Origin: Cryobacterium frigoriphilum
GTDB lineage: Bacteria; Actinomycetota; Actinomycetes; Actinomycetales; Microbacteriaceae
Assembly (NCBI RefSeq): GCF_004403305.1
Contig: NZ_SOHE01000029.1
Coordinates: 499-64,498, forward strand
Direction: 5' to 3'
DNA length: 64,000 nt
Positions within the stretch are counted from its first letter, which is position 1. Every line of letters begins with the position of its first letter. Position numbers and translations under genes: made by a program. The notes beneath the pieces were generated by a model. It was given only the letters and a program-made list of their open reading frames with translations. It made no database searches and was not told the DNA's origin. Below are positions 1-64,000 of the stretch, in pieces.

Positions 1-195
1 CCGGTGGGAGCACCTTGCTAGCCAGAGACACCTACGCGGGAAAGACCGAGTCGAGACACCGAGGCGCATTGGCAACGAGGCGCCGGTTAGCGGTTGAGCG
101 ACGAGCGGATGCCGCACCCTCCGAGCCACGGAGTCTCCGGCCGCCAGACCGCCCGGGGGCACAGCCCGGTGTGTCTCGCTCGGCCACGGCGGCGA

Positions 196-1497
196 CTACT
201 GCACGAAGACGCCGGCGAGGGTCTTCTTGCCGCGGCGCAGCACGGCCACTCCCCCGGGCAGCACCGACGCATCAATGGTCGCGTCTTCGCTGGTGACCTT
301 GGCGTTGTTCAGGTAGACGCCACCCTGCTTCACAGCGCGGCGGGCCTCCCCCAGACTCGTCGTGAGTCCGGTGTCCACGAGCAGCTGAATGATCGGAGCA
401 TGCGGTGCACTCGTTGTGTTAGGTAGTTCGCGCAGGGCCGCTTCGAGGGTTGACGGGTCGAGATCGGCCAGATCGCCCTGGCCGAAGAGGGCCTCGGCGG
501 CGTGGATCGCGGCATCCGTCGCCGGAATGCCATGTACGAGACTCGTGACCTCGTAGGCCAGAGTGCGCTGTGCTTCGCGGCGGAACGGCTCCGTCGCCAC
601 GAGCGCGGCGAGGCGCTCGATCTCGACGCGACCGAGAAAGGTGAAGACCTGCAGGCGAAAGATCACGTCGGCATCGTCGGTGTTGACCCAGAACTGGTAG
701 AACGCGTACGGGCTCGTGAGGTTCGGGTCGAGCCAGATCGCGTTGCCCTCGCTCTTGCCGAACTTGGTGCCGTCGCTGTTGGTGATGAGCGGCGTTCCGA
801 TGGCGTGCACGCTGTCACCTTCGGCACGACGGATGAGGTCGGTTCCGCTCGTCAGGTTGCCCCACTGGTCGCTGCCCCCCGTTTGCAGCACGCAGTTGTA
901 GGCGCGGTGCAGCTCGAGGTAGTCCAGTCCCTGCAGGATCTGGTAGCTGAACTCGGTGTAGCTGATGCCGGCGTCGGAGTTGAGGCGAGCGCTGACGGCA
1001 TCCTTCTTGAGCATGGTGCCGACGCGAAAGTACTTGCCGATGTCGCGCAGAAAGTCGATCGCACTCAGCGGCGCGGTCCAGTCCAGATTGTTCACCATGG
1101 TGACGGCGTTGTCACCCTCTGCGCTGAGAAAACGGGAAACCTGCGCCTGCAGGTAGCCGACCCATTCGGCAACCGTGTCGGCCGGGGTCAGCGTGCGCTC
1201 CGCGGTCGGCCGCGGGTCGCCGATCAGTCCGGTGGAACCACCGACGAGGCCGAGCGGATGGTGGCCTGCGAGCTGCAGGCGGCGCATCAGCAGAATCTGC
1301 ACGAGGTTGCCGAGGTGCAGGCTCGGTGCGGTCGGGTCGAAGCCGCAGTAGTAGGTGATCGGCGGGCCCGAGAGCAGATCCTTCAGCTCGGCTGCGTCGG
1401 TGGAGACGTGCACGAGGCCGCGCCAGGTGATTTCCTCCCAGACGCTGTCGAAGGAGGGATCATTGGACTGTTGGGCGAGGATCGCGGGATCTGACAC
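196..1497 (-). CDS. tyrS: Tyrosyl-tRNA synthetase
   Basis: Charges tRNA-Tyr with tyrosine in the cytoplasm (class I synthetase). The 433-residue length is normal for bacterial TyrS. The nucleotide-binding HIGH motif appears as HLGN at residues 61-64 and the KMSKS loop as KFGKS at 245-249. The tyrosine-pocket stretch TGGSDQWGN lies near 207. An S4-like RNA-binding domain occupies the last ~65 residues (ARRAVKQGGVYLNN). It reads off the minus strand as a single gene and stops at a TAG. The 195 bases between this stop and the window edge hold no convincing gene. Confidence 0.97.
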   Translation of the reverse strand: MSDPAILAQQSNDPSFDSVWEEITWRGLVHVSTDAAELKDLLSGPPITYYCGFDPTAPSLHLGNLVQILLMRRLQLAGHHPLGLVGGSTGLIGDPRPTAERTLTPADTVAEWVGYLQAQVSRFLSAEGDNAVTMVNNLDWTAPLSAIDFLRDIGKYFRVGTMLKKDAVSARLNSDAGISYTEFSYQILQGLDYLELHRAYNCVLQTGGSDQWGNLTSGTDLIRRAEGDSVHAIGTPLITNSDGTKFGKSEGNAIWLDPNLTSPYAFYQFWVNTDDADVIFRLQVFTFLGRVEIERLAALVATEPFRREAQRTLAYEVTSLVHGIPATDAAIHAAEALFGQGDLADLDPSTLEAALRELPNTTSAPHAPIIQLLVDTGLTTSLGEARRAVKQGGVYLNNAKVTSEDATIDASVLPGGVAVLRRGKKTLAGVFVQ

Positions 1498-1584
1498 CAG
1501 CCCAGATTACCAGCGCCGAAATGTCGGCCGGTGACCTGTCTGGGCTGCTGGGCGTGTTTTACTAAGCGTGTGGCCTCACTGCGG

Positions 1585-1635
1585 CTGAGTTTAGGCCTCA
1601 GACTTTACTTACAGCACTTTAGGTTAGAGACTTAC
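1585..1635 (+). promoter_or_regulatory. Repeat-rich leader of the SatD-like gene
   Basis: Just before the SatD-like start lie an inverted repeat CTGAG-N7-CTCAG (1585-1601), two TTTAGG boxes (1590-1595 and 1618-1623) and the related direct repeats ACTTTACTTAC (1602-1612) and ACTTAC (1630-1635). This AT-richer block stands out from the GC-rich surroundings. It looks like a cluster of operator half-sites, plausibly bound by the helix-turn-helix of the downstream protein. Binding is inferred. Confidence 0.4.
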
Positions 1636-1639
1636 TTTT

Positions 1640-2317
1640 ATGTTTGTGATTACCGCCGACCAGATCGACAGCCGTAACGATCGCGACCGCGCCGGCGAAA
1701 TGATCGCCCAGCTCACCGCCGACCTCGGGCACGCCTTTTCGCTGCCGGCCGACCAAACCTCCGGCGACGAAATTCAAATCCTGATGCCCACGGCCCGTGC
1801 CGCGCTGACCACGATTCTCGCCCTGCACCGGTCCGGCTTCTGGAGCATCGGGCTCGGAGTCGGATCGGTGCGCACCCCGCTTCCCGCCGCGACGCGCCAG
1901 GCCACGGGCGAAGCCTTCATCGCCGCCCGCACCGCCGTGACGCGGGCTAAGAAGACGGATGCCCGCTTCGCCCTGAGCCTGCGCACATCCGTTCCGGACG
2001 CGGTCGCCGCGACCGATACCGCACCCGACGCTGCGACCAGTAGCGCGCTGCTCAACGTCGTCGAGGTCGAAGCGCTCGTCGCGATGCTGCTGTTGCTGCG
2101 CCAGCGCCGCTCCGTCGAGGGCTGGGAAGCCACCGACCTGCTCGAACAGGGGCTGCCCCAGGTGGAGATCGCCGCAATTTTGGGCATCTCAACGGCCGCG
2201 GTCAGCCAGCGTGTGAAGAGTGCGCTCTGGAGGGTCGATGAAGCCGCCCGTCCGGCACTCGTTAGGCTGCTAGAGAATCTCGACCGCGCGACGAGCGAAA
2301 CGGACCCCGCTGAATGA
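1640..2317 (+). CDS. SatD-like protein with C-terminal helix-turn-helix
   Basis: 225 residues. The N-terminal half (MFVITADQIDSRN..., residues 1-110) resembles the SatD family, a conserved module of unknown biochemistry found beside small membrane proteins. The C-terminal part (about 140-210) holds a helix-turn-helix of sigma-region-4 type: GLPQVEIAAILGISTAAVSQR. The fusion suggests a DNA-binding regulator. Its stop overlaps the next start (ATGA), so it is translationally coupled to the membrane protein that follows. The SatD assignment is from motif memory; the HTH is clear. Confidence 0.7.
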   Translation: MFVITADQIDSRNDRDRAGEMIAQLTADLGHAFSLPADQTSGDEIQILMPTARAALTTILALHRSGFWSIGLGVGSVRTPLPAATRQATGEAFIAARTAVTRAKKTDARFALSLRTSVPDAVAATDTAPDAATSSALLNVVEVEALVAMLLLLRQRRSVEGWEATDLLEQGLPQVEIAAILGISTAAVSQRVKSALWRVDEAARPALVRLLENLDRATSETDPAE

Positions 2318-2940
2318 ACTTCTACTCACCCCTCGACTTTCTGGGCCTGCTCTACGTGCCCCTGCTGGTGCTCGTAACCATCGGTTCGCTCGTGTTCGCG
2401 GTGCTCGCCTTTCGCCTGCAGCGACAGTTGTTCGCCATCATCGCGGCCGGGGCACTCGCCGCTGCCCTGTTCATTGCCGCGATTCCGGCGCAGGGTGGCG
2501 TCGGCGGCGTCAGCGCCCTGCTGAGCCTGCTCACCGTTGCCCTCGCGGTGGTCGGCGGCGGCCCGATGGCCGTGCTCGCGCTCAACCTGGCCACGAAGAA
2601 CACGGTCGCGCCGGGGGCCCACGGTGGCATTCTGGTCGATTCCCCTCTCGTCGGCCCCGGCGCGTCGAACACCCGCGCGGTCGACGACAACGGCCAGCCG
2701 CTCACGCACGAAGTGCTGCGCGGCGGGCTGACCATCGGAATCCTCGAACGTTTCGCCGTCGCCGGCGCGATTCTCGCCGGCTTCCCGGAGGCAATCGCCG
2801 TCGTCGTGGCGATCAAGGGCGTGGGCCGTTTCACCGAACTGGCCGCGCCCGAGTCGCGCGAGCGTTTCATTATCGGCACTCTCGCAAGCCTCACCTGGGC
2901 CTGCGCCTGCGCGACGCTCGCCGTGATCGCCCGCGGCTGA
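2314..2940 (+). CDS. Polytopic membrane protein, partner of the SatD-like protein
   Basis: 208 residues with about five or six hydrophobic segments: 10-32, 38-55, 60-85, 88-105, a stretch near 150-175 and a final segment at 188-206. The cytoplasmic loop between segments carries a short polar stretch (VDDNGQPLTHEVLRGG). It starts inside the stop codon of the SatD-like gene, so the two form one operon. No catalytic motif is visible and I do not recognise a named transporter family. Membrane location is well supported; function is unknown. Confidence 0.7.
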   Translation: MNFYSPLDFLGLLYVPLLVLVTIGSLVFAVLAFRLQRQLFAIIAAGALAAALFIAAIPAQGGVGGVSALLSLLTVALAVVGGGPMAVLALNLATKNTVAPGAHGGILVDSPLVGPGASNTRAVDDNGQPLTHEVLRGGLTIGILERFAVAGAILAGFPEAIAVVVAIKGVGRFTELAAPESRERFIIGTLASLTWACACATLAVIARG

Positions 2941-2964
2941 GCCGGGGCCTGGCCGCGAGCACCG

Positions 2965-3795
2965 TCAGTCGAATCCGGTGCGCACTATCGCGGGTTCCCT
3001 CCTGCGTTCTTTCAGCAGGCTCGGAATCACGGCGAGGCCCGCGATAGTGATGACCGCGCCCATCAGCGTCGGAATCAGTGGGGTCGTCGTGGGCGTCGTC
3101 GTCGCAATGTCGAACACCGTGTGGAAGACCGCGACGACGACAATACTGCCGGAGCTTTTCAGGTACAGCCACGCGAACACCAGCGAGGCTACGAGAATGC
3201 TGACCGCGAAGCCGATGAATCCCGCTGCGGGCATCGACCGGTAGGTGGGCGTAATGCCGAACAGGGGCAGATGCCAAGCGGCCCACATCGCGCTCACGAG
3301 AAGTGCGGCGACCAAGGGAGAATGGCGCTGCTGCAGGCTCGGTTGGGCGAACCCGCGCCAGCCGATCTCCTCGCCAAACCCGTAGAACAGCAGGTTGGCG
3401 GCCCAAAACACGAGCAGTGGCAGGGCCGGGTACTCGATGCTCGCGCCGAATCGGCTCACGTCGGGCCACTCCCCGTCAACAACACGGGCGACCACGACCG
3501 CGACGCCAAACAGCACGAGCGGGCCGACCGCGGCGAGCAGTAGCCACCGGCCTCGACGGCGCACGGCCAGCATCCGCTGCTTCAGATCGGTGAGCCCGAC
3601 GCGACCGGCGACGACCGCCGTCACCAGAAGCGCGGCCGCCGCCGGGCCGAGTCCGCCGGCCAGGTGCAGATACGGTGACGCGGTCCATGCCACCCAGTCT
3701 TGACGGTCGGCGAGCAACGGCAGCCACAGTGCCCACGAGATCGCGTAGGCGAGCACGACAAAGGCAACGACGGGGTGCCGCAACGCGAGGACCAT
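2965..3795 (-). CDS. CPBP family intramembrane metalloprotease (CAAX protease type)
   Basis: 276 residues, about eight hydrophobic segments. The family glutamate motif EExxxR is present as GFGEEIGWRGF near residue 140, followed by the histidine motif WAAWHLPLF near 170 and a third conserved histidine (VAVFHTVFD) near 225. These residues form the metal site of Abi/CPBP proteases. A -10 box TAAGCT (3802-3807) lies six bases before the ATG, which suggests a leaderless mRNA. It converges on the SatD operon. Natural substrates are unknown for most of the family. A second CPBP gene lies at 4578. Confidence 0.88.
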   Translation of the reverse strand: MVLALRHPVVAFVVLAYAISWALWLPLLADRQDWVAWTASPYLHLAGGLGPAAAALLVTAVVAGRVGLTDLKQRMLAVRRRGRWLLLAAVGPLVLFGVAVVVARVVDGEWPDVSRFGASIEYPALPLLVFWAANLLFYGFGEEIGWRGFAQPSLQQRHSPLVAALLVSAMWAAWHLPLFGITPTYRSMPAAGFIGFAVSILVASLVFAWLYLKSSGSIVVVAVFHTVFDIATTTPTTTPLIPTLMGAVITIAGLAVIPSLLKERRREPAIVRTGFD

Positions 3796-3836
3796 GATCA
3801 GAGCTTAGGACTCACCTCAGACATCCGCCCCGGCCC

Positions 3837-4436
3837 CTACCGTGCGCGGTGTGGGGCCGCAGACTTGCGATACGTCGAGACGGATGCCTCCCCCGGCAGC
3901 CAGAACCGCCACGGAAACTCTGTTCCCCCGCCCGCCCCGCTCACTCCCGTGCGTGGTCCGGTGAGAAACGTCGCGGCACCGCCCGACAGCGTCAGCTCGA
4001 AAGGCTCGGCCGCGAGATCGGCACCACTGTCGAGCAGCGTGATGCCGAGGGCCTTTGTAAGTCTGGCCGGGCCCTGGGCGAGGTCTGAATCCTTGCGGGA
4101 GGTGGGACGGCGCATCCGTGCCACCGGCAGACCGTCGACGATTTCGCCGCCGCGCAGCAGCAGCGCGGATGCCTCCCCCTCCGGCCCGCAGACCACGTTG
4201 GCGCAGACGTGCATGCCGTAGCTGAAATAGGCGTAGACATGGCCGGCGGGGCCAAACATCGGCGCGGTGCGAGGGGTCAGCCCGCGAAAGGCGTGCGAGC
4301 CGGGGTCGACGGCTCCGAGGTAGGCCTCGACCTCGGTCACCCGCAGCGATACGCCCCCGCGGGTCAGCACCGCGCCCAGCAGCAGGGGCACCACCTCGAG
4401 GGCGGATCGCTGCAACAGCGTGCGGTCAAAGCTCAT
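3837..4436 (-). CDS. DNA-3-methyladenine glycosylase (AAG/MPG type)
   Basis: Base-excision repair enzyme that removes alkylated purines. 199 residues from the chosen ATG. The family core is present: VTEVEAYLGAVDPGSHAFRG near 35-53 contains the catalytic glutamate, followed by GHVYAYFSYGMHVCANVV and LLRGGEIV. The ATG at 4436 begins MSFDRTLL and has AGGAGA 15 bases upstream. A longer frame reaches 4493 but would add a QAV triplet repeat encoded by a 9-bp tandem repeat, which is unlike the family. It is divergent from the next CPBP gene. Confidence 0.9.
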   Translation of the reverse strand: MSFDRTLLQRSALEVVPLLLGAVLTRGGVSLRVTEVEAYLGAVDPGSHAFRGLTPRTAPMFGPAGHVYAYFSYGMHVCANVVCGPEGEASALLLRGGEIVDGLPVARMRRPTSRKDSDLAQGPARLTKALGITLLDSGADLAAEPFELTLSGGAATFLTGPRTGVSGAGGGTEFPWRFWLPGEASVSTYRKSAAPHRAR

Positions 4437-4461
4437 CGAACGTTCACAATTCTCCTGGGTA

Positions 4462-4488
4462 ACGGCCTGGACGGCCTGGACGGCCTGG
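4462..4488. repeat. Three tandem 9-bp units ACGGCCTGG
   Basis: Three exact copies of ACGGCCTGG sit in the intergenic space between the divergent glycosylase and CPBP genes, in or near their promoters. Such a tract can vary in copy number by slippage and so alter promoter spacing; that effect is inference only. Confidence 0.85.
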
Positions 4489-4577
4489 ATCACGGTCTGA
4501 CTGTGCGCCGCACGGTGACTTTCGGCACTATCCGCCCCGTCTCAATGCGAGTTACGTGCAGAGCAGAAAGAGGCACC

Positions 4578-6774
<2,197 letters not shown>

Positions 6775-7974
6775 CTACTTCGCGGCGGCGTCGCGGCGCG
6801 CGGCAACCTTGCTCGGCAGCGACCACAGCTCGATGAATCCCTTGGCCATGGTCTGGTCGAAGGAGTCGCCGGTGTCGTAGGTGGCGAGGTTGAAGTCATA
6901 CAGGCTCGTGGTGCTGGAGCGCCCGGTGACGACGGCGCTGCCGGCGTGCATCTTGAGACGGATGTCGCCGGTCACGTACTTCTGGGTGTCCTCGATGAAC
7001 ACGTCGAGGCTCTTCTTGAGCCCCGAGAACCAGAGTCCGTCGTAGACGAGCTCGGCCCACTTACTCTCGACGCCGCGCTTGTAGCGGGCGACGTCGCGCT
7101 CGAGGGTCATGTTCTCGAGCTCTTCGTGGGCGGCGATGAGGGCCATTCCGGCGGGGGCTTCGTAGATCTCACGGCTCTTGATGCCCACGAGGCGGTCTTC
7201 GACGATGTCGATGCGGCCCACTCCCTGATCGCCGGCGAGGCGGTTCATGAGCTGGATGACCTGCAGCGGAGTGACCTTTTTGCCGTCAATGGCGACGGGC
7301 ACGCCCTGCTCGAAGCTGATGACGACCTCGGTGGGCGCACGGGTGACCGACGGGTCCTGCGTGTAGGTGTACAGATCTTCGATCGGAGCGTTCCACGGGT
7401 CCTCGAGGAACCCGGTCTCGACGGCGCGACCCCAGACGTTCTGGTCGATCGAGTACGGGCTCTTCTTCGACTGCGCGATGGGCAGGTTGTGCGTCGCGGC
7501 GTACTCGATGGCCTTGTCGCGGGTGAGTTCGAAGTCGCGCACCGGGGCGAGCGAGGTCAGCTCGGGGGCGAGGGCGGCGACGGCGGATTCGAACCGAACC
7601 TGGTCGTTGCCCTTGCCGGTGCAGCCGTGCGCGACGCTGTCGGCGCCGAGCTCGATGGCCGTGGACGCGAGGTACTTCGCGATGAGCGGGCGGCTGATCG
7701 CCGAGACCAGCGGATAACGCTTCTGGTACAGCGCGTTGGCCTTGAGCGTGGGAACGATGTAGTCGTTCGCGAACTCGTCTTTGGCGTCGATGACGATGGA
7801 TTCGACCGCTCCGCAGTCCAGGGCTCGCTGGCGGATGACGTCCATGTCTTCGCCCTCCTGTCCAACGTCGACAGCCAGAGCTACGACCTCTTTACCGGTT
7901 GCATCCTTCAGCCAGCCGATGCCGACCGAGGTATCCAGACCACCCGAGTATGCGAGTACAACACGTTCCGCCAT
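6775..7974 (-). CDS. argG: Argininosuccinate synthase
   Basis: Joins citrulline and aspartate using ATP. 399 residues. The ATP-pyrophosphatase P-loop AYSGGLDTS is at 8-16, and [10 protein letters not shown] near 115 is the citrulline/aspartate-binding block. The ATG follows AGGGAG with a good spacer. argG and argH are separated from the rest of the arginine cluster by the 4.6-kb lipoprotein/PKD insertion, so this gene now depends on a promoter inside the 7975-8066 stretch. Confidence 0.97.
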
Positions 7975-8066
7975 GGTTCTCCCTAAATCTTGATCTCTAC
8001 GAGTTTACGGGGTTGCCAGAGCGGCCCGGTTCGCGGGGGCCGCGCTCGGTGTGGGGCACGCGTCCT

Positions 8067-8146
8067 CGCAAGTGAGCAGTTCTTGCGGTTGCCGACGGTT
8101 GCCGACGGTTGCCGGCCTCGGGAACCGCAAAAAGTGGTCACTCGCG
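8067..8146. repeat. Dispersed palindrome, family A, copy 1
   Basis: Imperfect inverted repeat whose ends read CGCAAGTGAGCAGTT and GTGGTCACTCGCG. An inner second pair TTGCGGTT / AACCGCAA lies inside it, and the loop holds a tandem GGTTGCCGACG. It sits between argG and the first lipoprotein gene, about 30 bases before a conserved promoter block. Copies 2 and 3 are at 10518 and 12152. Confidence 0.85.
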
Positions 8147-8175
8147 AAACAGAATCCACGGGTCTGAAAACTCGG

Positions 8176-8222
8176 CCTGTGGATAACTCCCACGGCACCC
8201 TGCTGTGTCCTACGGTGACCGC
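8176..8222 (+). promoter_or_regulatory. Conserved promoter of lipoprotein cassette, copy 1
   Basis: Shared layout in front of all three lipoprotein genes: CCTGTGG..AACTCCCAC, exactly 17 variable bases, TACGGT, GACCGC, then ATG. TACGGT is a good actinobacterial -10 and the six-base gap predicts a leaderless transcript. This copy also contains TGTGGATAA, a perfect match to the DnaA-box consensus read on the other strand. Confidence 0.75.
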
Positions 8223-8852
8223 ATGCGAACATACTCATTGCACAAACGGGCGAATCATCGCGTTCCTGTTCTCGCTCTTGGCCTGTGCCTGGGGTTGGGT
8301 CTCAGCGGATGCGCCACCACACTCGAGTCCGCTGTGTCCGTACCTCCCCCGCCCAGACCGGTGGCCTCACCGTCGACTACCCCGACCGTTGCCCCCGTCT
8401 TCACCTCCAACAACTCCGCGGTTGCCGCCGCGACCTCGGCATTCGACGCCTACCTACGGCAAATCGACGCGATCTTCTCGGCGGTCGCTGCCGACCCTGA
8501 GCTGATGCGATCGGTTGCCTCCACGACGTTCGCTGAGGAAATCATTGTCTTTGCGAACCGCGCTCGGGAATACGGCATCCACAGTGAAGGGCACGAAACC
8601 TTCGACGGAGTCAGCGTGGTCGGTATCGATGAGATCGCGGAGGGCGGAGTAGGCGTCCTCGTCGTCGACCTCTGCCTCGATCGGTCGACGTCGATATTTG
8701 TGGACGCAACGGGAGCCGTGCTAGAGGGACCCGTCGATGATCCGACGCGAAAGAACTACGTCGTGAGTTTCGATTGGAAGGACCCCACCAATCCGGGCAG
8801 TGTGATCGTTGGATCCCAAACGCCGCTGCCAGGCGGAACCGCGTGTGGGTAG
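8223..8852 (+). CDS. Secreted lipoprotein, first of the cassette
   Basis: 209 residues. A lipoprotein signal peptide is clear: basic start, hydrophobic run ALGLCLGLGLSGCA with the lipobox cysteine near 28. A Pro/Ser/Thr-rich linker follows, then a globular domain beginning FTSNNSAVAAATSAFDAYL. The start is chosen at the leaderless ATG rather than an upstream GTG because the promoter block ends exactly there. The domain is homologous, but diverged, to the two lipoproteins downstream. It resembles NTF2-like folds in length and pattern, which is a guess. Function unknown. Confidence 0.82.
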   Translation: MRTYSLHKRANHRVPVLALGLCLGLGLSGCATTLESAVSVPPPPRPVASPSTTPTVAPVFTSNNSAVAAATSAFDAYLRQIDAIFSAVAADPELMRSVASTTFAEEIIVFANRAREYGIHSEGHETFDGVSVVGIDEIAEGGVGVLVVDLCLDRSTSIFVDATGAVLEGPVDDPTRKNYVVSFDWKDPTNPGSVIVGSQTPLPGGTACG

Positions 8853-8887
8853 CGAGGTGCTGGTGTTGGCATCCCCGATAAATCCGG

Positions 8888-8934
8888 CCTGTGAAGAACT
8901 CCCACGAAGGGCATCCGTGGCCTACGGTGACCGC
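8888..8934 (+). promoter_or_regulatory. Conserved promoter of lipoprotein cassette, copy 2
   Basis: Same layout as at 8176: CCTGTG..AACTCCCAC, 17 bases, TACGGT (8923-8928), six bases, ATG. The DnaA-box-like part has decayed to TGTGAAGAA. It lies in the 82-base gap between the first and second lipoprotein genes, so each has its own promoter. Confidence 0.7.
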
Positions 8935-9522
8935 ATGCGACCACATTCCCGCAATTTTGTCCCGAAACTCGTCATGCTTGCCGCCGCGTTCGCTTGGGGG
9001 GTGAGCGGATGCGCTGCCGCCCCCGAGCCCACTCCCCCGTCATCGGCGCCGGCCCCGACCACGACAGTTGCTCCCGTGTTTGCCTCGAATGAAGAGGCCC
9101 TGGCTGCCGCGACTGAGGCGTATGCCGCCTACGAAGAAATATTCACAATTGTTGCCGCCGAAGGTGGCATCAACCCAGAGCGAATGAAACCAGTCACGTC
9201 CGGGATCTATGAAAAGGGTCTGCTGCAGGAGATGGAGGACATCCGCGCCAAGGGACTGCGAGCAATCGGCGAAGCAACATTCGACGGGGTAAGGCTTCAG
9301 CGCGTGGACGAAATGGCGCCGGGCGGCGTGGGCGTGGTTGTTGTCTATCTCTGCTCGGATGTATCCCAAGTCGACGTCCTGGATGCAAATAGCGTGTCGC
9401 AGGTCGCCCCCGCCCGAAACCCTCGAACCGCGCTGGAAGTTGGATTCAATTGGGAGCCCGGAGCCGACGGTGTGATCACGGTGGGATCTCGCACGGTCTG
9501 GAATGGTGGCGGAGTTTGCTAG
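8935..9522 (+). CDS. Secreted lipoprotein, second of the cassette
   Basis: 195 residues with a lipoprotein signal (lipobox VSGCA, cysteine near 25), a proline/threonine linker, then a domain starting FASNEEALAAATEAYAAYEE. Two cysteines, in LCSDVSQVDVLDA and the final GGGVC, could form a disulfide outside the cell. It is closely related to the protein at 10652 along its whole length. The gene runs directly into the PKD-protein gene, so the two are probably made together. Confidence 0.82.
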   Translation: MRPHSRNFVPKLVMLAAAFAWGVSGCAAAPEPTPPSSAPAPTTTVAPVFASNEEALAAATEAYAAYEEIFTIVAAEGGINPERMKPVTSGIYEKGLLQEMEDIRAKGLRAIGEATFDGVRLQRVDEMAPGGVGVVVVYLCSDVSQVDVLDANSVSQVAPARNPRTALEVGFNWEPGADGVITVGSRTVWNGGGVC

Positions 9523-9539
9523 GTCGAAATGTTTCGTTG

Positions 9540-10457
9540 GTGACTACCTTGAGTGTGGTGCTCTTCGCGGGGACGAGTCTATCTGCTGCCTCGGCTCGGG
9601 GAAGCGATCCTGAACCCTCGCTCACAGCGTCGACCACCCCCGATGCCGCCCAGCTCTACGGCTTCATTGAACGAAAACAGGACGACGCTGCCGGCACGAC
9701 CGGCACGACCGGCGCAGAAGAGAAGAAGGCAAACCTCGCCAAGAAGCTGCTCGCCTACGGTCCCGACCAATGGATCAATACTGAGGACCTCACTGTTCCA
9801 TTGGCCAAACGCGCCACCAAGAGCAAGAAACCCGGCCCCGGACTGGTCGAAATCCGAGTGGATGCCTTCGTCCTGGCCTGCATGGCCGGCGACCCCTGCG
9901 ACCCGAACCGCCCCGCAGCCGTCGTGGTGACCCCGGCGACCCCGGCCCTGCGCATCAGCGACCTCGCGACCTTCACCCCGGACGCCCCCACCCAGCAAAT
10001 GCAACCCAACGGCTGGATGGTCAAAGGACTCTCGACGAACTTCGTGGCCCGAGCAGCCGTTCACGAACAGACCGGCGAACTGCTCGGCCAACCCGCTGAC
10101 GTACGTTTCACCCCGATCAGCTACAGCTGGGACTACGGCGACGGCACCACCGGCACCTCAACGAACGGCGGCGCCACCTGGCAATGGTTGAACCTGCCCG
10201 AGTTCTCCGAGACAGACACCAGCCACACCTACGAGAGCACCGGCGAATACACAATCACCCCGAGCGTCACTTACCGCGCCGAATACCGCTACGCCGGCTC
10301 CGACTGGCTCCCCGTCGACGGAACCATCAGCATCACCGGCCCGCCGAACACCGCGACCGCATGGATCGTGCGCACCGCCCTCGTCGCCCAGAACTGCATC
10401 GACGACCCCCAAGGCATCGGCTGCCACACGGACCGCGACCCCACCCCCAACCAGTAA
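9540..10457 (+). CDS. Secreted PKD-domain protein, copy 1
   Basis: About 305 residues from the GTG at 9540; the TTG at 9537 is equally possible, so the exact start is uncertain. A hydrophobic export signal (TTLSVVLFAGTSLSAASA) is followed by a region with a cysteine pair (LACMAGDPCDPNRP). Next comes a PKD-type Ig-like fold (YSWDYGDGTTGTST ... SHTYESTGEYTITPSVTY) and a cysteine-containing tail (NCIDDPQGIGC). PKD folds mediate extracellular binding. Proteins of this layout are familiar from Microbacteriaceae but have no assigned role. It follows the lipoprotein by 17 bases. Confidence 0.75.
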   Translation: MTTLSVVLFAGTSLSAASARGSDPEPSLTASTTPDAAQLYGFIERKQDDAAGTTGTTGAEEKKANLAKKLLAYGPDQWINTEDLTVPLAKRATKSKKPGPGLVEIRVDAFVLACMAGDPCDPNRPAAVVVTPATPALRISDLATFTPDAPTQQMQPNGWMVKGLSTNFVARAAVHEQTGELLGQPADVRFTPISYSWDYGDGTTGTSTNGGATWQWLNLPEFSETDTSHTYESTGEYTITPSVTYRAEYRYAGSDWLPVDGTISITGPPNTATAWIVRTALVAQNCIDDPQGIGCHTDRDPTPNQ

Positions 10458-10488
10458 GCCGTGAGCCGTGAGCACTGAGCCGTGAGCA
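10456..10488. repeat. Tandem GCCGTGAG-type microrepeat after PKD copy 1
   Basis: Imperfect copies of GCCGTGAG (with GCACTGAG) begin at the TAA stop of the PKD gene and continue for about 33 bases. The units carry TGA in successive registers. A similar 8-bp tract follows the gene ending at 39290. Confidence 0.7.
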
Positions 10489-10517
10489 GCACGCCCGGAG
10501 CCAGGCCGGCAGCTTCT

Positions 10518-10576
10518 CGCGAGTGAGCAGTTCTGCTCCAGAACGCCGCGGGAAGCGCCAAAACTGCTCACTCGCG
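10518..10576. repeat. Dispersed palindrome, family A, copy 2
   Basis: Perfect 15-bp arms, CGCGAGTGAGCAGTT at 10518-10532 and its complement at 10562-10576, around a 29-base loop. It separates the two lipoprotein/PKD cassettes and stands ~30 bases before the promoter of the second, the same arrangement as copy 1. Confidence 0.92.
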
Positions 10577-10604
10577 GAACAAAACACCGGTGCGCGAAAT
10601 TGAG

Positions 10605-10651
10605 CCTGTGGAAAACTCCCACTGCGGGCGCCGGTGCCCTACGGTGACCGC
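10605..10651 (+). promoter_or_regulatory. Conserved promoter of lipoprotein cassette, copy 3
   Basis: CCTGTGG..AACTCCCAC, 17 bases, TACGGT (10640-10645), GACCGC, ATG. It contains TGTGGAAAA, a one-mismatch DnaA-box-like 9-mer. The near identity with the blocks at 8176 and 8888 shows that the promoter was copied together with the gene. Confidence 0.75.
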
Positions 10652-11233
10652 ATGCGCCCCCATTCCCGCGAAAATCTGGCGAAACTCGTCATCCTGACTG
10701 TCGTCGTTGGACTGAGCGGATGCGCCGCCACCCCCGAGCCCACTCCCCCGCCCCCGGTACCGTCCCCGACAGAGACGTTCACCCCCATCTTCGCCAACAA
10801 CGACGAAGCCCTCGCCGCCGCGACGACGGCCTACGCCGCATATGAGGAGTTGGCAACCGTCGTGGCTTCCGAGGGGGCTATCAACCCTGAACGAATACAA
10901 GCCGTCACATCCGGGAGCTACGAGCAATTTCTGCTTGCGGATCTCGCGGAAGCCCGGTCCGCTGGCCTCCGAACAATTGGCACGGCAACGTTCGACGGAG
11001 TGAGGCTGCAGCGTGTCGATGAAAGGGCAACCGGAGGCGTGAGCGTCGTCGTCGTTTACCTCTGCTCTGATGTCTCTCAGGTCGACGTCCTCGACGCAAA
11101 TAATGCGTCACAAGTCGCGGCTGATCGTGTCCCTCGAACAGCCCTTGAGGTCGGTTTCGATTGGGAGCCGGGACTTGATGGCGTTCTGACCGTAGGCTCG
11201 CGGGTCGCGTGGAAAGGTGGAGGAGTGTGCTGA
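10652..11233 (+). CDS. Secreted lipoprotein, third copy
   Basis: 193 residues. Signal with lipobox LSGCA (cysteine near 22), a TPPPPVPSP linker, then the same domain as the 8935 protein (FANNDEALAAATTAYAAYEE ... TFDGVRLQRVDE ... YLCSDVSQVDVLDAN ... GGGVC). The two share long identical runs, so the duplication is fairly recent. Its end overlaps the start region of the second PKD gene, which suggests coupled translation. Function unknown; exported and lipid-anchored by inference. Confidence 0.82.
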   Translation: MRPHSRENLAKLVILTVVVGLSGCAATPEPTPPPPVPSPTETFTPIFANNDEALAAATTAYAAYEELATVVASEGAINPERIQAVTSGSYEQFLLADLAEARSAGLRTIGTATFDGVRLQRVDERATGGVSVVVVYLCSDVSQVDVLDANNASQVAADRVPRTALEVGFDWEPGLDGVLTVGSRVAWKGGGVC

Positions 11234-12160
11234 CTCGGCGTTTCCTCCTGCATGTACTTTTCTGGGCGGTTCCGATGATCGGTGTGCTGCCGCTTGTGCA
11301 GGGTTACGACCCGATTCCCGAGCCAACCGTCACAGCCACGGCTGCTCCTGGTGCGTTACAAGTTGGGGGATTCCGTCAGTATGCCTACGGCGGTGGCGGC
11401 ACGGGCACGGCCGATACGACGGAGAGGAGGGTGGACCGCGCCAGGAAGGTTCTCGCCGACGATCCAGCCCGTTGGCGGATCATTGACGACCTCACTGTTC
11501 CTCTGGTGGACCGCCCAACAAAGAGCAAGGTGAAGGGTCCCGGCCTCATCGAGAGCCGAAAGGACGCCTTCGTCCTGGCCTGCATGGCCGGCGACCCCTG
11601 CGACCCGAACCGCCCCGCAGCCGTCGTGGTGACCCCGGCGACCCCGGCCCTGCGCATCAGCGACGTCGCCAGCTTCACGCCCGCCGCCCCGACCCAACAG
11701 ATGCAACCCAACGGATGGATGGTCAGAGGGCTCGCGACGAACTTCATCGCGCAGGCATCCGCGCACGAACAAAGCGGCGAACTCCTCGGCCAAACCGCAG
11801 ACGTACGATTCACCCCCAATCGGCTACGCCTGGGACTACGGCGACGGCACCACCGGCACGTCAACGAACGGCGGCGCCACCTGGCAATGGTTGAAACTGC
11901 CCGAATTCAGTGACACCGTCACCAGCCACACCTACGAGGTAACCGGTGAATACACCATCACGCCCAGCGTCACCTACAGCGCCGAATACCGCTACGCCGG
12001 ATCAGTCTGGCTACCGGTCGACGGTACCGTCACCATCCCCGGAGCCCCCACCACCGCAACAGCCTGGGTCGTGACCACCGCCCTCGTCGCCAAAAACTGC
12101 CTCGAAGACCCCGACGGCATCGGCTGCCACACGAAACACGACCCCACACCCCGCGAGTGA
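11227..12160 (+). pseudogene. Secreted PKD-domain protein, copy 2, frameshifted
   Basis: Homologue of the 9540 gene. It reads well from the GTG at 11227 (signal FLLHVLFWAVPMIGVLP) to ADVRFTP. There a run of five C at 11813-11817 replaces four C in copy 1, which throws the PKD fold out of frame; the first frame ends at 11913. The original frame resumes downstream without other damage (GYAWDYGDG..., SHTYEVTGEYTITPSVTY, NCLEDPDGIGC) to 12160. It is therefore a fresh frameshift, a +1 recoding site or a base error. The stop codon lies inside palindrome A copy 3. Confidence 0.8.
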
Positions 12161-12209
12161 GCACTATTCGCTTCCGGGGCCCGGGAAGAGCAACTACCGC
12201 TCACTCGCG
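12152..12209. repeat. Dispersed palindrome, family A, copy 3
   Basis: Arms CGCGAGTGAGCA (12152-12163) and CGCTCACTCGCG (12198-12209), one mismatch. Its left arm supplies the TGA stop of PKD copy 2, so the element has entered or formed at the 3' end of that gene. It closes the cassette array. Confidence 0.88.
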
Positions 12210-12561
12210 AAACGGGGCGGGGGCGGGGCGTCAGAGCTGCTGGGGCGCCACAAGGCTGCTCATGCGCCCGCGACCTGCGTTGGGTTTCGCGCCCAGAAGC
12301 TGCTCATGCGCCCGGAACCTGCACCCTCCCAGCATCATGCGCCTGAAAGCTGCGCATGCGCCCACGATAACAGGCGCTCGAGCCGCTTTTGGGCGCACGA
12401 GTGAAACAACGTGGAGGTATCGGGCGCAGCAGCAGCGCAGGGGCGCAGCCCGCGATGCAGGGTCGCAGCGCCAGCCCCGCTCGGCGTGACATCGCGCCGG
12501 ACGTGCACGGGGCGGTTACTCGCCAAAAAGCGGCGCCAGTCGAGTCCAGACGCGAGGCGGG
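12210..12561. other. Non-coding stretch between PKD copy 2 and argF
   Basis: About 350 bases without a supportable gene between convergent transcription units. It holds the family D repeats and further GGGCGCA/TGCGCCC cores that could fold and act as terminators for either side. I see no open frame with family features. Confidence 0.6.
12255..12363. repeat. Local repeat cluster, family D (GCTGCTCATGCGCCC)
   Basis: Two 24-base direct repeats, at 12255-12278 and 12299-12322, share GCTGCTCATGCGCCCG and end in ACCTGC. A third, shorter and diverged copy, GCTGCGCATGCGCCC, is at 12349-12363, and a more decayed one lies near 12331. Reverse-complement cores (GGGCGCA) recur to about 12450, so hairpins can form. 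Confidence 0.75.
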
Positions 12562-13491
12562 TTACGACTCGTTTTTGGCCAGGAGCCAGGCGAGCAGGGC
12601 CTTCTGGGCGTGCAGGCGGTTCTCCGCCTCGTCCCAGATGATGCTCTGCGATCCGTCGATGACGTCCGCGGTGACCTCGAAGCCACGGTCGGCCGGCAGG
12701 CAGTGCATGAAGTGGGCATCCGGCTTCGCGAGGGCGAGCAGCGCCGCGTCCACCTGGTACTGGCCGAATTCGGCGAGCCGGGCGGCCTTCTCTTCTTCCT
12801 TGCCCATCGACACCCAGGTGTCGGTGACGACCACATCGACCCCGGCCACGGCCTCGGCCGGGTCGCGGTACAGCGTGACGGACCCACCGGTCTGCGCGGC
12901 GATCGCCGTGGCATCCGCTACAACGGCATCGCTCGGCGAGTACTCCGCCGGTGACGCGATGCGCACGTGCATGCCCGCGGTCGCGCCGGCGAGCAGGTAG
13001 GACTGCGCCATGTTGCACGCGCCGTCGCCGAGGAACGCCACGGTCTGGCCGGCGAGGGCGCCGCGGTGCTCACGAATCGTGAGCAGGTCGGCGAGCAGCT
13101 GGCAAGGGTGGAAATCGTCAGAGAGCGCGTTGACGACGGGAACCGTGGTGCCGAGCGCCATCTCTTCGAGTCCCGCCTGGCCGTAGGTGCGCCAGACGAT
13201 CGCGGCAACCTGGCGTTCGAGCACGCGGGCGGTGTCCGACGCGGTCTCCTTGCCCCCGAGCTGGCTGCTGGCGGTGGCGATGATGAGTGGGCTGCCGCCG
13301 AGGTCGGCGATGCCGACCGCAAACGAGACCCGGGTGCGAGTCGACGACTTGTCGAAGATCACAGCAACCGTCTGCGGGCCTTCGAGCGGGCGCACCGCGA
13401 ATCGGTCTCGCTTCATGTCCAGGGCCAGATCGAGGATCTCGGCCTGTTCGGCCGCAGAGATGTCGTCGTCGCGCAGGAAATGGCGGGTCAC
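12562..13491 (-). CDS. argF: Ornithine carbamoyltransferase
   Basis: Makes citrulline from ornithine and carbamoyl phosphate. 309 residues. The carbamoyl-phosphate loop STRTRVSF is at about 50-57, with the conserved DDFHPCQ near 130 and HCLPADRG near 265, the catalytic cysteine block. GTG start. It is the last arginine gene before the cassette insertion; in related genomes argF normally runs on towards argG. Confidence 0.97.
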   Translation of the reverse strand: MTRHFLRDDDISAAEQAEILDLALDMKRDRFAVRPLEGPQTVAVIFDKSSTRTRVSFAVGIADLGGSPLIIATASSQLGGKETASDTARVLERQVAAIVWRTYGQAGLEEMALGTTVPVVNALSDDFHPCQLLADLLTIREHRGALAGQTVAFLGDGACNMAQSYLLAGATAGMHVRIASPAEYSPSDAVVADATAIAAQTGGSVTLYRDPAEAVAGVDVVVTDTWVSMGKEEEKAARLAEFGQYQVDAALLALAKPDAHFMHCLPADRGFEVTADVIDGSQSIIWDEAENRLHAQKALLAWLLAKNES

Positions 13492-13500
13492 GGTGTCACT

Positions 13501-13570
13501 TTCGTTAATACTTCGAGTAAAAATGCGGGTTCCCAGAAAGATAATGGGAGGTTTCTACCCTAGGGGAACC
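13501..13570 (-). promoter_or_regulatory. argD-argF intergenic inverted repeat and AT-rich box
   Basis: GGTTCCC (13528-13534) pairs with GGGAACC (13564-13570) around a 29-base loop. The AT-rich imperfect palindrome around TACTTCGAGTA (13509-13519) lies closer to the argF GTG. The AT-rich part could be an ARG box for an arginine repressor encoded elsewhere. This is a weak call based on position and composition. Confidence 0.35.
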
Positions 13571-13572
13571 GG

Positions 13573-14856
13573 CTAGGGTGCGATGACGGATGCCCCGGCC
13601 GCGGTGTGCGCGGCCGTCACGGCCGCCAGCGCCCGGCCGAAACGCTGCTCGAACGCGGCCAGTTCGGCGGCACCGACGATGAGCGGTGGAGCGAGCCGGA
13701 TCGTGCGCGGGTTCGGCGCGTTGACGATGAGCCCGGCAGCGAAGGCCGCGGCGGCGAGCTCGGCGGCGATCGGCTCGGTCAGGGCGATGCCGAGCAGCAG
13801 CCCGCGCCCACGCACACCCGCAATGAGCCGCGAGTCGAACCCGAGAATCAGCGACCGCAGCTCGGCGCCACGGCGCGCGGCATTGCCGACGAGGTCGTCG
13901 CGCTCGATCACACCGAGCACGGCATCGCCGGCCGCCGTGACGAGCGGATTGCCGCCGAAGGTGGTGCCGTGCTGGCCACGCTGAAAGAGCGTCGAGGCGG
14001 CCCCAAACGTGACGAGGGCACCGATCGGCAGTCCGCCGCCCAGCCCCTTGGCGAGGGTGAGGGCATCCGGTTGGATACCGGCGTGCTCGTAGGCGAACAT
14101 CTTGCCGGTGCGGCCGATGCCGGTCTGGATCTCGTCGAGGATCAGCAGCACACCGTGCTCGGTGCAGAGTTCGCGGGCGCGGCGCAGAAACCCGTCCGGC
14201 AATTCGATGACGCCGGCCTCGCCCTGCACGGGTTCGAGAAACAGGGCCGCGACGGTGTCATCGATCGCGGCTTCGAGGGCAGCGAGCGTCGGCGCAATGT
14301 GCTCGACCCCGCCCGGAACGGGCAGAAACGGCTCACGCATCGCCGGCTTGCCCGACAGGGCGAGCGCGCCCATCGTACGGCCGTGGAAGGAGTCGGTGAG
14401 GGTCAGTATGCGGGTGCGCGCCCCGGCGGCTCCCCCGGTGTTCAGCCGGGCGAGCTTGAACGCGGCTTCGTTGGCTTCGGTGCCCGAATTAGCGAAGAAC
14501 ACCTTGCCCGCGGCACCGGCGCCGGTCAGCCGGGTGAGACGTTCGGCCAGATCGAGCTGCGGCGTGGAAGCGAAGTAGTTCGAGACGTGCGCGACCGCGC
14601 CGACCTGCGCGGTCACGGCCGCGACGAGCTCCGGATGCGCATGGCCGAGCGAGTTCACGGCGATACCGGCAAGAAAGTCAAGGTATTCGGTGCCCGCGTC
14701 GTTCCAGACGTAACAGCCCGAGCCGCGCACCAGCAGCGCGAGCGGCGGCGCGAAGGTCGGCATGATGGCGCCGGCGTAGCGCTCCTGCCAGGGCCGGCCT
14801 GCCGCGGCGTCTGTGGCGACGGATGCGCCGGGCTGGGCGGGATCACTGTGGGTCAT
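13573..14856 (-). CDS. argD: Acetylornithine aminotransferase
   Basis: PLP-dependent transamination of N-acetylglutamate semialdehyde. 427 residues from the ATG at 14856, which overlaps the argB stop (ATGA). Class III aminotransferase marks: [17 protein letters not shown] near 133, [10 protein letters not shown], the aspartate in [15 protein letters not shown] near 235, and the PLP lysine in [15 protein letters not shown] near 265. An upstream in-frame extension into argB is arginine-rich and not real. Confidence 0.96.
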
Positions 14857-15782
14857 GCGGGGACTACCTCCGTGCCGATGCCGCTTCCGGTGAAAATTTC
14901 GAGCAGGATCGAGTGCGGCACTCGTCCGTCGATGATGGCCGCCTTGGCGACCCCGCCGTCGACAGCGTCGAGGCACGCGGTCATCTTCGGGATCATGCCG
15001 CTTTCGAGGCTTGGCAGCAGTGCCCGCAGCTCGCGTACGGGAATGATCGAAACCAGGGAATCCCGGTTGGGCCAATCTCGATAGAGGCCCGCGACATCCG
15101 TGAGAATGACTAGTTTTGCCGCGCCCAGCGCGATCGCAAGAGCGGCCGCGGCGGCATCGGCGTTGACGTTGAGGGACTGCCCGGGCACGTCGGTGTCGGG
15201 AGCGATCGATGAGATCACCGGGATGCGCCCGGCGTTCAGCTGGGCGTGTACCGCCTCCGGGTCGACGCCGACGACGTCGCCGACGAGTCCGAGGTCAACC
15301 TGCTCGCCGTCGATCAGGACTCCACGCCGACGTCCGCGAAAGAGTCCGGCGTCTTCGCCGCTGAGCCCCGCGGCCAGCGGCCCGTGCTGGTTTATATGGC
15401 TGACCAGATCACGGTTGATCTGCCCGGTCAGTACCATGCGCACGACCTCCATGGCCTCGGGCGTGGTCACCCGGTAGCCGCCGCGAAACTCGCTCTCGAT
15501 GCCCAGGCGCTCGAGCATCGCCGAGATCTGCGGCCCGCCGCCGTGCACGACGACCGGGCGCAGCCCCGCGTAACGCAGGTAGACCATGTCTTCGGCGAAG
15601 GCTCGCTGCAACTCTTCGCTGACCATGGCGTTGCCGCCGAACTTGACGACCACGATTTGGTCGTGAAAGCGCTTGAGCCACGGCAGCGACTCGATCAGCG
15701 TCGCTGCCTTGACCGATGCCTCCGCCTGCGTCGTCTCGGCAGCGTCTGTCGGCGCGGGGTTGTTCGTCGTCTGTTCGGTCAT
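14853..15782 (-). CDS. argB: Acetylglutamate kinase
   Basis: Phosphorylates N-acetylglutamate, usually the arginine-inhibited step. 309 residues. The glycine motifs [10 protein letters not shown] near 45 and [13 protein letters not shown] near 80 bind phosphate and substrate. The C-terminal [17 protein letters not shown] contains the catalytic lysine, and [15 protein letters not shown] ends the protein. It lies between argJ (two-base gap) and argD (four-base overlap). Confidence 0.97.
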
Positions 15783-15784
15783 GA

Positions 15785-16966
15785 TCAGCTCGCGTATGCG
15801 CTGTTCTCTTCGACGTAGTCGTGGGTGAGGTCGTTGGTCCAGACCGTCGCGGTCGCCTCGCCGGCGTGTAGGTCGATCTGCACGGTCACGGCACGGGGAG
15901 TGAGGTCGACGAGCTCGCGCGGCTGGTCGGGCTCGCCGGCGGTGCAGACCTGCACCCCGTTGATGGCGACGTCGATGCCGTAGGGGTCGAAGGCGGCATC
16001 CGCTTCGCTGATGGTGCCGACCGCGGCGAGCACCCGACCCCAGTTCGGATCGTTGCCGAAGATCGCGGTCTTGAACAGGTTGCTGCGAGACACGGCCCGG
16101 GCCACGGTCACGGCCTCGGCCTCGGAGAGCGCGTTCCGCACCTCGATGGCCACGTCGTGTCCGGATCCCTCGGCATCGCCCTGCAGCTGCAGGGTGAGGT
16201 CGGCGCAGAGCGCGACGAGCGCGGCGGTGAATTGGGCTTCGTCGGCCTCGATGCCGCTGGCTCCGGATCCGAGCAGGGTGACGGTGTCGTTGGTGGACAT
16301 GCAGCCGTCGGAGTCGAGCCGGTCAAACGTCACCGCGGTCGCATGGCGCAGGGCGGTGTCGAGCTGCGCGGAGCTGAGTACGGCATCCGTCGTGATGACG
16401 ACGAGCATCGTGGCGAGGCCGGGAGCGAGCATGCCGGCGCCCTTGGCCATACCGCCGACGGTCCAGCCGGCGGGCGAGTGGTGCTCACTCTGCTTCGGGC
16501 GCGTGTCGGTGGTCATGATCGCCTGGGCAGCGGCGAGGCCGGCCTCCGCGCCGGTCGCGTCCGCGGTCTTCAGGGCCTTGCTGGCATCGAAGACCCCGGC
16601 GGTCACCAGGCCGAGGTTGAGCTGTTCGCCGATCAGGCCGGTGGAGCAGACGAGCACATCGCCGGCGGACACGTTCAGCTGGGTACCGACGGCCTCGGCG
16701 GTCGCGTGGGTGGTCTGAAAGCCGATGCTGCCGGTGTAGCAGTTGGCGCCGCCGGAGTTCAGCACGATCGCACTCACCACGCCGTCTTTCATGACCTGCT
16801 TGCTCCAGATCACCGGGTTCGCCTGGCAGCGGTTCATGGTGAAAACGGATGCCGCGCTTGTCAGCGGCCCCAGATTCTGCACCACGGCGAGGTCGAGTCC
16901 GCCGCTCTTTTTGAGGCCGGCGGTAACCCCGGCGGCTGCGAAGCCGGCGGCAGCGGTAACGCTCAC
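15785..16966 (-). CDS. argJ: Bifunctional glutamate N-acetyltransferase / ornithine acetyltransferase
   Basis: Recycles the acetyl group from acetylornithine to glutamate. 393 residues. The autoprocessing region [21 protein letters not shown] lies near 185; cleavage before the threonine in ATML gives two chains and exposes the nucleophile. The substrate loop NSGGANC is near 71. Its start overlaps the argC stop by four bases. Confidence 0.97.
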
Positions 16967-18006
16967 GGGGCAACTCCATTCGTGCTCAGGCCCGCAGTTT
17001 CAGGTAGTCCCAGGGCGATATTGGCGGATTGGATGGCGGCACCGGCGGTGCCCTTGGCCAGATTATCGACGGCGGTGACCGTGACGACCCTGCCGACGGC
17101 CTCGTCGATGGCGAGGCCGATCAGGGCGGTATTCGCGCCCAGAACGTCACTCGTGCGCGGAAAACGCCCCGGCGGCAGCAGGTGCACGAAGGGTTCGGCG
17201 ACGTAGGCGCTTTCCCAGGCCTCACGCACGGCCTCGGCGCTCGTGCCGGGCACGAGCCGGGCCGTGACGGTCGCCAGAATTCCGCGCGCCATCGGCACGA
17301 TGACCGGGGTGAAGCTGATCGTGGGGTTGACGGCGCCGGCCCAGCGCAGGCTCTGCTGAATCTCGGGGATGTGCCGGTGCGTGCCGCCGACCGCGTACGG
17401 ATTGGCGGAGCCGAGAATCTCCCCCGCCAGGTTCGGCACGGTGAGAGCTTTTCCGGCGCCGGACGGACCGACGGCGAGCACGGCGACCAAATCTTGCGCT
17501 TCGATCACACCGGCACGGATGCCCGGGGCCACGGCGAGAGCGACGGTGCTCGCATTGCAGCCGGGCGCGGCGATGCGGCGAGCGCCGAGCAGGCGACTGC
17601 GCTGCTCTTCATCCCCGACGGGCAGTTCGGGAACCCCGTAGGCCCAGGCCCCGAAGTATTCGCCGCCGTAAAAGCGCGCCCAGTCGGTTTCGCTCTCGAG
17701 GCGGTGGTCTGCGCCGCAGTCCACCACGAGGGTGTCCGGCGACAGGTGTGCGGTGAGCGCGCCGGATTTGCCGTGCGGCAGGGCGACGAACACCACATCG
17801 TGACCGTCGAGGGCTTCGGGGGTCGTGTCGACGAGGGTGAGGTGGGCGAGCGAGCGCAGGTGTGGTTGCACGTCGATGAGTTGCTGCCCGGCGTTGCTGT
17901 GTGCGGTAACGGTTTGCACCTCAAAATCGGGGTGTCCGGCCAGTAGCCGCAACAATTCCCCGCCCGCATAGCCGCTCGCGCCCGCCACTGCCACCGAAAA
18001 AGCCAT
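16963..18006 (-). CDS. argC: N-acetyl-gamma-glutamyl-phosphate reductase
   Basis: NADPH-dependent reductase. 347 residues. The Rossmann motif [16 protein letters not shown] is at 7-22 and the catalytic cysteine is in AAPGCNAST near 150. First gene of the arginine operon. -10 box TAGGTT (18013-18018) lies exactly six bases before the ATG and no Shine-Dalgarno is visible, so the operon mRNA is probably leaderless. argR, often part of such clusters, is absent from the window. Confidence 0.97.
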
Positions 18007-18012
18007 GCATCA

Positions 18013-18018
18013 AACCTA
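18013..18018 (-). promoter_or_regulatory. -10 box TAGGTT of the arginine operon
   Basis: TAGGTT, read on the minus strand, ends six bases before the argC ATG. This is the leaderless spacing seen at many other genes here. The matching -35 is not obvious. Confidence 0.6.
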
Positions 18019-18022
18019 GCGC

Positions 18023-18048
18023 GCCCCGGCGACACCCCTCGCCGGGGC
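18023..18048 (-). terminator. Hairpin between the hydrolase gene and argC
   Basis: Perfect 9-bp stem GCCCCGGCG / CGCCGGGGC with an 8-base loop, directly after the stop of the upstream alpha/beta hydrolase gene on the same strand. No T-tract follows, so it may be a weak or Rho-assisted terminator. Confidence 0.55.
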
Positions 18049-18054
18049 ACCCGA

Positions 18055-19035
18055 TCAGTCCTGGTAGCCCGGCTCGGGGGCGGCAGTCACGTCGGTCGGC
18101 ACCTCGGCCGCCGGATCGGCGAACCGGCCGGGATCACGCTCGGTCGCCCGGTCTGTGCGCCCGGCTGCGATTCTGGCGGCGGCATGGGCCGTGGTTGCGG
18201 CGACCGCGAGGTCCGCGGCCAGGTCGTCGTCGGTCGCGTCGAGGAACGCGAGCACTCGGGCCTCGAAGCTGCGGCCCGCCTGCGCCCGAATGTGTCCGGC
18301 ACCCTCGACCAGGTCGAGCAGGCCCCGTGGGATGAGAGCGGCCGTCTCACGGAAAAGCTCAACGGAGTACAGGGGATCCTTGCTGCCGCCGATCACGAGC
18401 GTCGGCGCCGTGATATTGCCGAGCCGATCCCTGACGTTGAAGCCGTCTTCGGCGCGAATCGTGGCCACCAGGTCGTCGCTGGCGTCCTTGAACAGGGTCG
18501 CGCCGCCGAACCAGGCGAGGGCGCGGAGCATCCGCTGCCCGGCCGGATTCGTCGACAGCAAGGGCACGATCGCTGCCGCTGCGCGCCGCGGCTGCTCAGC
18601 CTCGAGCTGGCGGGCTGCCTCCCACTGTGCGGCGCGGGCAGGTGGGCTGAGGCGATACGCGGCCGAGGCGACAACGAGCCGATTGACCATGTCGGGGTGG
18701 TCGGCCGCGAGCTGCAGGGCGATGCAGCCACCCGTGGACGTACCGAGCACGTCCACGGGTCCGCTGAACTTCTGGCGCAGGGCCTCGGCGTAGTCCCCTG
18801 CGATCTGCTCGATCGTGGTTTCGGGCTGCAGCCCCGGCTTGCGGTTCACCCACCACACCCGGCGGTTCACGGCCAGGGGCTTCAGCATCTCGGCCTGCGC
18901 CTGGCGGGCTCGGCCGGTGAGGGCCTCGTGGTTGGGAAGCAGTCCCGGAATCACGACGAGCGGTTCTCCCGATCCAATCGTGAGGTAGGTCAGCCCCGGG
19001 CTGAGCGTTCCGTAGCTGCGCGGCTTCGGTGTCAT
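18055..19035 (-). CDS. Alpha/beta hydrolase
   Basis: 326 residues. The nucleophile elbow GTSTGG (about 98-103) carries the catalytic serine. An oxyanion-type segment PGLLPNHEAL is near 28. The acid is probably the aspartate in IGGSKDPLYS near 215 and the histidine is in VEGAGHIRAQ near 247. The C-terminal ~70 residues are an alanine/arginine-rich tail unlike the family core. ATG with AAAGGGG six bases upstream. Substrate unknown; an esterase or lactonase is possible. Confidence 0.85.
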   Translation of the reverse strand: MTPKPRSYGTLSPGLTYLTIGSGEPLVVIPGLLPNHEALTGRARQAQAEMLKPLAVNRRVWWVNRKPGLQPETTIEQIAGDYAEALRQKFSGPVDVLGTSTGGCIALQLAADHPDMVNRLVVASAAYRLSPPARAAQWEAARQLEAEQPRRAAAAIVPLLSTNPAGQRMLRALAWFGGATLFKDASDDLVATIRAEDGFNVRDRLGNITAPTLVIGGSKDPLYSVELFRETAALIPRGLLDLVEGAGHIRAQAGRSFEARVLAFLDATDDDLAADLAVAATTAHAAARIAAGRTDRATERDPGRFADPAAEVPTDVTAAPEPGYQD

Positions 19036-19355
19036 AATCTGCCCCTTTCACTGGCGTTGGAGGGCCCTGAAGGGGCCGACGCAGCCGAGAGTACCCCCGA
19101 GCGCCGGGTTCGGCATCCCGTACCCGGCACAACTCCGGCTCATCGTGCGCGGCGATCGCGCGGCGACTCGTCATCGCGCCGAGCTGACCGGCCCGGGCAG
19201 CAACAGCCGTGCGGCCGCCGGCGCCGCCGCGTCATCGGGGGCATGGTGCCGAGCGTAGGGTGGACAGGGCGTTCAGAACGGGCGGAGCAGCTGTACCGGC
19301 CCCCGATTCCGGGCACACCGACGGCGCCGGCGACAGAGACGAGTCCAGCATCGAC
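19036..19355. other. Divergent intergenic region
   Basis: About 320 bases between the divergent hydrolase and TauE-type genes. A -10-like TAGGGT (19256-19261) faces the permease. An in-frame extension of the permease back to 19209 exists, but it is rich in proline, arginine and glycine and looks non-coding. Nothing else is recognisable. Confidence 0.45.
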
Positions 19356-20093
19356 GTGTGGACGATTGTGCTGGTTCTCGTGGCCGTCCTGGTCGGATCC
19401 AGCATGCAGCGGGTCACCGGCATGGGCTTCGCCCTCGTCGCGGCGCCATTCCTGGTGCTGTTGCTCGGCCCAATTGAGGGCATCGTGCTCATCAACGCGT
19501 GCGCGGTCCTGACCGCCAGTGTGATTCTGGCCCGGGTCGTGCGCGACGTGGACTGGCGCCGCTACGGAGTTCTCGCGGCCTGGGCCCTGGTCGGCATCAT
19601 CCCGGGAGCCCTCGTGCTGCGGGTCGTGTCTCTGGCCTGGCTCGAGATTTCGATCGGCGTCATGGTCGCTGTCGGCCTGACCGTCTCGCTGTGTCTTGGC
19701 CGCGTCGCGCTCGTCGACCGGCCCATCTACAAGGTCATCGCCGGTATTCTCGCCGGCTTCATGAACACCACGGCCGGAGTAGGCGGCCCCGCCGCGAGCA
19801 TTTACGCCGTGGCGACACACTGGTCGCAGCGCAGCTTCGCCGCGACCATGCAGCCATTTTTTCTCACCCTCGGTGCGGCCTCACTGATCGCGAAGTTCGT
19901 GACCGGCGCCGCGATCACCCCGAATCTCTCCGGCTCGGTGCTGCTGCTGATCGCGGCCGCCTGCCTCGCCGGCCTCGTCATCGGCGAGCTGCTCTCGAGG
20001 GTGATCGAGCCGCACATCGCCCGACGGATGCTGATCGTCGTGGCCTTCGTGGGCTCGGCCGCCACGGTCGTTCGGGGTCTCACCCTGCTCTGA
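19356..20093 (+). CDS. TauE/SafE family membrane permease
   Basis: 245 residues, about eight hydrophobic segments. The family's two half-signatures are visible: GSSMQRVTGMGFALVAAPFL near 14-33 and GFMNTTAGVGGPAASIYA near 135-152. The family exports sulfite, sulfonates or other organic anions; the substrate here is unknown. The GTG at 19356 (MWTIVLVL) gives the normal family length. The start is not backed by a strong ribosome site. Confidence 0.85.
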   Translation: MWTIVLVLVAVLVGSSMQRVTGMGFALVAAPFLVLLLGPIEGIVLINACAVLTASVILARVVRDVDWRRYGVLAAWALVGIIPGALVLRVVSLAWLEISIGVMVAVGLTVSLCLGRVALVDRPIYKVIAGILAGFMNTTAGVGGPAASIYAVATHWSQRSFAATMQPFFLTLGAASLIAKFVTGAAITPNLSGSVLLLIAAACLAGLVIGELLSRVIEPHIARRMLIVVAFVGSAATVVRGLTLL

Positions 20094-20122
20094 CCGACGG
20101 TTCGGAGTCAGAGTTGACGGGG

Positions 20123-21142
20123 CTAGCGCCAGCCGAGGGTGGGGGCCACGTGGTGCACGATGTTCTCGAGCAGGCGGGCGTTGTACTCAACCCCGAGCTG
20201 GTTCGGAATCGTCACGAGCACGGTGTCGGCCTCCTGCACCGCAGCATCATCGGCGAGCGACTCGGCGATGGCGTCGGGCTCCCCCACATAACTCTTGCCG
20301 AAGCGCGCGAGGCCGCCGTCGAGGTAGCCGACCTGGTCCGCGGCATCCGTCGACGCTTCGCGGCCGAAGAAGTGACGGTCGAGGTCGCTCACGATCGGAA
20401 TGATGCTGCGGCTCACGGACACCCGCGGAGTACCCTCGTGGCCGGCTTCTTTCCAGGCGTCACGGTAGATGGCGATCTGTTCGGCCTGCAGGTCTCCGAA
20501 GGGCACGCCGGTGTCTTCGGTCAGCAGGGTCGAACTCATCAGGTTCATGCCCTGTTCGCCGGTCCACTTAGCGCTCGCCCGGGTTCCGGAGCCCCACCAG
20601 ATGCGGTCGGCGAGCCCGGGCGACTGCGGTTGAATCGACAACAGGCCGGCGCGCCCGGTCATCTGCGGGTTGGCCGGAGCGATGCCAACCCCGCTGATGG
20701 CGGTGCGGAAGATTTCGGTGCTCTCGCGGGCGTCATCGGCATCGGTGTTGCCGTCGGCGGGCACGTAGCCGAAGGCCTCGTAGCCGCGCAGGGCGGTTTC
20801 GGGTGAGCCGCGGCTGAGGCCGAGCTGCAGGCGGCCATTGCTGATCAGGTCGGTGATAGCGGCCTCTTCGGCCATGTACAGCGGGTTTTCGTAACGCATA
20901 TCGATGACGCCGGTACCCAGTTCGATGCGGCTGGTGCGGGCCGCCATCGCCGCGAGCAGCGGGAACGGCGACGCGAACTGGCGCGCGAAGTGGTGCACGC
21001 GCAGGTACGCGCCGTCGACTCCGAGTTCTTCGGCGGCCACGGCCAGCTCGACCGTCTGCAGCAGCGCGTCCTGCGCGGTGCGAGCGGCCGAGCCGGGCAC
21101 GGCCTGATGGTGGCCAAAGGACAAAAACCCGATCTTCTTCAT
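20123..21142 (-). CDS. Luciferase-like (LLM class) flavin-dependent oxidoreductase
   Basis: 339 residues of the bacterial luciferase fold, using FMNH2 or F420H2. Conserved features: MKKIGFLSFGHHQ start, the sheet/loop RTSRIELGTGVIDMRYENPLYMAEEA near 67-92, and GRLQLGLSRGSPE near 100. It lacks the insertions of true luciferases, so it belongs to the generic oxidoreductase branch. It stands alone, convergent with the TauE-type gene. The substrate cannot be read from the sequence. Confidence 0.88.
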   Translation of the reverse strand: MKKIGFLSFGHHQAVPGSAARTAQDALLQTVELAVAAEELGVDGAYLRVHHFARQFASPFPLLAAMAARTSRIELGTGVIDMRYENPLYMAEEAAITDLISNGRLQLGLSRGSPETALRGYEAFGYVPADGNTDADDARESTEIFRTAISGVGIAPANPQMTGRAGLLSIQPQSPGLADRIWWGSGTRASAKWTGEQGMNLMSSTLLTEDTGVPFGDLQAEQIAIYRDAWKEAGHEGTPRVSVSRSIIPIVSDLDRHFFGREASTDAADQVGYLDGGLARFGKSYVGEPDAIAESLADDAAVQEADTVLVTIPNQLGVEYNARLLENIVHHVAPTLGWR

Positions 21143-21240
21143 GCTGGATGCAGCGCGGCAGAGCCCCTGGCTATTCCCTGCGCGACCTCACGGATCGGCG
21201 ACGGATGCCCCGCGCCGTCGCCGCGGTATCCGTCGCCCGG

Positions 21241-21645
21241 TCACCGTGGCAGGTGGCGCCCAACCCGCACAACGAGTTTGCCGAGACGTCGACCAACGAT
21301 CGCGCCCTCCGGCAGGGCTCCGGCGAGCGCCAACAACTCGTCGACATGAGTTGGAAAAAAGGCCGTCCGGCAGCGTGAGCACAAGCCTCGAGCCGCGAAG
21401 CTGCCGCGCAGGGCGTCTTCGTAGTTCTCGCGGCTCATGCCGGCGATATCGCGCACCATCGCCGTCGTTGTGGCGCCCTGTGAACTCATTCCCAGAAACG
21501 TTCGCCCACAATCGCACGGCCCATCCGGGCTGCGCCGGCTGGTCTCGCACGGGGCGATCATCCAGACCATCTCTCCTTCCACACAGTCGGTGCGGTCGGT
21601 CGCGCGCAGCCCCTGCGTTGCCCGGGTTGCCACAAGTGCCTTCAT
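21241..21645 (-). CDS. Conserved actinobacterial protein of unknown function, cysteine-rich
   Basis: 134 residues beginning MKALVATRATQGLRATDRTDCVEGEMVW. It contains cysteines in CETS, a CDCG pair and CSRC, spaced as in a small metal-binding or redox protein, plus SSQGATTTAMVRDIAGMSRENYEDALR. I recognise the pattern as a widespread actinobacterial family (of the DUF7715 type, from memory) without known role. The ATG at 21645 has AGGAGA five bases upstream, a near-ideal ribosome site, so an in-frame extension to 21732 is rejected. Confidence 0.75.
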   Translation of the reverse strand: MKALVATRATQGLRATDRTDCVEGEMVWMIAPCETSRRSPDGPCDCGRTFLGMSSQGATTTAMVRDIAGMSRENYEDALRGSFAARGLCSRCRTAFFPTHVDELLALAGALPEGAIVGRRLGKLVVRVGRHLPR

Positions 21646-21839
21646 GGTCTTCTCCTCTGTTGTCGGCACGGAGTAACTATTGACCGCCACGGTAGCGCCC
21701 GCCACCGACACTCGGGCGCCACAAGCCCCCACGCGGCAAACTCCGTGGTGCGGGACTGCTGTTAGGGGATGCCAAGCGGTGTGGGTGTGGAGCGGCTAGC
21801 CTCGAGGCGAACACTGAATTAGTCGAAGGGAGTCGGCAC

Positions 21840-22340
21840 GTGTCGGATGCCCCCGTGATCGAGCACAGTGATGAAATCTGGAGTCGGGTTTCCGGATCGT
21901 TCTATCGCGCGGTGGATCCCCGGTACGAGAGCACTGCCCTGGCGGGCTCACGAGCCGCGGGCCGCTACTCGCATGCGTCCCAACCGACCCTGTACCTGAG
22001 TTCATCGCCCGAGGGCGTCGAGGCCGCGATCATCGCCCATACCGACTCCTCCGTGGCAGAACTTCTCCTGCTCGAATTCCACGTGGAAGCGCACGACATC
22101 GTCGACCTCCGCGACCCGCTCGTGCGCCACGCAGCGGGCGTCGATATTGCGGATGCCGCGGCGCCGTGGCAGAACGCCGTTCGGAGCGGAGACGAACCAC
22201 CGTCCTGGCGCGTACGCCAGCGTCTGGAGGAATTGGGAGCACGGGGCCTCATCGATCCGTCGCGGAAGCGGCCGGGCCTGTGGCACCTCACCCTCTTTCA
22301 CTGGAACACGCCAGGCATGCCGCGCGTGGAGCTCACCTGA
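21840..22340 (+). CDS. RES-domain protein, orphan toxin-like
   Basis: 166 residues. The RES fold is suggested by an early arginine in FYRAVDPRY, GRYSHASQPTLYLSSSPEGVEAAI and a C-terminal serine region. In known RES-Xre modules the toxin degrades NAD+ and an Xre/MbcA-like antitoxin gene lies immediately upstream. Here the upstream 190 bases are divergent promoter sequence and no antitoxin is encoded on either side. GTG start with GAAGGGA eight bases upstream. It may be a solitary housekeeping-type RES or a toxin whose antitoxin is elsewhere. Confidence 0.72.
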   Translation: MSDAPVIEHSDEIWSRVSGSFYRAVDPRYESTALAGSRAAGRYSHASQPTLYLSSSPEGVEAAIIAHTDSSVAELLLLEFHVEAHDIVDLRDPLVRHAAGVDIADAAAPWQNAVRSGDEPPSWRVRQRLEELGARGLIDPSRKRPGLWHLTLFHWNTPGMPRVELT

Positions 22341-22426
22341 CTCTGGGATCGGTCACTCTGGGCTCGGTCGGCTAACCCTGGCACGGACCTCACGTCATCG
22401 CGGGCAAGATCGTGCAGGATGGGCAG

Positions 22427-23005
22427 ATGACCGATCCCCGATTTTTCGCGGAAAAGCCCACCCTGACGGGCGAGCGCGTACTCCTCTGCTCCTTCACACC
22501 TCGAGAGATCGAAGCGATGGGCGCCATCCTGGCCGATCCCGACGTGCTCATCCTCACGGGCAGCGTGCACACGTCGGCCGACGCGCACACCCGCAGCACC
22601 GCACTCGACTCGGCGACGCGACGTTGGTATGAAACCAGGGCGGATCAACCCGACCGCCTCGACCTCGCCATCGTTGACCGAGCGACGTCCGTCTGTGTGG
22701 GTGAAGCGGTCCTGAACGAACTCAGCCCGGAAAATGATTCCTGTAACTTTAGAATCCTGATCGGCCCGGCTGGTCGCGACCGCGGGCTCGGCACCGAGGC
22801 TACCCGGCTCATCATTCGGCACGCGTTTCAGGCGACGTCACTGCACCGCATCGAGCTCGAGGTCTTCGCCTTCAACCCGCGTGCCCAGCACGTCTACGAA
22901 AGCGCTGGCTTCGCCCTCGAAGGCCGGCGCCGCGACGCGCACAAATTCGATAACGGGTATGTCGACGCGCTCACGATGTCGATCCTCCGCCCAGAAAGTC
23001 CCTAA
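22427..23005 (+). CDS. GNAT N-acetyltransferase (RimJ/RimL-like)
   Basis: 192 residues. The acetyl-CoA loop is IGPAGRDRGLGTEATRLIIRHAF near 112-134, followed by LHRIELEVFAFNPRAQHVYESAGFALEGRRRD, the typical motif B of RimJ/RimL enzymes. CAGGAT lies six bases before the ATG at 22427, so it is probably leaderless. Substrate unknown; a protein N-terminus or a small amine is possible. Confidence 0.87.
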   Translation: MTDPRFFAEKPTLTGERVLLCSFTPREIEAMGAILADPDVLILTGSVHTSADAHTRSTALDSATRRWYETRADQPDRLDLAIVDRATSVCVGEAVLNELSPENDSCNFRILIGPAGRDRGLGTEATRLIIRHAFQATSLHRIELEVFAFNPRAQHVYESAGFALEGRRRDAHKFDNGYVDALTMSILRPESP

Positions 23006-23016
23006 AGCCGACCCGG

Positions 23017-24009
23017 TCAGTCCGCTCGGCGTGCGCGGCTGGCTCTGAGTGTGGCTAGGAGCAGGGCCTCTTCGGCTCGGGTGAGTCCGGCCCGCCGCAC
23101 TCGGTCGAGGCCGCGAGTGCGTTCGTCGGCGAGTACGTCCGCGAGCGTCTGCGCGAGCATCCGCTCGGTGCAGCCGGCAGCGAGGAGTGCGCTGCGGCCG
23201 CGCTGGGCAAAGGCGTTGTCTCTCCGGGGCAGCCAGAGCGGCAACGAGCGAGGGCCGGCCCAATAGTTGACCCCGTGAGCGGCTAACCACTCATCCGTGG
23301 CCGAGACCAGCTCGCCCGAGAAGCCCGCGACCACGGCGGCAGCGGCCAGAACCACGCCGAAATCGCGTTGGCGGCCGACGGCGTTGACAACGCCGGTCAG
23401 GCCATGATCCCCGGCATCGATGAGCCACCCAGCCAGGTCCCGCACGTCGATGATCTGCGCGGCCCGGCCATCGGCCTCGGGTACCAGCACGGGTTCGTTC
23501 GCGACGAGCGCGAAACGCGACGCCCAGTAGCCGAATCGGTCGGTGGGGTCGCCCGGACCGACAATCAGGCCGGGCCGCACGATGAGCAGGCGATCGCCGA
23601 GGGCCGCCGCCGTGGCGCGTTCCGCGGCGACCTTGGCGTGGCCGTAATCGGCAGGATCGGTCGGCTCGAAGACCGCCGCCGCCTCGTCCGCATCGGGTTC
23701 GGTGTTGCTCGTGTAGACCGAGACTGAGGAGACCAGCGTCCAATGCTTCGCGCTGTCGGCCACGGCCTCGAGGGCGCCGGCGACGAGGTCCGAGTCGTAG
23801 CTGAGCTCGATGACCTCGTCCCAGTCGCCGGTCACCGCGTCGTAGGCCCCGGCTGCACGCCGATCAGAGCGGATGCTCGTCACGCCGCGCGCGAATTGTC
23901 CCGCCTCGCCGCGCGCCAGGCACGTCACGTCGGCGCCGCGGGCCACCAGCTGTTTCGCAATCTCGCGACCGAGCCAAGCCGTTCCGCCGAGAATGAGCGT
24001 GCGTGTCAT
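23017..24009 (-). CDS. NAD(P)-dependent epimerase/reductase-like protein
   Basis: 330 residues from MTRTLILGG. The Rossmann motif GGTAWLGREIA is at 8-18. The SDR lysine remains in DYGHAKVAAERA (YxxxK) near 142-147, and LVSSVSVYTS provides the serine. The C-terminal half (GVNYWAGPRSLPLWLPRRD, arginine-rich last helix) resembles actinobacterial reductases annotated as NAD-dependent epimerase/dehydratase. Substrate unknown. Confidence 0.83.
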   Translation of the reverse strand: MTRTLILGGTAWLGREIAKQLVARGADVTCLARGEAGQFARGVTSIRSDRRAAGAYDAVTGDWDEVIELSYDSDLVAGALEAVADSAKHWTLVSSVSVYTSNTEPDADEAAAVFEPTDPADYGHAKVAAERATAAALGDRLLIVRPGLIVGPGDPTDRFGYWASRFALVANEPVLVPEADGRAAQIIDVRDLAGWLIDAGDHGLTGVVNAVGRQRDFGVVLAAAAVVAGFSGELVSATDEWLAAHGVNYWAGPRSLPLWLPRRDNAFAQRGRSALLAAGCTERMLAQTLADVLADERTRGLDRVRRAGLTRAEEALLLATLRASRARRAD

Positions 24010-24111
24010 ACGCCCAGTCAACCGCACGTCGAGGCACCAGAGAACCGCACCGCGCGGGGTTCGCCCTGAGCGCAGACCCTAGGGCGGCCCGGCCGGCCGC
24101 GTTGCCGCGCC

Positions 24112-24196
24112 GTCACGAAAAGCGGATGCCGCGCACCAGGAAGCGCAATCGATCCGCTTTCAATCATGAATCGCCATTTCATCCGGTTTTCGTGAC
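24112..24196. repeat. Dispersed palindrome, family C, copy 1
   Basis: 17-bp arms GTCACGAAAAGCGGATG (24112-24128) and its complement with one mismatch (24180-24196). It sits between the divergent epimerase-like and MFS genes. The family core is CATCCkGTTTTCGTGAC; other copies are at 27387, 29808 and 39991. Confidence 0.88.
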
Positions 24197-24246
24197 AGCG
24201 GATGCGGCTACGTGGCCGTGGAGGCACCCACCGTAGACTCGGGGTC

Positions 24247-25443
24247 ATGTCGCTCGGTCGCCCCTTTCGAGCGCTCTGGACCGCCAGCGCCGCCTCGAAC
24301 CTCGCCGACGGCATCGCCTTCGTCTCGATGCCGCTTCTGGCGGCGGCGCTCACCGACGACCCTCGACTGGTCGCGGGGCTGGCGACGACGTATGCCCTGG
24401 TGCGGTTGCTCGTCGCCCTGCCGATCGGGGTGTGGGTCGACCGGATCGATCGGCGCACCATGCTGATCGTCGCCAATCTCATTCGTGGGCTCGTCGTGGT
24501 CGGCCTGGCCGTCGCCGTGCACCTCGACCTCGGCTCACTGCCACTGCTCTATGCCGCATTCGCGGTGATCGGCACGCTGGAAAGCGCGGCGGATAACGCA
24601 TCCGTCTCTCTGCTGCCCGCGATCGTGCCCGACCGGCATCTCGATCGCGCGAACGGTCGCATCTCGGCCGCGCAGCTGGTCGCCGACGAGTTTGCCGGGC
24701 CGCCGCTCGGCGGGCTGCTGTTTGCCGCGGCGGCCGCTGCCCCGATCTACCTGATGGGCGGCCTGTGGGCGGCCGCGGGACTGTTCGCGCTGGCGCTGCC
24801 GATCCGGCGGCTGGGCGCCATCGCCGAACCCACGCCCCGCGCGCCCATCCTTCGCGAGGCCCTCGAGGGTGCCCGATGGCTCGCCGGCAACCGTATCGTG
24901 GGCGGTCTCGCGCTCATCGGCGCCCTCGCGAGCGTCGGCTACATGCTGCCGTTTTCAATCCTCGTGCTGTTCGCGGCGGAGCACCTCAGCCTCGATGCGG
25001 TCGGCTACGGCATAATCCTCGCTGTCTCCGCGCTTGGCGGGCTGGTCGGGTCGTTCAGCACATCGAGATTACGAGGGTGGATCGGATACCGGCGCACGAT
25101 CGTCACGAGCCTGCTCACCGGCGCGGCGTCGCTCGTCGCCCTCTCATCGACCACGAACGGGGCCGTCGCCGCCGCGCTGCTCGCGGTGTATATTCTGCAC
25201 GCGGTGGTGTAGGGAATCTGTGCCACTTCCCTGCGTCAGCGGCTCGTTCCCGACGACCTGCGCGGGCGCGTCAACGCCGCGTCTCGCGTGCTGAGCCTCG
25301 TCGGACTGGCGCTCGGTTCAGCGCTCGGCGGTCTCTTGGCGGTGGTCAGCCTGCCGCTGCCGATCGCCGTCGGCGGCGCGGTCTTCGGTGGCTGCGCGGT
25401 GTTGGCGGCGGCCCTGCTCCCCCGGGCGATCGAGCCGACCTAG
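24247..25443 (+). pseudogene. MFS transporter with one internal TAG
   Basis: Major facilitator, 398 codons if read through. The coding frame runs from ATG 24247 (TAGACT -10 box seven bases before it) through about nine hydrophobic helices with the loop GVWVDRIDRRTML. It meets TAG at 25210-25212 and continues in the same frame for another 76 codons (GICATSLRQRLVPDDLRGRVNAASR...) to 25443. Homologues have tryptophan at such a position (VVWGICATSLRQR), so TGG to TAG is a one-base change. Without readthrough the last two or three helices are lost. Confidence 0.82.
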
Positions 25444-25483
25444 CCGGACCGAATGCGGGTAACCCGCGTCAGCGCCAGCCGGC

Positions 25484-26104
25484 TCACTCAGCGGCGAGTC
25501 CCTGTGGCGGCTGACAGCTGTACCAGCGTTCCGTGATCTCATAGCCCAGGGCACGGTTGACACCGAGGCTGGCGTCGTTCACGGCCGCACCACCGGTACC
25601 ACAGACCCGCGCCCCGCTCTGAGCGCACGCGATGACGGATGCCGCCTTCACGGCCGCGCCGATTCCCCGGCCTCGATGGCCGGCCAGCACCGAGGTGAAC
25701 TCGGTCTCGGCGTGCCCGCCCCGCTGCCCGATGACCGTCGCGCCCACCAGCTGGTCGCCGTCATGCGCGCCAAACACCCGCAGACCCCGACTCCAGAGGG
25801 CACAAATGGCCTCACGGTCCATCAACTCCTGGGACGTCGCCGGCGTGAAGGGGTAGTTGGCGTTGTTGGTCCGCTCCAGCTCGAACAGGGCGACCGCCGC
25901 CTCGACGAACAATTCGGCGATCGTGACTTTGGCCTTCTCCGCTCGGCCAACGGCAGCGTGGATGATCGCGAGATCCGGGGCATCCGCCAGTGTCAGACGT
26001 GAACCCCAAGACTGGCCGACGATCGTGTAGCCACGGGCCTCCAGATCTTCGCGCCGCGGATCGCTGTCCTACAGCACCACATTCTCGTTCCCCATGCGGC
26101 CCAT
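25484..26104 (-). pseudogene. GNAT acetyltransferase with an early TAG
   Basis: The frame starts at ATG 26104 (MGRMGNENVVL), hits TAG at 26069-26071 as codon 12, and then reads intact as a GNAT protein: DSDPRREDLEARGYTIVG, the acetyl-CoA loop AGHRGRGIGAAVKAASV and VNRALGYEITERWY, ending at 25484. A C-to-T change (CAG to TAG) would explain the stop. There is no ATG or GTG between the stop and the core domain, so re-initiation is unlikely. It lies four bases after the neighbouring GNAT gene and was probably co-transcribed. Confidence 0.8.
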
Positions 26105-26108
26105 GCAA

Positions 26109-26621
26109 TCAGACTGGCTGTGCAAGCGGATGTCGAACCATGCGTATTGCGCGCAGACCAGCGTGACTCTCGCTGGCCTGATCCGGCCTGAAGCCGTGCT
26201 TCCGATAGAAGGCCTGGCCTCGCGGGTTCTGGTCGGCGACCCACGAGCCGGCCGATTCTTCCGGGGCGAGAACGGCTTCCAGCAGCATCCGTGCGACCCC
26301 GGAGCCCTGATGGGCCTTCAACAGGTAGAGCACGTAAAGCTGCACCGCCCACGACGCGTCCGCGTCCTGGGGTGGTCCCGACATCGCGATGCCGATCACG
26401 CGGCAATTCTGGAGGGCCACGGCCGTTCGATTGCGCGCGTACCGTTCATCGCAGAGCGCCGCTGTCCAGAACGTCTCGCGCGTCGTGATGAACTCGGGGT
26501 CGTCCAGTACCTCACCTGCCATGAGCCCGCGGTACGTCTCCTGCCACGATTGAACGTGCATGCGCGCGATCGCCGGAACGTCGCTCACGAGGGGCACACG
26601 TACGACAATCGACGAGTCCAT
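26109..26621 (-). CDS. GNAT N-acetyltransferase
   Basis: 170 residues. MHVQSWQETYRGLMAGEVLDD near 22-42 is the typical N-terminal part of small-molecule GNATs. The acetyl-CoA loop is LKAHQGSGVARMLLEAVL near 104-121, followed by NPRGQAFYRKHGFRPD. TAGCGT six bases before the ATG suggests a leaderless mRNA. First gene of a pair with the broken GNAT at 25484. Substrate unknown. Confidence 0.87.
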   Translation of the reverse strand: MDSSIVVRVPLVSDVPAIARMHVQSWQETYRGLMAGEVLDDPEFITTRETFWTAALCDERYARNRTAVALQNCRVIGIAMSGPPQDADASWAVQLYVLYLLKAHQGSGVARMLLEAVLAPEESAGSWVADQNPRGQAFYRKHGFRPDQASESHAGLRAIRMVRHPLAQPV

Positions 26622-26647
26622 GCTTCGACGCTACCGCGTGCCTCGAG

Positions 26648-27202
26648 TCAGCGGCCCTCGGCAAGCGGATGTCCGCCCGCGGTCATCCAGACGCTGTCGC
26701 CGCGCGCGGCATCCGCGTCGACCCGGTCGTTGGGTGTGAAACCGATCTTCTCGAGGACCCGAAAAGACGGCGCGTTCCAGGCGCGGACGGTCGCCCAGAA
26801 ACGGGTGCGCCCGGTGTCGCGAGCAGCGTCGAGAACGGCGCGCGCGGCCTCGGTGGCGTACCCGTGGCCGTGGGCGAAGCGGTAGAGCTCGTAGGCGATT
26901 TCGGGCTCCGCAACCGTGGCCTCCCCGACGATCAGGCCGCAATAGCCGATGAAATCGCCCTCCATTTTGCGCTCGATCGCCAGCAGCGCCAGCCCGGTGC
27001 GGGTCGATTCGTCGAGCTGCTCCTGGATTCGAACGCGCATGTCGTCGACGGTGGGACGACCGTCGGCATCGATGACGTGGCGCGCCCGCGGATCCCGTTC
27101 GGCCCAGAGCCCTCGAACCGAGGCGCTGTCGGACAGTTGCCACGGCCGCATCCGGAGCCGCGGGGTGTCCAGGTGCTGGGAGAAGGGACGGAACGCAGGC
27201 AT
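26648..27202 (-). CDS. GNAT N-acetyltransferase (RimJ/RimL-like)
   Basis: 184 residues from MPAFRPFSQ. TPRLRMRPWQLSDSASVRGLW near 11-31 and ELYRFAHGHGYATEAARAVLDAA with VRAWNAPSFRVLEKIGFT mark the ribosomal-protein/amine acetyltransferase branch. The start is fixed by an excellent leaderless promoter: TTGCCG, 16 bases, TATCCT, six bases, ATG. A longer frame upstream to 27391 crosses palindrome C and is not real. Confidence 0.87.
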   Translation of the reverse strand: MPAFRPFSQHLDTPRLRMRPWQLSDSASVRGLWAERDPRARHVIDADGRPTVDDMRVRIQEQLDESTRTGLALLAIERKMEGDFIGYCGLIVGEATVAEPEIAYELYRFAHGHGYATEAARAVLDAARDTGRTRFWATVRAWNAPSFRVLEKIGFTPNDRVDADAARGDSVWMTAGGHPLAEGR

Positions 27203-27232
27203 GGCGCAAGGATAGACGCCGCCATAACCCCG
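27203..27232 (-). promoter_or_regulatory. Leaderless promoter of the 26648 GNAT gene
   Basis: On the minus strand: TTGCCG (-35), 16-base spacer, TATCCT (-10), TGCGCC, ATG. Both hexamers are close to the sigma-70 consensus. Confidence 0.72.
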
Positions 27233-27386
27233 GCAAATTCCGGGCCGACGGTGACGGCTGCGCGTAGTTACGCGGCCTCGCCGTGAGACCGGTTGCGCTG
27301 CGCAGGACTCATGCGACGCACGGCCTGGGCAGGGAGGCGGCCCGACTCGGGCTTCCGCCCGAGCAGCGGACCGCGCCGCGGCATCC

Positions 27387-27472
27387 GTCACGAAAGCAGG
27401 ATGAAAGGCTCGAAAAGGCCCATTTCATCCTGCCTTCGACTACACAGTGCCAATCCATCCTGTTTTCGTGAC
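27387..27472. repeat. Dispersed palindrome, family C, copy 2
   Basis: 17-bp arms GTCACGAAAGCAGGATG (27387-27403) and its complement with one mismatch (27456-27472). A nested pair GCAGGATGAAA / TTTCATCCTGC makes a more complex fold. Lies between the divergent GNAT and PadR genes. Confidence 0.9.
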
Positions 27473-27505
27473 GGCCGAGCCGACCCGCCCGTCCGGCAAC
27501 ATCCG

Positions 27506-27540
27506 TTGCAATAGTCTGTCTGATGGACTATAACGGGAGT
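27506..27540 (+). promoter_or_regulatory. PadR promoter with operator palindrome
   Basis: TTGCAA (27506-27511), a 17-base spacer, TATAAC (27529-27534), six bases, then ATG at 27541: a strong, probably leaderless promoter. The spacer and -10 are covered by the palindrome ATAGTC-N9-GACTAT (27511-27531), a likely PadR operator for autorepression. Confidence 0.78.
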
Positions 27541-27891
27541 ATGACAGTGCCCATGAGCCAGCCGACGTTCTGGATCCTGATCGCCTTGGCAGGCCAGCGC
27601 CGCCACGGCTACGAGATCTTGCAGGAGACGGCGGCGGCCTCCGAGGGCGCCGTGTCTCTGAAGGCGACAACCCTCTACGCGGCCCTGGAACGCTTGGAAC
27701 GGGACGGCCTGATCCAGCCCGACGGCGAGGAAATCGTCAACGGCCGTGCCCGCCGCTACTTTAGAATTACCGGCCGGGGCGAGGCAGGCCTGGCCGACGA
27801 GGTCGCGATGCTGGAGCAACAGGCACGGGTCGGGCGGGCAAGACTGGGCCGGGAACCACTTACCTCGCTTCGAACGGGGTTCGCCGTATGA
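27541..27891 (+). CDS. PadR family transcriptional regulator
   Basis: 116 residues. Winged-helix protein with the family pattern QPTFWILIALAGQRRHGYEILQETAA, SLKATTLYAALERLERDGLIQ and NGRARRYFRITGRGEAGLADE. The start is placed at 27541 because the -10 box sits six bases before it; an in-frame ATG at 27523 lies inside the promoter. It overlaps the following membrane-protein gene (ATGA) and probably represses the three-gene operon in response to an unknown signal. Confidence 0.9.
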   Translation: MTVPMSQPTFWILIALAGQRRHGYEILQETAAASEGAVSLKATTLYAALERLERDGLIQPDGEEIVNGRARRYFRITGRGEAGLADEVAMLEQQARVGRARLGREPLTSLRTGFAV

Positions 27892-29315
27892 CCGCCCAGC
27901 GCGACGACCGGTTTCGCCGACTGCTGCGCTGGTATCCGCGGCCCTGGCGAGACGCCCACGGCTCGGTGCTCCTCGGCACCATGCTCGAGCAGGCCGAGCA
28001 CGAGCAGCGCGAGGGGCCAACCGGCAGCGAAACGTGGGCCGCGGTGCTGCATGGCCTGGGCGCCCGGCTCGACGCCGTTTTCGCCGTTCGCGTCGCCATC
28101 ACGGCTCTGTGCTGCGCGGTGGTCGCGGGCAGCGGATGGCTGTGGGCGGCCACCACGGGCTCTTACAGCCCATGGGGCTCGCTGCTGACCACGACTGTGA
28201 GCACGGGAGTCGTGCCACTGCTCGGGGCGGTGAGCGTCGTCGCGTCGCTGCGACACCGCGGGTTTTTCTCCGATGCACGCGCTCTGGCGCTCTGCGTCAT
28301 CGCCTCCGTGGCCTTCGCGCTCAATCTGCTGACGCAGCTGGCTTGGTCCCTCGGCTTCGATGCCGCTGACGCCGGCGTCGCCTCAGCAGGGCTCTCGAAC
28401 TTCTGGGCTCCCCTTGTGCTTGCCGCCTGGATCACCGGCACGATGGCGCTCGCGCTCACGCTCGAAGCCCTGTTCGCCCGCGCCCGCCTGAACCGTGCAG
28501 GAAGCGCGGTTCTGACCGGCGTCGCGAGCGTGGTTGCGGCCCCGGTCGTCGGTGTGATGCTACTCTCCGCGCCGACGAGCGCCATTCTGGCTCTCGGCGC
28601 CGCGTTTCTCGCCGGCACAACGGCTCGCACGACCCGCCGGGAGGCCGCGACGCCGGCGCTTCGCCCGGTCCTGCGACGCACCTTCCCGGCCGGGCAGTCT
28701 GTAACCACACGTCGCCTGATTCGACTGATGGGCACGCTGTCGGCTCTGGCGGGCTGGTTCGGAGTTGCTTACGCGGTGACCGGATCGCAGTGGTCTCCCG
28801 CGGCGACCGACGGTACCGTCGGGATGCGGCAGGGTATCCTCATTCTGCTCATCGCCGGGCTCCCCCTGCTCGGCGCCCTCGGCCTGGTGCTGGCCGGCCG
28901 CTCCGGTTATCGGCGCGCCCACGTCTGGGGCCCGCTCGGGGCGGTCGCGCTCTCCTTCGGCGCCACCGCAGTCGCCTATGCCGGGGCGCCGGATTGGGAG
29001 GCAATGGCGCCGGCGATGCTGGCGGCATCCGCTTTCAGCGCACTGGCGATCACCTGGTGGATGGCACCGCGGCTGCGCCTGGCACGTGGGTTGGCACGCG
29101 GGTTGGCACTGACAATCAGTGTGCTCTCCGGGCTGATTTACGCGAGCGTCTGCGGCATGCTCGTCACGCCGACCGTGCCCTTTGCGGTACCCGTGGTCGC
29201 CACCGCGATTGCCATCTGGGGCGGACGGTGGGCGGCCGGGTTGCCGAGTTCTCGAGGCTTGTCGCCGGTAGTCGTTCGTGCCACCACCACGATTCCCGAA
29301 AACGAAAACCGGTGA
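27888..29315 (+). CDS. Polytopic membrane protein of a PadR operon
   Basis: 475 residues. A soluble amphipathic start (FRRLLRWYPRPWRDAHGSVLLGTMLEQAE), typical of membrane proteins encoded after PadR genes in Actinobacteria, is followed by about twelve hydrophobic segments. It starts inside the padR stop codon and its own stop overlaps the next GTG, so all three genes are coupled. No transporter signature is visible. A role in membrane or envelope stress is only suggested by PadR linkage. Confidence 0.75.
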   Translation: MTAQRDDRFRRLLRWYPRPWRDAHGSVLLGTMLEQAEHEQREGPTGSETWAAVLHGLGARLDAVFAVRVAITALCCAVVAGSGWLWAATTGSYSPWGSLLTTTVSTGVVPLLGAVSVVASLRHRGFFSDARALALCVIASVAFALNLLTQLAWSLGFDAADAGVASAGLSNFWAPLVLAAWITGTMALALTLEALFARARLNRAGSAVLTGVASVVAAPVVGVMLLSAPTSAILALGAAFLAGTTARTTRREAATPALRPVLRRTFPAGQSVTTRRLIRLMGTLSALAGWFGVAYAVTGSQWSPAATDGTVGMRQGILILLIAGLPLLGALGLVLAGRSGYRRAHVWGPLGAVALSFGATAVAYAGAPDWEAMAPAMLAASAFSALAITWWMAPRLRLARGLARGLALTISVLSGLIYASVCGMLVTPTVPFAVPVVATAIAIWGGRWAAGLPSSRGLSPVVVRATTTIPENENR

Positions 29316-29761
29316 AGGTCGTGCGCAGCCAGAGGCTCACCTGGGCCGTGATCATTGGTGCGGCGGCGCTAACCCTCACTCTGTTTGCGGCGGCCGGCTG
29401 GTGGACCGCGCGAACACTGTTCGACGCGCAGGTGAACCTCACCCTCGTGGACGTCATGGCCGCGGAGTATGACGCCCCCGACTCGACGACGAACCCGCGC
29501 GACATCACCGACGAGGCCTGCGGCGCCCAGATTCCGTGCATCGAGGCCTACGACACGACCGAAGCGATCTACTACCGTTTCGGGTCGCGCGACGCCGCGA
29601 CCGCCTTCGCACAGGACCTCGATGACGGGTTTCGATCGAACTACATCGTCATGGACTTTGACGGCAAGGCAGATGGCACCTCGACCGAACAGCAGCTCTG
29701 GGCGATGCAAGGCCTCGCCGGCATGTGGCAGGACTATGAGGGCGGCTTTCCACAACGGTGA
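29312..29761 (+). CDS. Single-pass exported protein of the PadR operon
   Basis: 149 residues with one N-terminal hydrophobic helix (WAVIIGAAALTLTLFAAAGWW, about 10-30) as uncleaved signal or anchor. An extracellular domain with a cysteine pair (EACGAQIPCIEAY) and a FGSRDAATAFAQDLDDGF segment follows. The GTG start overlaps the upstream stop (GTGA). Related short proteins often follow PadR-linked membrane proteins, but I know no function. Confidence 0.72.
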   Translation: MKVVRSQRLTWAVIIGAAALTLTLFAAAGWWTARTLFDAQVNLTLVDVMAAEYDAPDSTTNPRDITDEACGAQIPCIEAYDTTEAIYYRFGSRDAATAFAQDLDDGFRSNYIVMDFDGKADGTSTEQQLWAMQGLAGMWQDYEGGFPQR

Positions 29762-29807
29762 GCGTGCGGTGGGCGCGGCGTGGGCAGCGAGCCGCGTCGC
29801 GGCATCC

Positions 29808-29865
29808 GTCACGACAGCAGGATGACGCGCGACGACTCAATGACAATTCATCCTGTTTTCGTGGC
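29808..29865. repeat. Dispersed palindrome, family C, copy 3
   Basis: Arms GTCACGACAGCAGGATGA (29808-29825) and TCATCCTGTTTTCGTGGC (29848-29865), three mismatches, shorter loop than copies 1 and 2. Lies between two genes in tandem, so it is not tied to one gene orientation. Confidence 0.87.
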
Positions 29866-29946
29866 GGCGACCCCAGGCGATACGCTCGGGAGCAAGTGCT
29901 CGACGACGAGCGCTGAACCTTTCATGCACCGGGAGCACACCTACTG

Positions 29947-30732
29947 ATGGATGCCTATTTCGAGTCAATCGCCCCGGGCCGCTACCAGCCCACCGAGTTC
30001 GCCGGCGGGGCCTGGCAGGCCGACGAGATTCATTTCAGCCCGCTCGGCGGCCTGATCGTGCACGCGATGGACCGGCACCGAGCCGCCACCGACACGAGTG
30101 GCAGCGACAAAGAGCTCGGGCGCATCAGCTTCGACATCCTCGGCTTTCTGGCAGCGGATGTCTGCGAGATCACGGTAGAAACCATCCGCCCCGGCCGCAC
30201 CATTGAACTACTCGAAGCGACCGTGGTGATTGCCGGCCGGGCCGCCGTTCTGGCCCGCGCCTGGTATATCGCGACGGTCAACACCTCCACTGTCGCCGGT
30301 GGTGAACCGGTTGCGTTGACGTCCCCCGACCGGTCAGCACCCTGGTCGATGACCGACACCTGGCCGGGCGGTTACGTCGCCTCGCTTGAGGCGAAGTCCG
30401 TCGCTCCCCCGCAGCCTGGCCGAGCCAGCGCCTGGCTACGCAGCGATTTCGACCTCGTCGCCGGTGAACCCAGCAGCGCCCACGCGTCGTTCATCGCTCT
30501 GGTCGACACGGCCAACGGAGTCGCTGCGCGGGAATCGCCCACAGAATGGATGTTTCCCAACCTCGACCTGACCATCCACCTGCACCGGCAGCCGACCGGA
30601 CCCTGGGTCGGGCTCGACACCACGGTCACGTTCGGGCCGGCCGGCCACGGCCTCACGAGCAGCGTGCTGCACGATGAGCTCGGGCCGATTGGCAGGGCGG
30701 AGCAGATTCTCACCGTGCGGCCCATGGGCTGA
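29947..30732 (+). CDS. Acyl-CoA thioesterase-like protein (double hotdog)
   Basis: 261 residues. Two hotdog halves: N-terminal FSPLGGLIVHAMDRH ... TIELLEATVVIAGRAAVLARAWYI, and C-terminal PTEWMFPNLDLTIHLHRQPTGPWVGLDTTVTFGPAGHGLTSSVLHDELGPIGRAEQ. This is the TesB/4HBT-3 layout that hydrolyses acyl-CoA thioesters. It stands alone downstream of a palindrome and gives no pathway clue. Confidence 0.82.
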   Translation: MDAYFESIAPGRYQPTEFAGGAWQADEIHFSPLGGLIVHAMDRHRAATDTSGSDKELGRISFDILGFLAADVCEITVETIRPGRTIELLEATVVIAGRAAVLARAWYIATVNTSTVAGGEPVALTSPDRSAPWSMTDTWPGGYVASLEAKSVAPPQPGRASAWLRSDFDLVAGEPSSAHASFIALVDTANGVAARESPTEWMFPNLDLTIHLHRQPTGPWVGLDTTVTFGPAGHGLTSSVLHDELGPIGRAEQILTVRPMG

Positions 30733-30743
30733 CCGCGACTCAT

Positions 30744-30768
30744 GTTGCGCGCGACCTCCTCGCGCAAC
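30744..30768 (+). terminator. Hairpin after the thioesterase gene
   Basis: GTTGCGCG (30744-30751) and CGCGCAAC (30761-30768) form an 8-bp perfect stem with a 9-base loop, between the thioesterase stop and the next ATG. It lacks a T-tract and might equally be an operator. Confidence 0.45.
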
Positions 30769-30779
30769 AGACTGAGGCG

Positions 30780-31259
30780 ATGAGCAACGAATGGCGCCGC
30801 ATTATTGCAGCCCTGGCACATCCCGATCGGCGAGCCGTCTGGGCCGCCGCTGTTCTCGGCGTTTCGGTCGAACTGACCGAGGCCAAGCGAACCAAAGCCG
30901 TCGGTGCGCTGCGAGATGCAGGGCTGTTCGATGCCGAAGGCCAGGCTGTGACGGCAATCTTCGGCGATCTGCTCGCCCTCGAACCCGAGGTGCGGCGCGA
31001 AGGTATCGACCGCTATGTTCGGCACGGGCGCATCGAACAGTACCCCGTGAAGCAAGAGCTGCGTCTCGAGCTGCTGCGCTGGGTCACCGCGGCACTGCCA
31101 TCGGGTCAGCGGATGTCCGAGCGCGAGCTCGGCGCCCGTCTCGCGTTGGTCGTCGACGACGTCGTGACCCTTCGCCGCTACCTCATTGACGCCGGAACCG
31201 TCACGCGAACCCCGGACGGTGCCGTCTACGAAGTTGCCCCAGAACGCCCGGGCAGATGA
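30780..31259 (+). CDS. DUF2087 domain protein
   Basis: 159 residues. The C-terminal ~70 residues (IEQYPVKQELRLELLRWVTAALP ... SERELGARLALVVDDVVTLRRYLIDAGTVTRTPDGAVYEV) match DUF2087, a winged-helix-like module. The N-terminal half (MSNEWRRIIAALAHPDRRAVWAAAVLG) resembles an ArsR-type helix bundle. It is probably a DNA-binding regulator of unknown target. CAGACT six bases before the ATG suggests a leaderless mRNA. Confidence 0.8.
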   Translation: MSNEWRRIIAALAHPDRRAVWAAAVLGVSVELTEAKRTKAVGALRDAGLFDAEGQAVTAIFGDLLALEPEVRREGIDRYVRHGRIEQYPVKQELRLELLRWVTAALPSGQRMSERELGARLALVVDDVVTLRRYLIDAGTVTRTPDGAVYEVAPERPGR

Positions 31260-31382
31260 GCGTGCACCGGTCACGTTCCGGCTCGGCTCGAACAGCATTG
31301 GCGCATGACCGACACTGCCCCATCCGCTCGCGCTTCCCGCGTGTTCTCTCGCGAGTGCCCTGACCGCGTCGAGCGCGCTACG

Positions 31383-31805
31383 TCAACGGCGCCCGCGCAC
31401 GGCCAGTTCGGTGGCGGTCGTCGATATCAGAAGCACGAGGGAAACGGGAGCCCAGATCATCCGCTCGAGCCTGCTCGGAGTGATGATATTCAGTATCAGG
31501 CCCACGGCCAGAAGCCCGGCGACGATCCACATGACCGCCGAAACGGCTCGGCCCGGCACGAGCGGAGGCACCCGATAGCCACCGCGACGCAGCACCACCA
31601 GCGCTATCAGCGACCAGACGACGGATGCGACGGCACTGCTCACGCGCATCTTCTCGGTTGGTCGTTCGGTCGCTCCCCCATAAGCCGCGCGGCCCCAGGG
31701 AGCGCCGAATGCCAGGGCGAGTTGAAAGCCGACGAGACCGGTGAGGAGCAGGGCAGCGAGCCCCGACGAGTACCTGGCGATGTGTGACTGCGACCTCTGC
31801 GTCAT
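31383..31805 (-). CDS. Small four-helix membrane protein
   Basis: 140 residues with four hydrophobic segments (about 14-36, 57-75, 88-108, 117-135). Start at 31805 chosen because a TATGAT -10 box (31813-31818) precedes it by seven bases; the longer start at 31817 overlaps that box. No family recognised. Faces the DUF2087 gene. Confidence 0.65.
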   Translation of the reverse strand: MTQRSQSHIARYSSGLAALLLTGLVGFQLALAFGAPWGRAAYGGATERPTEKMRVSSAVASVVWSLIALVVLRRGGYRVPPLVPGRAVSAVMWIVAGLLAVGLILNIITPSRLERMIWAPVSLVLLISTTATELAVRGRR

Positions 31806-31836
31806 GACCCCGATCATAGGCCCGCGGCGGCGAGCG

Positions 31837-32607
31837 CTACGGCGCCCGGTTCAGGTCGTGGGAGATTGCCTCGGCCGCCGCCCGCAGCAGCGGCACCGCG
31901 CGTGTTCCGAAGGCCTCATCGACGCGGGACACCGGTCCCGACACCGAAATCGCCGTGGGAGTCGGCGCGTTCGGCACCGACATCGCGAAGCACCGCACTC
32001 CAATCTCCTGCTCGTTGTCATCGATGGCATAGCCGCGCGAGCGGATGAGGCCGAGGTCCTGTAACAGCGCGTCGGGTGTCGTGATACTCATCGTTGTCGC
32101 CGCGGGCATGCCGGCGGCCGTGACGAGGGAGCGCACCGCGGCATCCGTCAGCTGGGCGAGAATCGCCTTGCCAACGCCGGTGTCATGGAGGTGTGCTCGG
32201 CGGCCGACCTCGGTGAACATGCGCATCGAGTGGCGAGACGGTACCTGCGCCGCGTACAACACCCGGTCGCCGTCGAGTACGGCCATGTTCGCCGTCTCGC
32301 CGAGTTGCTGCACGAGGGTCGCGAGGTGGGTGCGGGCCAGGGCACCGAGCTGGCGGCTCGCGCCCTCCCCCAGCCGAATCAGCCCGGGGCCGAGCACGTA
32401 GCGCCGGTTCGCGAGCTGGCGCACATAACCGGTCGCGACCAGGGTGCGCAGCAGGCGGTGAATAGTCGGCAGCGCCAGGCCCGTCGCCGTGGCGAGCTCG
32501 CTCAGCATGGCTTCGCCGCCGGATGCCGCGATCACCTCGAGCAGGTCGAACGCGCGCTCGACGGACTGCACGCCCCCGGCCCCCGTAGTAGTCACATTCT
32601 CCGTCAT
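31837..32607 (-). CDS. IclR family regulator, divergent from malate synthase
   Basis: 256 residues. N-terminal winged helix (RAFDLLEVIAASGGEAMLSELATATGLALPTIHRLLRTLVATGYV) and C-terminal effector domain (GVGKAILAQ, GYAIDDNEQEIGVRCFAMSVPNA). The gene is divergent from aceB with a palindromic operator between them, so it probably controls the glyoxylate shunt, as IclR does for aceBA in enterobacteria. The ligand could be glyoxylate or pyruvate by analogy. Confidence 0.9.
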   Translation of the reverse strand: MTENVTTTGAGGVQSVERAFDLLEVIAASGGEAMLSELATATGLALPTIHRLLRTLVATGYVRQLANRRYVLGPGLIRLGEGASRQLGALARTHLATLVQQLGETANMAVLDGDRVLYAAQVPSRHSMRMFTEVGRRAHLHDTGVGKAILAQLTDAAVRSLVTAAGMPAATTMSITTPDALLQDLGLIRSRGYAIDDNEQEIGVRCFAMSVPNAPTPTAISVSGPVSRVDEAFGTRAVPLLRAAAEAISHDLNRAP

Positions 32608-32651
32608 GTTCCGGCCGCCACAATCCGCTAAACTCGATAAAACAGAATAAT

Positions 32652-32671
32652 AGTTCCACTATACGGAAACT
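32652..32671. promoter_or_regulatory. IclR-type operator between iclR and aceB
   Basis: AGTTCC and GGAAACT flank seven bases (32652-32671), an imperfect palindrome of the size bound by IclR proteins, centred between the two divergent genes in an AT-rich patch. Confidence 0.65.
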
Positions 32672-32698
32672 TCGCGCATGTGATTCAGAGGATTACCG

Positions 32699-34315
32699 AT
32701 GTCGTTAACGCTCACCTCGCCCGGCCCTATCGACCGCGCCGCTGAAATCTTGACCCCGGAGGCGCTCGCCTTCATCGAGAAGCTGCACCAGAACTTCGCC
32801 GCCACCCGTAACGAGCGCCTCGCCGCCCGCGGCGTGCGCCGCGCCGAGGTCGCCCGCACCGGCAAGCTCGATTTTCTGCCCGAGACCGCCGACGTGCGCG
32901 CCGGCGACTGGACCGTCGCGCCCGCCCCCGCCCAGCTCACCGACCGTCGCGTCGAGATGACCGGCCCGGCCTCCCCCGCCAAGATGGCGGTGAACGCCCT
33001 CAACTCCGGCGCCAAGGTCTGGCTCGCCGACCTCGAAGACGCCTGCACGCCCACCTGGCACAACGTGATCGACTCCCAGCTCTCGCTCTTCGACGCCGCC
33101 CGCGGCCAGCTCAGCTACACCTCCCCCGAGGGCAAGGCCTACAGCCTGCGCACGGATGCCCCGCTCAGCGTGGTCGTCATGCGCCCCCGCGGCTGGCACC
33201 TCGACGAACAGCACGTGGAGATCGACGGAGCCCCCGCGGTCGGCGCCCTCGTCGACTTCGGCCTGCACTTCTTCCACAACGCGAAGCAGCTGCTGGCCAA
33301 CGGCGGTGGCCCGTATTACTACCTGCCCAAGACCGAGAGCTACCTCGAGGCCCGCCTCTGGAACGACATCTTCGTCTTCGCTCAGAACGAGCTCGGCGTG
33401 CCGCAGGGCTCGATCCGCGCGACCGTGCTGATCGAAACGATTCCCGCCGCGTTCGAGATGGACGAGATCCTCTACGAACTGCGCGACCACGCCTCGGGTC
33501 TGAATGCCGGCCGCTGGGACTACCTGTTCAGCATGATCAAGTATTTCCGCGACGCCGGTGCCGCGTTCTCCCTGCCCGACCGCGCCGCGATCACGATGAC
33601 GGCGCCATTCATGCGCGCGTACACCGAGTTGCTCGTGAAGACCTGCCACCGTCGTGGGGCCTTCGCGATGGGCGGCATGGCGGCCGTCATCCCGAACCGC
33701 CGCGAGCCCGAGGTCACCAAGGCGGCCTTCGCCAAGGTACACGCCGACAAGACCCGTGAGGCCGGCGACGGCTTCGACGGCTCCTGGGTCGCCCACCCCG
33801 ACCTGGTTCCCGTCTGTACAGAGGTCTTCGACGCCGTTCTCGGCGAGCGCCCCAACCAGATCGACCGCCAGCGCCCCGAGGTCGAGGTGTCAGCTGCCGA
33901 CCTGCTCGACGTGACGACCGCCCCCGGCGACGCCACCGAGGTGGGCCTGCGCTCGAACCTGTACGTGGCCGTGGCCTACATTGCCGTCTGGCTCTCGGGC
34001 AACGGCGCCGTCGCCATCCACAACCTCATGGAGGACGCCGCCACCGCCGAGATCAGCCGCTCGCAGGTCTGGCAGCAGATCCGCAACGCGGTCGTGCTCG
34101 CCGACACCGGTTCGACGGTCACCCGCGAACTCGTGACGACCATCCTCGCCGAGGAGACCGCGAAGCTCCGCGGCGAGGTCGGCGACGAGCTCTTCGGCAA
34201 GTTCTACGAGCCGGCCAGCGGCCTGGTCGCCGAGATCTGCCTCAGCGAGGACTACACCGATTTCCTGACGGAGCCGGCCTACAAGCTGCTCGTCTCGAAC
34301 CGCGTCGCCGCCTAA
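32699..34315 (+). CDS. aceB: Malate synthase A
   Basis: Condenses glyoxylate with acetyl-CoA to malate. 538 residues, the length of the A isoform. Conserved blocks: the catalytic arginine in VVVMRPRGWHLDEQH near 160, ATVLIETIPAAFEMDEILYELRDH near 240-263, GRWDYLFSMIKYF, and the catalytic aspartate in NLMEDAATAEISR near 443. Isocitrate lyase is not in the window. Strong GC-rich codon use suggests high expression. A strong hairpin follows. Confidence 0.97.
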   Translation: MSLTLTSPGPIDRAAEILTPEALAFIEKLHQNFAATRNERLAARGVRRAEVARTGKLDFLPETADVRAGDWTVAPAPAQLTDRRVEMTGPASPAKMAVNALNSGAKVWLADLEDACTPTWHNVIDSQLSLFDAARGQLSYTSPEGKAYSLRTDAPLSVVVMRPRGWHLDEQHVEIDGAPAVGALVDFGLHFFHNAKQLLANGGGPYYYLPKTESYLEARLWNDIFVFAQNELGVPQGSIRATVLIETIPAAFEMDEILYELRDHASGLNAGRWDYLFSMIKYFRDAGAAFSLPDRAAITMTAPFMRAYTELLVKTCHRRGAFAMGGMAAVIPNRREPEVTKAAFAKVHADKTREAGDGFDGSWVAHPDLVPVCTEVFDAVLGERPNQIDRQRPEVEVSAADLLDVTTAPGDATEVGLRSNLYVAVAYIAVWLSGNGAVAIHNLMEDAATAEISRSQVWQQIRNAVVLADTGSTVTRELVTTILAEETAKLRGEVGDELFGKFYEPASGLVAEICLSEDYTDFLTEPAYKLLVSNRVAA

Positions 34316-34336
34316 CAGCGCCCCGCACACACGGAT

Positions 34337-34369
34337 GCGGCGGGCCAGGGGAATCCCCCGGCCCGCCGC
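34337..34369 (+). terminator. Terminator after aceB
   Basis: GCGGCGGGCC pairs with GGCCCGCCGC, and an inner GGGG/CCCC pair closes an AAT loop: 14 base pairs in total, about 20 bases after the aceB stop. The next ~200 bases to 34573 hold no convincing gene. Confidence 0.8.
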
Positions 34370-34573
34370 ATTCCTGCGCCCGGGTCATGCGTCTGCCAAC
34401 GCGGCCTGATGGCCCCCGGATGCCGCCCCAGCACGGTTCGCGCGGATTCCGCGCGTTCCCGCAGGGCCGCTCGCCAGGGGGCGTCAGCGGCGGCGAGCAC
34501 CATCTGCCCGACGACGATTTCGATCATGCCGTCGAGGCAGAGCGTGGACGAGGCGCCGCCTCACTCGGTCGGC

Positions 34574-34837
34574 CTACGTGTGCGACTTGGGGTCCGCGCG
34601 AAACCCGCTGGCAACATCGCGGCGCTGCCCACGCAGGCTGCCTCCCCCGAGATACAGGCAGAGGATGCCGAAGACCGCCAACACCAGGCCGCTCCAACCG
34701 AAGGACGGCTCGGAATAGACCACGCCGCCCACAATGAAGTACAGCCCGAGCAGCGTCGCTCCCCCGCCACCAATCAGCACGAACCAGGCGCCGAACGCGC
34801 TCTTATAGAGGTACGGAATGTTGCCTTCGGTGCTCAT
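34574..34837 (-). CDS. Small two-helix membrane protein
   Basis: 87 residues: a short polar start, two hydrophobic segments (about 16-40 and 46-65) and a basic tail (SLRGQRRDVASGFRADPKSHT). No family recognised. It lies downstream of the EamA exporter gene on the same strand, 27 bases away, and may be co-transcribed. Confidence 0.6.
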   Translation of the reverse strand: MSTEGNIPYLYKSAFGAWFVLIGGGGATLLGLYFIVGGVVYSEPSFGWSGLVLAVFGILCLYLGGGSLRGQRRDVASGFRADPKSHT

Positions 34838-34864
34838 ACGCTCCGGTCTGTCTCGAGATTCAGG

Positions 34865-35821
34865 TCACGACGACGACTTACCCGCCCACCGCGTACTTCC
34901 ACCGTATCGACGGGGCCGGCCCGGGTCATCCGTCGCTTGGGGGAGATAGCCGACACCGTCAACGGATGCTCGCGGTCGCGCGACGGCGGCGGCAATCGAG
35001 GCGAGCACGACGACGATGCCCAGCAGCTGCAGCCCGCTCAGAACCTCGCCGGCCAGCCCCCAGCCCAACAGGATTGCCACGATTGGGCTGAGCAGCCCGA
35101 GAAACGCGGTCGTGCCGGCCGGCATCCGGGCCAGACCGCGAAACCACAGCACATACGCGACGGCCGTGCCGAAGACCGACAGGTAGGCGTAGCCGGCCAG
35201 GTTCACCCCGGTCAGCGGCTCGGTCGGCAGCCCCTCGACCAGCAGCATCACCACGAGCAGGGTCAGTCCCCCGGTCACGAGTTGCCAGGCCGTCGTCGTG
35301 AGCGGCGGAGCGGGCTGGCCCCATTTCTTGGCCAGCACGATTCCGGATGCCATCGCCAGCGTTCCCCCGACGGCCGCGAGCAGGCCGAGCGGGTCGAGCC
35401 GCGCCTGGGCCTGCAGCACGATCAGGGCCACTCCGAGCACCCCGGTCGCGCCGGCAACGACGACCCGCGTAGTGAGCCGCTCGTGCAACACCCGGCTGGC
35501 CAGCAGCGCAATCACGAGCGGCTGGATTCCACCGACGATGGCGGCGACCCCGCCCGGCAACCGGTACGCCGCAACAAACAGCAGGGCGAAGAAGGCGCCA
35601 ATATTGAGCACACCGAGCACCCAGGACTTGCCCCACCAGGCGCCCTGCGGCAGGCGCCGGCAGATCAGCAGCAGCAGCAACCCCGCCGGCAGCGCGCGCA
35701 GGGTGGCGGCGAGCAAGGGGCGATCCGGTGGCAGCAGCGCGGTTGTCGTGAGGTAGGTCGTGCCCCAGAGAGCGGGCGCGAGGGCGGTGATCGCGAGGAC
35801 GAAAAATCGATTGCTAAGCAC
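34865..35821 (-). CDS. EamA (drug/metabolite) family exporter
   Basis: 318 residues, ten hydrophobic helices in two EamA repeats: APALWGTTYLTTTALLP ... ALPAGLLLLLI and SIGLVLAKKWG-like second half with FLGLLSPIVAILLGWGLAGE. The GTG at 35821 is fixed by a consensus TATAAT box (35828-35833) six bases before it, so it is leaderless. The promoter is overlapped by two MarR-type operators and the MarR gene is divergent, so export of an inducing compound is likely. The C-terminal tail after the last helix is polar. Confidence 0.88.
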   Translation of the reverse strand: MLSNRFFVLAITALAPALWGTTYLTTTALLPPDRPLLAATLRALPAGLLLLLICRRLPQGAWWGKSWVLGVLNIGAFFALLFVAAYRLPGGVAAIVGGIQPLVIALLASRVLHERLTTRVVVAGATGVLGVALIVLQAQARLDPLGLLAAVGGTLAMASGIVLAKKWGQPAPPLTTTAWQLVTGGLTLLVVMLLVEGLPTEPLTGVNLAGYAYLSVFGTAVAYVLWFRGLARMPAGTTAFLGLLSPIVAILLGWGLAGEVLSGLQLLGIVVVLASIAAAVARPRASVDGVGYLPQATDDPGRPRRYGGSTRWAGKSSS

Positions 35822-35847
35822 TTAGTTATTATAGCTAAGGGCTTAGC
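35813..35847. promoter_or_regulatory. Twin MarR operators between eamA and marR
   Basis: Two palindromes GCTAAG-CA-CTTAGT (35813-35826) and GCTAAG-GG-CTTAGC (35834-35847) have centres 21 bases apart, two DNA turns. They cover the eamA start and -10 and the upstream part of the marR promoter (TAGGGT at 35855-35860, six bases before its ATG). Cooperative repression of both genes is the natural reading. Confidence 0.82.
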
Positions 35848-35866
35848 AAGTTGCTAGGGTGAATTC

Positions 35867-36367
35867 ATGACCGACCACGTTGACCAGATTCTGGCGCAGT
35901 GGCACGCCGAGAAACCCGAGCTCGACGTGTCCCCGATGGCAGTGCTCGGCCGCCTCAGCCGTGCCGCCCTGGCCGTCGATTCACGCGTGGCCGCAACGTT
36001 TGCCCGCCACGACCTGGATGCCTCGACGTTCGACGTGCTGGCCACCCTCTTGCGCACCGGCGCACCGTACCGGCTGGCCCCGGCCGCACTCGCCCGCGAC
36101 GCCATGATTTCCACGAGCGCCGTCGCGCAACGCCTGAACAAACTCGAAGGCCGCGGTCTCGTTTTCCGACAGACCAACCCCCACGACGGCCGCGGCACCG
36201 TCGTTTCGCTGACGGATGCCGGCCGCCAACTCGTCGAAGCCGCCCTGCCCGACCACGTGGCCACCGAACACGCGATCACCGCCGTGCTGAGCGCGGCCGA
36301 ACAGGCCCAACTCGCCGCGCTGCTTCAGCGCCTGCACGACGCGGCGGCAGGTTCGTCCGCGGGTTAA
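35867..36367 (+). CDS. MarR family regulator
   Basis: 166 residues. Winged-helix core: LDASTFDVLATLLRTGAPYRLAPAALARDAMISTSAVAQRLNKLEGRGLVFRQTNPHDGRGTVVSLTDAGRQLVEAAL, with the wing RxxNPxDGRG. It is leaderless by its TAGGGT box and autoregulated through the twin operators, and probably controls the divergent EamA exporter. No redox cysteine is placed as in OhrR. Confidence 0.9.
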   Translation: MTDHVDQILAQWHAEKPELDVSPMAVLGRLSRAALAVDSRVAATFARHDLDASTFDVLATLLRTGAPYRLAPAALARDAMISTSAVAQRLNKLEGRGLVFRQTNPHDGRGTVVSLTDAGRQLVEAALPDHVATEHAITAVLSAAEQAQLAALLQRLHDAAAGSSAG

Positions 36368-36377
36368 CATGGTGGGC

Positions 36378-36605
36378 ATGAGCGAGGCAGCGGAACATAT
36401 CGAGTACCACCGTGCCGGCAGCGTACGCGCACGCGGCCCCCAGATCGACGGGGTTCAGGAGGGCTACTGGGAATGGTTTCGCCTCGACGGCAGCATCATG
36501 CGCTCGGGCAGCTTTACGCACGGCGAGCAGACCGGCGAATGGATCACCTACGGCAGCGACGGCCTACCGCACAAGGTGACCCAGAAGAAGCCGAAGAAGC
36601 CCTAG
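36378..36605 (+). CDS. Small MORN/YwqK-like protein
   Basis: 75 residues. GYWEWFRLDGSIMRSGSFTHGEQTGEWITYGSDG shows two MORN-type repeats (G-x-W-x-x-F/Y-x-x-x-G), as in YwqK-family proteins, with a lysine-rich end. Start at 36378; TAACAT lies seven bases upstream. It overlaps the end of the convergent membrane-protein gene by four bases. Function unknown. Confidence 0.7.
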   Translation: MSEAAEHIEYHRAGSVRARGPQIDGVQEGYWEWFRLDGSIMRSGSFTHGEQTGEWITYGSDGLPHKVTQKKPKKP

Positions 36606-37087
36606 TTCCGGGTTTCGGTCTGCGAGGGCTCCGGCGCTTGTGATGCCGCCTCCCGCGCCGCGGCTCGCGATTCGCTGCGCGCCCGCTGGTACCGCACGAC
36701 GCAGACCACGGAGAGAGCGACTCCGACACTGGCGGCCGCCGCCCCTCCCACCCAGTGATACCAGGTAGTGCCGAGCAGGGTGAGCAGAGCGACACCCAGG
36801 GTCAGTATCGAGATGACCCCGGCCAGCGAGAAATAGCGGTCTGCCTTGTCGGTGAAGGGGCGCAGCGGCTCTACCGGATCATCCGCGGGTCGAGCCATCA
36901 TCACGATCAGGGCCGTCGCAATCGGCCCGAGCACCAACGATCCCAGAAACCAGGCCAACCGGGAGCGGTTCTTCTGCTCTGCGAGCCCGGCATTGACCAG
37001 GGCCAGGGCGAACCAGCCCCAGCCGTTGAGGGTCCAATTGGTTGAGGAATCGGCGGTCTCCACGATGATCTGGCTAATGAACGACAT
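36602..37087 (-). CDS. Four-helix membrane protein
   Basis: 161 residues from MSFISQIIV. Hydrophobic segments near 20-36, 45-66, 82-100 and 105-130, with RPADDPVEPLRPFTDKADRYF between helices two and three and a basic tail rich in Arg/Ala/Glu. No family recognised. A family B palindrome lies 80 bases upstream. Confidence 0.65.
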   Translation of the reverse strand: MSFISQIIVETADSSTNWTLNGWGWFALALVNAGLAEQKNRSRLAWFLGSLVLGPIATALIVMMARPADDPVEPLRPFTDKADRYFSLAGVISILTLGVALLTLLGTTWYHWVGGAAAASVGVALSVVCVVRYQRARSESRAAAREAASQAPEPSQTETRN

Positions 37088-37168
37088 CCCCCATCGTGGC
37101 AGCCTCGCGGCAGGGTCGGGGGCGGTCTGTGCCACCCTCATCGTCGCTGCCCCGACGACGGATGCCGC

Positions 37169-37228
37169 GGCGCAGGTTAGATTCGCGGGCGCAGTTTCTA
37201 TACTGCGCCCGCGAATCTAACCTGCGCC
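37169..37228. repeat. Dispersed palindrome, family B, copy 1
   Basis: Perfect 27-bp arms (37169-37195 and 37202-37228) around a 6-base loop TTCTAT. The arm begins GGCGCAGGTTAGATTCGCGG and ends GGCGCAGT. This is one of the most perfect palindromes in the window. It forms the last codons and the stop of the AbiEi/DUF559 gene. Confidence 0.96.
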
Positions 37229-38226
37229 CGGCGGCCCGACTCCGCCCGCGGCATCCCGTTCTCGGTGAGAAAGGTGAGGAATCGCTGCGGTGAGTAGGCC
37301 ACATCCCAGCCCCAGCGCGAGAAACTGGTGACGTGCGGACGCAAGAGGTCTTCCCGCCATTTCTCCCGGGTCACGACGTCGCCTGGGTCCCGATCGCCGA
37401 GCACTGCCCCGCGGGAGTATTTGAGGTTTCCGTCAAACTCGCCAATCTTCCGGATTCCGCGCCAGAAGAAGTCCACCCAGAACGACTGCCCGTCTACCTG
37501 GAAGCGCACTTGCAGCTCCGGAACCTCAAAGCCCAGCTCGAAGATGCGCACCCTACTGAGGGTCTCCCCCGGGTTCGCCGAGAGCCCGCTGGAAAAAGTG
37601 ATGGATTTCTCGGCCTGCCCGGCACCGACCCGCGGTCTGACTGCGGCCAGCTCGGCGAAGAGGGCGTCCTGTGCCAGGGCGGGCGCCGGGGTCATCCCGC
37701 GTTTCCGGGCCAGGGCGACGCGCTGATTCTCCTCACGCAACACATGGTCAATCATCGTCACACCCACGAGCAGAGTCGAACTCGCCGCCACGTCGACGAG
37801 CGTTCGGGCCAGGCTCGTCACCGTGAGGCCTCCGATGACCACGGTGTCGGGCTCGGGCACTCCGCGGTGACTCGTGGTCAGACGTGCGGTGCTGCCGCCC
37901 GTGGCATCCGTCGCAATGGTGTGCACGGCCGGGGGCCAGCCGCCGATGATCGGCAGGCCATGCATGCTTGCGGCCGAGTGGTGCGACAACACGAGCGGAT
38001 GCTCCGCCGCGGCCGCAGTCGCCCGCACGAGAAGGCGGTAACGCCCATCGACACCGCCCTCCCGCCACAGCGCACCGAGGCAATAGATGCCACGGCGCAC
38101 GCGCACGAGTTCACCTCGCGATGCAAGATCACGCACTGCGCGCAGCGGCAGTCCCGCCGCGCGCAGTGCAGAGAATGTGACGAGCCCGTCGTACCGGGCC
38201 GAAACCGTGTCGAGGATGTCGCGCAT
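37198..38226 (-). CDS. AbiEi-like winged-helix plus DUF559/Vsr-like nuclease-fold protein, solo
   Basis: 342 residues from MRDILDTVS. The N-terminus (RYDGLVTFSALRAAGLPLRAVRDLASRGELVRVRRGIYCLG) is the AbiEi antitoxin-type winged helix. The C-terminus (FELGFEVPELQVRFQ ... FWVDFFWRGIRKIGEFDGNLKYSRG) has the D-x(n)-E-x-D-x-K pattern of a PD-(D/E)xK or Vsr-like nuclease. No AbiEii toxin gene is adjacent. Its last ~10 codons (AQVRFAGAV) and TAG stop come from palindrome B copy 1, and copy 2 lies just upstream. Role unknown; type IV toxin-antitoxin annotation would be by N-terminal homology only. Confidence 0.82.
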   Translation of the reverse strand: MRDILDTVSARYDGLVTFSALRAAGLPLRAVRDLASRGELVRVRRGIYCLGALWREGGVDGRYRLLVRATAAAAEHPLVLSHHSAASMHGLPIIGGWPPAVHTIATDATGGSTARLTTSHRGVPEPDTVVIGGLTVTSLARTLVDVAASSTLLVGVTMIDHVLREENQRVALARKRGMTPAPALAQDALFAELAAVRPRVGAGQAEKSITFSSGLSANPGETLSRVRIFELGFEVPELQVRFQVDGQSFWVDFFWRGIRKIGEFDGNLKYSRGAVLGDRDPGDVVTREKWREDLLRPHVTSFSRWGWDVAYSPQRFLTFLTENGMPRAESGRRAQVRFAGAV

Positions 38227-38338
38227 ACCCCACCCTCCCCCGGCCAGCACGGGCGGTGGGGATGTTTTCGCCGAATTGTGGAGTCACCGGGGCCGGGGCG
38301 TGCTGTGGAGGGACCGTCCGCGCAGCCGGCAATAGCGG

Positions 38339-38405
38339 CCCGGGCGCAGGTTCGATTCGCGGGCGCAGTTTCCATACTGCGCCCGCGAATCCAACCTGCG
38401 CCCGG
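38339..38405. repeat. Dispersed palindrome, family B, copy 2
   Basis: 30-bp arms with one mismatch around TTCCAT, starting CCGGGCGCAGG. Almost identical to copy 1. It lies 110 bases upstream of the AbiEi/DUF559 gene and 30 bases before the next gene. With copy 1 it brackets a ~1.1-kb single-gene segment. Confidence 0.95.
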
Positions 38406-38423
38406 CCGACGGATGCCCCGCAC

Positions 38424-38435
38424 TAGGGTCGAGGC
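38424..38435 (+). promoter_or_regulatory. Leaderless promoter of the 38436 gene
   Basis: TAGGGT (38424-38429) followed by six bases and ATG. The palindrome B copy 2 ends 18 bases before this box and so occupies the -35 region. Confidence 0.6.
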
Positions 38436-39290
38436 ATGGAACTTGACGCGTATCCCACCCGGGTGATCCTGATGGAGGAGTACACGGTGACGCTGCCGCT
38501 GTGGGACCGCTCCCCCTCCCCCGATATGTGGTTCGGACCGTTCAGCCCCGGAGCGCTCGGCCTGCCACCCGAACTTGAAGAACGGCTCATCGCGTGGAAC
38601 CAGCGCTACGAATACCTGATGGGCACGGATTTTAAGTGGCCTTCCGAGCAGGAACACCTCGACTTCGTCGTCGACGGGCATCTGCTGGCCGCGGCCCTGC
38701 AGCGCGCCTTCGGCTCGCGGGTACTGGTGCTGTACCGGGAGGATGACTCCGAGCTGTCCCGAATTCCGCAGCCGACGCCCGCCACCCCGCCGACCGGGTC
38801 TGTGCACATCATGGCCCGGCAGAATGGCGTGCTGAAGCCGATCACGATGCCCGCGCACCCGAGGGGTTCGGTCGTGCAGCAGATTCTGCAGATGTCCGAT
38901 GCCGAGATCGAAGCAGCCGGTGCCCGCATCGACGTCGCGGCCCTCACCTGGCAGCCCGAGCGGATGCCCACTCGCATCCTGTTGCGCTCCGACTCGGCCG
39001 AATCCCCGCTAGCCGACCGCTCGCCCCTCTTCGCCCTGAGCGACGACCGAATCGAACCCGCAACGCTCGGGCTGTCGGCGACACTCACGGCACGGCTGCA
39101 GCAGTGGGATGCCCGCGGCCCCGAGCCGCGGGTCGAGCAACTCGTCGCGGGCCACGAACTCGCCGCCGCCGTGCAGCGCGAGATCGGCCCGCAAGTAAGT
39201 GTGCTCTTTCCCGAAGCGGATGCCGCCCGCTCCCGCCCCGCGCCCGAGCTGGTGGCGATACTGGACCGCATGAACCCACTGAACCGCTGA
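38436..39290 (+). CDS. Protein of unknown function with internal duplication
   Basis: 284 residues, soluble, no signal peptide. It consists of two similar halves. Residues ~10-105 contain VTLPLWDRSP ... LGLPPELEERLIAWNQR ... VDGHLLAAALQRAFGSRVLVLYRED. Residues ~178-275 contain ILLRSDSAESPLADRSP ... LGLSATLTARLQQWDAR ... VAGHELAAAVQREIGPQVSVLFPEAD. The shared core is a leucine-rich helix, GHxLAAAxQR and a V-x-VL-x-x-E/D-D strand. I do not recognise the family. It ends in an 8-bp tandem repeat. Confidence 0.75.
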   Translation: MELDAYPTRVILMEEYTVTLPLWDRSPSPDMWFGPFSPGALGLPPELEERLIAWNQRYEYLMGTDFKWPSEQEHLDFVVDGHLLAAALQRAFGSRVLVLYREDDSELSRIPQPTPATPPTGSVHIMARQNGVLKPITMPAHPRGSVVQQILQMSDAEIEAAGARIDVAALTWQPERMPTRILLRSDSAESPLADRSPLFALSDDRIEPATLGLSATLTARLQQWDARGPEPRVEQLVAGHELAAAVQREIGPQVSVLFPEADAARSRPAPELVAILDRMNPLNR

Positions 39291-39327
39291 CCCGCTGACC
39301 CGCTGACCCGCTGACCCGCTGACCCGC
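39285..39327. repeat. Tandem CCCGCTGA microrepeat
   Basis: About five copies of the 8-bp unit CCCGCTGA; the first supplies the TGA stop of the preceding gene. Later units put stops in other registers. Likely a slippage-prone tract. Confidence 0.88.
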
Positions 39328-39344
39328 CCAACTCTCCACCCCGG

Positions 39345-39411
39345 GCGCAGGCTGGTCACGCCGGCATGTTTCGGTGGGCTCAACAACCGAAAGCCGGCGT
39401 CAATTTAGCTG
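39345..39411. repeat. Possible degenerate family B palindrome
   Basis: GGGCGCAGGCTGGTCACGCC is partly mirrored by GGCGTCAATTTAGCTGCG, with an inner TTTCGG / CCGAAA pair. The outline resembles family B, but many positions differ. Confidence 0.4.
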
Positions 39412-39459
39412 CGTCGAGCCATCCGCTCGCCTCGCCGGGTCAGTCCGCCGCACGCCGGC

Positions 39460-39966
39460 TCAGGACTCCCAGCGCACCTCGCCGTGGACGACCGCAGCGG
39501 TGGCATGCAGTCCCAGCGTGCGGGCGACCGCGGCGGAGGCCTCGTGCTGTGGATGAATGTTGGCGGCGAACCGGCTCACACCGTGGTCGCGCAGCCACGC
39601 GACCATGGCAGCAGCGGCTTCCGTCGCGTGGCCTCGGCCCTGATGGTGCGGGCTGATCACCCAGGCCAGGTCCGCGGCCAGCTGGGACCGATCGATCAGG
39701 GTCGCCTGCACGAACCCGATCGGAGCCGCGGTCTCCGTGAGGGTGATGATCCAGTTGAGCCACCCGGTGCATCCGTCGGCGGAGTGTCCGACCACCTGGG
39801 CGCGGTACCGCATCGACAGGGTCAGCGCAGTCGGGGGCTCGCCGCCCATGAATCGATAGATGCTGGGATCGGCGAGCACGCCGACCATCCGCGCAGCGTG
39901 CCAGACGGTAAGCGGCTTCAGGCGCAGTCGCTCAGACTCGATCGGTTCAGCCGCCATCCACATCAC
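39460..39966 (-). CDS. GNAT N-acetyltransferase (RimJ/RimL-like)
   Basis: 168 residues. EPIESERLRLKPLTVWHAARMVGVLADPSIYRFMG is the usual N-terminal block. ISPHHQGRGHATEAAAAMVAWLRDHG near 117-142 is the acetyl-CoA loop, followed by FAANIHPQHEASAAVARTLGLHATAAV. Alternative start at 39957 (MAAEPIE). Substrate unknown. Confidence 0.87.
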   Translation of the reverse strand: MMWMAAEPIESERLRLKPLTVWHAARMVGVLADPSIYRFMGGEPPTALTLSMRYRAQVVGHSADGCTGWLNWIITLTETAAPIGFVQATLIDRSQLAADLAWVISPHHQGRGHATEAAAAMVAWLRDHGVSRFAANIHPQHEASAAVARTLGLHATAAVVHGEVRWES

Positions 39967-39990
39967 GTCTTGATCTTCGCAGGCCGACGC

Positions 39991-40071
39991 GGCGAAAACA
40001 GGATAGACCGACGAAACCAGTCATTGCGTGCTGCATTCGACGACGGATGCGCAATCCGTCCTGTTTTCGCC
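39991..40071. repeat. Dispersed palindrome, family C, copy 4
   Basis: Arms GGCGAAAACAGGAT (39991-40004) and GTCCTGTTTTCGCC (40058-40071), one mismatch, with inner TTGCG / CGCAA pairing. Same core as copies at 24112, 27387 and 29808, but with GCC ends instead of GTGAC. Confidence 0.82.
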
Positions 40072-40080
40072 ACGCCCACC

Positions 40081-40737
40081 TCAGGCCGCTGTCTGCACCA
40101 GACCCGGCGCGAGGGTGAAGTCGGGCTCGGTGCACCCGCGGATGGTCTCGACGGTGACCCCGGGGGCCAGCCGGCAGAGCACGAGCCCGGCGTCGGTCAC
40201 GTCGAAGACGGCGAGGTCGCTCACGATGCGGTCGACGACCTTCACACCGGTCAGCGGCAGGCTGCACTCGGTGACAATCTTCGCGGAGCCGTCGCGGGCG
40301 ACGTGCTCGGTCAACACGATCACCCGCGGGGTGCCGGCGACGAGGTCCATGGCGCCGCCCATGCCCTTGACCATCTTGCCGGGGATCGTCCAGTTCGCGA
40401 GGTCACCGGCGCCGGAGACCTGCATGGCCCCGAGAATCGCGACCTTGACGTGACCGCCACGGATCATGCCGAACGAGGTGGCGGAGTCGAAGATCGAGCC
40501 GCCGGGCAACACTGTCACGGTCTGCTTGCCGGCATTAATCAGGTCGGCGTCTTCCTCGCCGTCAAAGGGGAACGGCCCCATGCCGAGCAGACCGTTCTCG
40601 CTCTGCAGGGTCACCCGAATACCCTCGGGCAGATTATTGGCGACGAGCGTCGGGATACCGATGCCCAGGTTCACATAGTCGCCGTCGGTCAGTTCAGCGG
40701 CCGCGATGGCCGCCATTTCGTCACGGGTCCAAGCCAT
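40081..40737 (-). CDS. scoB: 3-oxoacid CoA-transferase, subunit B
   Basis: 218 residues. The active-site glutamate lies in [13 protein letters not shown] near 46-58, which forms the glutamyl-CoA intermediate; [23 protein letters not shown] and [21 protein letters not shown] are typical. It moves CoA from succinyl-CoA to acetoacetate or 3-oxoadipate. ATG with AAAGGAG seven bases upstream, 32 bases after subunit A. Confidence 0.93.
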
Positions 40738-40769
40738 GGTGCTGCTCCTTTGTATGCGTAAGAAAAGTG

Positions 40770-41486
40770 TCAGACGAGGGCGGCGGTCGGCCGCGGCCGC
40801 ACGGTGCGCTGTTCGATGTGCTTGACCGGGTTGTCGACCAGAATCAGGCGCTGTACGAAGACGCCGGGAGTGATGACGTGATTCGGGTCGATCTCGCCCG
40901 GCTGCACGAGATGTTCGGCCTCGGCGATCGTGACCCGGCCCGACGTCGCCACGAGCGGATTGAAGTTGCGGGCGGTGTTGCGGTACACGAGGTTTCCCTC
41001 GGTGTCGGCAAGGTAGGCGTGCACGAGCGCGACGTCGGCGACGATTCCGCGCTCCTGCACGTAGGTCTCGCCGTCGAAGTCGGCGTGCGGCTTTCCCTCG
41101 GCGATCAGGGTGCCCACTCCCGTCTTCGTATAGAAGGCGGGAATTCCGGCGCCGCCGGCCCGCAGGCGTTCGGCGAGCGTGCCCTGGGGGCTGAACTCCA
41201 CCTCAAGGGCTCCGGCCAGAAACTGTTCGGCGAAGAGTTTGTTCTCACCGACGTAGGAGGCGATGACCTTGCGCACCTGGCCGGCCTCGAGCAAGACCCC
41301 GAGCCCCTTGCCGTCGACGCCCATGTTATTGCTGACCACCGTGAGATTCTGTACCCCGGAGTCACGCACGGCATTGATGAGTTCGGTCGGAATTCCGCAG
41401 AGACCGAATCCGCCAACGGCGAGCACCATCCCGTCTCGCAGTACGCCCTGCAGCGCATCGGCCGCGTGGGCCTGAACTTTGGACAC
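40770..41486 (-). CDS. scoA: 3-oxoacid CoA-transferase, subunit A
   Basis: 238 residues. CoA-binding pattern [27 protein letters not shown] near 18-44, and [63 protein letters not shown]. The sequence looks closer to succinyl-CoA:acetoacetate transferase than to PcaI, but aromatic degradation cannot be excluded. GTG start with GAGGAG five bases upstream. It is divergent from an IclR regulator. Confidence 0.93.
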
Positions 41487-41561
41487 TGGATCTCCTCATT
41501 GAGTCGTAAGTCGTGAGTCGTGCGTCGTCAGAAAGCGGATGCCGCCGACTGTCCGACGCGC

Positions 41562-41576
41562 GTCCACACTGTGGAC
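41562..41576. promoter_or_regulatory. IclR-type operator between scoA and its regulator
   Basis: GTCCACACTGTGGAC is a perfect 15-bp palindrome in the divergent region. A related half-site TTGTCCACAA (41646-41655) and two TATAGAC boxes (41639-41645 and 41656-41662) lie closer to the regulator. GTCCACA/TGTGGAC halves are of the kind bound by IclR proteins. Confidence 0.7.
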
Positions 41577-41671
41577 TGTTGTTTCGTTCTCCAGCCTATT
41601 CCCGCCAAACTTTTCCTGTCAAGACCCGACTTTCTGGGTATAGACTTGTCCACAATATAGACAGGAGTCAG

Positions 41672-42469
41672 ATGCCCGACCTTGCCACGCTCAGCGTCAC
41701 CGGCCCGCCGGTCGCGGGCGCCCAGGTGGTCAGCCGTATCGCCCTGCTGCTGCGGCTGGTCGGTCGCGACCCGAGCGGGTCGCAGCTCGCCGACATCGTG
41801 CGGGATTCCGGGCTGACCAGGCCCACGGTGCACCGGCTGCTGAGCTCGCTCGCCGCCGAGGGGCTGCTCGTGCTCGACCCGACCAGCCACACCTGGCGCT
41901 ACGGCCCCGAGATCTTCGTGATGGGAACCGTCGCCGCGCCGCGCTACCCGATCGAGGAACTCGCCCGCCCGGCGTTGCAGCGACTAGCCGATGCCACCGG
42001 CGAAAGTGCCTTTCTGTCGATTCGCCGGGGCCTCGAAACGGTCTGCCTGATGCGGGAGGAGGGCAGCTTTCCGGTGCGCTCCTTCGTGTTGCACGAGGGT
42101 GTTCGTTTTCCGCTGGGCGTCGCGTCGGCCGGCCTCGCCATTCTGTCTGCCCTGCCCGACCCGGAGGTGGACCAGGTGCTCACCGCCCAGGCGGGGCTGA
42201 CCGAGCGATGGGGCGCGCAGAACGCCGCCGCAAACATCCGTCTGAACGTGCAGGCCACGCGTGAACGCGGCTGCGCACTCAATCCGGGTCTGATCCTCGA
42301 GGGCAGCTGGGGCATGGGCGCGGCAATCTTCGACCATGCCGGGCGGCCTACCTGGGCACTCTCGCTCACCGGCATCGAGCCACGCTTTCGCCCCGACCGG
42401 CAAGAGCTCCTGGGCGGCCTGCTCAGGCAGGAAGCCGCCCTGCTGACCGCGCGCCTCGCCGAGCTCTGA
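41672..42469 (+). CDS. IclR family regulator of the CoA-transferase genes
   Basis: 265 residues from the ATG with CAGGAG upstream. Winged helix (DIVRDSGLTRPTVHRLLSSLAAEGLLVLDPTSHTWRYG) and IclR effector domain (SAFLSIRRGLETVCLMREEGSFPVRSFVLHEGVRFPLGVASAGLAIL ... ALSLTGIEPRF). Divergent placement argues that it controls scoAB through the palindrome at 41562. Possible effectors are 3-oxoadipate or acetoacetate. Confidence 0.9.
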   Translation: MPDLATLSVTGPPVAGAQVVSRIALLLRLVGRDPSGSQLADIVRDSGLTRPTVHRLLSSLAAEGLLVLDPTSHTWRYGPEIFVMGTVAAPRYPIEELARPALQRLADATGESAFLSIRRGLETVCLMREEGSFPVRSFVLHEGVRFPLGVASAGLAILSALPDPEVDQVLTAQAGLTERWGAQNAAANIRLNVQATRERGCALNPGLILEGSWGMGAAIFDHAGRPTWALSLTGIEPRFRPDRQELLGGLLRQEAALLTARLAEL

Positions 42470-42515
42470 GCGCGCAACCCGTTGCTTCTGCGGGCGCAGG
42501 ACGTAGGATCAGCCT

Positions 42516-43340
42516 GTGAAAACCGACTCGACGAGTGATCTGGCCCGTTCCGCACGCAACAGCGGAGCCCTGCAGGCCCTGGCGCGGTTGGGTTACGCCG
42601 TCAACGGCCTGCTGCACATCCTGATCGCCGGCATCGCGATCGCCGTAGCCGTCGGCAGCAGCAGTGACGACGGCGGCAGCGGCAGCGCCGACCAGTCCGG
42701 TGCCCTCGGCCAGCTCGCCGCCAGCCCCGGCGGGGTGTTCGTGCTCTGGACCGTCGTGGTCGGCCTCACTGCACTGGGGCTGTGGCTGTTGCTGAGCGCG
42801 TTCCTCTTGCAGGGCGCCGACCCGAAGAAGAAGTGGTCGCACCGGGCGAGTGAGGTCGGCAAGGCGATCGTCTACTTTCTGCTCGCCGCGACGGCCTACA
42901 CCTTCGCGTCGGGCGGGTCGACGAGTTCCTCCGCGAGCACCAGCAGTGCCAGCGCACAAGTGCTCGCGGCTCCGGGCGGCGTCGTGCTGCTCGTGCTTGT
43001 GGGCCTCGGGGTGCTCGCGATCGCCATCTACTTCGTGCGCAAGGGAGCCCTACAGAAATTCACCGCGGACCTGTCCGTACCGAGCGGCCCGACCGGCCGG
43101 GCAATCGTGACCCTCGGCGTGGTCGGCTACATCGCCAAGGGCGTTGCGCTCGGCGTCGTCGGGGGGCTTATCGTGATCGCCGCCGTCACCCTCGACCCGA
43201 GCAAATCGTCGGGCCTCGACGGCGCCCTCAAGGCTCTCGTCGCGTTACCCTACGGCAGCATTATTCTAGGGTCGATCAGCATCGGACTCATCGCCTACGG
43301 CGTCTACTGCTTCGCCCGCGCGTGGCGTGCCCGGCTGTGA
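42516..43340 (+). CDS. DUF1206 family membrane protein
   Basis: 274 residues, six hydrophobic helices in three pairs that look like internal repeats (LARLGYAVNGLLHILIAGIAI; HRASEVGKAIVYFLLAATAYTF; TLGVVGYIAKGVALGVVGGLIVI). This is the DUF1206 layout, an actinobacterial family of unknown function. GTG start with TAGGAT (42504-42509) six bases before it, so leaderless. The last 75 bases overlap the convergent phosphatase gene. Confidence 0.87.
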   Translation: MKTDSTSDLARSARNSGALQALARLGYAVNGLLHILIAGIAIAVAVGSSSDDGGSGSADQSGALGQLAASPGGVFVLWTVVVGLTALGLWLLLSAFLLQGADPKKKWSHRASEVGKAIVYFLLAATAYTFASGGSTSSSASTSSASAQVLAAPGGVVLLVLVGLGVLAIAIYFVRKGALQKFTADLSVPSGPTGRAIVTLGVVGYIAKGVALGVVGGLIVIAAVTLDPSKSSGLDGALKALVALPYGSIILGSISIGLIAYGVYCFARAWRARL

Positions 43341-44747
43341 TCGGCCACCCCACCACACGTCGACGGCGATCACGCAGCCCACAATCATCAGCGACAGCGT
43401 GACGGATGCGAGCACATCCGTCGCCCAGTGATACCCCAGATAGAGGCGGCTCACGGCGGCCAGAACGATGCAGACCACCACGAGCACCGCGCCCAGCAGC
43501 ACGCCGGGCAGCGCCCCACCCCCGCTGCTCCGCCTGGACAGCACGAGATACGCCGTGATCAGCACAAAGTCTGCCGCGCCGAGCACGTGTCCCGACGGAA
43601 AGCTGAACGATGCGTCGGGTCCGAACAGCATCAGGTCGGTCGGCGGGCGCTGCCGGTCGACGGCGCGACCCACGATCTGGCCCAGCCCGACCCCGACCGC
43701 CATGCCGGCAGCCAGCAGCAGCGGGCGCCACGCATGCCTGCCGATCAGCCCCCACACCACACTCACGACCAGCACGATGATCGGCAACGCGATGGGCCCG
43801 AAAACGATGGCGAGCGCGATCATCACCGCGGTCAGCGTCGGCGAGCGCCAGTCGAACAGCAGGCTCTGAACGGGTTCATCGAGAGCGGTGAGGCCGGCAC
43901 TACTCAGCACCGACACGAGCAGCACGACCAACCCCACGATGCCGAGCGAGGTGGCCGCAATCGCACTCACCCCGAGCCGCCGCCGGGCGCCAGCGGCCAG
44001 ATCGCGGCGCTCGATGACGAGCGGCCCGAATCGGTTCCACAACGTGGTCCACACGGCCGGCCGTTCGGCCGCGAGCACGCGCTCGCCCGCGATCTTCGCG
44101 GCCAGAGGCGCCCAGATGAGAACGCCGACGCCGACGGCGAGCAGCACCGCGCCGAGGGTATCGCTCAGCCAGTGGGCCGCCAGATAGGTGCGGCTGAGCA
44201 TCATCAGAACCGTGTACACCCCGCCTGCCACCCAGACCCAGACGCGCGGAAAGAGCAGCACGAGTACCGTGGCCAGCACGGCGGCATTGGCCACGTGACC
44301 GGAGGGGAACGATCCGTAATCGAGGTTGGTCAGCACATTTGTGGGCCGATCCCGCGCGAAGGTCTGCTTCAGAAGCTGAACGGATGCCCCGGCCAGCACG
44401 GTCGTGACAAGCACGTACCCGGCGCCCCAGCGACGATGCACCAGCAGCAGCGCCAGAATAATCACACCCGGAATAACCAGTGACGCCACGACGCCGCCGC
44501 CGAGCGTGTCGAGGGTCTGGGCGACGGCGTCCCCCACGGCCGTGCGATTCTCGTTCAGCAGCGCGAGCCAGGCGGTGTCGAGCAGCAGCGGCTCGCCGTT
44601 CGGGCGTGCCGAAATGAGCGCACCCAGACCGACGGTCAGGGCGACCGCGGTCACTCCCGTGACCTGCGGCCAGTTCCGCGACACCCACCGAGCCCGGGGC
44701 GCAGCGGCTACGGTGGCGGCAACAGCGGGATCCCTCGGCGCATCCAT
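43266..44747 (-). CDS. Double PAP2-domain membrane phosphatase
   Basis: 493 residues, about twelve helices. It carries two complete PAP2 active sites. The first has KQTFARDRPTN ... GSFPSGHVANA ... SRTYLAAHWLSD, and the second has GRAVDRQRPPTDLM ... SFSFPSGHVLGA ... SRLYLGYHWATD. Most PAP2 phosphatases have one domain of ~220 residues, so this is a tandem duplication or fusion. Likely substrates are lipid phosphates such as undecaprenyl pyrophosphate or phosphatidate. TAGCAT six bases before the ATG suggests a leaderless mRNA. Its last 25 codons are antisense to the DUF1206 gene. Confidence 0.9.
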   Translation of the reverse strand: MDAPRDPAVAATVAAAPRARWVSRNWPQVTGVTAVALTVGLGALISARPNGEPLLLDTAWLALLNENRTAVGDAVAQTLDTLGGGVVASLVIPGVIILALLLVHRRWGAGYVLVTTVLAGASVQLLKQTFARDRPTNVLTNLDYGSFPSGHVANAAVLATVLVLLFPRVWVWVAGGVYTVLMMLSRTYLAAHWLSDTLGAVLLAVGVGVLIWAPLAAKIAGERVLAAERPAVWTTLWNRFGPLVIERRDLAAGARRRLGVSAIAATSLGIVGLVVLLVSVLSSAGLTALDEPVQSLLFDWRSPTLTAVMIALAIVFGPIALPIIVLVVSVVWGLIGRHAWRPLLLAAGMAVGVGLGQIVGRAVDRQRPPTDLMLFGPDASFSFPSGHVLGAADFVLITAYLVLSRRSSGGGALPGVLLGAVLVVVCIVLAAVSRLYLGYHWATDVLASVTLSLMIVGCVIAVDVWWGGRSQPGTPRAGEAVDAVGDESDADRP

Positions 44748-44810
44748 GACGCCATGCTAGATGTAGTCGGCCCTCACCCGCTCAGCAACTCGCGTTGAAG
44801 CGAATTCCGG

Positions 44811-45146
44811 CTACGCCACGCTCGACTCCCGCGCCAGTGATTCGGTGCGGGCATGGAACTGGGCGTGGTGCTCGGCGGTGGCAATGATGTTCGACCACGG
44901 TGAGCCCTCCAGCTGAGCGAGCATGGCTGCGTTTTGCCAAATGTAGAGCCACAACCCGCGCATGGCCTCATCCACCGCGTCGACGCTGCCGAGGTGGTGT
45001 CGGCAGATCGCGAACGTGGCCAGGTTCAGCTGATCGTAAATTTCACCGAAGGCGGCCTGGTTTCCGGCCACCAGTTTGTCCATCAGATCTCGTTGAGTCG
45101 GATCTGGCCGACTCGGATCTGGCCCCGAAAACGCGCAATTCGACAT
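44811..45146 (-). CDS. Sigma-factor stub: ECF region 2 only
   Basis: 111 residues from ATG 45146 (AAGGA six bases upstream). After a proline/aspartate-rich leader, residues 23-105 (RDLMDKLVAGNQAAFGEIYDQLNLATFAICRHHLGSVDAVDEAMRGLWLYIWQNAAMLAQLEGSPWSNIIATAEHHAQFHART) match region 2 of ECF sigma factors, which binds core polymerase and the -10. Region 4, needed for -35 binding, is absent and only 63 bases separate the stop from the next gene. It is a truncated relic or a small regulator that competes for core polymerase. Confidence 0.7.
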   Translation of the reverse strand: MSNCAFSGPDPSRPDPTQRDLMDKLVAGNQAAFGEIYDQLNLATFAICRHHLGSVDAVDEAMRGLWLYIWQNAAMLAQLEGSPWSNIIATAEHHAQFHARTESLARESSVA

Positions 45147-45209
45147 GAAAATCCTTGGTGCCAGTCCGCCAGGGTCCGGGGCGGAGATTTGCAATATCGT
45201 ACTTGAATT

Positions 45210-45277
45210 CGCCCCCTTTAGGGGGTGCAGTACGAAAGTAGCACCCTCGGTTAGCCATCGGCACAAGCAGCTCTCAG
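45210..45277 (-). promoter_or_regulatory. Hairpins upstream of the sigma stub
   Basis: CCCCC-TTTA-GGGGG (about 45210-45225) and GGGTGC / GCACCC (about 45222-45246) form overlapping, mutually exclusive hairpins upstream of the stub gene in a locally AT-richer patch. They could be a terminator or an attenuator; this is a weak structural call. Confidence 0.4.
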
Positions 45278-45341
45278 CCGTTATACATTTGTTGCAAAAC
45301 AGCCGATTGAGTATGTCTGTGCCCCGGCGGCCGGGCCGGCG

Positions 45342-46505
45342 TTACACCTGTGCCGGTTCTGTCGTCGCGTTCCGCTCGATTCCCGGCCGGAGCGCCACGA
45401 GCATCCGCTTGAGGTCAATGACGATCGCGGCGGTGGGACTGAGCGAGACCACCCCCGCGTCAATGTTCTGTTGCATGGTACCGAGGATGGAATCGACGAC
45501 CGCAACCGCCGCATTGAACGCCTCGGCACCCTGCTCGTCGTAGTCACGGTCAGAGTCGGACCCGGTCCCGGAGCCTTCGGAGGCGTGCAGCACGCTCGCA
45601 ACGGAGCGCAGGGCATCCGACAGAACAGGGCGCAGCTCCACCGGCAGATCCAGTGGAACCGGTTTGCCCCAGACCACACCGGCGAAGACCTCTGTGAGGT
45701 TTCGAACATGAAAGGTGACGTCTTCGAGGGCCGCCAGGTCGTCGTAATTCGCGACGAGATCGTGCCTGGTGAATCGGGCCCGCGGATTGCCCTTGCGGCT
45801 CTCGTCGGCGTGGCGCACGGCCAGGCGCACGTCTCGGGCCGCGTCACTGAGCGTGGTGCCGCGCAGGGCCCACTGCTCCTGCCGGGGCGGCCAGCTGTCA
45901 TCGAGGGCTTCGGCGATCTCGGTGAGGTGCGTGGCGAGAGTGAGGCGAAATCCGGACAGCCGCTCCACGGCCGCGCCGATGGCGAGGGGCGGCAGAATCA
46001 CGAGATTGACCGCGAGGCCCACCAGAATGCCGAGGCAGATCTGCGCAAAATAGGCGATCGAATAACCGTCGGCTTCCGGACCACCGATGATGAGCACGAA
46101 CAGGGCGGTCAGGGGCACGTGTTCGCCGCCCACGCCCAGCCATCGCATACCCCCGATCAGCGTGCCGAGCCCGATGACGAGGGAGATTGTCCAGACACCC
46201 GGTTCGCTCAGCAGCAGCATCACCCCGGCCAGGCCGATGCCGATCGCCAACCCGGCGACCGTCTGCAGCGCGCTGCGCACCGACCGCATCAGGGTCGGAT
46301 GCATGCTCAGCAGTGCGCCGAGCGGGGCATAGTACCGAAACTGCTGCGCGTCACCCGGCAGCAGGGGTGCGAGCGACCAGGCAATCGCCACGGCGACAGA
46401 GATTTTGGCGACCTGCAGGGTGCGCGGATGCCGGAGCGCGCGCTTCAGAAGGGCCAGGGTCAGGGCCAGTCCGCGGGCCGTTCCGGCTGTGCTGGGCGGC
46501 ATCAT
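45342..46505 (-). CDS. FUSC family membrane protein (aromatic-acid-exporter type)
   Basis: 387 residues from the ATGATG with GAGGAG five bases upstream. N-terminal half with about six helices (VAKISVAVAIAWSLAPLLP; ALQTVAGLAIGIGLAGVMLLL; SLVIGLGTLIGGMRWLG), the conserved FUSC opening YYAPLGALLSMHPTLMRSVR, and a helical cytoplasmic C-terminal half. The family includes AaeB-like exporters of aromatic acids; the substrate is not shown here. Confidence 0.82.
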   Translation of the reverse strand: MMPPSTAGTARGLALTLALLKRALRHPRTLQVAKISVAVAIAWSLAPLLPGDAQQFRYYAPLGALLSMHPTLMRSVRSALQTVAGLAIGIGLAGVMLLLSEPGVWTISLVIGLGTLIGGMRWLGVGGEHVPLTALFVLIIGGPEADGYSIAYFAQICLGILVGLAVNLVILPPLAIGAAVERLSGFRLTLATHLTEIAEALDDSWPPRQEQWALRGTTLSDAARDVRLAVRHADESRKGNPRARFTRHDLVANYDDLAALEDVTFHVRNLTEVFAGVVWGKPVPLDLPVELRPVLSDALRSVASVLHASEGSGTGSDSDRDYDEQGAEAFNAAVAVVDSILGTMQQNIDAGVVSLSPTAAIVIDLKRMLVALRPGIERNATTEPAQV

Positions 46506-46676
46506 CGTGCTCCTCGGCTCGGGATGCCGTCGTGTCGGATCCGCTCGGCCTGAACAATAAACGACAATTCTGTGCACAGACCGCGAGTCCGTGCCCCCTG
46601 AACGGGGGGCACGCATTACGCTCGGTGAATCGATGCGGCCGGTTGGAGCCGCAGCTCACGAGAAAAGAGACACACC

Positions 46677-46943
46677 ATGGGATTCTTCGGATTTCTACTT
46701 CTGGGCCTGCTCGCCGGGGCCATCGCCAAGGCCCTCCTGCCCGGCAAGCAGGGCGGCGGCTGGTTCATGACCCTGCTGCTGGGCGTCGTGGGCGCCCTGC
46801 TCGGCGGATTTCTGGGCGGCCTGCTCTTCAACGCGCCGCTGCAGGACTTCTTCTCGATTCAGACCTGGCTGCTCGCCATCGGCGGCGCGGTTCTCGTTCT
46901 GGTCATCTACGGCGCCCTCCAGGGGCGTCGCAGCCGCTCCTGA
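46677..46943 (+). CDS. GlsB/YeaQ/YmgE family small membrane protein
   Basis: 88 residues with three helices and the family glycine patterns: LLLGLLAGAIAKALLPGKQGGGWFMTLLLGVVGALLGGFLGGLLF. Members are often stress- or stationary-phase induced; molecular role unknown. A strong hairpin follows nine bases after the stop. Confidence 0.9.
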   Translation: MGFFGFLLLGLLAGAIAKALLPGKQGGGWFMTLLLGVVGALLGGFLGGLLFNAPLQDFFSIQTWLLAIGGAVLVLVIYGALQGRRSRS

Positions 46944-46951
46944 CCGATCCG

Positions 46952-46978
46952 CCGGTGCCGAGCTCGTCTCGGCACCGG
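46952..46978. terminator. Bidirectional terminator
   Basis: Perfect 11-bp stem CCGGTGCCGAG / CTCGGCACCGG with a five-base loop, between the convergent GlsB-type and E1-like genes. It can serve both strands. Confidence 0.82.
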
Positions 46979-47015
46979 TGCCTTCACCAGCCGGATGCCC
47001 GCCAGGGCCATCCCC

Positions 47016-49376
47016 TTAGGCCAGATCCAGGGCGGCCCGCACGATCGATTCGGTATCGATGCCATGCAGCGCGTAGACCTGCTGCAGGGTTCCCGTCTGG
47101 CCGAACTCGTGCACGCCGAGGTTCAGGCTCGGCACTCGGTTGATGGTCGCCAGAAAAGCGAGCGTGTGCGGGTGCCCGTCGAGAATCGTGACCATCGGCA
47201 ACGGCCGGGCGGCCGGAAAGACCTGATCCAGAATCGCCGTTGCTCCCTCGCCGCGGCCCTGGCGGGCGCGCACGGCCCGGTACAGCAGGTCGGCGCTCGT
47301 GACACAGACCACGTCGGCCTCGATTCCGAGGGCCTGCAGCCGATCGGCGGCCCGCAGCACCTCGGGCATCAGTGCCCCCATTCCCACGAGCTGCACCCGT
47401 GGGGTGTCGGCGCGCCGCATCGTGTACGCTCCCGCGACCACGTGCATCCGTCGTCGCTCGCGGGCAGCCGGATCGGCGGGAACGTCGCTCAGCGTCTGGT
47501 CGAGCGGCCGGGTCGACAGTCGCAGATAGCTCGAGCTTCCCCCGGGGCGGCCGAGCCGTGACAGGGAATCGAGCAGGCACCACTCGAGGTCCTGCCCGAA
47601 CGCGGGTTCATAGGCGACACAGCCGGGCTGTTCGAGCCCGATCGACGGGGTGATGATCGACTGGTGCGCTCCGCCCTCGGCCGCGAGCGTCACGCCAGAC
47701 GGGGTTCCGACCAGAATCGACTGGCCGCCGGCGTAGATGCCGAACGACCACGGCTCGAGCGCCCGACCCACGAACGGGTCGTACATGGTGCCGATCGGAA
47801 ACAGCGGTTCGCCCCACCGACTCCAGGTCGAGCCGAGCTCACCGAGCAGTCCCACGAGGTTGGTCTCGGCAATGCCGAGCTCGATGTGCTGCCCGGTCGG
47901 CTGCTCATTCCAGTGCAGAATCGTCTCGGCGTCGTCAGAGAACCAGTTGCGCTTCTGCGTCGGCGACCAGGTTCCCACCTTGTTCAGCCAGCCGCCGAGG
48001 TTCGTGCTCGAGGCGACATCGGGCGCGACGGTCACAATGCGCCGGGCGGCCAGCGGCGCCTGCCGGGTGAGATCGAGCAGCGCCCGTCCGAGGGCCTGCT
48101 GGGTCGAACTCGTGCCAACGACCGTGCGGCCCAGGTCCTGCGGCACGAGCGGGGGAACGGATGCACCCACCGGCTCGCGCGTGAGGCCGGCGGCCACCGA
48201 GGCGCACAGCCGACCGGCCGGCGAGTCGGTATCGAATCGCTGCCAGGGGTGCTGCCGGTCCTCGCCGAGGTCGATGGCGAGGGCATCCATCTGCCCTGGG
48301 GTCAGCAGGTTGGAATGGTTCTGCGGATGCCCCGCGCTCGGCAGCCCGTAGCCCTTGACCGTGTAAGCGAAGATGACGGTGGGTCGGGTGTCGTCAATCT
48401 CGGCGAAGGCCTCCTGCAGCGAGATCAGGTCGTGGCCGCCGAGGTTGGCGAGCAACTTCGGCAGGTCGGCGTCGGAGATGCACCCGAGCAGCGCCGAAAT
48501 CGCGGCGGCCTCGGGCCCCGCATCAGCCCCCGCATCAGCCCCCGCACCGGGCAGCCGCAGCCGCAGCTGCGCGGGCGTGCAGCGCAGCAGGCGCTGAAAC
48601 TCGGGGTTGGTCATCTCGTCGATGCGACGCTTCAGGTGCTCTCCGCCGGGGCGCGCGAAGGCTGCACGCAGCAGGTGGCCGTACTTGAGGGTCACGACCT
48701 GCCAGCCGGCCGCGGCGAACATGGCCTGCAGCCGGGTCGCCGAGATGTTCGGCACCACGCGGTCAAGGGACTGGCGGTTGAAGTCCACGATCCAGACGAT
48801 CTCGCCGAGTTCACCGACCGAGGGGTCGAGCAGGGCCTCCCAGACCGCGCCCTCGTCGAGTTCTGCATCGCCGACGAGCGAGTACTGCCGCCCGGCCGTA
48901 CGAGGCCGGCCGACCGTGTCGGCCGCGTAACGGCGGGCGACGGCGCCCCAGATCGGAGCGGTCGCCCCGATCCCGACCGAACCGGTCGAATAGTCCACGG
49001 TGTCGGGGTCCTTCGACCGGCTCGGATAGCTCTGCAGGCCGTGCAGCGCCCGCAGGGTCGTGAGGTGGCTCTCGTCGAGTTCGCCGAGCAGGTAGTTGAT
49101 CGCGTGCAGCACCGGCGAGGCGTGCGGTTTGACCGACACCCGGTCGCTCGGGCCGAGTTCGGTGAACCACAGCGCGGTCATGATCGACGTGATGGAAGCG
49201 CTCGAAGCCTGATGGCCGCCGACCTTGAGCCCGTCGGGGTCCTTGCGGGCGGGGGCGTTGGCGGCGTCGATGATCGAGCTCGCGAGCCAGAGCACCTTGC
49301 GCTCGACCCGCTGCAGGGCGGTGAGCTCGGGAGGCGACGCGGACTGCGGGGTGTCCTCATCATTGAGGAGTGTCAT
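47016..49376 (-). CDS. Thiamine-diphosphate enzyme, transketolase / pyruvate dehydrogenase E1-like
   Basis: 786 residues from ATG 49376; the open frame continues upstream through the next gene's antisense strand, which I reject. Three-domain layout of transketolase-like enzymes: N-terminal ThDP domain with the GDG motif as VGDAELDEGAVWEALL and a paired N in VDFNRQSL (~200-235); central pyrimidine domain (HIELGIAETNLVGLLGELGS, ~555) with the catalytic glutamate; C-terminal TK domain. Size and motifs are nearer to homodimeric AceE than to Tkt or Dxs. A 12-bp tandem repeat encodes GADAGADAG near 300. No E2 or E3 genes are adjacent. Confidence 0.8.
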   Translation of the reverse strand: MTLLNDEDTPQSASPPELTALQRVERKVLWLASSIIDAANAPARKDPDGLKVGGHQASSASITSIMTALWFTELGPSDRVSVKPHASPVLHAINYLLGELDESHLTTLRALHGLQSYPSRSKDPDTVDYSTGSVGIGATAPIWGAVARRYAADTVGRPRTAGRQYSLVGDAELDEGAVWEALLDPSVGELGEIVWIVDFNRQSLDRVVPNISATRLQAMFAAAGWQVVTLKYGHLLRAAFARPGGEHLKRRIDEMTNPEFQRLLRCTPAQLRLRLPGAGADAGADAGPEAAAISALLGCISDADLPKLLANLGGHDLISLQEAFAEIDDTRPTVIFAYTVKGYGLPSAGHPQNHSNLLTPGQMDALAIDLGEDRQHPWQRFDTDSPAGRLCASVAAGLTREPVGASVPPLVPQDLGRTVVGTSSTQQALGRALLDLTRQAPLAARRIVTVAPDVASSTNLGGWLNKVGTWSPTQKRNWFSDDAETILHWNEQPTGQHIELGIAETNLVGLLGELGSTWSRWGEPLFPIGTMYDPFVGRALEPWSFGIYAGGQSILVGTPSGVTLAAEGGAHQSIITPSIGLEQPGCVAYEPAFGQDLEWCLLDSLSRLGRPGGSSSYLRLSTRPLDQTLSDVPADPAARERRRMHVVAGAYTMRRADTPRVQLVGMGALMPEVLRAADRLQALGIEADVVCVTSADLLYRAVRARQGRGEGATAILDQVFPAARPLPMVTILDGHPHTLAFLATINRVPSLNLGVHEFGQTGTLQQVYALHGIDTESIVRAALDLA

Positions 49377-49553
49377 GGCGGTGCTTTCTGATCGGCGAGT
49401 GCGTCTCTTGAGCCTAAGCGCCGTGGTGCCGGTGTGCATCCCCAGCGGATGCCGCGCCAGATTAGACAAGGCGGGTGCGGCCGCACAGACTGGAGGCAGC
49501 ACCACGTGCAGCCCCGCATCCCCTGAAACACCGTCGTTTGCCCAGGAGACACC

Positions 49554-50798
49554 ATGACCGTACAGACCGACGCCCAGGAACTCTCCGCGGACCTCCGTGA
49601 GCTGCGACACCGGCTGCACCAGGAGCCTGAGCTCGGACTGCAGCTCCCCCGCACCCAGCAGAAGGTGCTCGAGGCACTCAGCGGTCTGCCCTACGAGATC
49701 AGCCTCGGCACCGACACCACCTCGGTGACGGCGGTGCTGCGCGGAACGGGCGCCGGGGCATCCGCCGGCCCAGACCACACCGGCGGCGCTGGCCGCCCTG
49801 TCGTGTTGCTGCGCGGCGATATGGACGCCCTGCCGGTGCAGGAGCGCACCGGCCTCGAGTTCAGCTCGCGCACCGACGGCGCCATGCACGCCTGCGGCCA
49901 CGACCTGCACACCGCGATGCTCGTGGGCGCGGCAACCCTGCTCGCCCACCACCGGGACCGGCTCGCCGGCGACGTCGTGCTCATGTTCCAGCCCGGCGAA
50001 GAGGGCTACGACGGGGCGGGCGTCATGATCCGCGAGGGGGTGCTCGATGCCGCCGGCCGCCGGGCCGACGCCGCCTACGGCATCCATGTGGTGTCGGCCG
50101 GGGCGCCCAACGGGCAGTTTGCCAGCCGCGCCGGTACCCTCATGTCGGCCAGCAACGCTCTCGAGGTGACGGTGCACGGTACCGGCGGGCATGGCTCGGC
50201 GCCGCACCAGGCGCAGGATCCGGTGACGGTCATCGCCGAGATGGTCACGGCCCTGCAGGTCATGGTCACCCGTCAGTTCAACATGTTCGATCCGGTCGTG
50301 CTCTCGGTCGGCGTGCTGCAGGCCGGCACCAAGCGCAACATCATCCCGGAGTCCGCCCGCCTCGAAGCGACGATTCGGTCGTTCACCGATGAATCGCGCG
50401 CCAAACTCGAGCGCGTCGTGCCGCGACTGCTCGAGGGCATCGCCGCCGCCCACGGCGTGGAGGTCAGCATCAGTTATCTCACCGAATATCCGGCCACGAT
50501 CACCGACGCCGGCGAAACCACCAGGGCCGAACGGGTCGTCGGTGAGCTCTTCGGCGGCGAACGATTCGCCCGCATGGCAAATCCGATGAGCGGCTCAGAG
50601 GACTTCTCTCGGGTGCTGCAGCAGGTGCCCGGCTCGTTCGTGTTTCTCTCGGCCGTTCCGCGCGGGGCGGATGCCGCCACCGCCGCCTTCAATCATTCGC
50701 CCACCGCGACCTTCGACGACGATGTACTCGCCGACGGCACCGCCCTGTACACCCAGCTCGCGCTGTCCCGGGTGGCGGAGCTCGCCCGCCTGGCCTGA
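49554..50798 (+). CDS. M20 family amidohydrolase (hippurate hydrolase type)
   Basis: 414 residues. Di-metal M20D features: RGDMDALPVQE near 83-93, HACGHDLHTAMLVGAA near 112-127, FQPGEEGYDGAGVMI near 145 with the catalytic glutamates, and the dimerisation domain from ~190 to 305. The family cleaves N-acyl amino acids or IAA conjugates. ATG with AGGAG five bases upstream. It stands alone, divergent from the E1-like gene. Confidence 0.92.
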   Translation: MTVQTDAQELSADLRELRHRLHQEPELGLQLPRTQQKVLEALSGLPYEISLGTDTTSVTAVLRGTGAGASAGPDHTGGAGRPVVLLRGDMDALPVQERTGLEFSSRTDGAMHACGHDLHTAMLVGAATLLAHHRDRLAGDVVLMFQPGEEGYDGAGVMIREGVLDAAGRRADAAYGIHVVSAGAPNGQFASRAGTLMSASNALEVTVHGTGGHGSAPHQAQDPVTVIAEMVTALQVMVTRQFNMFDPVVLSVGVLQAGTKRNIIPESARLEATIRSFTDESRAKLERVVPRLLEGIAAAHGVEVSISYLTEYPATITDAGETTRAERVVGELFGGERFARMANPMSGSEDFSRVLQQVPGSFVFLSAVPRGADAATAAFNHSPTATFDDDVLADGTALYTQLALSRVAELARLA

Positions 50799-50839
50799 TC
50801 ACCTGCCCGGGCTGATCGTCTGCCCGCTTGACGCCACGA

Positions 50840-50869
50840 GCGCGGCACCCGCGACAAGGGGTGCCGCGC
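50840..50869. terminator. Terminator between M20 and AraC genes
   Basis: GCGCGGCACCC (50840-50850) and GGGTGCCGCGC (50859-50869) form a perfect 11-bp stem with an 8-base loop between convergent genes. Confidence 0.8.
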
Positions 50870-50916
50870 GCCGCGTACTTTTGGGCATCCGGCGGCGACG
50901 CCGGGGCTTCCACCAC

Positions 50917-51816
50917 TCACTCAGGCCGGGAGGCGCCGCGCACCCGGGCCCGGTACTGCGTCGGGGTTTCGCCCAGCTCGCGCAGAAACTGCCGATTGAA
51001 GTTCGACAGGTTCTCGTAGCCGACGGCGAGCGCGATGCGCGCGACCGGGTCGCCGGTCTGCTGCAGCAGCTTCGCGGCGTGGGCCAGCCTCAACTTGCGC
51101 ACCAGGGCGGTGAAGTTTTGCCCGCTCGACCTGGTGAAATACCGGGAGAAGGCCGACTCACTCATGCCCGCGAGGGTCGCTGCGGTACCGAGCCGCACGG
51201 TACCGCTGATGTTTTCGAGGATGTAGTCGAGGCTGCGGCCCACGATTTCGGCGGCCAGCGGGTCGTGCACGGGCGGCACCCATTGCCGGGCCAGCGTGCG
51301 GGTCTCGTGTGCTGGCGCCGTCGACAGCGCGCCGAACAGCGAAAAAATGTGTGCCAGTCGGTCGGCGCCGACCGCGGGTCCGATCGCTTCGAGCGACGCA
51401 ATGCCGCGCCGGGCCGCGTCGCCGGTGAACTCGATCCCCGAGAGCGAGCGCCGCCAGAGCGCCTGCAGGGCGCCTGCCTCGGGCATCGCGGCCTCGCACT
51501 GCGTAAGCCACTCCTGCCGAAATTGAAAGACCAGGTCACTCTGCGAAATCGACTCGCCAGCCGCCAGGTCGGTGATCCAGTCGTGGGGAACGTTCGGCCC
51601 GATCAACACGAGCTGGCCGGCATCGAACAGCCCGACGCTGTCGCCCACGATGTACCGACCGCTACGGCGGCGCGCGTAGTGAATCTCGTACTCCGGGTGA
51701 TAGTTCCAGCGCGCGAACGGTCCGGGGTAGTCGTGTGCGTGCCAGCGGGCCGAGAATCGGGGGTCCAGGGGGATAACCTCCCGCACCGCGCTGCCGGCAA
51801 CCCAGAGCTCCGCCAT
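50917..51816 (-). CDS. AraC family regulator
   Basis: 299 residues. Cupin-type N-terminal sensor (HAHDYPGPFARWNYHPEYEIHYAR ... GQLVLIGPNVPHDW) and C-terminal double helix-turn-helix (GTAATLAGMSESAFSRYFTRSSGQNFTALVRKLRLAHAAKLL; VARIALAVGYENLSNFNRQFLRELGETPTQYR). Divergent from the polyol dehydrogenase/PfkB operon, so it is the likely activator responding to a sugar alcohol. GAGGAG upstream of the ATG. Confidence 0.92.
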   Translation of the reverse strand: MAELWVAGSAVREVIPLDPRFSARWHAHDYPGPFARWNYHPEYEIHYARRRSGRYIVGDSVGLFDAGQLVLIGPNVPHDWITDLAAGESISQSDLVFQFRQEWLTQCEAAMPEAGALQALWRRSLSGIEFTGDAARRGIASLEAIGPAVGADRLAHIFSLFGALSTAPAHETRTLARQWVPPVHDPLAAEIVGRSLDYILENISGTVRLGTAATLAGMSESAFSRYFTRSSGQNFTALVRKLRLAHAAKLLQQTGDPVARIALAVGYENLSNFNRQFLRELGETPTQYRARVRGASRPE

Positions 51817-51912
51817 TCGCTATCTCCTCGTCACGGCACCGTGCAAAAAAGTATCAGCATCGGTCATGACCCACGCTAGTCGACATCGACCTCGTTCTTC
51901 TAGCCTGAAGAC

Positions 51913-51927
51913 ACACCGCCGCGGTGT
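51913..51927 (+). promoter_or_regulatory. Palindrome upstream of the polyol dehydrogenase
   Basis: ACACCGCCGCGGTGT, a palindrome with 6-bp arms, lies 23 bases before the dehydrogenase start, just ahead of its AAAGGAG ribosome site. It could be an operator for AraC or a leader hairpin. Confidence 0.4.
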
Positions 51928-51949
51928 CAACGCAAAGGAGCGAACCGGT

Positions 51950-53008
51950 ATGAATCTGCCCAGCACCACAACCAGCACGGCGACCGATACCGCGACCGAC
52001 ACGCGCACCAACACCGGCGCGGTGCTGTACGGCACCCGTGACCTGCGCATCGAGCCTCGCCCGGTGCCCGCTGCTGCGCCGCACGAGGTGCTCGTCGAGA
52101 TTCGCGCCGTGGGCATCTGCGGCTCCGACGTGCACTACTACGAACACGGACGCATCGGCCCCTACGTGGTCGAGACCCCCATGGTCGTCGGTCACGAATC
52201 CGCCGGCACGATCGTCGGCGTCGGCCGCGATGTCTCCCCCGCGCGCATCGGCGAGACGGTCGCTCTTGAACCAGGGGTTCCCTGTCGCCGCTGCCCGCAG
52301 TGCCTGGCCGGTCGCTACAACCTCTGCCCCGACGTGGTCTTCTTCGCCACCCCTCCGGTCGACGGATCGATCAGCACCTACGTCACGATCGATGCGGCCT
52401 TCGCCCATCCCGCCCCGGTGGGGCTCGGCTTCGATCAGGCGGCGATGGCCGAGCCCGTCTCCGTCGGGGTCTGGGCGGCGCAGAAGGCGCACATCTCGGT
52501 CGGCGATCGAGTACTCATCACGGGGGCCGGGCCGATCGGCCTGTTGGCGGGCCAGGTCGCGGTGGCGTTCGGAGCATCCGTCGTCACCGTGACCGACGTG
52601 AGCGACTTTCGCCTGCAGACGGCGCGAAAACTGGGCCTCGGCGCAATGCGAGCGGATGCCCCCATTGACGGCGAGTACGACGTGCTGCTCGAGTGTTCGG
52701 GCGCCGCGGCCGCGCTGACGGCCGGAATGCGCACCCTCGCGCCCGCCGCCCGGGTCGTGCTGGTGGGCATGGGCGCCGACACCGTGAGCATCGACGTGCC
52801 TCTCATTCAGGGCAAGGAAATCTCGCTGACCGGCATTTTTCGTTACGCGAACACGTACCCGACCGCGCTCGACCTGATCATGCGCGGTGCGGTCAACGTT
52901 GATGCCGTCATTACTCACCGCTTCGATCTCGAGCACACCGAGGACGCCCTCACCATCGGCCGCCGCGACCCGCTCGCTCTCAAGGCCATCGTCACGCCGG
53001 GGCGATGA
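51950..53008 (+). CDS. Zinc-dependent polyol (xylitol/sorbitol) dehydrogenase
   Basis: 352 residues from the ATG with AAAGGAG ten bases upstream. Medium-chain dehydrogenase: the catalytic zinc region GICGSDVHYYEHGRIG near 40-55 and GHESAG near 70, structural-zinc-type cysteines in PCRRCPQCLAGRYNLC near 102-117, and the NAD motif GAGPIGLLAG near 178. HYYEHGRIG is typical of sorbitol/xylitol dehydrogenases. A threonine-rich 20-residue start is unusual. It is coupled (ATGA) to the following PfkB fragment. Confidence 0.92.
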   Translation: MNLPSTTTSTATDTATDTRTNTGAVLYGTRDLRIEPRPVPAAAPHEVLVEIRAVGICGSDVHYYEHGRIGPYVVETPMVVGHESAGTIVGVGRDVSPARIGETVALEPGVPCRRCPQCLAGRYNLCPDVVFFATPPVDGSISTYVTIDAAFAHPAPVGLGFDQAAMAEPVSVGVWAAQKAHISVGDRVLITGAGPIGLLAGQVAVAFGASVVTVTDVSDFRLQTARKLGLGAMRADAPIDGEYDVLLECSGAAAALTAGMRTLAPAARVVLVGMGADTVSIDVPLIQGKEISLTGIFRYANTYPTALDLIMRGAVNVDAVITHRFDLEHTEDALTIGRRDPLALKAIVTPGR

Positions 53009-53565
53009 ACGCGGCGCGGCCGCTGATCCGCGTGACACGTGAGCGCCCTGGCCCGGGCGAACCGGTTGATATTCTGCACACCGCATCGCTCACGGCCGCC
53101 GCGCTGTGGACCGTGCACTCCATGGAGGAGGAGACGATCGTGTCGTTCGCGCCGTCGATGCCGAGGGATCGCGAGCTCACGGAACGCTTCATCGCGGCCT
53201 CCGACGTCGTCACGCTGGGTGAAGCGGATGCGGCGTGGCTCCACCCCGGGGCCACCGTCGATGACGTGATCGGGAAGCTTCTGCGCCGCGGCCCCGCGCT
53301 CGTCGCCGTCGCATGTGCCAGTGGCTGGGCCCTCGGAACGAAGCGCGCTTCGCTGGCCCTGCCCGCGGCATCCGCTGCCGACGAGCTTGTAGCGGGGCTA
53401 CTGAACGGGCTCGCCGGTGTCTTGGCTGACGGCTGTCACGTCGAGGGACTTCGCAGCGGCCTCGACACGGTCCTGCTGGCCCGAATCGGACGATCAGTGG
53501 CCGAACACGGATGCCCGGGCGCAGGCCTGTCGCGCCGGCGCAGTAATCGCCCGCAGCCGGCCTGA
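53005..53565 (+). CDS. Truncated PfkB (ribokinase/fructokinase) family protein
   Basis: 186 residues against ~300 for the family. It matches only the C-terminal two thirds of actinobacterial fructokinase-like PfkB proteins: HTASLTAAALW, ASDVVTLGEADAAWLHPGATVDDVIGKLLRRGPALVAVACASG, then LPAASAADELVAGLLNGLAG. The signature GAGD, which holds the catalytic aspartate, reads SAAD: the aspartate remains but the anion-hole glycines are lost. The N-terminal sugar-binding lid is absent. It starts inside the dehydrogenase stop (ATGA). Probably inactive as a kinase; a relic or regulatory remnant. Confidence 0.68.
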   Translation: MNAARPLIRVTRERPGPGEPVDILHTASLTAAALWTVHSMEEETIVSFAPSMPRDRELTERFIAASDVVTLGEADAAWLHPGATVDDVIGKLLRRGPALVAVACASGWALGTKRASLALPAASAADELVAGLLNGLAGVLADGCHVEGLRSGLDTVLLARIGRSVAEHGCPGAGLSRRRSNRPQPA

Positions 53566-53595
53566 CACACCTGCGCCGGGACAGGCGGTGAGCGG

Positions 53596-54219
53596 TTACA
53601 GGCGGATCCGACCGGCGGTCTGAGTGCTGGCGGCCGCGAACCGGGCCTGCACGTTCGCCCAGTCGACGATGTTCCAGAATGCCTTCACGTAGTCGGCGCG
53701 CACGTTGAGGTAGTCGAGGTAGTAGGCGTGCTCCCAGACGTCGAGCATGAGCAGCGGCACCACGCCGAGCGGCGCGTTGCCCTGCTGGTCGAACAGCTGG
53801 AAGATCACCAGGCGCTGGGCGATGGAGTCGAAGGCCAGCACCGACCAGCCGGAGCCCTGCACGCCGAGGGCGGTCGCGGTGAAGTGCTGGGTGAACTTGT
53901 CGAAGGATCCGAACTGGTCGTCGATGGCCGCGGCGAGGTCGCCGACGGGCTTGTCGCCGCCGTTCGGGGACAGGTTCGTCCAGAAGACGGAGTGGTTGAC
54001 GTGGCCGCCGAGGTTGAAGGCCAGGTCCTTCTCGAGCTTGTTGACGTTGGCCAGGGCGCCGGCGTCGCGGGCCTCGGCGAGCTGCGCGAGCGCGTTGTTG
54101 GCGCCGGTCACGTAGGCCTGGTGGTGCTTGGAGTGGTGCAGTTCCATGACCTTACCGCTGATGCTCGGCGCGAGCGCGGAGTAGTCGTAGGGCAGGTCGG
54201 GCAGGGTATATGAGGTCAT
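53596..54219 (-). CDS. sodA: Superoxide dismutase (Fe/Mn)
   Basis: Converts superoxide to peroxide and oxygen. 207 residues. Metal ligands: His in [11 protein letters not shown] near 28, His in [10 protein letters not shown] near 76, and [11 protein letters not shown] near 164 giving Asp and His. GGDKPVGDL and [11 protein letters not shown] lie between. ATG with AAAGG upstream. It lies next to the SoxR locus, fitting an oxidative-stress neighbourhood. Confidence 0.97.
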
Positions 54220-54247
54220 CGTGATGCCTTTCGTTGGGGGTACGGGG

Positions 54248-54748
54248 TCAGGCGAGGCGCCGAAAGCGGCGGTCGTGGTAAATCAGGGGCGGTGCGGACT
54301 CGCCCAGACGTATGTCGAGCACTTCGGCGAGCACGACCGACGACGACCCCACCTTGATGATGTGGGTGATGCGGCAGAGCAGCGCGGCGCGGGCGTCGGC
54401 GAGCAGGGGCTCCCCGCTGCCGAACTCGCCCCAGCCCTGCTCGGGAGTGAAGCGCGGCGCGCCCGACCGGGCGAACGCATCCGCCAGATCGACGTGGTGT
54501 TCGGCGAGCAGGTGCACCGAGATCGTCTGCGCCTCGAGCAACCCGCCCGCGGAGCCCTTGGCCCTGGTCACCGAGAATGAGAGCGTCATCGGGTCCACGG
54601 CGACGGATGCCACGCTCGACGCGGTCAGCCCCACCGGCCCGTCGGCGCTCATCGCCGAGATCACGGCGACGCCGGCCGGGTGCTCCCGAAACGCGGACTT
54701 GAAAAGTTCCTGCCGGCTTCGAGTTTCAGCCGCGAGTGTCTGGTCCAT
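54248..54748 (-). CDS. Flavin reductase family protein, SoxR-controlled
   Basis: 166 residues. FMN-binding split-barrel: [40 protein letters not shown] (about 20-60) and FARSGAPRF / [26 protein letters not shown]. Such enzymes supply reduced flavin to monooxygenases or reduce quinones. A MerR-type promoter with a 19-base spacer and a SoxR palindrome precedes it. The -10 is seven bases before the ATG, so it is leaderless. In Actinobacteria SoxR often governs quinone/flavin enzymes of this kind. Confidence 0.9.
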
Positions 54749-54755
54749 AACCCCG

Positions 54756-54786
54756 AGCCTAAAACCTCAAGTACACTTGAAGTCAA
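54756..54786 (-). promoter_or_regulatory. SoxR-type promoter of the flavin reductase gene
   Basis: On the minus strand: TTGACT (54781-54786), a 19-base spacer, TAGGCT (54756-54761). The spacer contains the palindrome TCAAGT-AC-ACTTGA (54767-54780). The overlong 19-base spacer with a central dyad is the hallmark of MerR/SoxR-activated promoters. Confidence 0.88.
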
Positions 54787-54798
54787 AACGGAGGTCAC

Positions 54799-55269
54799 AT
54801 GGCGCAACAGAACGACCTCCCCCCTCCGCGACACGCGCCCGAGGAACTGCTCACCGTCGGCGAGATGAGCGACCGCACCGGAGTGGCGGCCTCGGCCCTG
54901 CGTTTCTATGAGCAGCTGGGCCTGATCGCCGCCGTGCGCACGAGCGGCAACCAACGGCGGTACGCACGGCACATGATTCGCCGGGTCTCGCTCATCTCGG
55001 TGTCCAAACGACTCGGCATTCCGCTCGTCGACGTGCAGCACGCCTTTGCGGCGCTGTCGCTCGAGGGGCCTCCGACCCAGGAGGACTGGCAACAGGCATC
55101 CCGGCGCTGGAAGAAGACCCTCGAAGAACGCCGCCTCGGCATCGAGCGGCTCGAGCGCGAACTCACCGGATGCATCGGCTGCGGCTGCCTCTCGATGAAG
55201 GCGTGCGGCCTGCTCAACCCCGACGACGCCCTCGGCGATGCCGGCGCGGGCCCACGCCGGCTCGGCTGA
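54799..55269 (+). CDS. soxR: SoxR redox-sensing activator
   Basis: 156 residues. MerR-type helix-turn-helix (LTVGEMSDRTGVAASALRFYEQLGLIAAVRTSGNQRRYARHMIRRV), a dimer helix and the [2Fe-2S] cluster loop CIGCGCLSMKAC (about 127-138) with the C-x2-C-x-C-x5-C spacing. It is divergent from the flavin reductase gene. GGAGG four bases before the ATG. Senses redox-cycling compounds or superoxide. Confidence 0.95.
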   Translation: MAQQNDLPPPRHAPEELLTVGEMSDRTGVAASALRFYEQLGLIAAVRTSGNQRRYARHMIRRVSLISVSKRLGIPLVDVQHAFAALSLEGPPTQEDWQQASRRWKKTLEERRLGIERLERELTGCIGCGCLSMKACGLLNPDDALGDAGAGPRRLG

Positions 55270-55297
55270 GCCGCCGTCATGTGCCTCGTGCCGACCG

Positions 55298-55357
55298 GGC
55301 GCAGGTTGGTTACGCGGGCTCAGGATAGAACCTGCGCCCGCGTAACAAACCTGCGCC
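55298..55357. repeat. Dispersed palindrome, family B, copy 3
   Basis: 22-bp arms GGCGCAGGTTGGTTACGCGG(GC) at 55298-55319 and the complement with one mismatch at 55336-55357. The outer GGCGCAGGTT and inner GCGGGC match copies 1 and 2, but the middle differs and compensating changes keep the pairing. It lies between convergent soxR and marR. Confidence 0.9.
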
Positions 55358-55384
55358 GCGGCATCCGCTGACGCCACACGGCGG

Positions 55385-55876
55385 TCAGCTCGTGGCGGCA
55401 ATCACCCGGTGCAGTGCGTCGCGCAGCGTCATGAGGTCGTCAAGGGGCAGAGCGAGCGCCTCGACCACCCGCGGCGGGATGGTCTCGGCGACCGCGCGCA
55501 GGGCCACGCCACGCTCGGTCAGGGTGATGTCGAGCGTGCGCTCGTCGGCCGGCCGGCGCTGGCGCTGAACATAGCCCGTCGCTTCGAGCCGCTTCAGCAG
55601 CGGCGACAGTGTCGCCGGCTCGAGGCACAGCGTCTGGCCGAGACCCTTTAGCGTGCGCGGACTCTCTTCCCAGAGGGCGAGCAAGACGAGGTACTGCGGA
55701 TGCGTCAGCCCGAGCGGTTCCAGAATGGGCCGATAGAGGGCGATGACGTTGCGCGAGGCGATGGCCAGGGCGAAGCAAACCTGATTGTCCAGGGCAAGCG
55801 GATTCTCGAGGGTGTTCTCGAGCGGTGATGCGGGCATGCGTGCGGTCCGTTCCGGCCCGGTTGCTGCTCGCGCCAT
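55385..55876 (-). CDS. MarR/OhrR-type regulator
   Basis: 163 residues. LDNQVCFALAIASRNVIALYRPILEPLGLTHPQYLVLLALWEE has the cysteine in the position of the peroxide-sensing Cys of OhrR; the winged helix is LKGLGQTLCLEPATLSPLLKRLEATGYVQRQRRPADERTLDITLTERG. The usual target ohr is not in the window. The start and that of the divergent small gene share the palindrome TTAGTACACTAA. Confidence 0.88.
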   Translation of the reverse strand: MARAATGPERTARMPASPLENTLENPLALDNQVCFALAIASRNVIALYRPILEPLGLTHPQYLVLLALWEESPRTLKGLGQTLCLEPATLSPLLKRLEATGYVQRQRRPADERTLDITLTERGVALRAVAETIPPRVVEALALPLDDLMTLRDALHRVIAATS

Positions 55877-55880
55877 TTAC

Positions 55881-55892
55881 TTAGTACACTAA
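55881..55892. promoter_or_regulatory. Operator palindrome shared by marR and the zinc-ribbon-like gene
   Basis: TTAGTACACTAA, a 12-base near-perfect palindrome, covers the overlapping -10 regions of both divergent genes (TACACT towards 55898, TGTACT towards 55876). Autorepression by the OhrR-like protein is likely. Confidence 0.65.
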
Positions 55893-55897
55893 CAGTT

Positions 55898-56134
55898 ATG
55901 ACACACGGCAATGATTCTCACGCGCGCAACCGGGGTCCCGGCGGCTTCACGGCCTGGATCAATCGTCGCCTGCTGCCCATTCTGGGGCCACCGCCGGTCG
56001 GCGCCAACGGCTCGGATCTGCTGCCGCCGGCGGCCACACCGGTGCGCGGCTGCCCGGTCTGCAAGCAGCCGATCGCCGAGCACGACATTGACCGCAGCGG
56101 CGAGCGCACTCAACTGCACTGCCCCGTCGCCTGA
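55898..56134 (+). CDS. Small zinc-ribbon-like protein
   Basis: 78 residues. Positively charged start (THGNDSHARNRGPGG), a short amphipathic helix (FTAWINRRLLPILGPP) and a C-terminal CPVCKQPIAEHDI ... RTQLHCP with CxxC, His and a final Cys, which could hold one zinc. It is divergent from the OhrR-like gene with a shared operator, so it may be its target. TACACT lies seven bases before the ATG. No family recognised. Confidence 0.65.
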   Translation: MTHGNDSHARNRGPGGFTAWINRRLLPILGPPPVGANGSDLLPPAATPVRGCPVCKQPIAEHDIDRSGERTQLHCPVA

Positions 56135-56230
56135 CAGCCACGCCGCTCGGCTCGCGGGCCACAGAGGCGCCATCGACGACTACTCTGAGCGTGAGGTAGT
56201 GTCGCAGTTCTCACAGAAGCGGAGGATCGG

Positions 56231-56431
56231 ATGGCATCGGACAGCCGAGGGCGAGTGATCGTGCGGGACGGACCGTGGGGCTTCGTATTTCTGCTCGCGT
56301 ACATCGGTGCCGCCGTGTACTTCGTGTCCGCATCGGGGGGCTCATTCTGGGCCGTGATCCTCGGACTGCTCCAGGCGATCGTCTGGCCGGCCTACGTCGT
56401 CTACCACGTGCTGGTACTGATCGGCGCATGA
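56231..56431 (+). CDS. Small two-helix membrane protein
   Basis: 66 residues with two hydrophobic segments (about 16-34 and 40-62). GGAGG six bases before the ATG is a strong ribosome site and supports it as a real gene. No family recognised. Confidence 0.7.
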   Translation: MASDSRGRVIVRDGPWGFVFLLAYIGAAVYFVSASGGSFWAVILGLLQAIVWPAYVVYHVLVLIGA

Positions 56432-56551
56432 GGCGTGACGGCGCGGCCGCGCCTGCACCCAGGCCTGACCGCTGAGTCCGGTCACGAGTGACATCACCCC
56501 GCGCCCCGTGACATCCAACATCGGTGCGTCAGAGCGCCCGGGTGCACGCGC

Positions 56552-57496
56552 TCACACGAGGCGCGCCGTGGTCACCCCGAAACCGGCGATGTACTCATGG
56601 ATCGGGCGGTAGAAACTGTACGTCACCGCGTAGGGGCCAGCGGCAGCCAGCGCGGCGTATGCCGCAATCCAGGTGCGCACCTCGTGCGAGGAGTTGCCCG
56701 CGACGTCTGCCATTTCCTCTGGCGTCCAGGCATCGAGGGGTGAGAGGTCGCCCGACGCGAGAATGCGCATCAATTCGGCATCCCACTCCGGGGCCAACGC
56801 TTTGAGCGACGTCCCCCCACTGGCCGCGAATTCACGCGCGGCATCGATGACCCGGGTGGTACGCGCTTCCCGAGCCTCCGGGGTCAAATGCCGTCCGCCA
56901 CCCAGCAGCGCCTCACGAACGTCGCGCGTCGCGGTGGCAATCTGCGGAACGGGAGGTTCGTGGGACAGCCCGCCGGACCCGATGATGAGCACACGCTTGT
57001 CGAGGGTCTTGAGATGCTCCCCCAGCGCTGTCCCAAACGCACGGATGCGCCGCACGGGAACAAAAGGGGGCGCCACCGAATTGATGAATACCGGAATCAC
57101 GGGCCTGGCGGCGGCGTCACCGAAGATGATACCCATGGGTTGCACGGCACCGTGGTCGACCTCCATCGCGAAAGACACGGTGACGTCGAAACCCTGTTCC
57201 ATCAGGGACCGGGTCAGAGCGTCGGCCTCTGCGGCCGGCACGTTGAGCGGCCCCTCATGGGTACCGAAGTCTCCGACCGCGGTGGCACCATAGCCGACGG
57301 CGAAAGGCGGCATGATGTCGTAGAAGAAGCCGTTGTAGTGATCGGGACCGATGTTGATGATGAGTTCAGGGTCGAAGTCCAGGGCAAAAGCCCGAGCCGC
57401 GGCGAAGGCCTCCTCGACGCCGGCTTTGACGTCGGCCGGGGGCTCGACGTAGTCCAGAAGCGGGCTGTGTGACATGGCGATGAGTGCGAGCGTCAT
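56552..57496 (-). CDS. mhpB: Extradiol dioxygenase, MhpB-like, copy 1
   Basis: 314 residues, class III (LigB-type) extradiol ring cleavage with Fe(II). Ligand and catalytic histidines: HSPL near 10, GPDHYNGFFYD near 51, DHGAVQP near 115, and GSGGLSHEPPVP near 176. It probably opens 2,3-dihydroxyphenylpropionate or the related cinnamate. AAGAGG upstream of the ATG. Last gene of the mhpA-mhpC-mhpB run. It shares about half its residues (estimated by eye) with the copy at 61078. Confidence 0.92.
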   Translation of the reverse strand: MTLALIAMSHSPLLDYVEPPADVKAGVEEAFAAARAFALDFDPELIINIGPDHYNGFFYDIMPPFAVGYGATAVGDFGTHEGPLNVPAAEADALTRSLMEQGFDVTVSFAMEVDHGAVQPMGIIFGDAAARPVIPVFINSVAPPFVPVRRIRAFGTALGEHLKTLDKRVLIIGSGGLSHEPPVPQIATATRDVREALLGGGRHLTPEAREARTTRVIDAAREFAASGGTSLKALAPEWDAELMRILASGDLSPLDAWTPEEMADVAGNSSHEVRTWIAAYAALAAAGPYAVTYSFYRPIHEYIAGFGVTTARLV

Positions 57497-57547
57497 TGCT
57501 GTTTACCTCTTATCCGTCGGTTGTATCAGGTCGCGCGCAGGTGTCAA

Positions 57548-58417
57548 CTACGCGCGCTGCAGCAGAAAATCGAGATGGAGGCGGTTGAACGTCTCCGTGT
57601 CTTCGTACTGGGGCCAGTGCCCGCAGTTCTCCATGACGGCCAGCCGCCCACCGGGAATCAGCGACGCGATGCGACGCCCCTCATCGACGGGGCCCGACGG
57701 ATCTTTTGTGGTCCACAAGACCAACGCGGGAGCCTGGATGCGGCCCAAATCCGCATCGCTGAGCATGTTGCGGGCCCGAATCTCGGGGTCCTGGAGCGCC
57801 ATATTCATCTCGCAGGCCATTCTCCAGTCGTCCTGCTGAAAAATACTCTGGCGGGTCTTGATGAGATCGTCGGTCACCATCGCCGGATCGGCCATCAGCC
57901 ACTCCAGACGTGTCTTGACGCGCTCCCAACTGGGGTCGTTGGCCGCCTCCATGGACAGCTTGTACAGGCGCTCCATCACGACGGGGTTGGCCATGGTGCC
58001 TCCCATCGTGTTGAGCACCACCCGATCCACCCGGTCGGGGTAGTCGGCAGCGATCCGAGCCGCGACCCATCCGCCCAGGGATTCGCCCGAGAACGAGGCG
58101 CGCTCGACGCCGATCGCGGCCATGAACTTGAAGACGTGGTCGACGTAGTGCTTGATCTCCAGCGGATGCTCCGGCTTGGCGCTGTAGCCGTGCCCGATGA
58201 AGTCGATGGCCCACACCGAGAAGTGTTCCGCATGCGCGCCCAGGTTGCGCGCGTAGGCCTCCGCGTGCCCCGTGATGCCGTGCAGCAGGATGAGGGGCGG
58301 TAACGTCGGGTCACCAGCGTGCAGGTACCGCGTGCGATACCCCCCGGCATCGATAAAACCCTGTGAGAACTCGACCTGATTGAGGTCCGACCAGACGCTA
58401 GTGAAAGTCATGGGCAT
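57548..58417 (-). CDS. mhpC: 2-hydroxy-6-oxononadienedioate hydrolase, MhpC-like
   Basis: 289 residues, alpha/beta hydrolase that cleaves the meta-ring-fission product. Nucleophile GESLGGW near 117, oxyanion HGITGH near 44, acid in LWTTKDPSGP near 235 and histidine in MENCGHWPQYE near 264. The ATG at 58417 (or 58411) lies inside the mhpA 3' end, a 20-base overlap, so translation is coupled. Confidence 0.93.
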   Translation of the reverse strand: MPMTFTSVWSDLNQVEFSQGFIDAGGYRTRYLHAGDPTLPPLILLHGITGHAEAYARNLGAHAEHFSVWAIDFIGHGYSAKPEHPLEIKHYVDHVFKFMAAIGVERASFSGESLGGWVAARIAADYPDRVDRVVLNTMGGTMANPVVMERLYKLSMEAANDPSWERVKTRLEWLMADPAMVTDDLIKTRQSIFQQDDWRMACEMNMALQDPEIRARNMLSDADLGRIQAPALVLWTTKDPSGPVDEGRRIASLIPGGRLAVMENCGHWPQYEDTETFNRLHLDFLLQRA

Positions 58418-60122
58418 TTTCCTTTGTCATCTTGTGTTCGTGAACGACTGACGGTTGCGCGTGAACGGCGGTCAGCAGGGCGGCGAGGTTCCGCGAGGCG
58501 GTGCCGGTCACCCCGGCGGCACCGATGAAGCGGTCGGGGCGCAGAAACACGACCGGCGTCGGGCGAGCGTCAAACCAGGTCTTGAGCTCACCGGTCACAT
58601 CCGACACCACGAACGCATTCACGTGCTGCGGCGGTTCGTTGTCGACCTGAGTGGTCGGTCGAACGGAAACCAGCCTCGCCCCGAGCCGGTCGAGCGCGGC
58701 CAGCTCGCTGTCACTGAAGAGCGTCTCGGGATTCACCGCCCAGGCGATGACGGCCCAGCCCGGCCCGATGAGGTCGTCAAGAAGCACGTCGCGCTGACCG
58801 CAGCCATCGACCCGGGGCTGGATGAACTGGGTGCCGACCGGCGACGCGTGGTTGTTGGCCGACAGGATGGCGACCGTGGCGCTGCGCAGCGTGGCCGACG
58901 CCCGACCCGGCACCATGGAGTCGACATCGACGATGGCCCCCGCCGCGTACCGCGGCATGGGCTTGAACTTCATCTCAGCGAAGTAGGCCTTGACCGACGG
59001 GAACACGTTCATGGTGGCGAAGGCCCCGTCGCGCAGGCCCGCCACGATGCGGTTCGTGGGCTTCACGATCTTGCCGAACGTGGTCGAGATGTCGACCATC
59101 GCCTGGGCGTGCGCCTTGCGTTCCTGGGTATAGGTGTCGAGCAGGGCCTCGCCACTGTCACCGTGCACGACCGCGGCCAGTTTCCAGGCGAGGTTGGTGG
59201 CGTCCCGCATGCCGGAGTTGTAGCCCTGCCCCTGCCAGACGGGCATCAGATGGGCGGCGTCACCGGCGATGAGCACGCGCCCCCTGCGGAACGTACCGGC
59301 CACCCGCGAATGGTGGGTGAATACCCGCGTTCGCACCAGGTTCATCGTTGTGGGGTCGGGCACGAATTGCTGCAGGAGGCCCCGCAGGAAGACCTCATCC
59401 TGGGCCTGCTCATCCGTTTCGTCGTCGAAGATCATGAACTCGAATCGGCGTACCCCGTGGGGAAGCGCGAGCGAGACGTAGGGGCGCTTGGGGTCGCCCC
59501 CCAGAAAGACGTTCGGGGTACCGACGGGGTCGTTGTCGACATCGACGACAACCCAGCGGGTTGAGGGAGATTTGCCGGCGAAACTGGTGCCGATGTACTT
59601 ACGCGTCGGACTCTTGCCGCCGTCGGCACCCACGAGGTAGTGGCTCCGCAACACGTGGCTAGAGCCGTCGGCCCGCGTGACCGTGACCTCGACGTGGTCG
59701 TCGATTTCCTTGACGGCATCCACCCAGGAGCCAAAGTGCGTGGTCACATGGGGATACCGGGCAAGTTCCTGCCAGACGAGCTTGTCGACATCGGGCTGGG
59801 AGAAGGAGTTGCGCCGCGACCAACCGAATTCGCGCGTCTTGGGCTTGATCTCGATCATGACCTTGCCGCGGCCGTTGACGATACGCATGATGTGGTTGGG
59901 AGTGGTGTGCGGCAGGACCTCGTCGATGACACCCATGGTCTGCAGGGTACGAAATGACTCGTCATCGATGCCGACAGCCCGGGGCCAGTCGATGATGTCC
60001 GGGAGCGCCTCCACGAGAGTGACGCTGACCCCCCGCAGAGCAAGCAGGTGCGTCAACGCCAGCCCCGCTGGCCCCGCACCGATGACAATGACATCCGAGT
60101 CGAGTGTGGTGGTTACGGTCAT
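58398..60122 (-). CDS. mhpA: 3-(3-hydroxyphenyl)propionate hydroxylase, MhpA-like
   Basis: 574 residues from the ATG with GGGGAG seven bases upstream. FAD monooxygenase: dinucleotide motif VIVIGAGPAGLALTHLLALRG at 9-29, the DG-type motif in LVGADGGKSPTRK near 160, and the GD motif GDAAHLMPVWQGQGYNSGMRDATNLAWKL near 290. The C-terminal thioredoxin-like domain is present. Adds a hydroxyl to 3-hydroxyphenylpropionate-type phenols to give the catechol for MhpB. First gene of the run. Confidence 0.93.
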   Translation of the reverse strand: MTVTTTLDSDVIVIGAGPAGLALTHLLALRGVSVTLVEALPDIIDWPRAVGIDDESFRTLQTMGVIDEVLPHTTPNHIMRIVNGRGKVMIEIKPKTREFGWSRRNSFSQPDVDKLVWQELARYPHVTTHFGSWVDAVKEIDDHVEVTVTRADGSSHVLRSHYLVGADGGKSPTRKYIGTSFAGKSPSTRWVVVDVDNDPVGTPNVFLGGDPKRPYVSLALPHGVRRFEFMIFDDETDEQAQDEVFLRGLLQQFVPDPTTMNLVRTRVFTHHSRVAGTFRRGRVLIAGDAAHLMPVWQGQGYNSGMRDATNLAWKLAAVVHGDSGEALLDTYTQERKAHAQAMVDISTTFGKIVKPTNRIVAGLRDGAFATMNVFPSVKAYFAEMKFKPMPRYAAGAIVDVDSMVPGRASATLRSATVAILSANNHASPVGTQFIQPRVDGCGQRDVLLDDLIGPGWAVIAWAVNPETLFSDSELAALDRLGARLVSVRPTTQVDNEPPQHVNAFVVSDVTGELKTWFDARPTPVVFLRPDRFIGAAGVTGTASRNLAALLTAVHAQPSVVHEHKMTKENAHDFH

Positions 60123-60177
60123 CGTTGACTCCCCGAGCATGTTTGCAGAGCATGATTGATTCAGATCGATCGCTACG

Positions 60178-60194
60178 TGTGCAGATAACGCACA
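60178..60194. promoter_or_regulatory. Operator-like dyad upstream of mhpA
   Basis: TGTGC-AGATAAC-GCACA (60178-60194) is a 5-bp dyad in the mhpA promoter region. An imperfect second copy of part of it, TTCGCTATCTG, follows at 60201-60211. Probably the site of the adjacent IclR regulator. Confidence 0.5.
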
Positions 60195-60255
60195 TCGATG
60201 TTCGCTATCTGTCCATGACACTAGTGATGCCGGTTTGAGGTGTCAAGCGCGCAGA

Positions 60256-60282
60256 CAAAACCCCCACTCTCACGAGCGGGGG
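60256..60282 (-). terminator. Intrinsic terminator after the IclR gene
   Basis: On the minus strand CCCCCGCTCGTGAGAGTGGGGG is followed directly by TTTTGT. The stem with one mismatch plus T-tract is a classic Rho-independent terminator. It isolates the regulator gene from mhpA. Confidence 0.87.
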
Positions 60283-60302
60283 CAGACGGGTAACGAGAGC
60301 TT

Positions 60303-60989
60303 TCAGGCAGTCTCAGAGGCGGCCGACAGCGCGAGTGCCGCCCGCCGCATGGGTTCGATCGCCGCATCCACCAGGTCCGGCTGGAAGGTGATCAGGTTGA
60401 GGGCCGCCTCGATACCTCCGCCCAGCGCGATGGGTACGGCCAGCCCGAACGCATTGGGCTCGACCTCGGCAAAGGAGGTCGAGTAGCCCAATCGGCGTGC
60501 CTCCGAGATCTTTTCGCTTTCGTGAGCGACGGGCGGACGCAGCGACGACAGGGCATAACCGGCGGCAGCCCGGTCGAGAGGGTGGGTGCTTCCCTCCGCG
60601 AAAATCACCTTGAACTTGGCCTCCCGCGAGGTGACCACGCACAGCGCCACGGCTTCGCCGCCGTCGACCACCATGAGGGACACGGTTGCCCGCAAGGCAT
60701 CGGCCAGGCTGCGCAGAATGGGAAGTGACAGTTCACGCAGGGACGAGAACGCACCGCCGGACAGCGCCAGCAGCCCGACCGCTCCGCGATAGCGCCCGTC
60801 TCGACCCTTGGCCACGAGGTTGGCATCGGCCAACGTGCCCAACAGTCGAGACGCGATCGTGCGATGCACGACGAGCGACTCGGCGAGTTCCTGAACGCTC
60901 ACCCCCTCCACCGATCCGACCACGAATTTGAGGGCCGAGATACCTCGGGCAAGAGTTTGGGCGCCACCTCGGGCCGGGACTGTATTCAC
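60303..60989 (-). CDS. IclR family regulator of the aromatic cluster
   Basis: 228 residues, slightly short for the family. Winged helix (GVSVQELAESLVVHRTIASRLLGTLADANLVAKGRDGRYR) and effector domain (ATVSLMVVDGGEAVALCVVT, GYALSSL, GYSTSFAEVEPNAFGLAVPI). The GTG start is set by TAGGGT six bases before it, so it is leaderless. Lies inside the mhp cluster; plays the part of MhpR, an IclR-type activator in Escherichia coli. Confidence 0.9.
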   Translation of the reverse strand: MNTVPARGGAQTLARGISALKFVVGSVEGVSVQELAESLVVHRTIASRLLGTLADANLVAKGRDGRYRGAVGLLALSGGAFSSLRELSLPILRSLADALRATVSLMVVDGGEAVALCVVTSREAKFKVIFAEGSTHPLDRAAAGYALSSLRPPVAHESEKISEARRLGYSTSFAEVEPNAFGLAVPIALGGGIEAALNLITFQPDLVDAAIEPMRRAALALSAASETA

Positions 60990-61077
60990 GCCTCTACCCT
61001 AACCAGACTCGGCCGTCCGAGTGCATTTAGCGCCCCGAGTCGACACATTTCGCCCCATCGAGTGCGGTGCCGCTGCG

Positions 61078-62022
61078 TTACCGCGCCGTGACCACGGTAT
61101 TGATGCCGAAACCGGCGACCCACTCCTTGATTTCTTCATAGAACCGGTAGGTGACATCGTAAGAACCGAACTGTGCCATGGCGGAGTAGGCAGCAATCCA
61201 CGTGCGCACCTCGTGCGATGAGTTGCCGGCCTGCTCGATGAAGTACTCGGTGGTCCAGCTGTCGATGGTCTCGATGGCACCGGAACCGAGAAGGTCCATG
61301 AACCGGTTGTCCCACGCCGAGTTGAGGGGCTGCATGAACGGAGCTTCGTCGGCCGCAAACAGCTTCGCGGCTTCAATGACACGTGATTCCGCCTTCGTGC
61401 GGTGCGCGGCCGTCATGACCTTGTTGTTGATCAGCCCCTCCTGCACGCGCTCCGGTGACGTGGCGAACTTGGGCACGGGCGGATCGTGCGAGAGTCCCCC
61501 CGAGCCGATGATGATGATGTTGCGATCGAGCTTCGCCAGGGATTTGCCGATGGCTTCACCGAGCAAACGGATGCGCTGAACGGGCCCGAAGTTGCCGGCC
61601 ACCGAATTGATGAAAATGGGCACGACCGGGATGTTCTCCAACCCGCCGAAGAGGATGTCCATCGGCTGCGCGAATCCGTGGTCCACGACCATCTTCTCGG
61701 AAATGGGCAGGTCGAGCCCCGCCGCGAGGGCGTCGGCGTGCAGGTTCCAGGCCACCTCGTGGTCGACGCTGAGCGTACCCGATTTGGTGCCGAAGTCACC
61801 GATGGCTTCGGCCCGGGCGCCGATGCAGAAGGGCGGCATCATGTCGTAGAAGAAGCCGCTGTAGTGATCGGGGGCGAACACGATGGCCAGGTCAGGCTTG
61901 GCTTCCTGAACGAAGTTCCGAGCCGTCGCGAAGGCCGCGTCGACGCGGTCGCGAACTTCGATGGCCGGATGAACGAAATCGATGAGAGGCGAGTGCGAAA
62001 TAGTGACAAGACGAGCGGTCAC
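61078..62022 (-). CDS. Extradiol dioxygenase, MhpB-like, copy 2
   Basis: 314 residues, same length and layout as the 56552 protein: HSPL near 10, APDHYSGFFYDMMPPF near 51, DHGFAQP near 115, GSGGLSHDPPVP near 176, and NSSHEVRTWIAAY near 268. Many surface and pocket residues differ, so a different catechol is likely. GTG start with AAAGGAG six bases upstream. It lies beside the ABC transporter genes, apart from mhpA and mhpC. Confidence 0.9.
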   Translation of the reverse strand: MTARLVTISHSPLIDFVHPAIEVRDRVDAAFATARNFVQEAKPDLAIVFAPDHYSGFFYDMMPPFCIGARAEAIGDFGTKSGTLSVDHEVAWNLHADALAAGLDLPISEKMVVDHGFAQPMDILFGGLENIPVVPIFINSVAGNFGPVQRIRLLGEAIGKSLAKLDRNIIIIGSGGLSHDPPVPKFATSPERVQEGLINNKVMTAAHRTKAESRVIEAAKLFAADEAPFMQPLNSAWDNRFMDLLGSGAIETIDSWTTEYFIEQAGNSSHEVRTWIAAYSAMAQFGSYDVTYRFYEEIKEWVAGFGINTVVTAR

Positions 62023-62130
62023 GGTCTACTCCTTTGTCTGTAAAGCCTGTGATGATTTTATGTAGTGCCGGATTCACGAGCCAACACACTGTGCCGGTTG
62101 CCGGAACAGGCTCGGGGGAACGCACACAGC

Positions 62131-62158
62131 CGTGGGGCCCGACGAATCGAACCCCACG
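62131..62158 (-). terminator. Hairpin after the ABC binding-protein gene
   Basis: CGTGGGG and CCCCACG (62131-62137, 62152-62158) form a 7-bp stem with a 14-base loop, 17 bases after the stop of the binding-protein gene and before the mhpB-like gene on the same strand. It could lower read-through rather than stop it, since no T-tract follows. Confidence 0.5.
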
Positions 62159-62174
62159 ACGCCACGCCGTTGAC

Positions 62175-63440
62175 CTACTTGCTGAAGGCGGCAGCAGCTT
62201 TCGAGGTACCCGTCTCGGCGACCAGAACGGCCTTGCCGAGAACGCTGCTCGACGGAGAGATGATGAAGGACTCGGTGCTGGGCGACAGAGCCCGATCGGT
62301 GAAGTCCAGGTCGGTCGTCACGCCGGTCGAGATTGCCGAGAGCGAGTTGATGGCCTTCGTCAGACCGGCCCGGGTCAGGTCACCGTTGACGCAGGCGGTG
62401 TCGAGGGCATCGCCCAGCACGGTCGCCATGGCGTAGCCATAGTTGACCTCCTCGGTCGGCACGGTGTCGGCGGCGATGGTACCGGCGGTCACGCCGGCAT
62501 CGAAGCCCGCGACAACCTTGGCGGTGGTCTCGGTTTCGTCACCGTACGGCAGCACGCTCGACACAATGAGCACGTTGGACTCGATGAACGCGCCCACCGG
62601 AGTGGTCAGCAGCGCCGGGTTGTAACCCGGTGTGTTGGTGACGATGGGCACATCCAGGCCCAGTGCGCTGGCGTTACCGGCGACGGAAGCGAGCTGCTTG
62701 GGCCCCGCGGCGACGAAGATCGCCGTGACGCCGGCCGAGTTCAGCTGTGCGATCTGCGCCGCGAGGTCGGTGTCCTTGGGGCTGATCATGACGGATTCGA
62801 TGGTGAGGCCCAGTTCCTCGGCGGCGAATTCGGTTCCGGTCAGGGCATTTCCGCCGAAGTCACCGTCGAAGTAGATCTGACCGATGGTGTCGCCCTTGGC
62901 GATCTTGCCCTCGTCGAGAAGATAGCTGATGGCATTGATGTTGTCGATGGGGTACGTCGTTCCACCCAGGAGCACGTAATCGTCATCGAGAAAGTCGCCC
63001 GACCACGAGGCGACGGCAGCCGTGGTCTCCGTCTGCGTCAACGTGGGCTGCAGCGCCTTGATCACGGGCGAGCCAAGAAGCTGGGTGAGGGCGAGCACGT
63101 TGGGCTGCATGGCCTGAAACAGGGTCAGGGCCTTCTGCGGGTCGGATGCGTGGTCCTGCACCTCGATGGCGACCTGACGCCCACAGATTCCACCGTCGGC
63201 ATTGCGGCCATCGAAGTAGATCTGGTTTCCGGCCACGATGGCCTTGGCCAGGGGGCCGTAGACATTGGACAGGTCGGTGATCGCACCCAGGTTGATGGTG
63301 TCAGCGGTGACGCCGATGTCGGTCTTGACGGAACCCGGGTCGACTTCGACGGCGGATTCCACCTTGCTCGAACAACCGACAAGAAGAACTGAGAGAGCGA
63401 CCGTCGCAGCAGCGCTGACGTGCCAGCTTCGTTTCATCAT
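62175..63440 (-). CDS. ABC transporter substrate-binding lipoprotein (branched-chain/aromatic type)
   Basis: 421 residues. Lipoprotein signal with lipobox LLVGCSS (cysteine near 23). Periplasmic-binding-protein fold type I (LivJ-like): ITDLSNVYGPLAKAIVAGNQIYFDGRNADGGICGRQVAIEVQDHASDPQKALTLFQ and TIGQIYFDGDFGGNALTGTEFAAEELGL. Given the neighbours, it probably binds an aromatic acid for uptake. AAGGA six bases before ATGATG. Its start overlaps the permease stop, so the two are coupled. Confidence 0.9.
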   Translation of the reverse strand: MMKRSWHVSAAATVALSVLLVGCSSKVESAVEVDPGSVKTDIGVTADTINLGAITDLSNVYGPLAKAIVAGNQIYFDGRNADGGICGRQVAIEVQDHASDPQKALTLFQAMQPNVLALTQLLGSPVIKALQPTLTQTETTAAVASWSGDFLDDDYVLLGGTTYPIDNINAISYLLDEGKIAKGDTIGQIYFDGDFGGNALTGTEFAAEELGLTIESVMISPKDTDLAAQIAQLNSAGVTAIFVAAGPKQLASVAGNASALGLDVPIVTNTPGYNPALLTTPVGAFIESNVLIVSSVLPYGDETETTAKVVAGFDAGVTAGTIAADTVPTEEVNYGYAMATVLGDALDTACVNGDLTRAGLTKAINSLSAISTGVTTDLDFTDRALSPSTESFIISPSSSVLGKAVLVAETGTSKAAAAFSK

Positions 63441-64000
63441 ATTTTTTCCTTAATTCTTGTGGGCGAACCGTCCCCGATGGTTCTGCTGTGGATGGGTACT
63501 GTTTCTGCTGGGGTGGGGAAACCTATTCGTCGCACCAGGCGACGGGTGATTCCGGCGAGGCCACCGGGCTCAAGGATCAAGATGGCAATGACGGCCGCAC
63601 CGAAAATGATCTGGGACAGGAGACCCGGTGTGATGGTGCCGGCCCCTCCGGTCTGGGAGACAAAGGGCAGGGCGACGCTCGACAGCGTGATCAGAGTCGG
63701 GAGGGCCGTCACGATCACGGCGCCGGCGACCGCGCCCCCGATCGAGCCCATCCCGCCGATGATGATCATGGCCAGAAAGTTGATCGACATGGTCAACCCG
63801 AAGGATTCGGGAACGATGAACTGATACGACAGGGCCAGGAAGACGCCGGCCGCACCGGCGAAGGCCGAGGAGAAGACGAACGCTTCGGCCTTCTGGCGCT
63901 GAACGTCGACCCCCATGGCCGCCGCCGCGGCGGTGTTGTCCCGCAGCAGCTGCAGTGCCCGCCCGGACCGGCCGGTCACGATGCGCGACGCGACGACGAT
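63437..64000 (-). CDS. Branched-chain-type ABC permease (LivM-like), partial
   Basis: C-terminal ~187 residues; the reading frame is open through the window edge, so the N-terminus lies outside. The LivM coupling region is present: GRSGRALQLLRDNTAAAAAMGVDVQRQKAEAFVFSSAFAGAAGVFLAL, then NFLAMIIIGGMGSIGGAVAGAVIV and a final helix AAVIAILILEPGGLAGI. It forms the membrane channel for the binding protein encoded next. Confidence 0.92.
   Translation of the reverse strand: MVVASRIVTGRSGRALQLLRDNTAAAAAMGVDVQRQKAEAFVFSSAFAGAAGVFLALSYQFIVPESFGLTMSINFLAMIIIGGMGSIGGAVAGAVIVTALPTLITLSSVALPFVSQTGGAGTITPGLLSQIIFGAAVIAILILEPGGLAGITRRLVRRIGFPTPAETVPIHSRTIGDGSPTRIKEKI

What the first reader, a model, noticed from the sequence alone, without database searches (positions are those of the whole stretch)
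8067..12209. Tandem palindrome-bounded cassettes of lipoproteins and PKD proteins inside the arginine cluster
The order is A1-[lipoprotein, lipoprotein, PKD]-A2-[lipoprotein, PKD]-A3, where A is the same ~60-80 bp palindrome. Each cassette opens with the same promoter block. All products carry export signals. The array splits argF from argG, which normally sit together. The organisation is that of a modular secreted two-component unit (lipid-anchored NTF2-like partner plus PKD protein) that can grow or shrink by recombination between A copies. I know of no named system with this layout.
Basis: partly seen in the sequence, partly recalled or inferred. Interest (0 to 1): 0.78.

Follow-up and report, generated by a model that had tools for sequence, protein, structure and literature searches.

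The report
Duplicated pilus-linked lipoprotein–PKD gene pair
The array is an extra, duplicated copy of a two-gene surface-protein operon that is widespread in this bacterial family; its unusual promoter element is shared with the gene for the motor of Flp pili, filaments used for DNA uptake in a related bacterium, while the palindromes around it are dispersed repeats rather than parts of the unit.

Summary
The described anatomy is real: argG, A1, lipoprotein, lipoprotein, PKD, A2, lipoprotein, PKD (frameshifted), A3, argF. The unit is the lipoprotein–PKD gene pair, not a palindrome-bounded cassette. The pair is in 53 of 57 Cryobacterium genomes; in a PKD-seeded search across the family the lipoprotein gene lies within 300 nt upstream in 80 of 80 loci kept. 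A is a dispersed repeat: 24 places in this genome, 21 away from the pair. A complete A is present in 1 of 60 pair loci of relatives, is missing at argG in C. melibiosiphilum, and a tandem array in another genus lacks it. Exact 92–99 nt tracts and a lipoprotein tree point to gene conversion between copies. New lead: CTGTGGAWAACT lies 34–38 nt before the lipoprotein ATG in 57 of 59 Cryobacterium copies (up to 3 mismatches), and 36–38 nt before the ATG of tadA, the Flp-pilus ATPase gene, in 28 of 30 loci. It also occurs at a SAF/RcpC-like pilus locus, partly at other spacing. I propose an accessory envelope part of the Flp-pilus/DNA-uptake machinery. The promoter link is well supported, the function inferred; comEA lacks the element, and a DnaA-box reading remains open.

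The parts
8067..8146 (.). A1, imperfect palindrome of the dispersed A family; absent at the same place in C. melibiosiphilum
8177..8222 (+). promoter region of lipoprotein 1: CTGTGGATAACT at 8177-8188, TACGGT, then ATG 34 nt after the 12-mer (leaderless by inference)
8223..8852 (+). lipoprotein 1 (209 aa; lipobox LSGC); groups with lipoprotein 1 at the same site of C. melibiosiphilum
8889..8934 (+). degenerate promoter region of lipoprotein 2 (CTGTGAAGAACT)
8935..9522 (+). lipoprotein 2 (195 aa), NTF2-like predicted fold; C26, C140, C195 invariant in the family alignment
9498..10457 (+). PKD protein 1 (frame open from TTG 9450; the family's usual start position, 9498, is CTG here); N-terminal hydrophobic export signal, PKD domain
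10518..10576 (.). A2 palindrome
10606..10651 (+). promoter region of lipoprotein 3 (CTGTGGAAAACT at 10606-10617, ATG 34 nt later)
10652..11233 (+). lipoprotein 3 (193 aa), 70% identical to lipoprotein 2
11209..12160 (+). PKD protein 2, starts 25 nt inside lipoprotein 3 (GTG); frame changes near 11814, the rest lies in frame 11816-12160
12152..12209 (.). A3 palindrome, overlapping the PKD2 stop
9864..9962 (+). 99-nt tract identical to 11566-11664 in PKD2 (read as a gene-conversion tract)

Best explanation
The array is a lineage-specific amplification of an operon widespread in Microbacteriaceae: a lipid-anchored NTF2-fold lipoprotein followed, usually with a short gene overlap, by a secreted PKD-domain protein. 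It is probably transcribed as a leaderless mRNA from a distinctive promoter, CTGTGGAWAACT centred near -43 with TANNNT at -10. The same element at the same distance precedes tadA, the Flp-pilus ATPase gene, and a 197-residue gene beside a SAF/RcpC-like pilus gene; it precedes the SAF gene itself at a larger distance. The operon therefore most likely belongs to the Flp-pilus/DNA-uptake regulon. Its products most likely form an extracytoplasmic accessory: the lipoprotein a membrane-tethered scaffold, the PKD protein a wall- or pilus-facing partner. Extra copies at argG and leuA arose by duplication and exchange sequence by gene conversion. The A palindromes are dispersed repeats beside some copies. 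Shown by sequence: pairing, overlap, promoter sharing, spread, identical tracts, A's independence. Inferred: leaderless transcription, one common regulator, binding of the two proteins, and the pilus or DNA-uptake role.
For: Pairing: same-strand pair in 53 of 57 Cryobacterium genomes; lipoprotein gene upstream, profile ends -22 to 298 nt apart, in 80 of 80 PKD-seeded loci (one search kept the best 80 of 115). The PKD start lies 25-34 nt before the lipoprotein gene's end in 49 of 58 copies by mechanical start choice. Promoter: 12-mer within 3 mismatches in 57 of 59 lipoprotein promoters, spacing 34-38 nt, against 14 of 1180 random 70-mers. Named loci: 50 of 77 within 2 mismatches, all 50 with TANNNT before a start codon, against 0 of at most 308 control windows. 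Further family members: 14 of 15 copies within 2 mismatches. tadA: 27 of 30 within 2 mismatches, 28 of 30 within 3, spacing 36-38; background 21 of 742 tiles, promoters included. SAF locus; divergent HTH_17 gene. In Micrococcus luteus a knock-out of the SAF gene Mlut_14650 cut transformability about 10,000-fold (PMC8467076, section 24 part 1). Conversion: tree, exact tracts of 99 and 92 nt. Neighbourhood: 15-40 kb upstream of tadA, same strand, in 24 of 53 genomes.
Against: comEA does not carry the element by weight matrix: best forward scores -1.8 and -1.2 in two genomes against 12.8 and above for lipoprotein sites; of the other two loci one start was not found and one looks misassigned. At the SAF gene the spacing is 69-104 nt to the start candidates, not 34-38. 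In 29 of 53 genomes the pair is not 15-40 kb upstream of tadA, and no pair lies within 15 kb of it where both share a contig. The exact 12-mer also occurs near the origin and nrd genes (named by eye) and contains a strict DnaA box in 32 of 59 lipoprotein and 24 of 30 tadA promoters. 27 of 77 named loci lack the element within 2 mismatches, and 0 of 5 loci outside the family have it. The Cryobacterium lipoprotein starts were chosen partly by a -10-like sequence, so the -10 is not independent there. The 30 tadA loci are the best-scoring of 57 genomes. All 57 genomes have tadA, so presence and absence is uninformative. I found no expression, pilus or transformation data for this pair.
Confidence: 0.52

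Rival explanations
1. Palindrome-bounded cassette: A elements are the boundaries through which cassettes are gained and lost.
For: A sits at each boundary here, and 75-76 nt before the lipoprotein ATG in four copies at three sites in two species.
Against: A is absent at the argG junction of C. melibiosiphilum, from the fetched loci of this genome's own leuA and rpsA copies at up to 1 mismatch, and both arms are present in only 1 of 60 pair loci of relatives; 21 of 24 A places lie elsewhere; a tandem array in another genus lacks A. The identical tracts lie inside PKD genes, not at A.
Confidence: 0.07
2. The promoter element is a DnaA box. The pair, tadA and the SAF locus are under replication- or cell-cycle-linked DnaA control, and the pair is a general envelope factor unrelated to pili.
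For: The exact 12-mer contains TTATCCACA, a DnaA box (recalled); hits also lie near the origin and upstream of nrd genes, named by eye. A strict box is present in 32 of 59 lipoprotein and 24 of 30 tadA promoters.
Against: 27 of 59 lipoprotein promoters lack the strict box although 57 of 59 keep the element at its position; the rigid 34-38 nt spacing suggests contact with RNA polymerase.
Confidence: 0.22
3. A surface adhesin or antigen-like module, or a secreted effector with a lipoprotein partner, diversified by gene conversion; the shared promoter reflects a general surface programme.
For: The first 240 aligned nt of PKD1 and PKD2 are 38-57% identical, the later part 65-95%; PKD domains are common in surface proteins (recalled).
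Against: Widespread, mostly single-copy presence (43 of 53 genomes have one pair) is unlike variable antigens or toxin-immunity sets; no catalytic or toxin domain was found by the libraries searched.
Confidence: 0.15

Closest known systems
Flp (Tad) pilus and com genes of Micrococcus luteus (PMC8467076, PMC4322843; passages and one section part seen)
   Same: tadA, and a SAF/RcpC-like gene next to a divergent HTH_17 gene and followed by a frame resembling TadZ by eye, occur here; the pair shares its promoter element with tadA and this locus.
   Different: PKD and lipoprotein are not mentioned in either text (0 occurrences); comEA lacks the element here; M. luteus itself was not searched.
NTF2-like fold proteins (ARC6/PARC6 intermembrane domains, Tim44, VirB8-type CagV)
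   Different: 7-12% identity in those rows; no convincing Pfam family among 62 lipoproteins scanned (best stray E 0.0058 in one member); a shared fold shows no function.
PKD domains of secreted proteases (ColH, PrtV)
   Same: Top fold matches (E 0.004 and 0.007, none at 0.001) and the Pfam PKD hit.
   Different: No protease domain found; invariant C-terminal cysteines.
Dispersed REP-like palindromes of bacterial genomes (recalled)
   Same: A is a palindrome of about 60 nt in scattered copies, with more than ten arms in only four of 57 Cryobacterium genomes.
   Different: No associated transposase was looked for.

Membership tests
Flp-pilus regulon (Microbacteriaceae) | shares the promoter element and its spacing with tadA | tested here: met
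   lipoprotein 57 of 59, tadA 28 of 30 within 3 mismatches, spacing 34-38 and 36-38
Flp-pilus regulon (Microbacteriaceae) | encoded in or next to the tad operon | tested here: not met
   15-40 kb upstream on the same strand in 24 of 53 genomes, elsewhere or on another contig in 29
Flp-pilus regulon (Microbacteriaceae) | same element at comEA | tested here: inconclusive
   no lipoprotein-like site in the 2 of 4 loci with a clear start
Flp-pilus regulon (Microbacteriaceae) | needed for piliation or DNA uptake | not testable with these tools
   needs mutants
Palindrome-bounded cassette | A at the ends of the unit in relatives | tested here: not met
   both arms in 1 of 60 Cryobacterium pair loci; absent at argG in C. 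melibiosiphilum
Bacterial lipoprotein | signal peptide with lipobox cysteine | tested here: met
   C26 invariant in 62 aligned sequences; lipobox read by eye
PKD domain | profile match over cut-off | tested here: met
   PF00801, 28.9 bits against 23.5 for PKD1; PKD2's second frame is below cut-off at 19.2
NTF2-like superfamily | fold | tested here: met
   model pLDDT 87.3; NTF2-like matches

The most novel reading that the evidence does not exclude
The lipoprotein–PKD pair is an unrecognised, family-wide extracytoplasmic part of the actinobacterial Flp-pilus DNA-uptake machine in Microbacteriaceae, and CTGTGGAWAACT with a leaderless start is the binding site of its still unknown regulator, which would make competence control in these bacteria directly testable.
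Probability: 0.33. Interest if true: 0.8.

Novelty: new variant of a known kind. Interest (0 to 1): 0.6.

Why it matters
The upstream regulatory cascade of competence in Micrococcus luteus is stated to be still unidentified (PMC12849477, passages seen). A conserved promoter element that ties tadA, a SAF/RcpC-like locus and an uncharacterised two-gene surface operon together gives a concrete bait for such a regulator and a new candidate pilus component. It also corrects a tempting misreading: the palindromes are bystanders.

Tried and rejected
Palindrome-bounded cassette: rejected (see rivals). Defence system: no PADLOC match for the four proteins scanned. Phage origin: PHROGs gave no match for three of four proteins and one weak match for the fourth (E 0.006, Rz-like spanin, residues 5-64 of lipoprotein 3). 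Curated families: nothing convincing in Pfam for the lipoproteins or in NCBIfam for the PKD proteins. Solved relatives by sequence: none at E 0.01 for the PKD profile; five marginal ones (E 0.012-0.8) for the lipoprotein profile. comEA as a regulon member: suspected by eye, not upheld by weight matrix. Species-wise grouping was tested on PKD genes too and does not hold there for the whole gene: 75.1% PKD1/PKD2 here, 71.0% arg/leuA in C. melibiosiphilum, but 72.4-72.6% between species; only the exact tracts and the lipoprotein tree support conversion. Flank clustering gave one mixed cluster that seems due to a repeated protein family (by eye); it was not used. Paper searches: lipoprotein + PKD domain + Microbacteriaceae, NTF2-like + lipoprotein + PKD domain + Actinobacteria, and concerted evolution + gene conversion + lipoprotein + tandem + Actinobacteria returned no paper; prophage + tadA + serine integrase + competence returned one review, and palindromic repeat + intergenic + Microbacteriaceae two papers, all seen as listings only.

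Not done: the argF-argG interval was compared only with C. melibiosiphilum, whose contig ends inside it. Co-occurrence of the pair with tadA outside the genus was not tested. Three of 62 Cryobacterium loci gave no callable lipoprotein start (L068, L073, L084) and were dropped before the promoter counts.
Full report
Observation. The array is where the finding puts it. Reading and translation give lipoprotein 8223-8852, lipoprotein 8935-9522, PKD 9498-10457, lipoprotein 10652-11233 and PKD 11209-12160, with A palindromes at 8067-8146, 10518-10576 and 12152-12209, between argG and argF, which run the other way. The A arms are unlikely by chance in the window. PKD2 is frameshifted near 11814; whether this is a pseudogene or a sequencing error is open.

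The A palindromes. The exact arm occurs 31 times in this genome. Grouping arms less than 60 bp apart leaves 24 places; 3 of these lie at lipoprotein-PKD loci (A2, A3 and the C64 fragment). A1 has mismatches and is not in that count. Of 20 other places fetched, 8 show both arms within 2 mismatches each. Across 57 Cryobacterium genomes only four have more than ten exact arms: this one 31, G021 93, G055 21, G024 13. G021 is C. melibiosiphilum, judged by its contig lengths. Its argG site holds the same lipo-lipo-PKD start, but no A lies between argG and the first lipoprotein gene; its contig ends shortly after the PKD gene, in a different palindrome-like repeat seen by eye. Its leuA copy does carry A. 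In four copies (two here at argG, the C64 fragment, the C. melibiosiphilum leuA copy) A lies 75-76 nt before the ATG (my count), so A was at times duplicated along with a copy. Of 60 pair loci fetched from other Cryobacterium genomes, an arm within 1 mismatch lies within 400 nt of the pair in 2 (L050, L081), and both arms in 1 (L050); among 80 named loci both arms occur only in L194, the same copy.

The unit is the gene pair. The PKD protein is found in 56 of 57 Cryobacterium genomes and the lipoprotein in 56 of 57. Pairing the 78 lipoprotein and 78 PKD hits gives 68 same-strand pairs in 53 genomes; in the two-lipoprotein arrays the first lipoprotein is counted with the PKD gene beyond its neighbour. 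Of the 10 unpaired lipoprotein hits, 7 lie within 900 bases of a contig start. A PKD-seeded search of named genomes kept 80 of 115 relatives, from Microbacteriaceae or from bins not named to a genus, as far as titles tell; in 80 of 80 a lipoprotein gene lies upstream on the same strand, profile ends -22 to 298 nt apart. In the order-wide sample 73 of 396 genomes have the lipoprotein; in the own family 32 match and 2 listed genomes do not, while 303 further misses are not listed. In 5 loci from other families, 1 has a PKD gene in the 5 kb fetched and none has the promoter element. The PKD start, chosen mechanically, lies 25-34 nt before the end of the lipoprotein gene in 49 of 58 copies.

Place and copies. 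Of 60 fetched pair loci, 26 share both flanks: an aminotransferase-like gene upstream, named by eye, and downstream a gene that in the one member scanned is a trypsin/PDZ protease. The same neighbourhood recurs in other genera: 36 upstream and 35 downstream flanks of the 80 named loci fall in one cluster each. This looks like the ancestral site. This genome instead has copies at argG-argF, at leuA-era (split by a contig gap, C41 end and C66 start), at rpsA and a fragment on C64. Of the 60 loci only the two of C. melibiosiphilum lie at argG and leuA. In the protein tree the lipoprotein-1 genes of the two species group together (95/95), as expected for a shared site, but the other array and leuA copies group by species (98/98 and 97/96), not by site. 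For whole PKD genes this does not hold: 75.1% between PKD1 and PKD2 here, 71.0% between the C. melibiosiphilum copies, 72.4-72.6% between species. Yet PKD1 and PKD2 share a 99-nt identical tract, and the two C. melibiosiphilum PKD genes one of 92 nt, while the longest tract found between the species is 38 nt. I read this as gene conversion over short tracts. A tandem array in another genus of the family has a period of 1736 bp and is 96% identical over the 300 nt reported; a perfect 24-nt palindrome of another sequence lies once between its cassettes, and no A arm is present.

Proteins. The lipoproteins share an invariant lipobox cysteine, an inner cysteine and a cysteine at or near the C-terminus. 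The predicted fold is NTF2-like (pLDDT 87.3; Foldseek; second look, best rows ARC6/PARC6). The PKD protein model is confident only over about residues 150-290; its top matches are PKD domains of ColH and PrtV at E 0.004 and 0.007.

The promoter. Upstream of the lipoprotein gene lies CTGTGGAWAACT, then a TANNNT sequence and, 5-7 nt later, the start codon, with no room for a ribosome site; leaderless transcription is my inference. The starts in Cryobacterium were chosen partly by that -10-like sequence, so only the 12-mer is an independent observation there. In 59 copies its best match has 0, 1, 2, 3 or 4 mismatches in 22, 14, 7, 14 and 2 cases, at 34-38 nt from the ATG for the 57 with up to 3; random 70-mers from the same loci reach 3 or fewer in 14 of 1180, and some of these may overlap the real sites. 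Across the named loci 50 of 77 have it within 2 mismatches, and all 50 have the -10 sequence, which was not pre-selected there; 27 do not reach that level. Of 15 copies in further family genomes 14 have it. The exact 12-mer gave 14 and 6 sites in two genomes against 0 and 0 for the reversed pattern, and with 1 mismatch 35, 22, 19 and 31 sites against 3, 4, 5 and 6 in G000, G044, G038 and G022. Apart from lipoprotein genes and sites near the replication origin and nrd genes (named by eye), hits lie upstream of tadA and at a SAF locus. There the 197-residue gene has the element 35-36 nt before its GTG in the four genomes read. The next gene matches SAF below Pfam's cut-off in G044 (19.5 against 21 bits) and not at all in this genome; the element lies 69-104 nt before its start candidates. 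Between them is a divergent HTH_17 gene, and downstream a frame that resembles TadZ by eye but has no Pfam match. A similar arrangement is described for Mlut_14660/14650/14640 of M. luteus, where a knock-out of Mlut_14650 lost about 10,000-fold transformability (PMC8467076, section 24 part 1). Testing tadA directly: all 57 genomes have it; of the 30 loci fetched, the best-scoring ones, 27 carry the element within 2 mismatches and 28 within 3, at 36-38 nt. The element also resembles a DnaA box: 32 of 59 lipoprotein and 24 of 30 tadA promoters contain the strict box. comEA does not carry it by weight matrix in the two loci that could be tested.

Reading. The shared, rigidly spaced promoter element and a position 15-40 kb upstream of tadA in 24 of 53 genomes make a joint regulon with Flp pili the best-supported view. 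I rate the promoter link at about 0.7, the accessory pilus/DNA-uptake role at about 0.4 and A as a bystander at above 0.9. Papers: PMC8467076 passages and one section part; PMC4322843, PMC12849477 and PMC8591293 passages only. The last reports tad/flp genes that rise in the dark in Rhodoluna lacicola, a freshwater actinobacterium, a possible source of co-expression data.

Noticed in passing
Cryobacterium genomes G003, G022, G030, G032, G041, G050, G056; loci L323-L328, L331, L332: tadA is split in 7 of 57 genomes, near codon 140-155 or 290-307, by about 10-54 kb or across contigs (G032). Large serine recombinases lie beside the break in four loci scanned, and a phage portal gene inside a fifth: mobile elements or prophages sitting in a pilus gene, like the comK prophages of Listeria (recalled).
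   Followed up: partly
window 37164-37239, 38338-38413, 55293-55368: A second palindrome family (GGGCGCAGGTT...AACCTGCGCCC), unrelated to A.
   Followed up: no
window 12245-12372: Three short direct repeats around GCTGCTCATGCGCCCG between A3 and argF.
   Followed up: no
L149, L155 (genome G044): Two genes with products similar by eye carry a related element 36-37 nt before the ATG. One product matches DUF559 just over the cut-off, the other matches no Pfam family; possible further regulon members.
   Followed up: partly
L112 (own genome, C48): A 134-residue protein without Pfam match has the exact 12-mer 34 nt before its ATG.
   Followed up: no
genome G018, contigs C13, C15, C16, C34: Two lipoprotein genes and two PKD ends all lie at contig ends, which suggests near-identical PKD middles that collapsed in assembly.
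   Followed up: no
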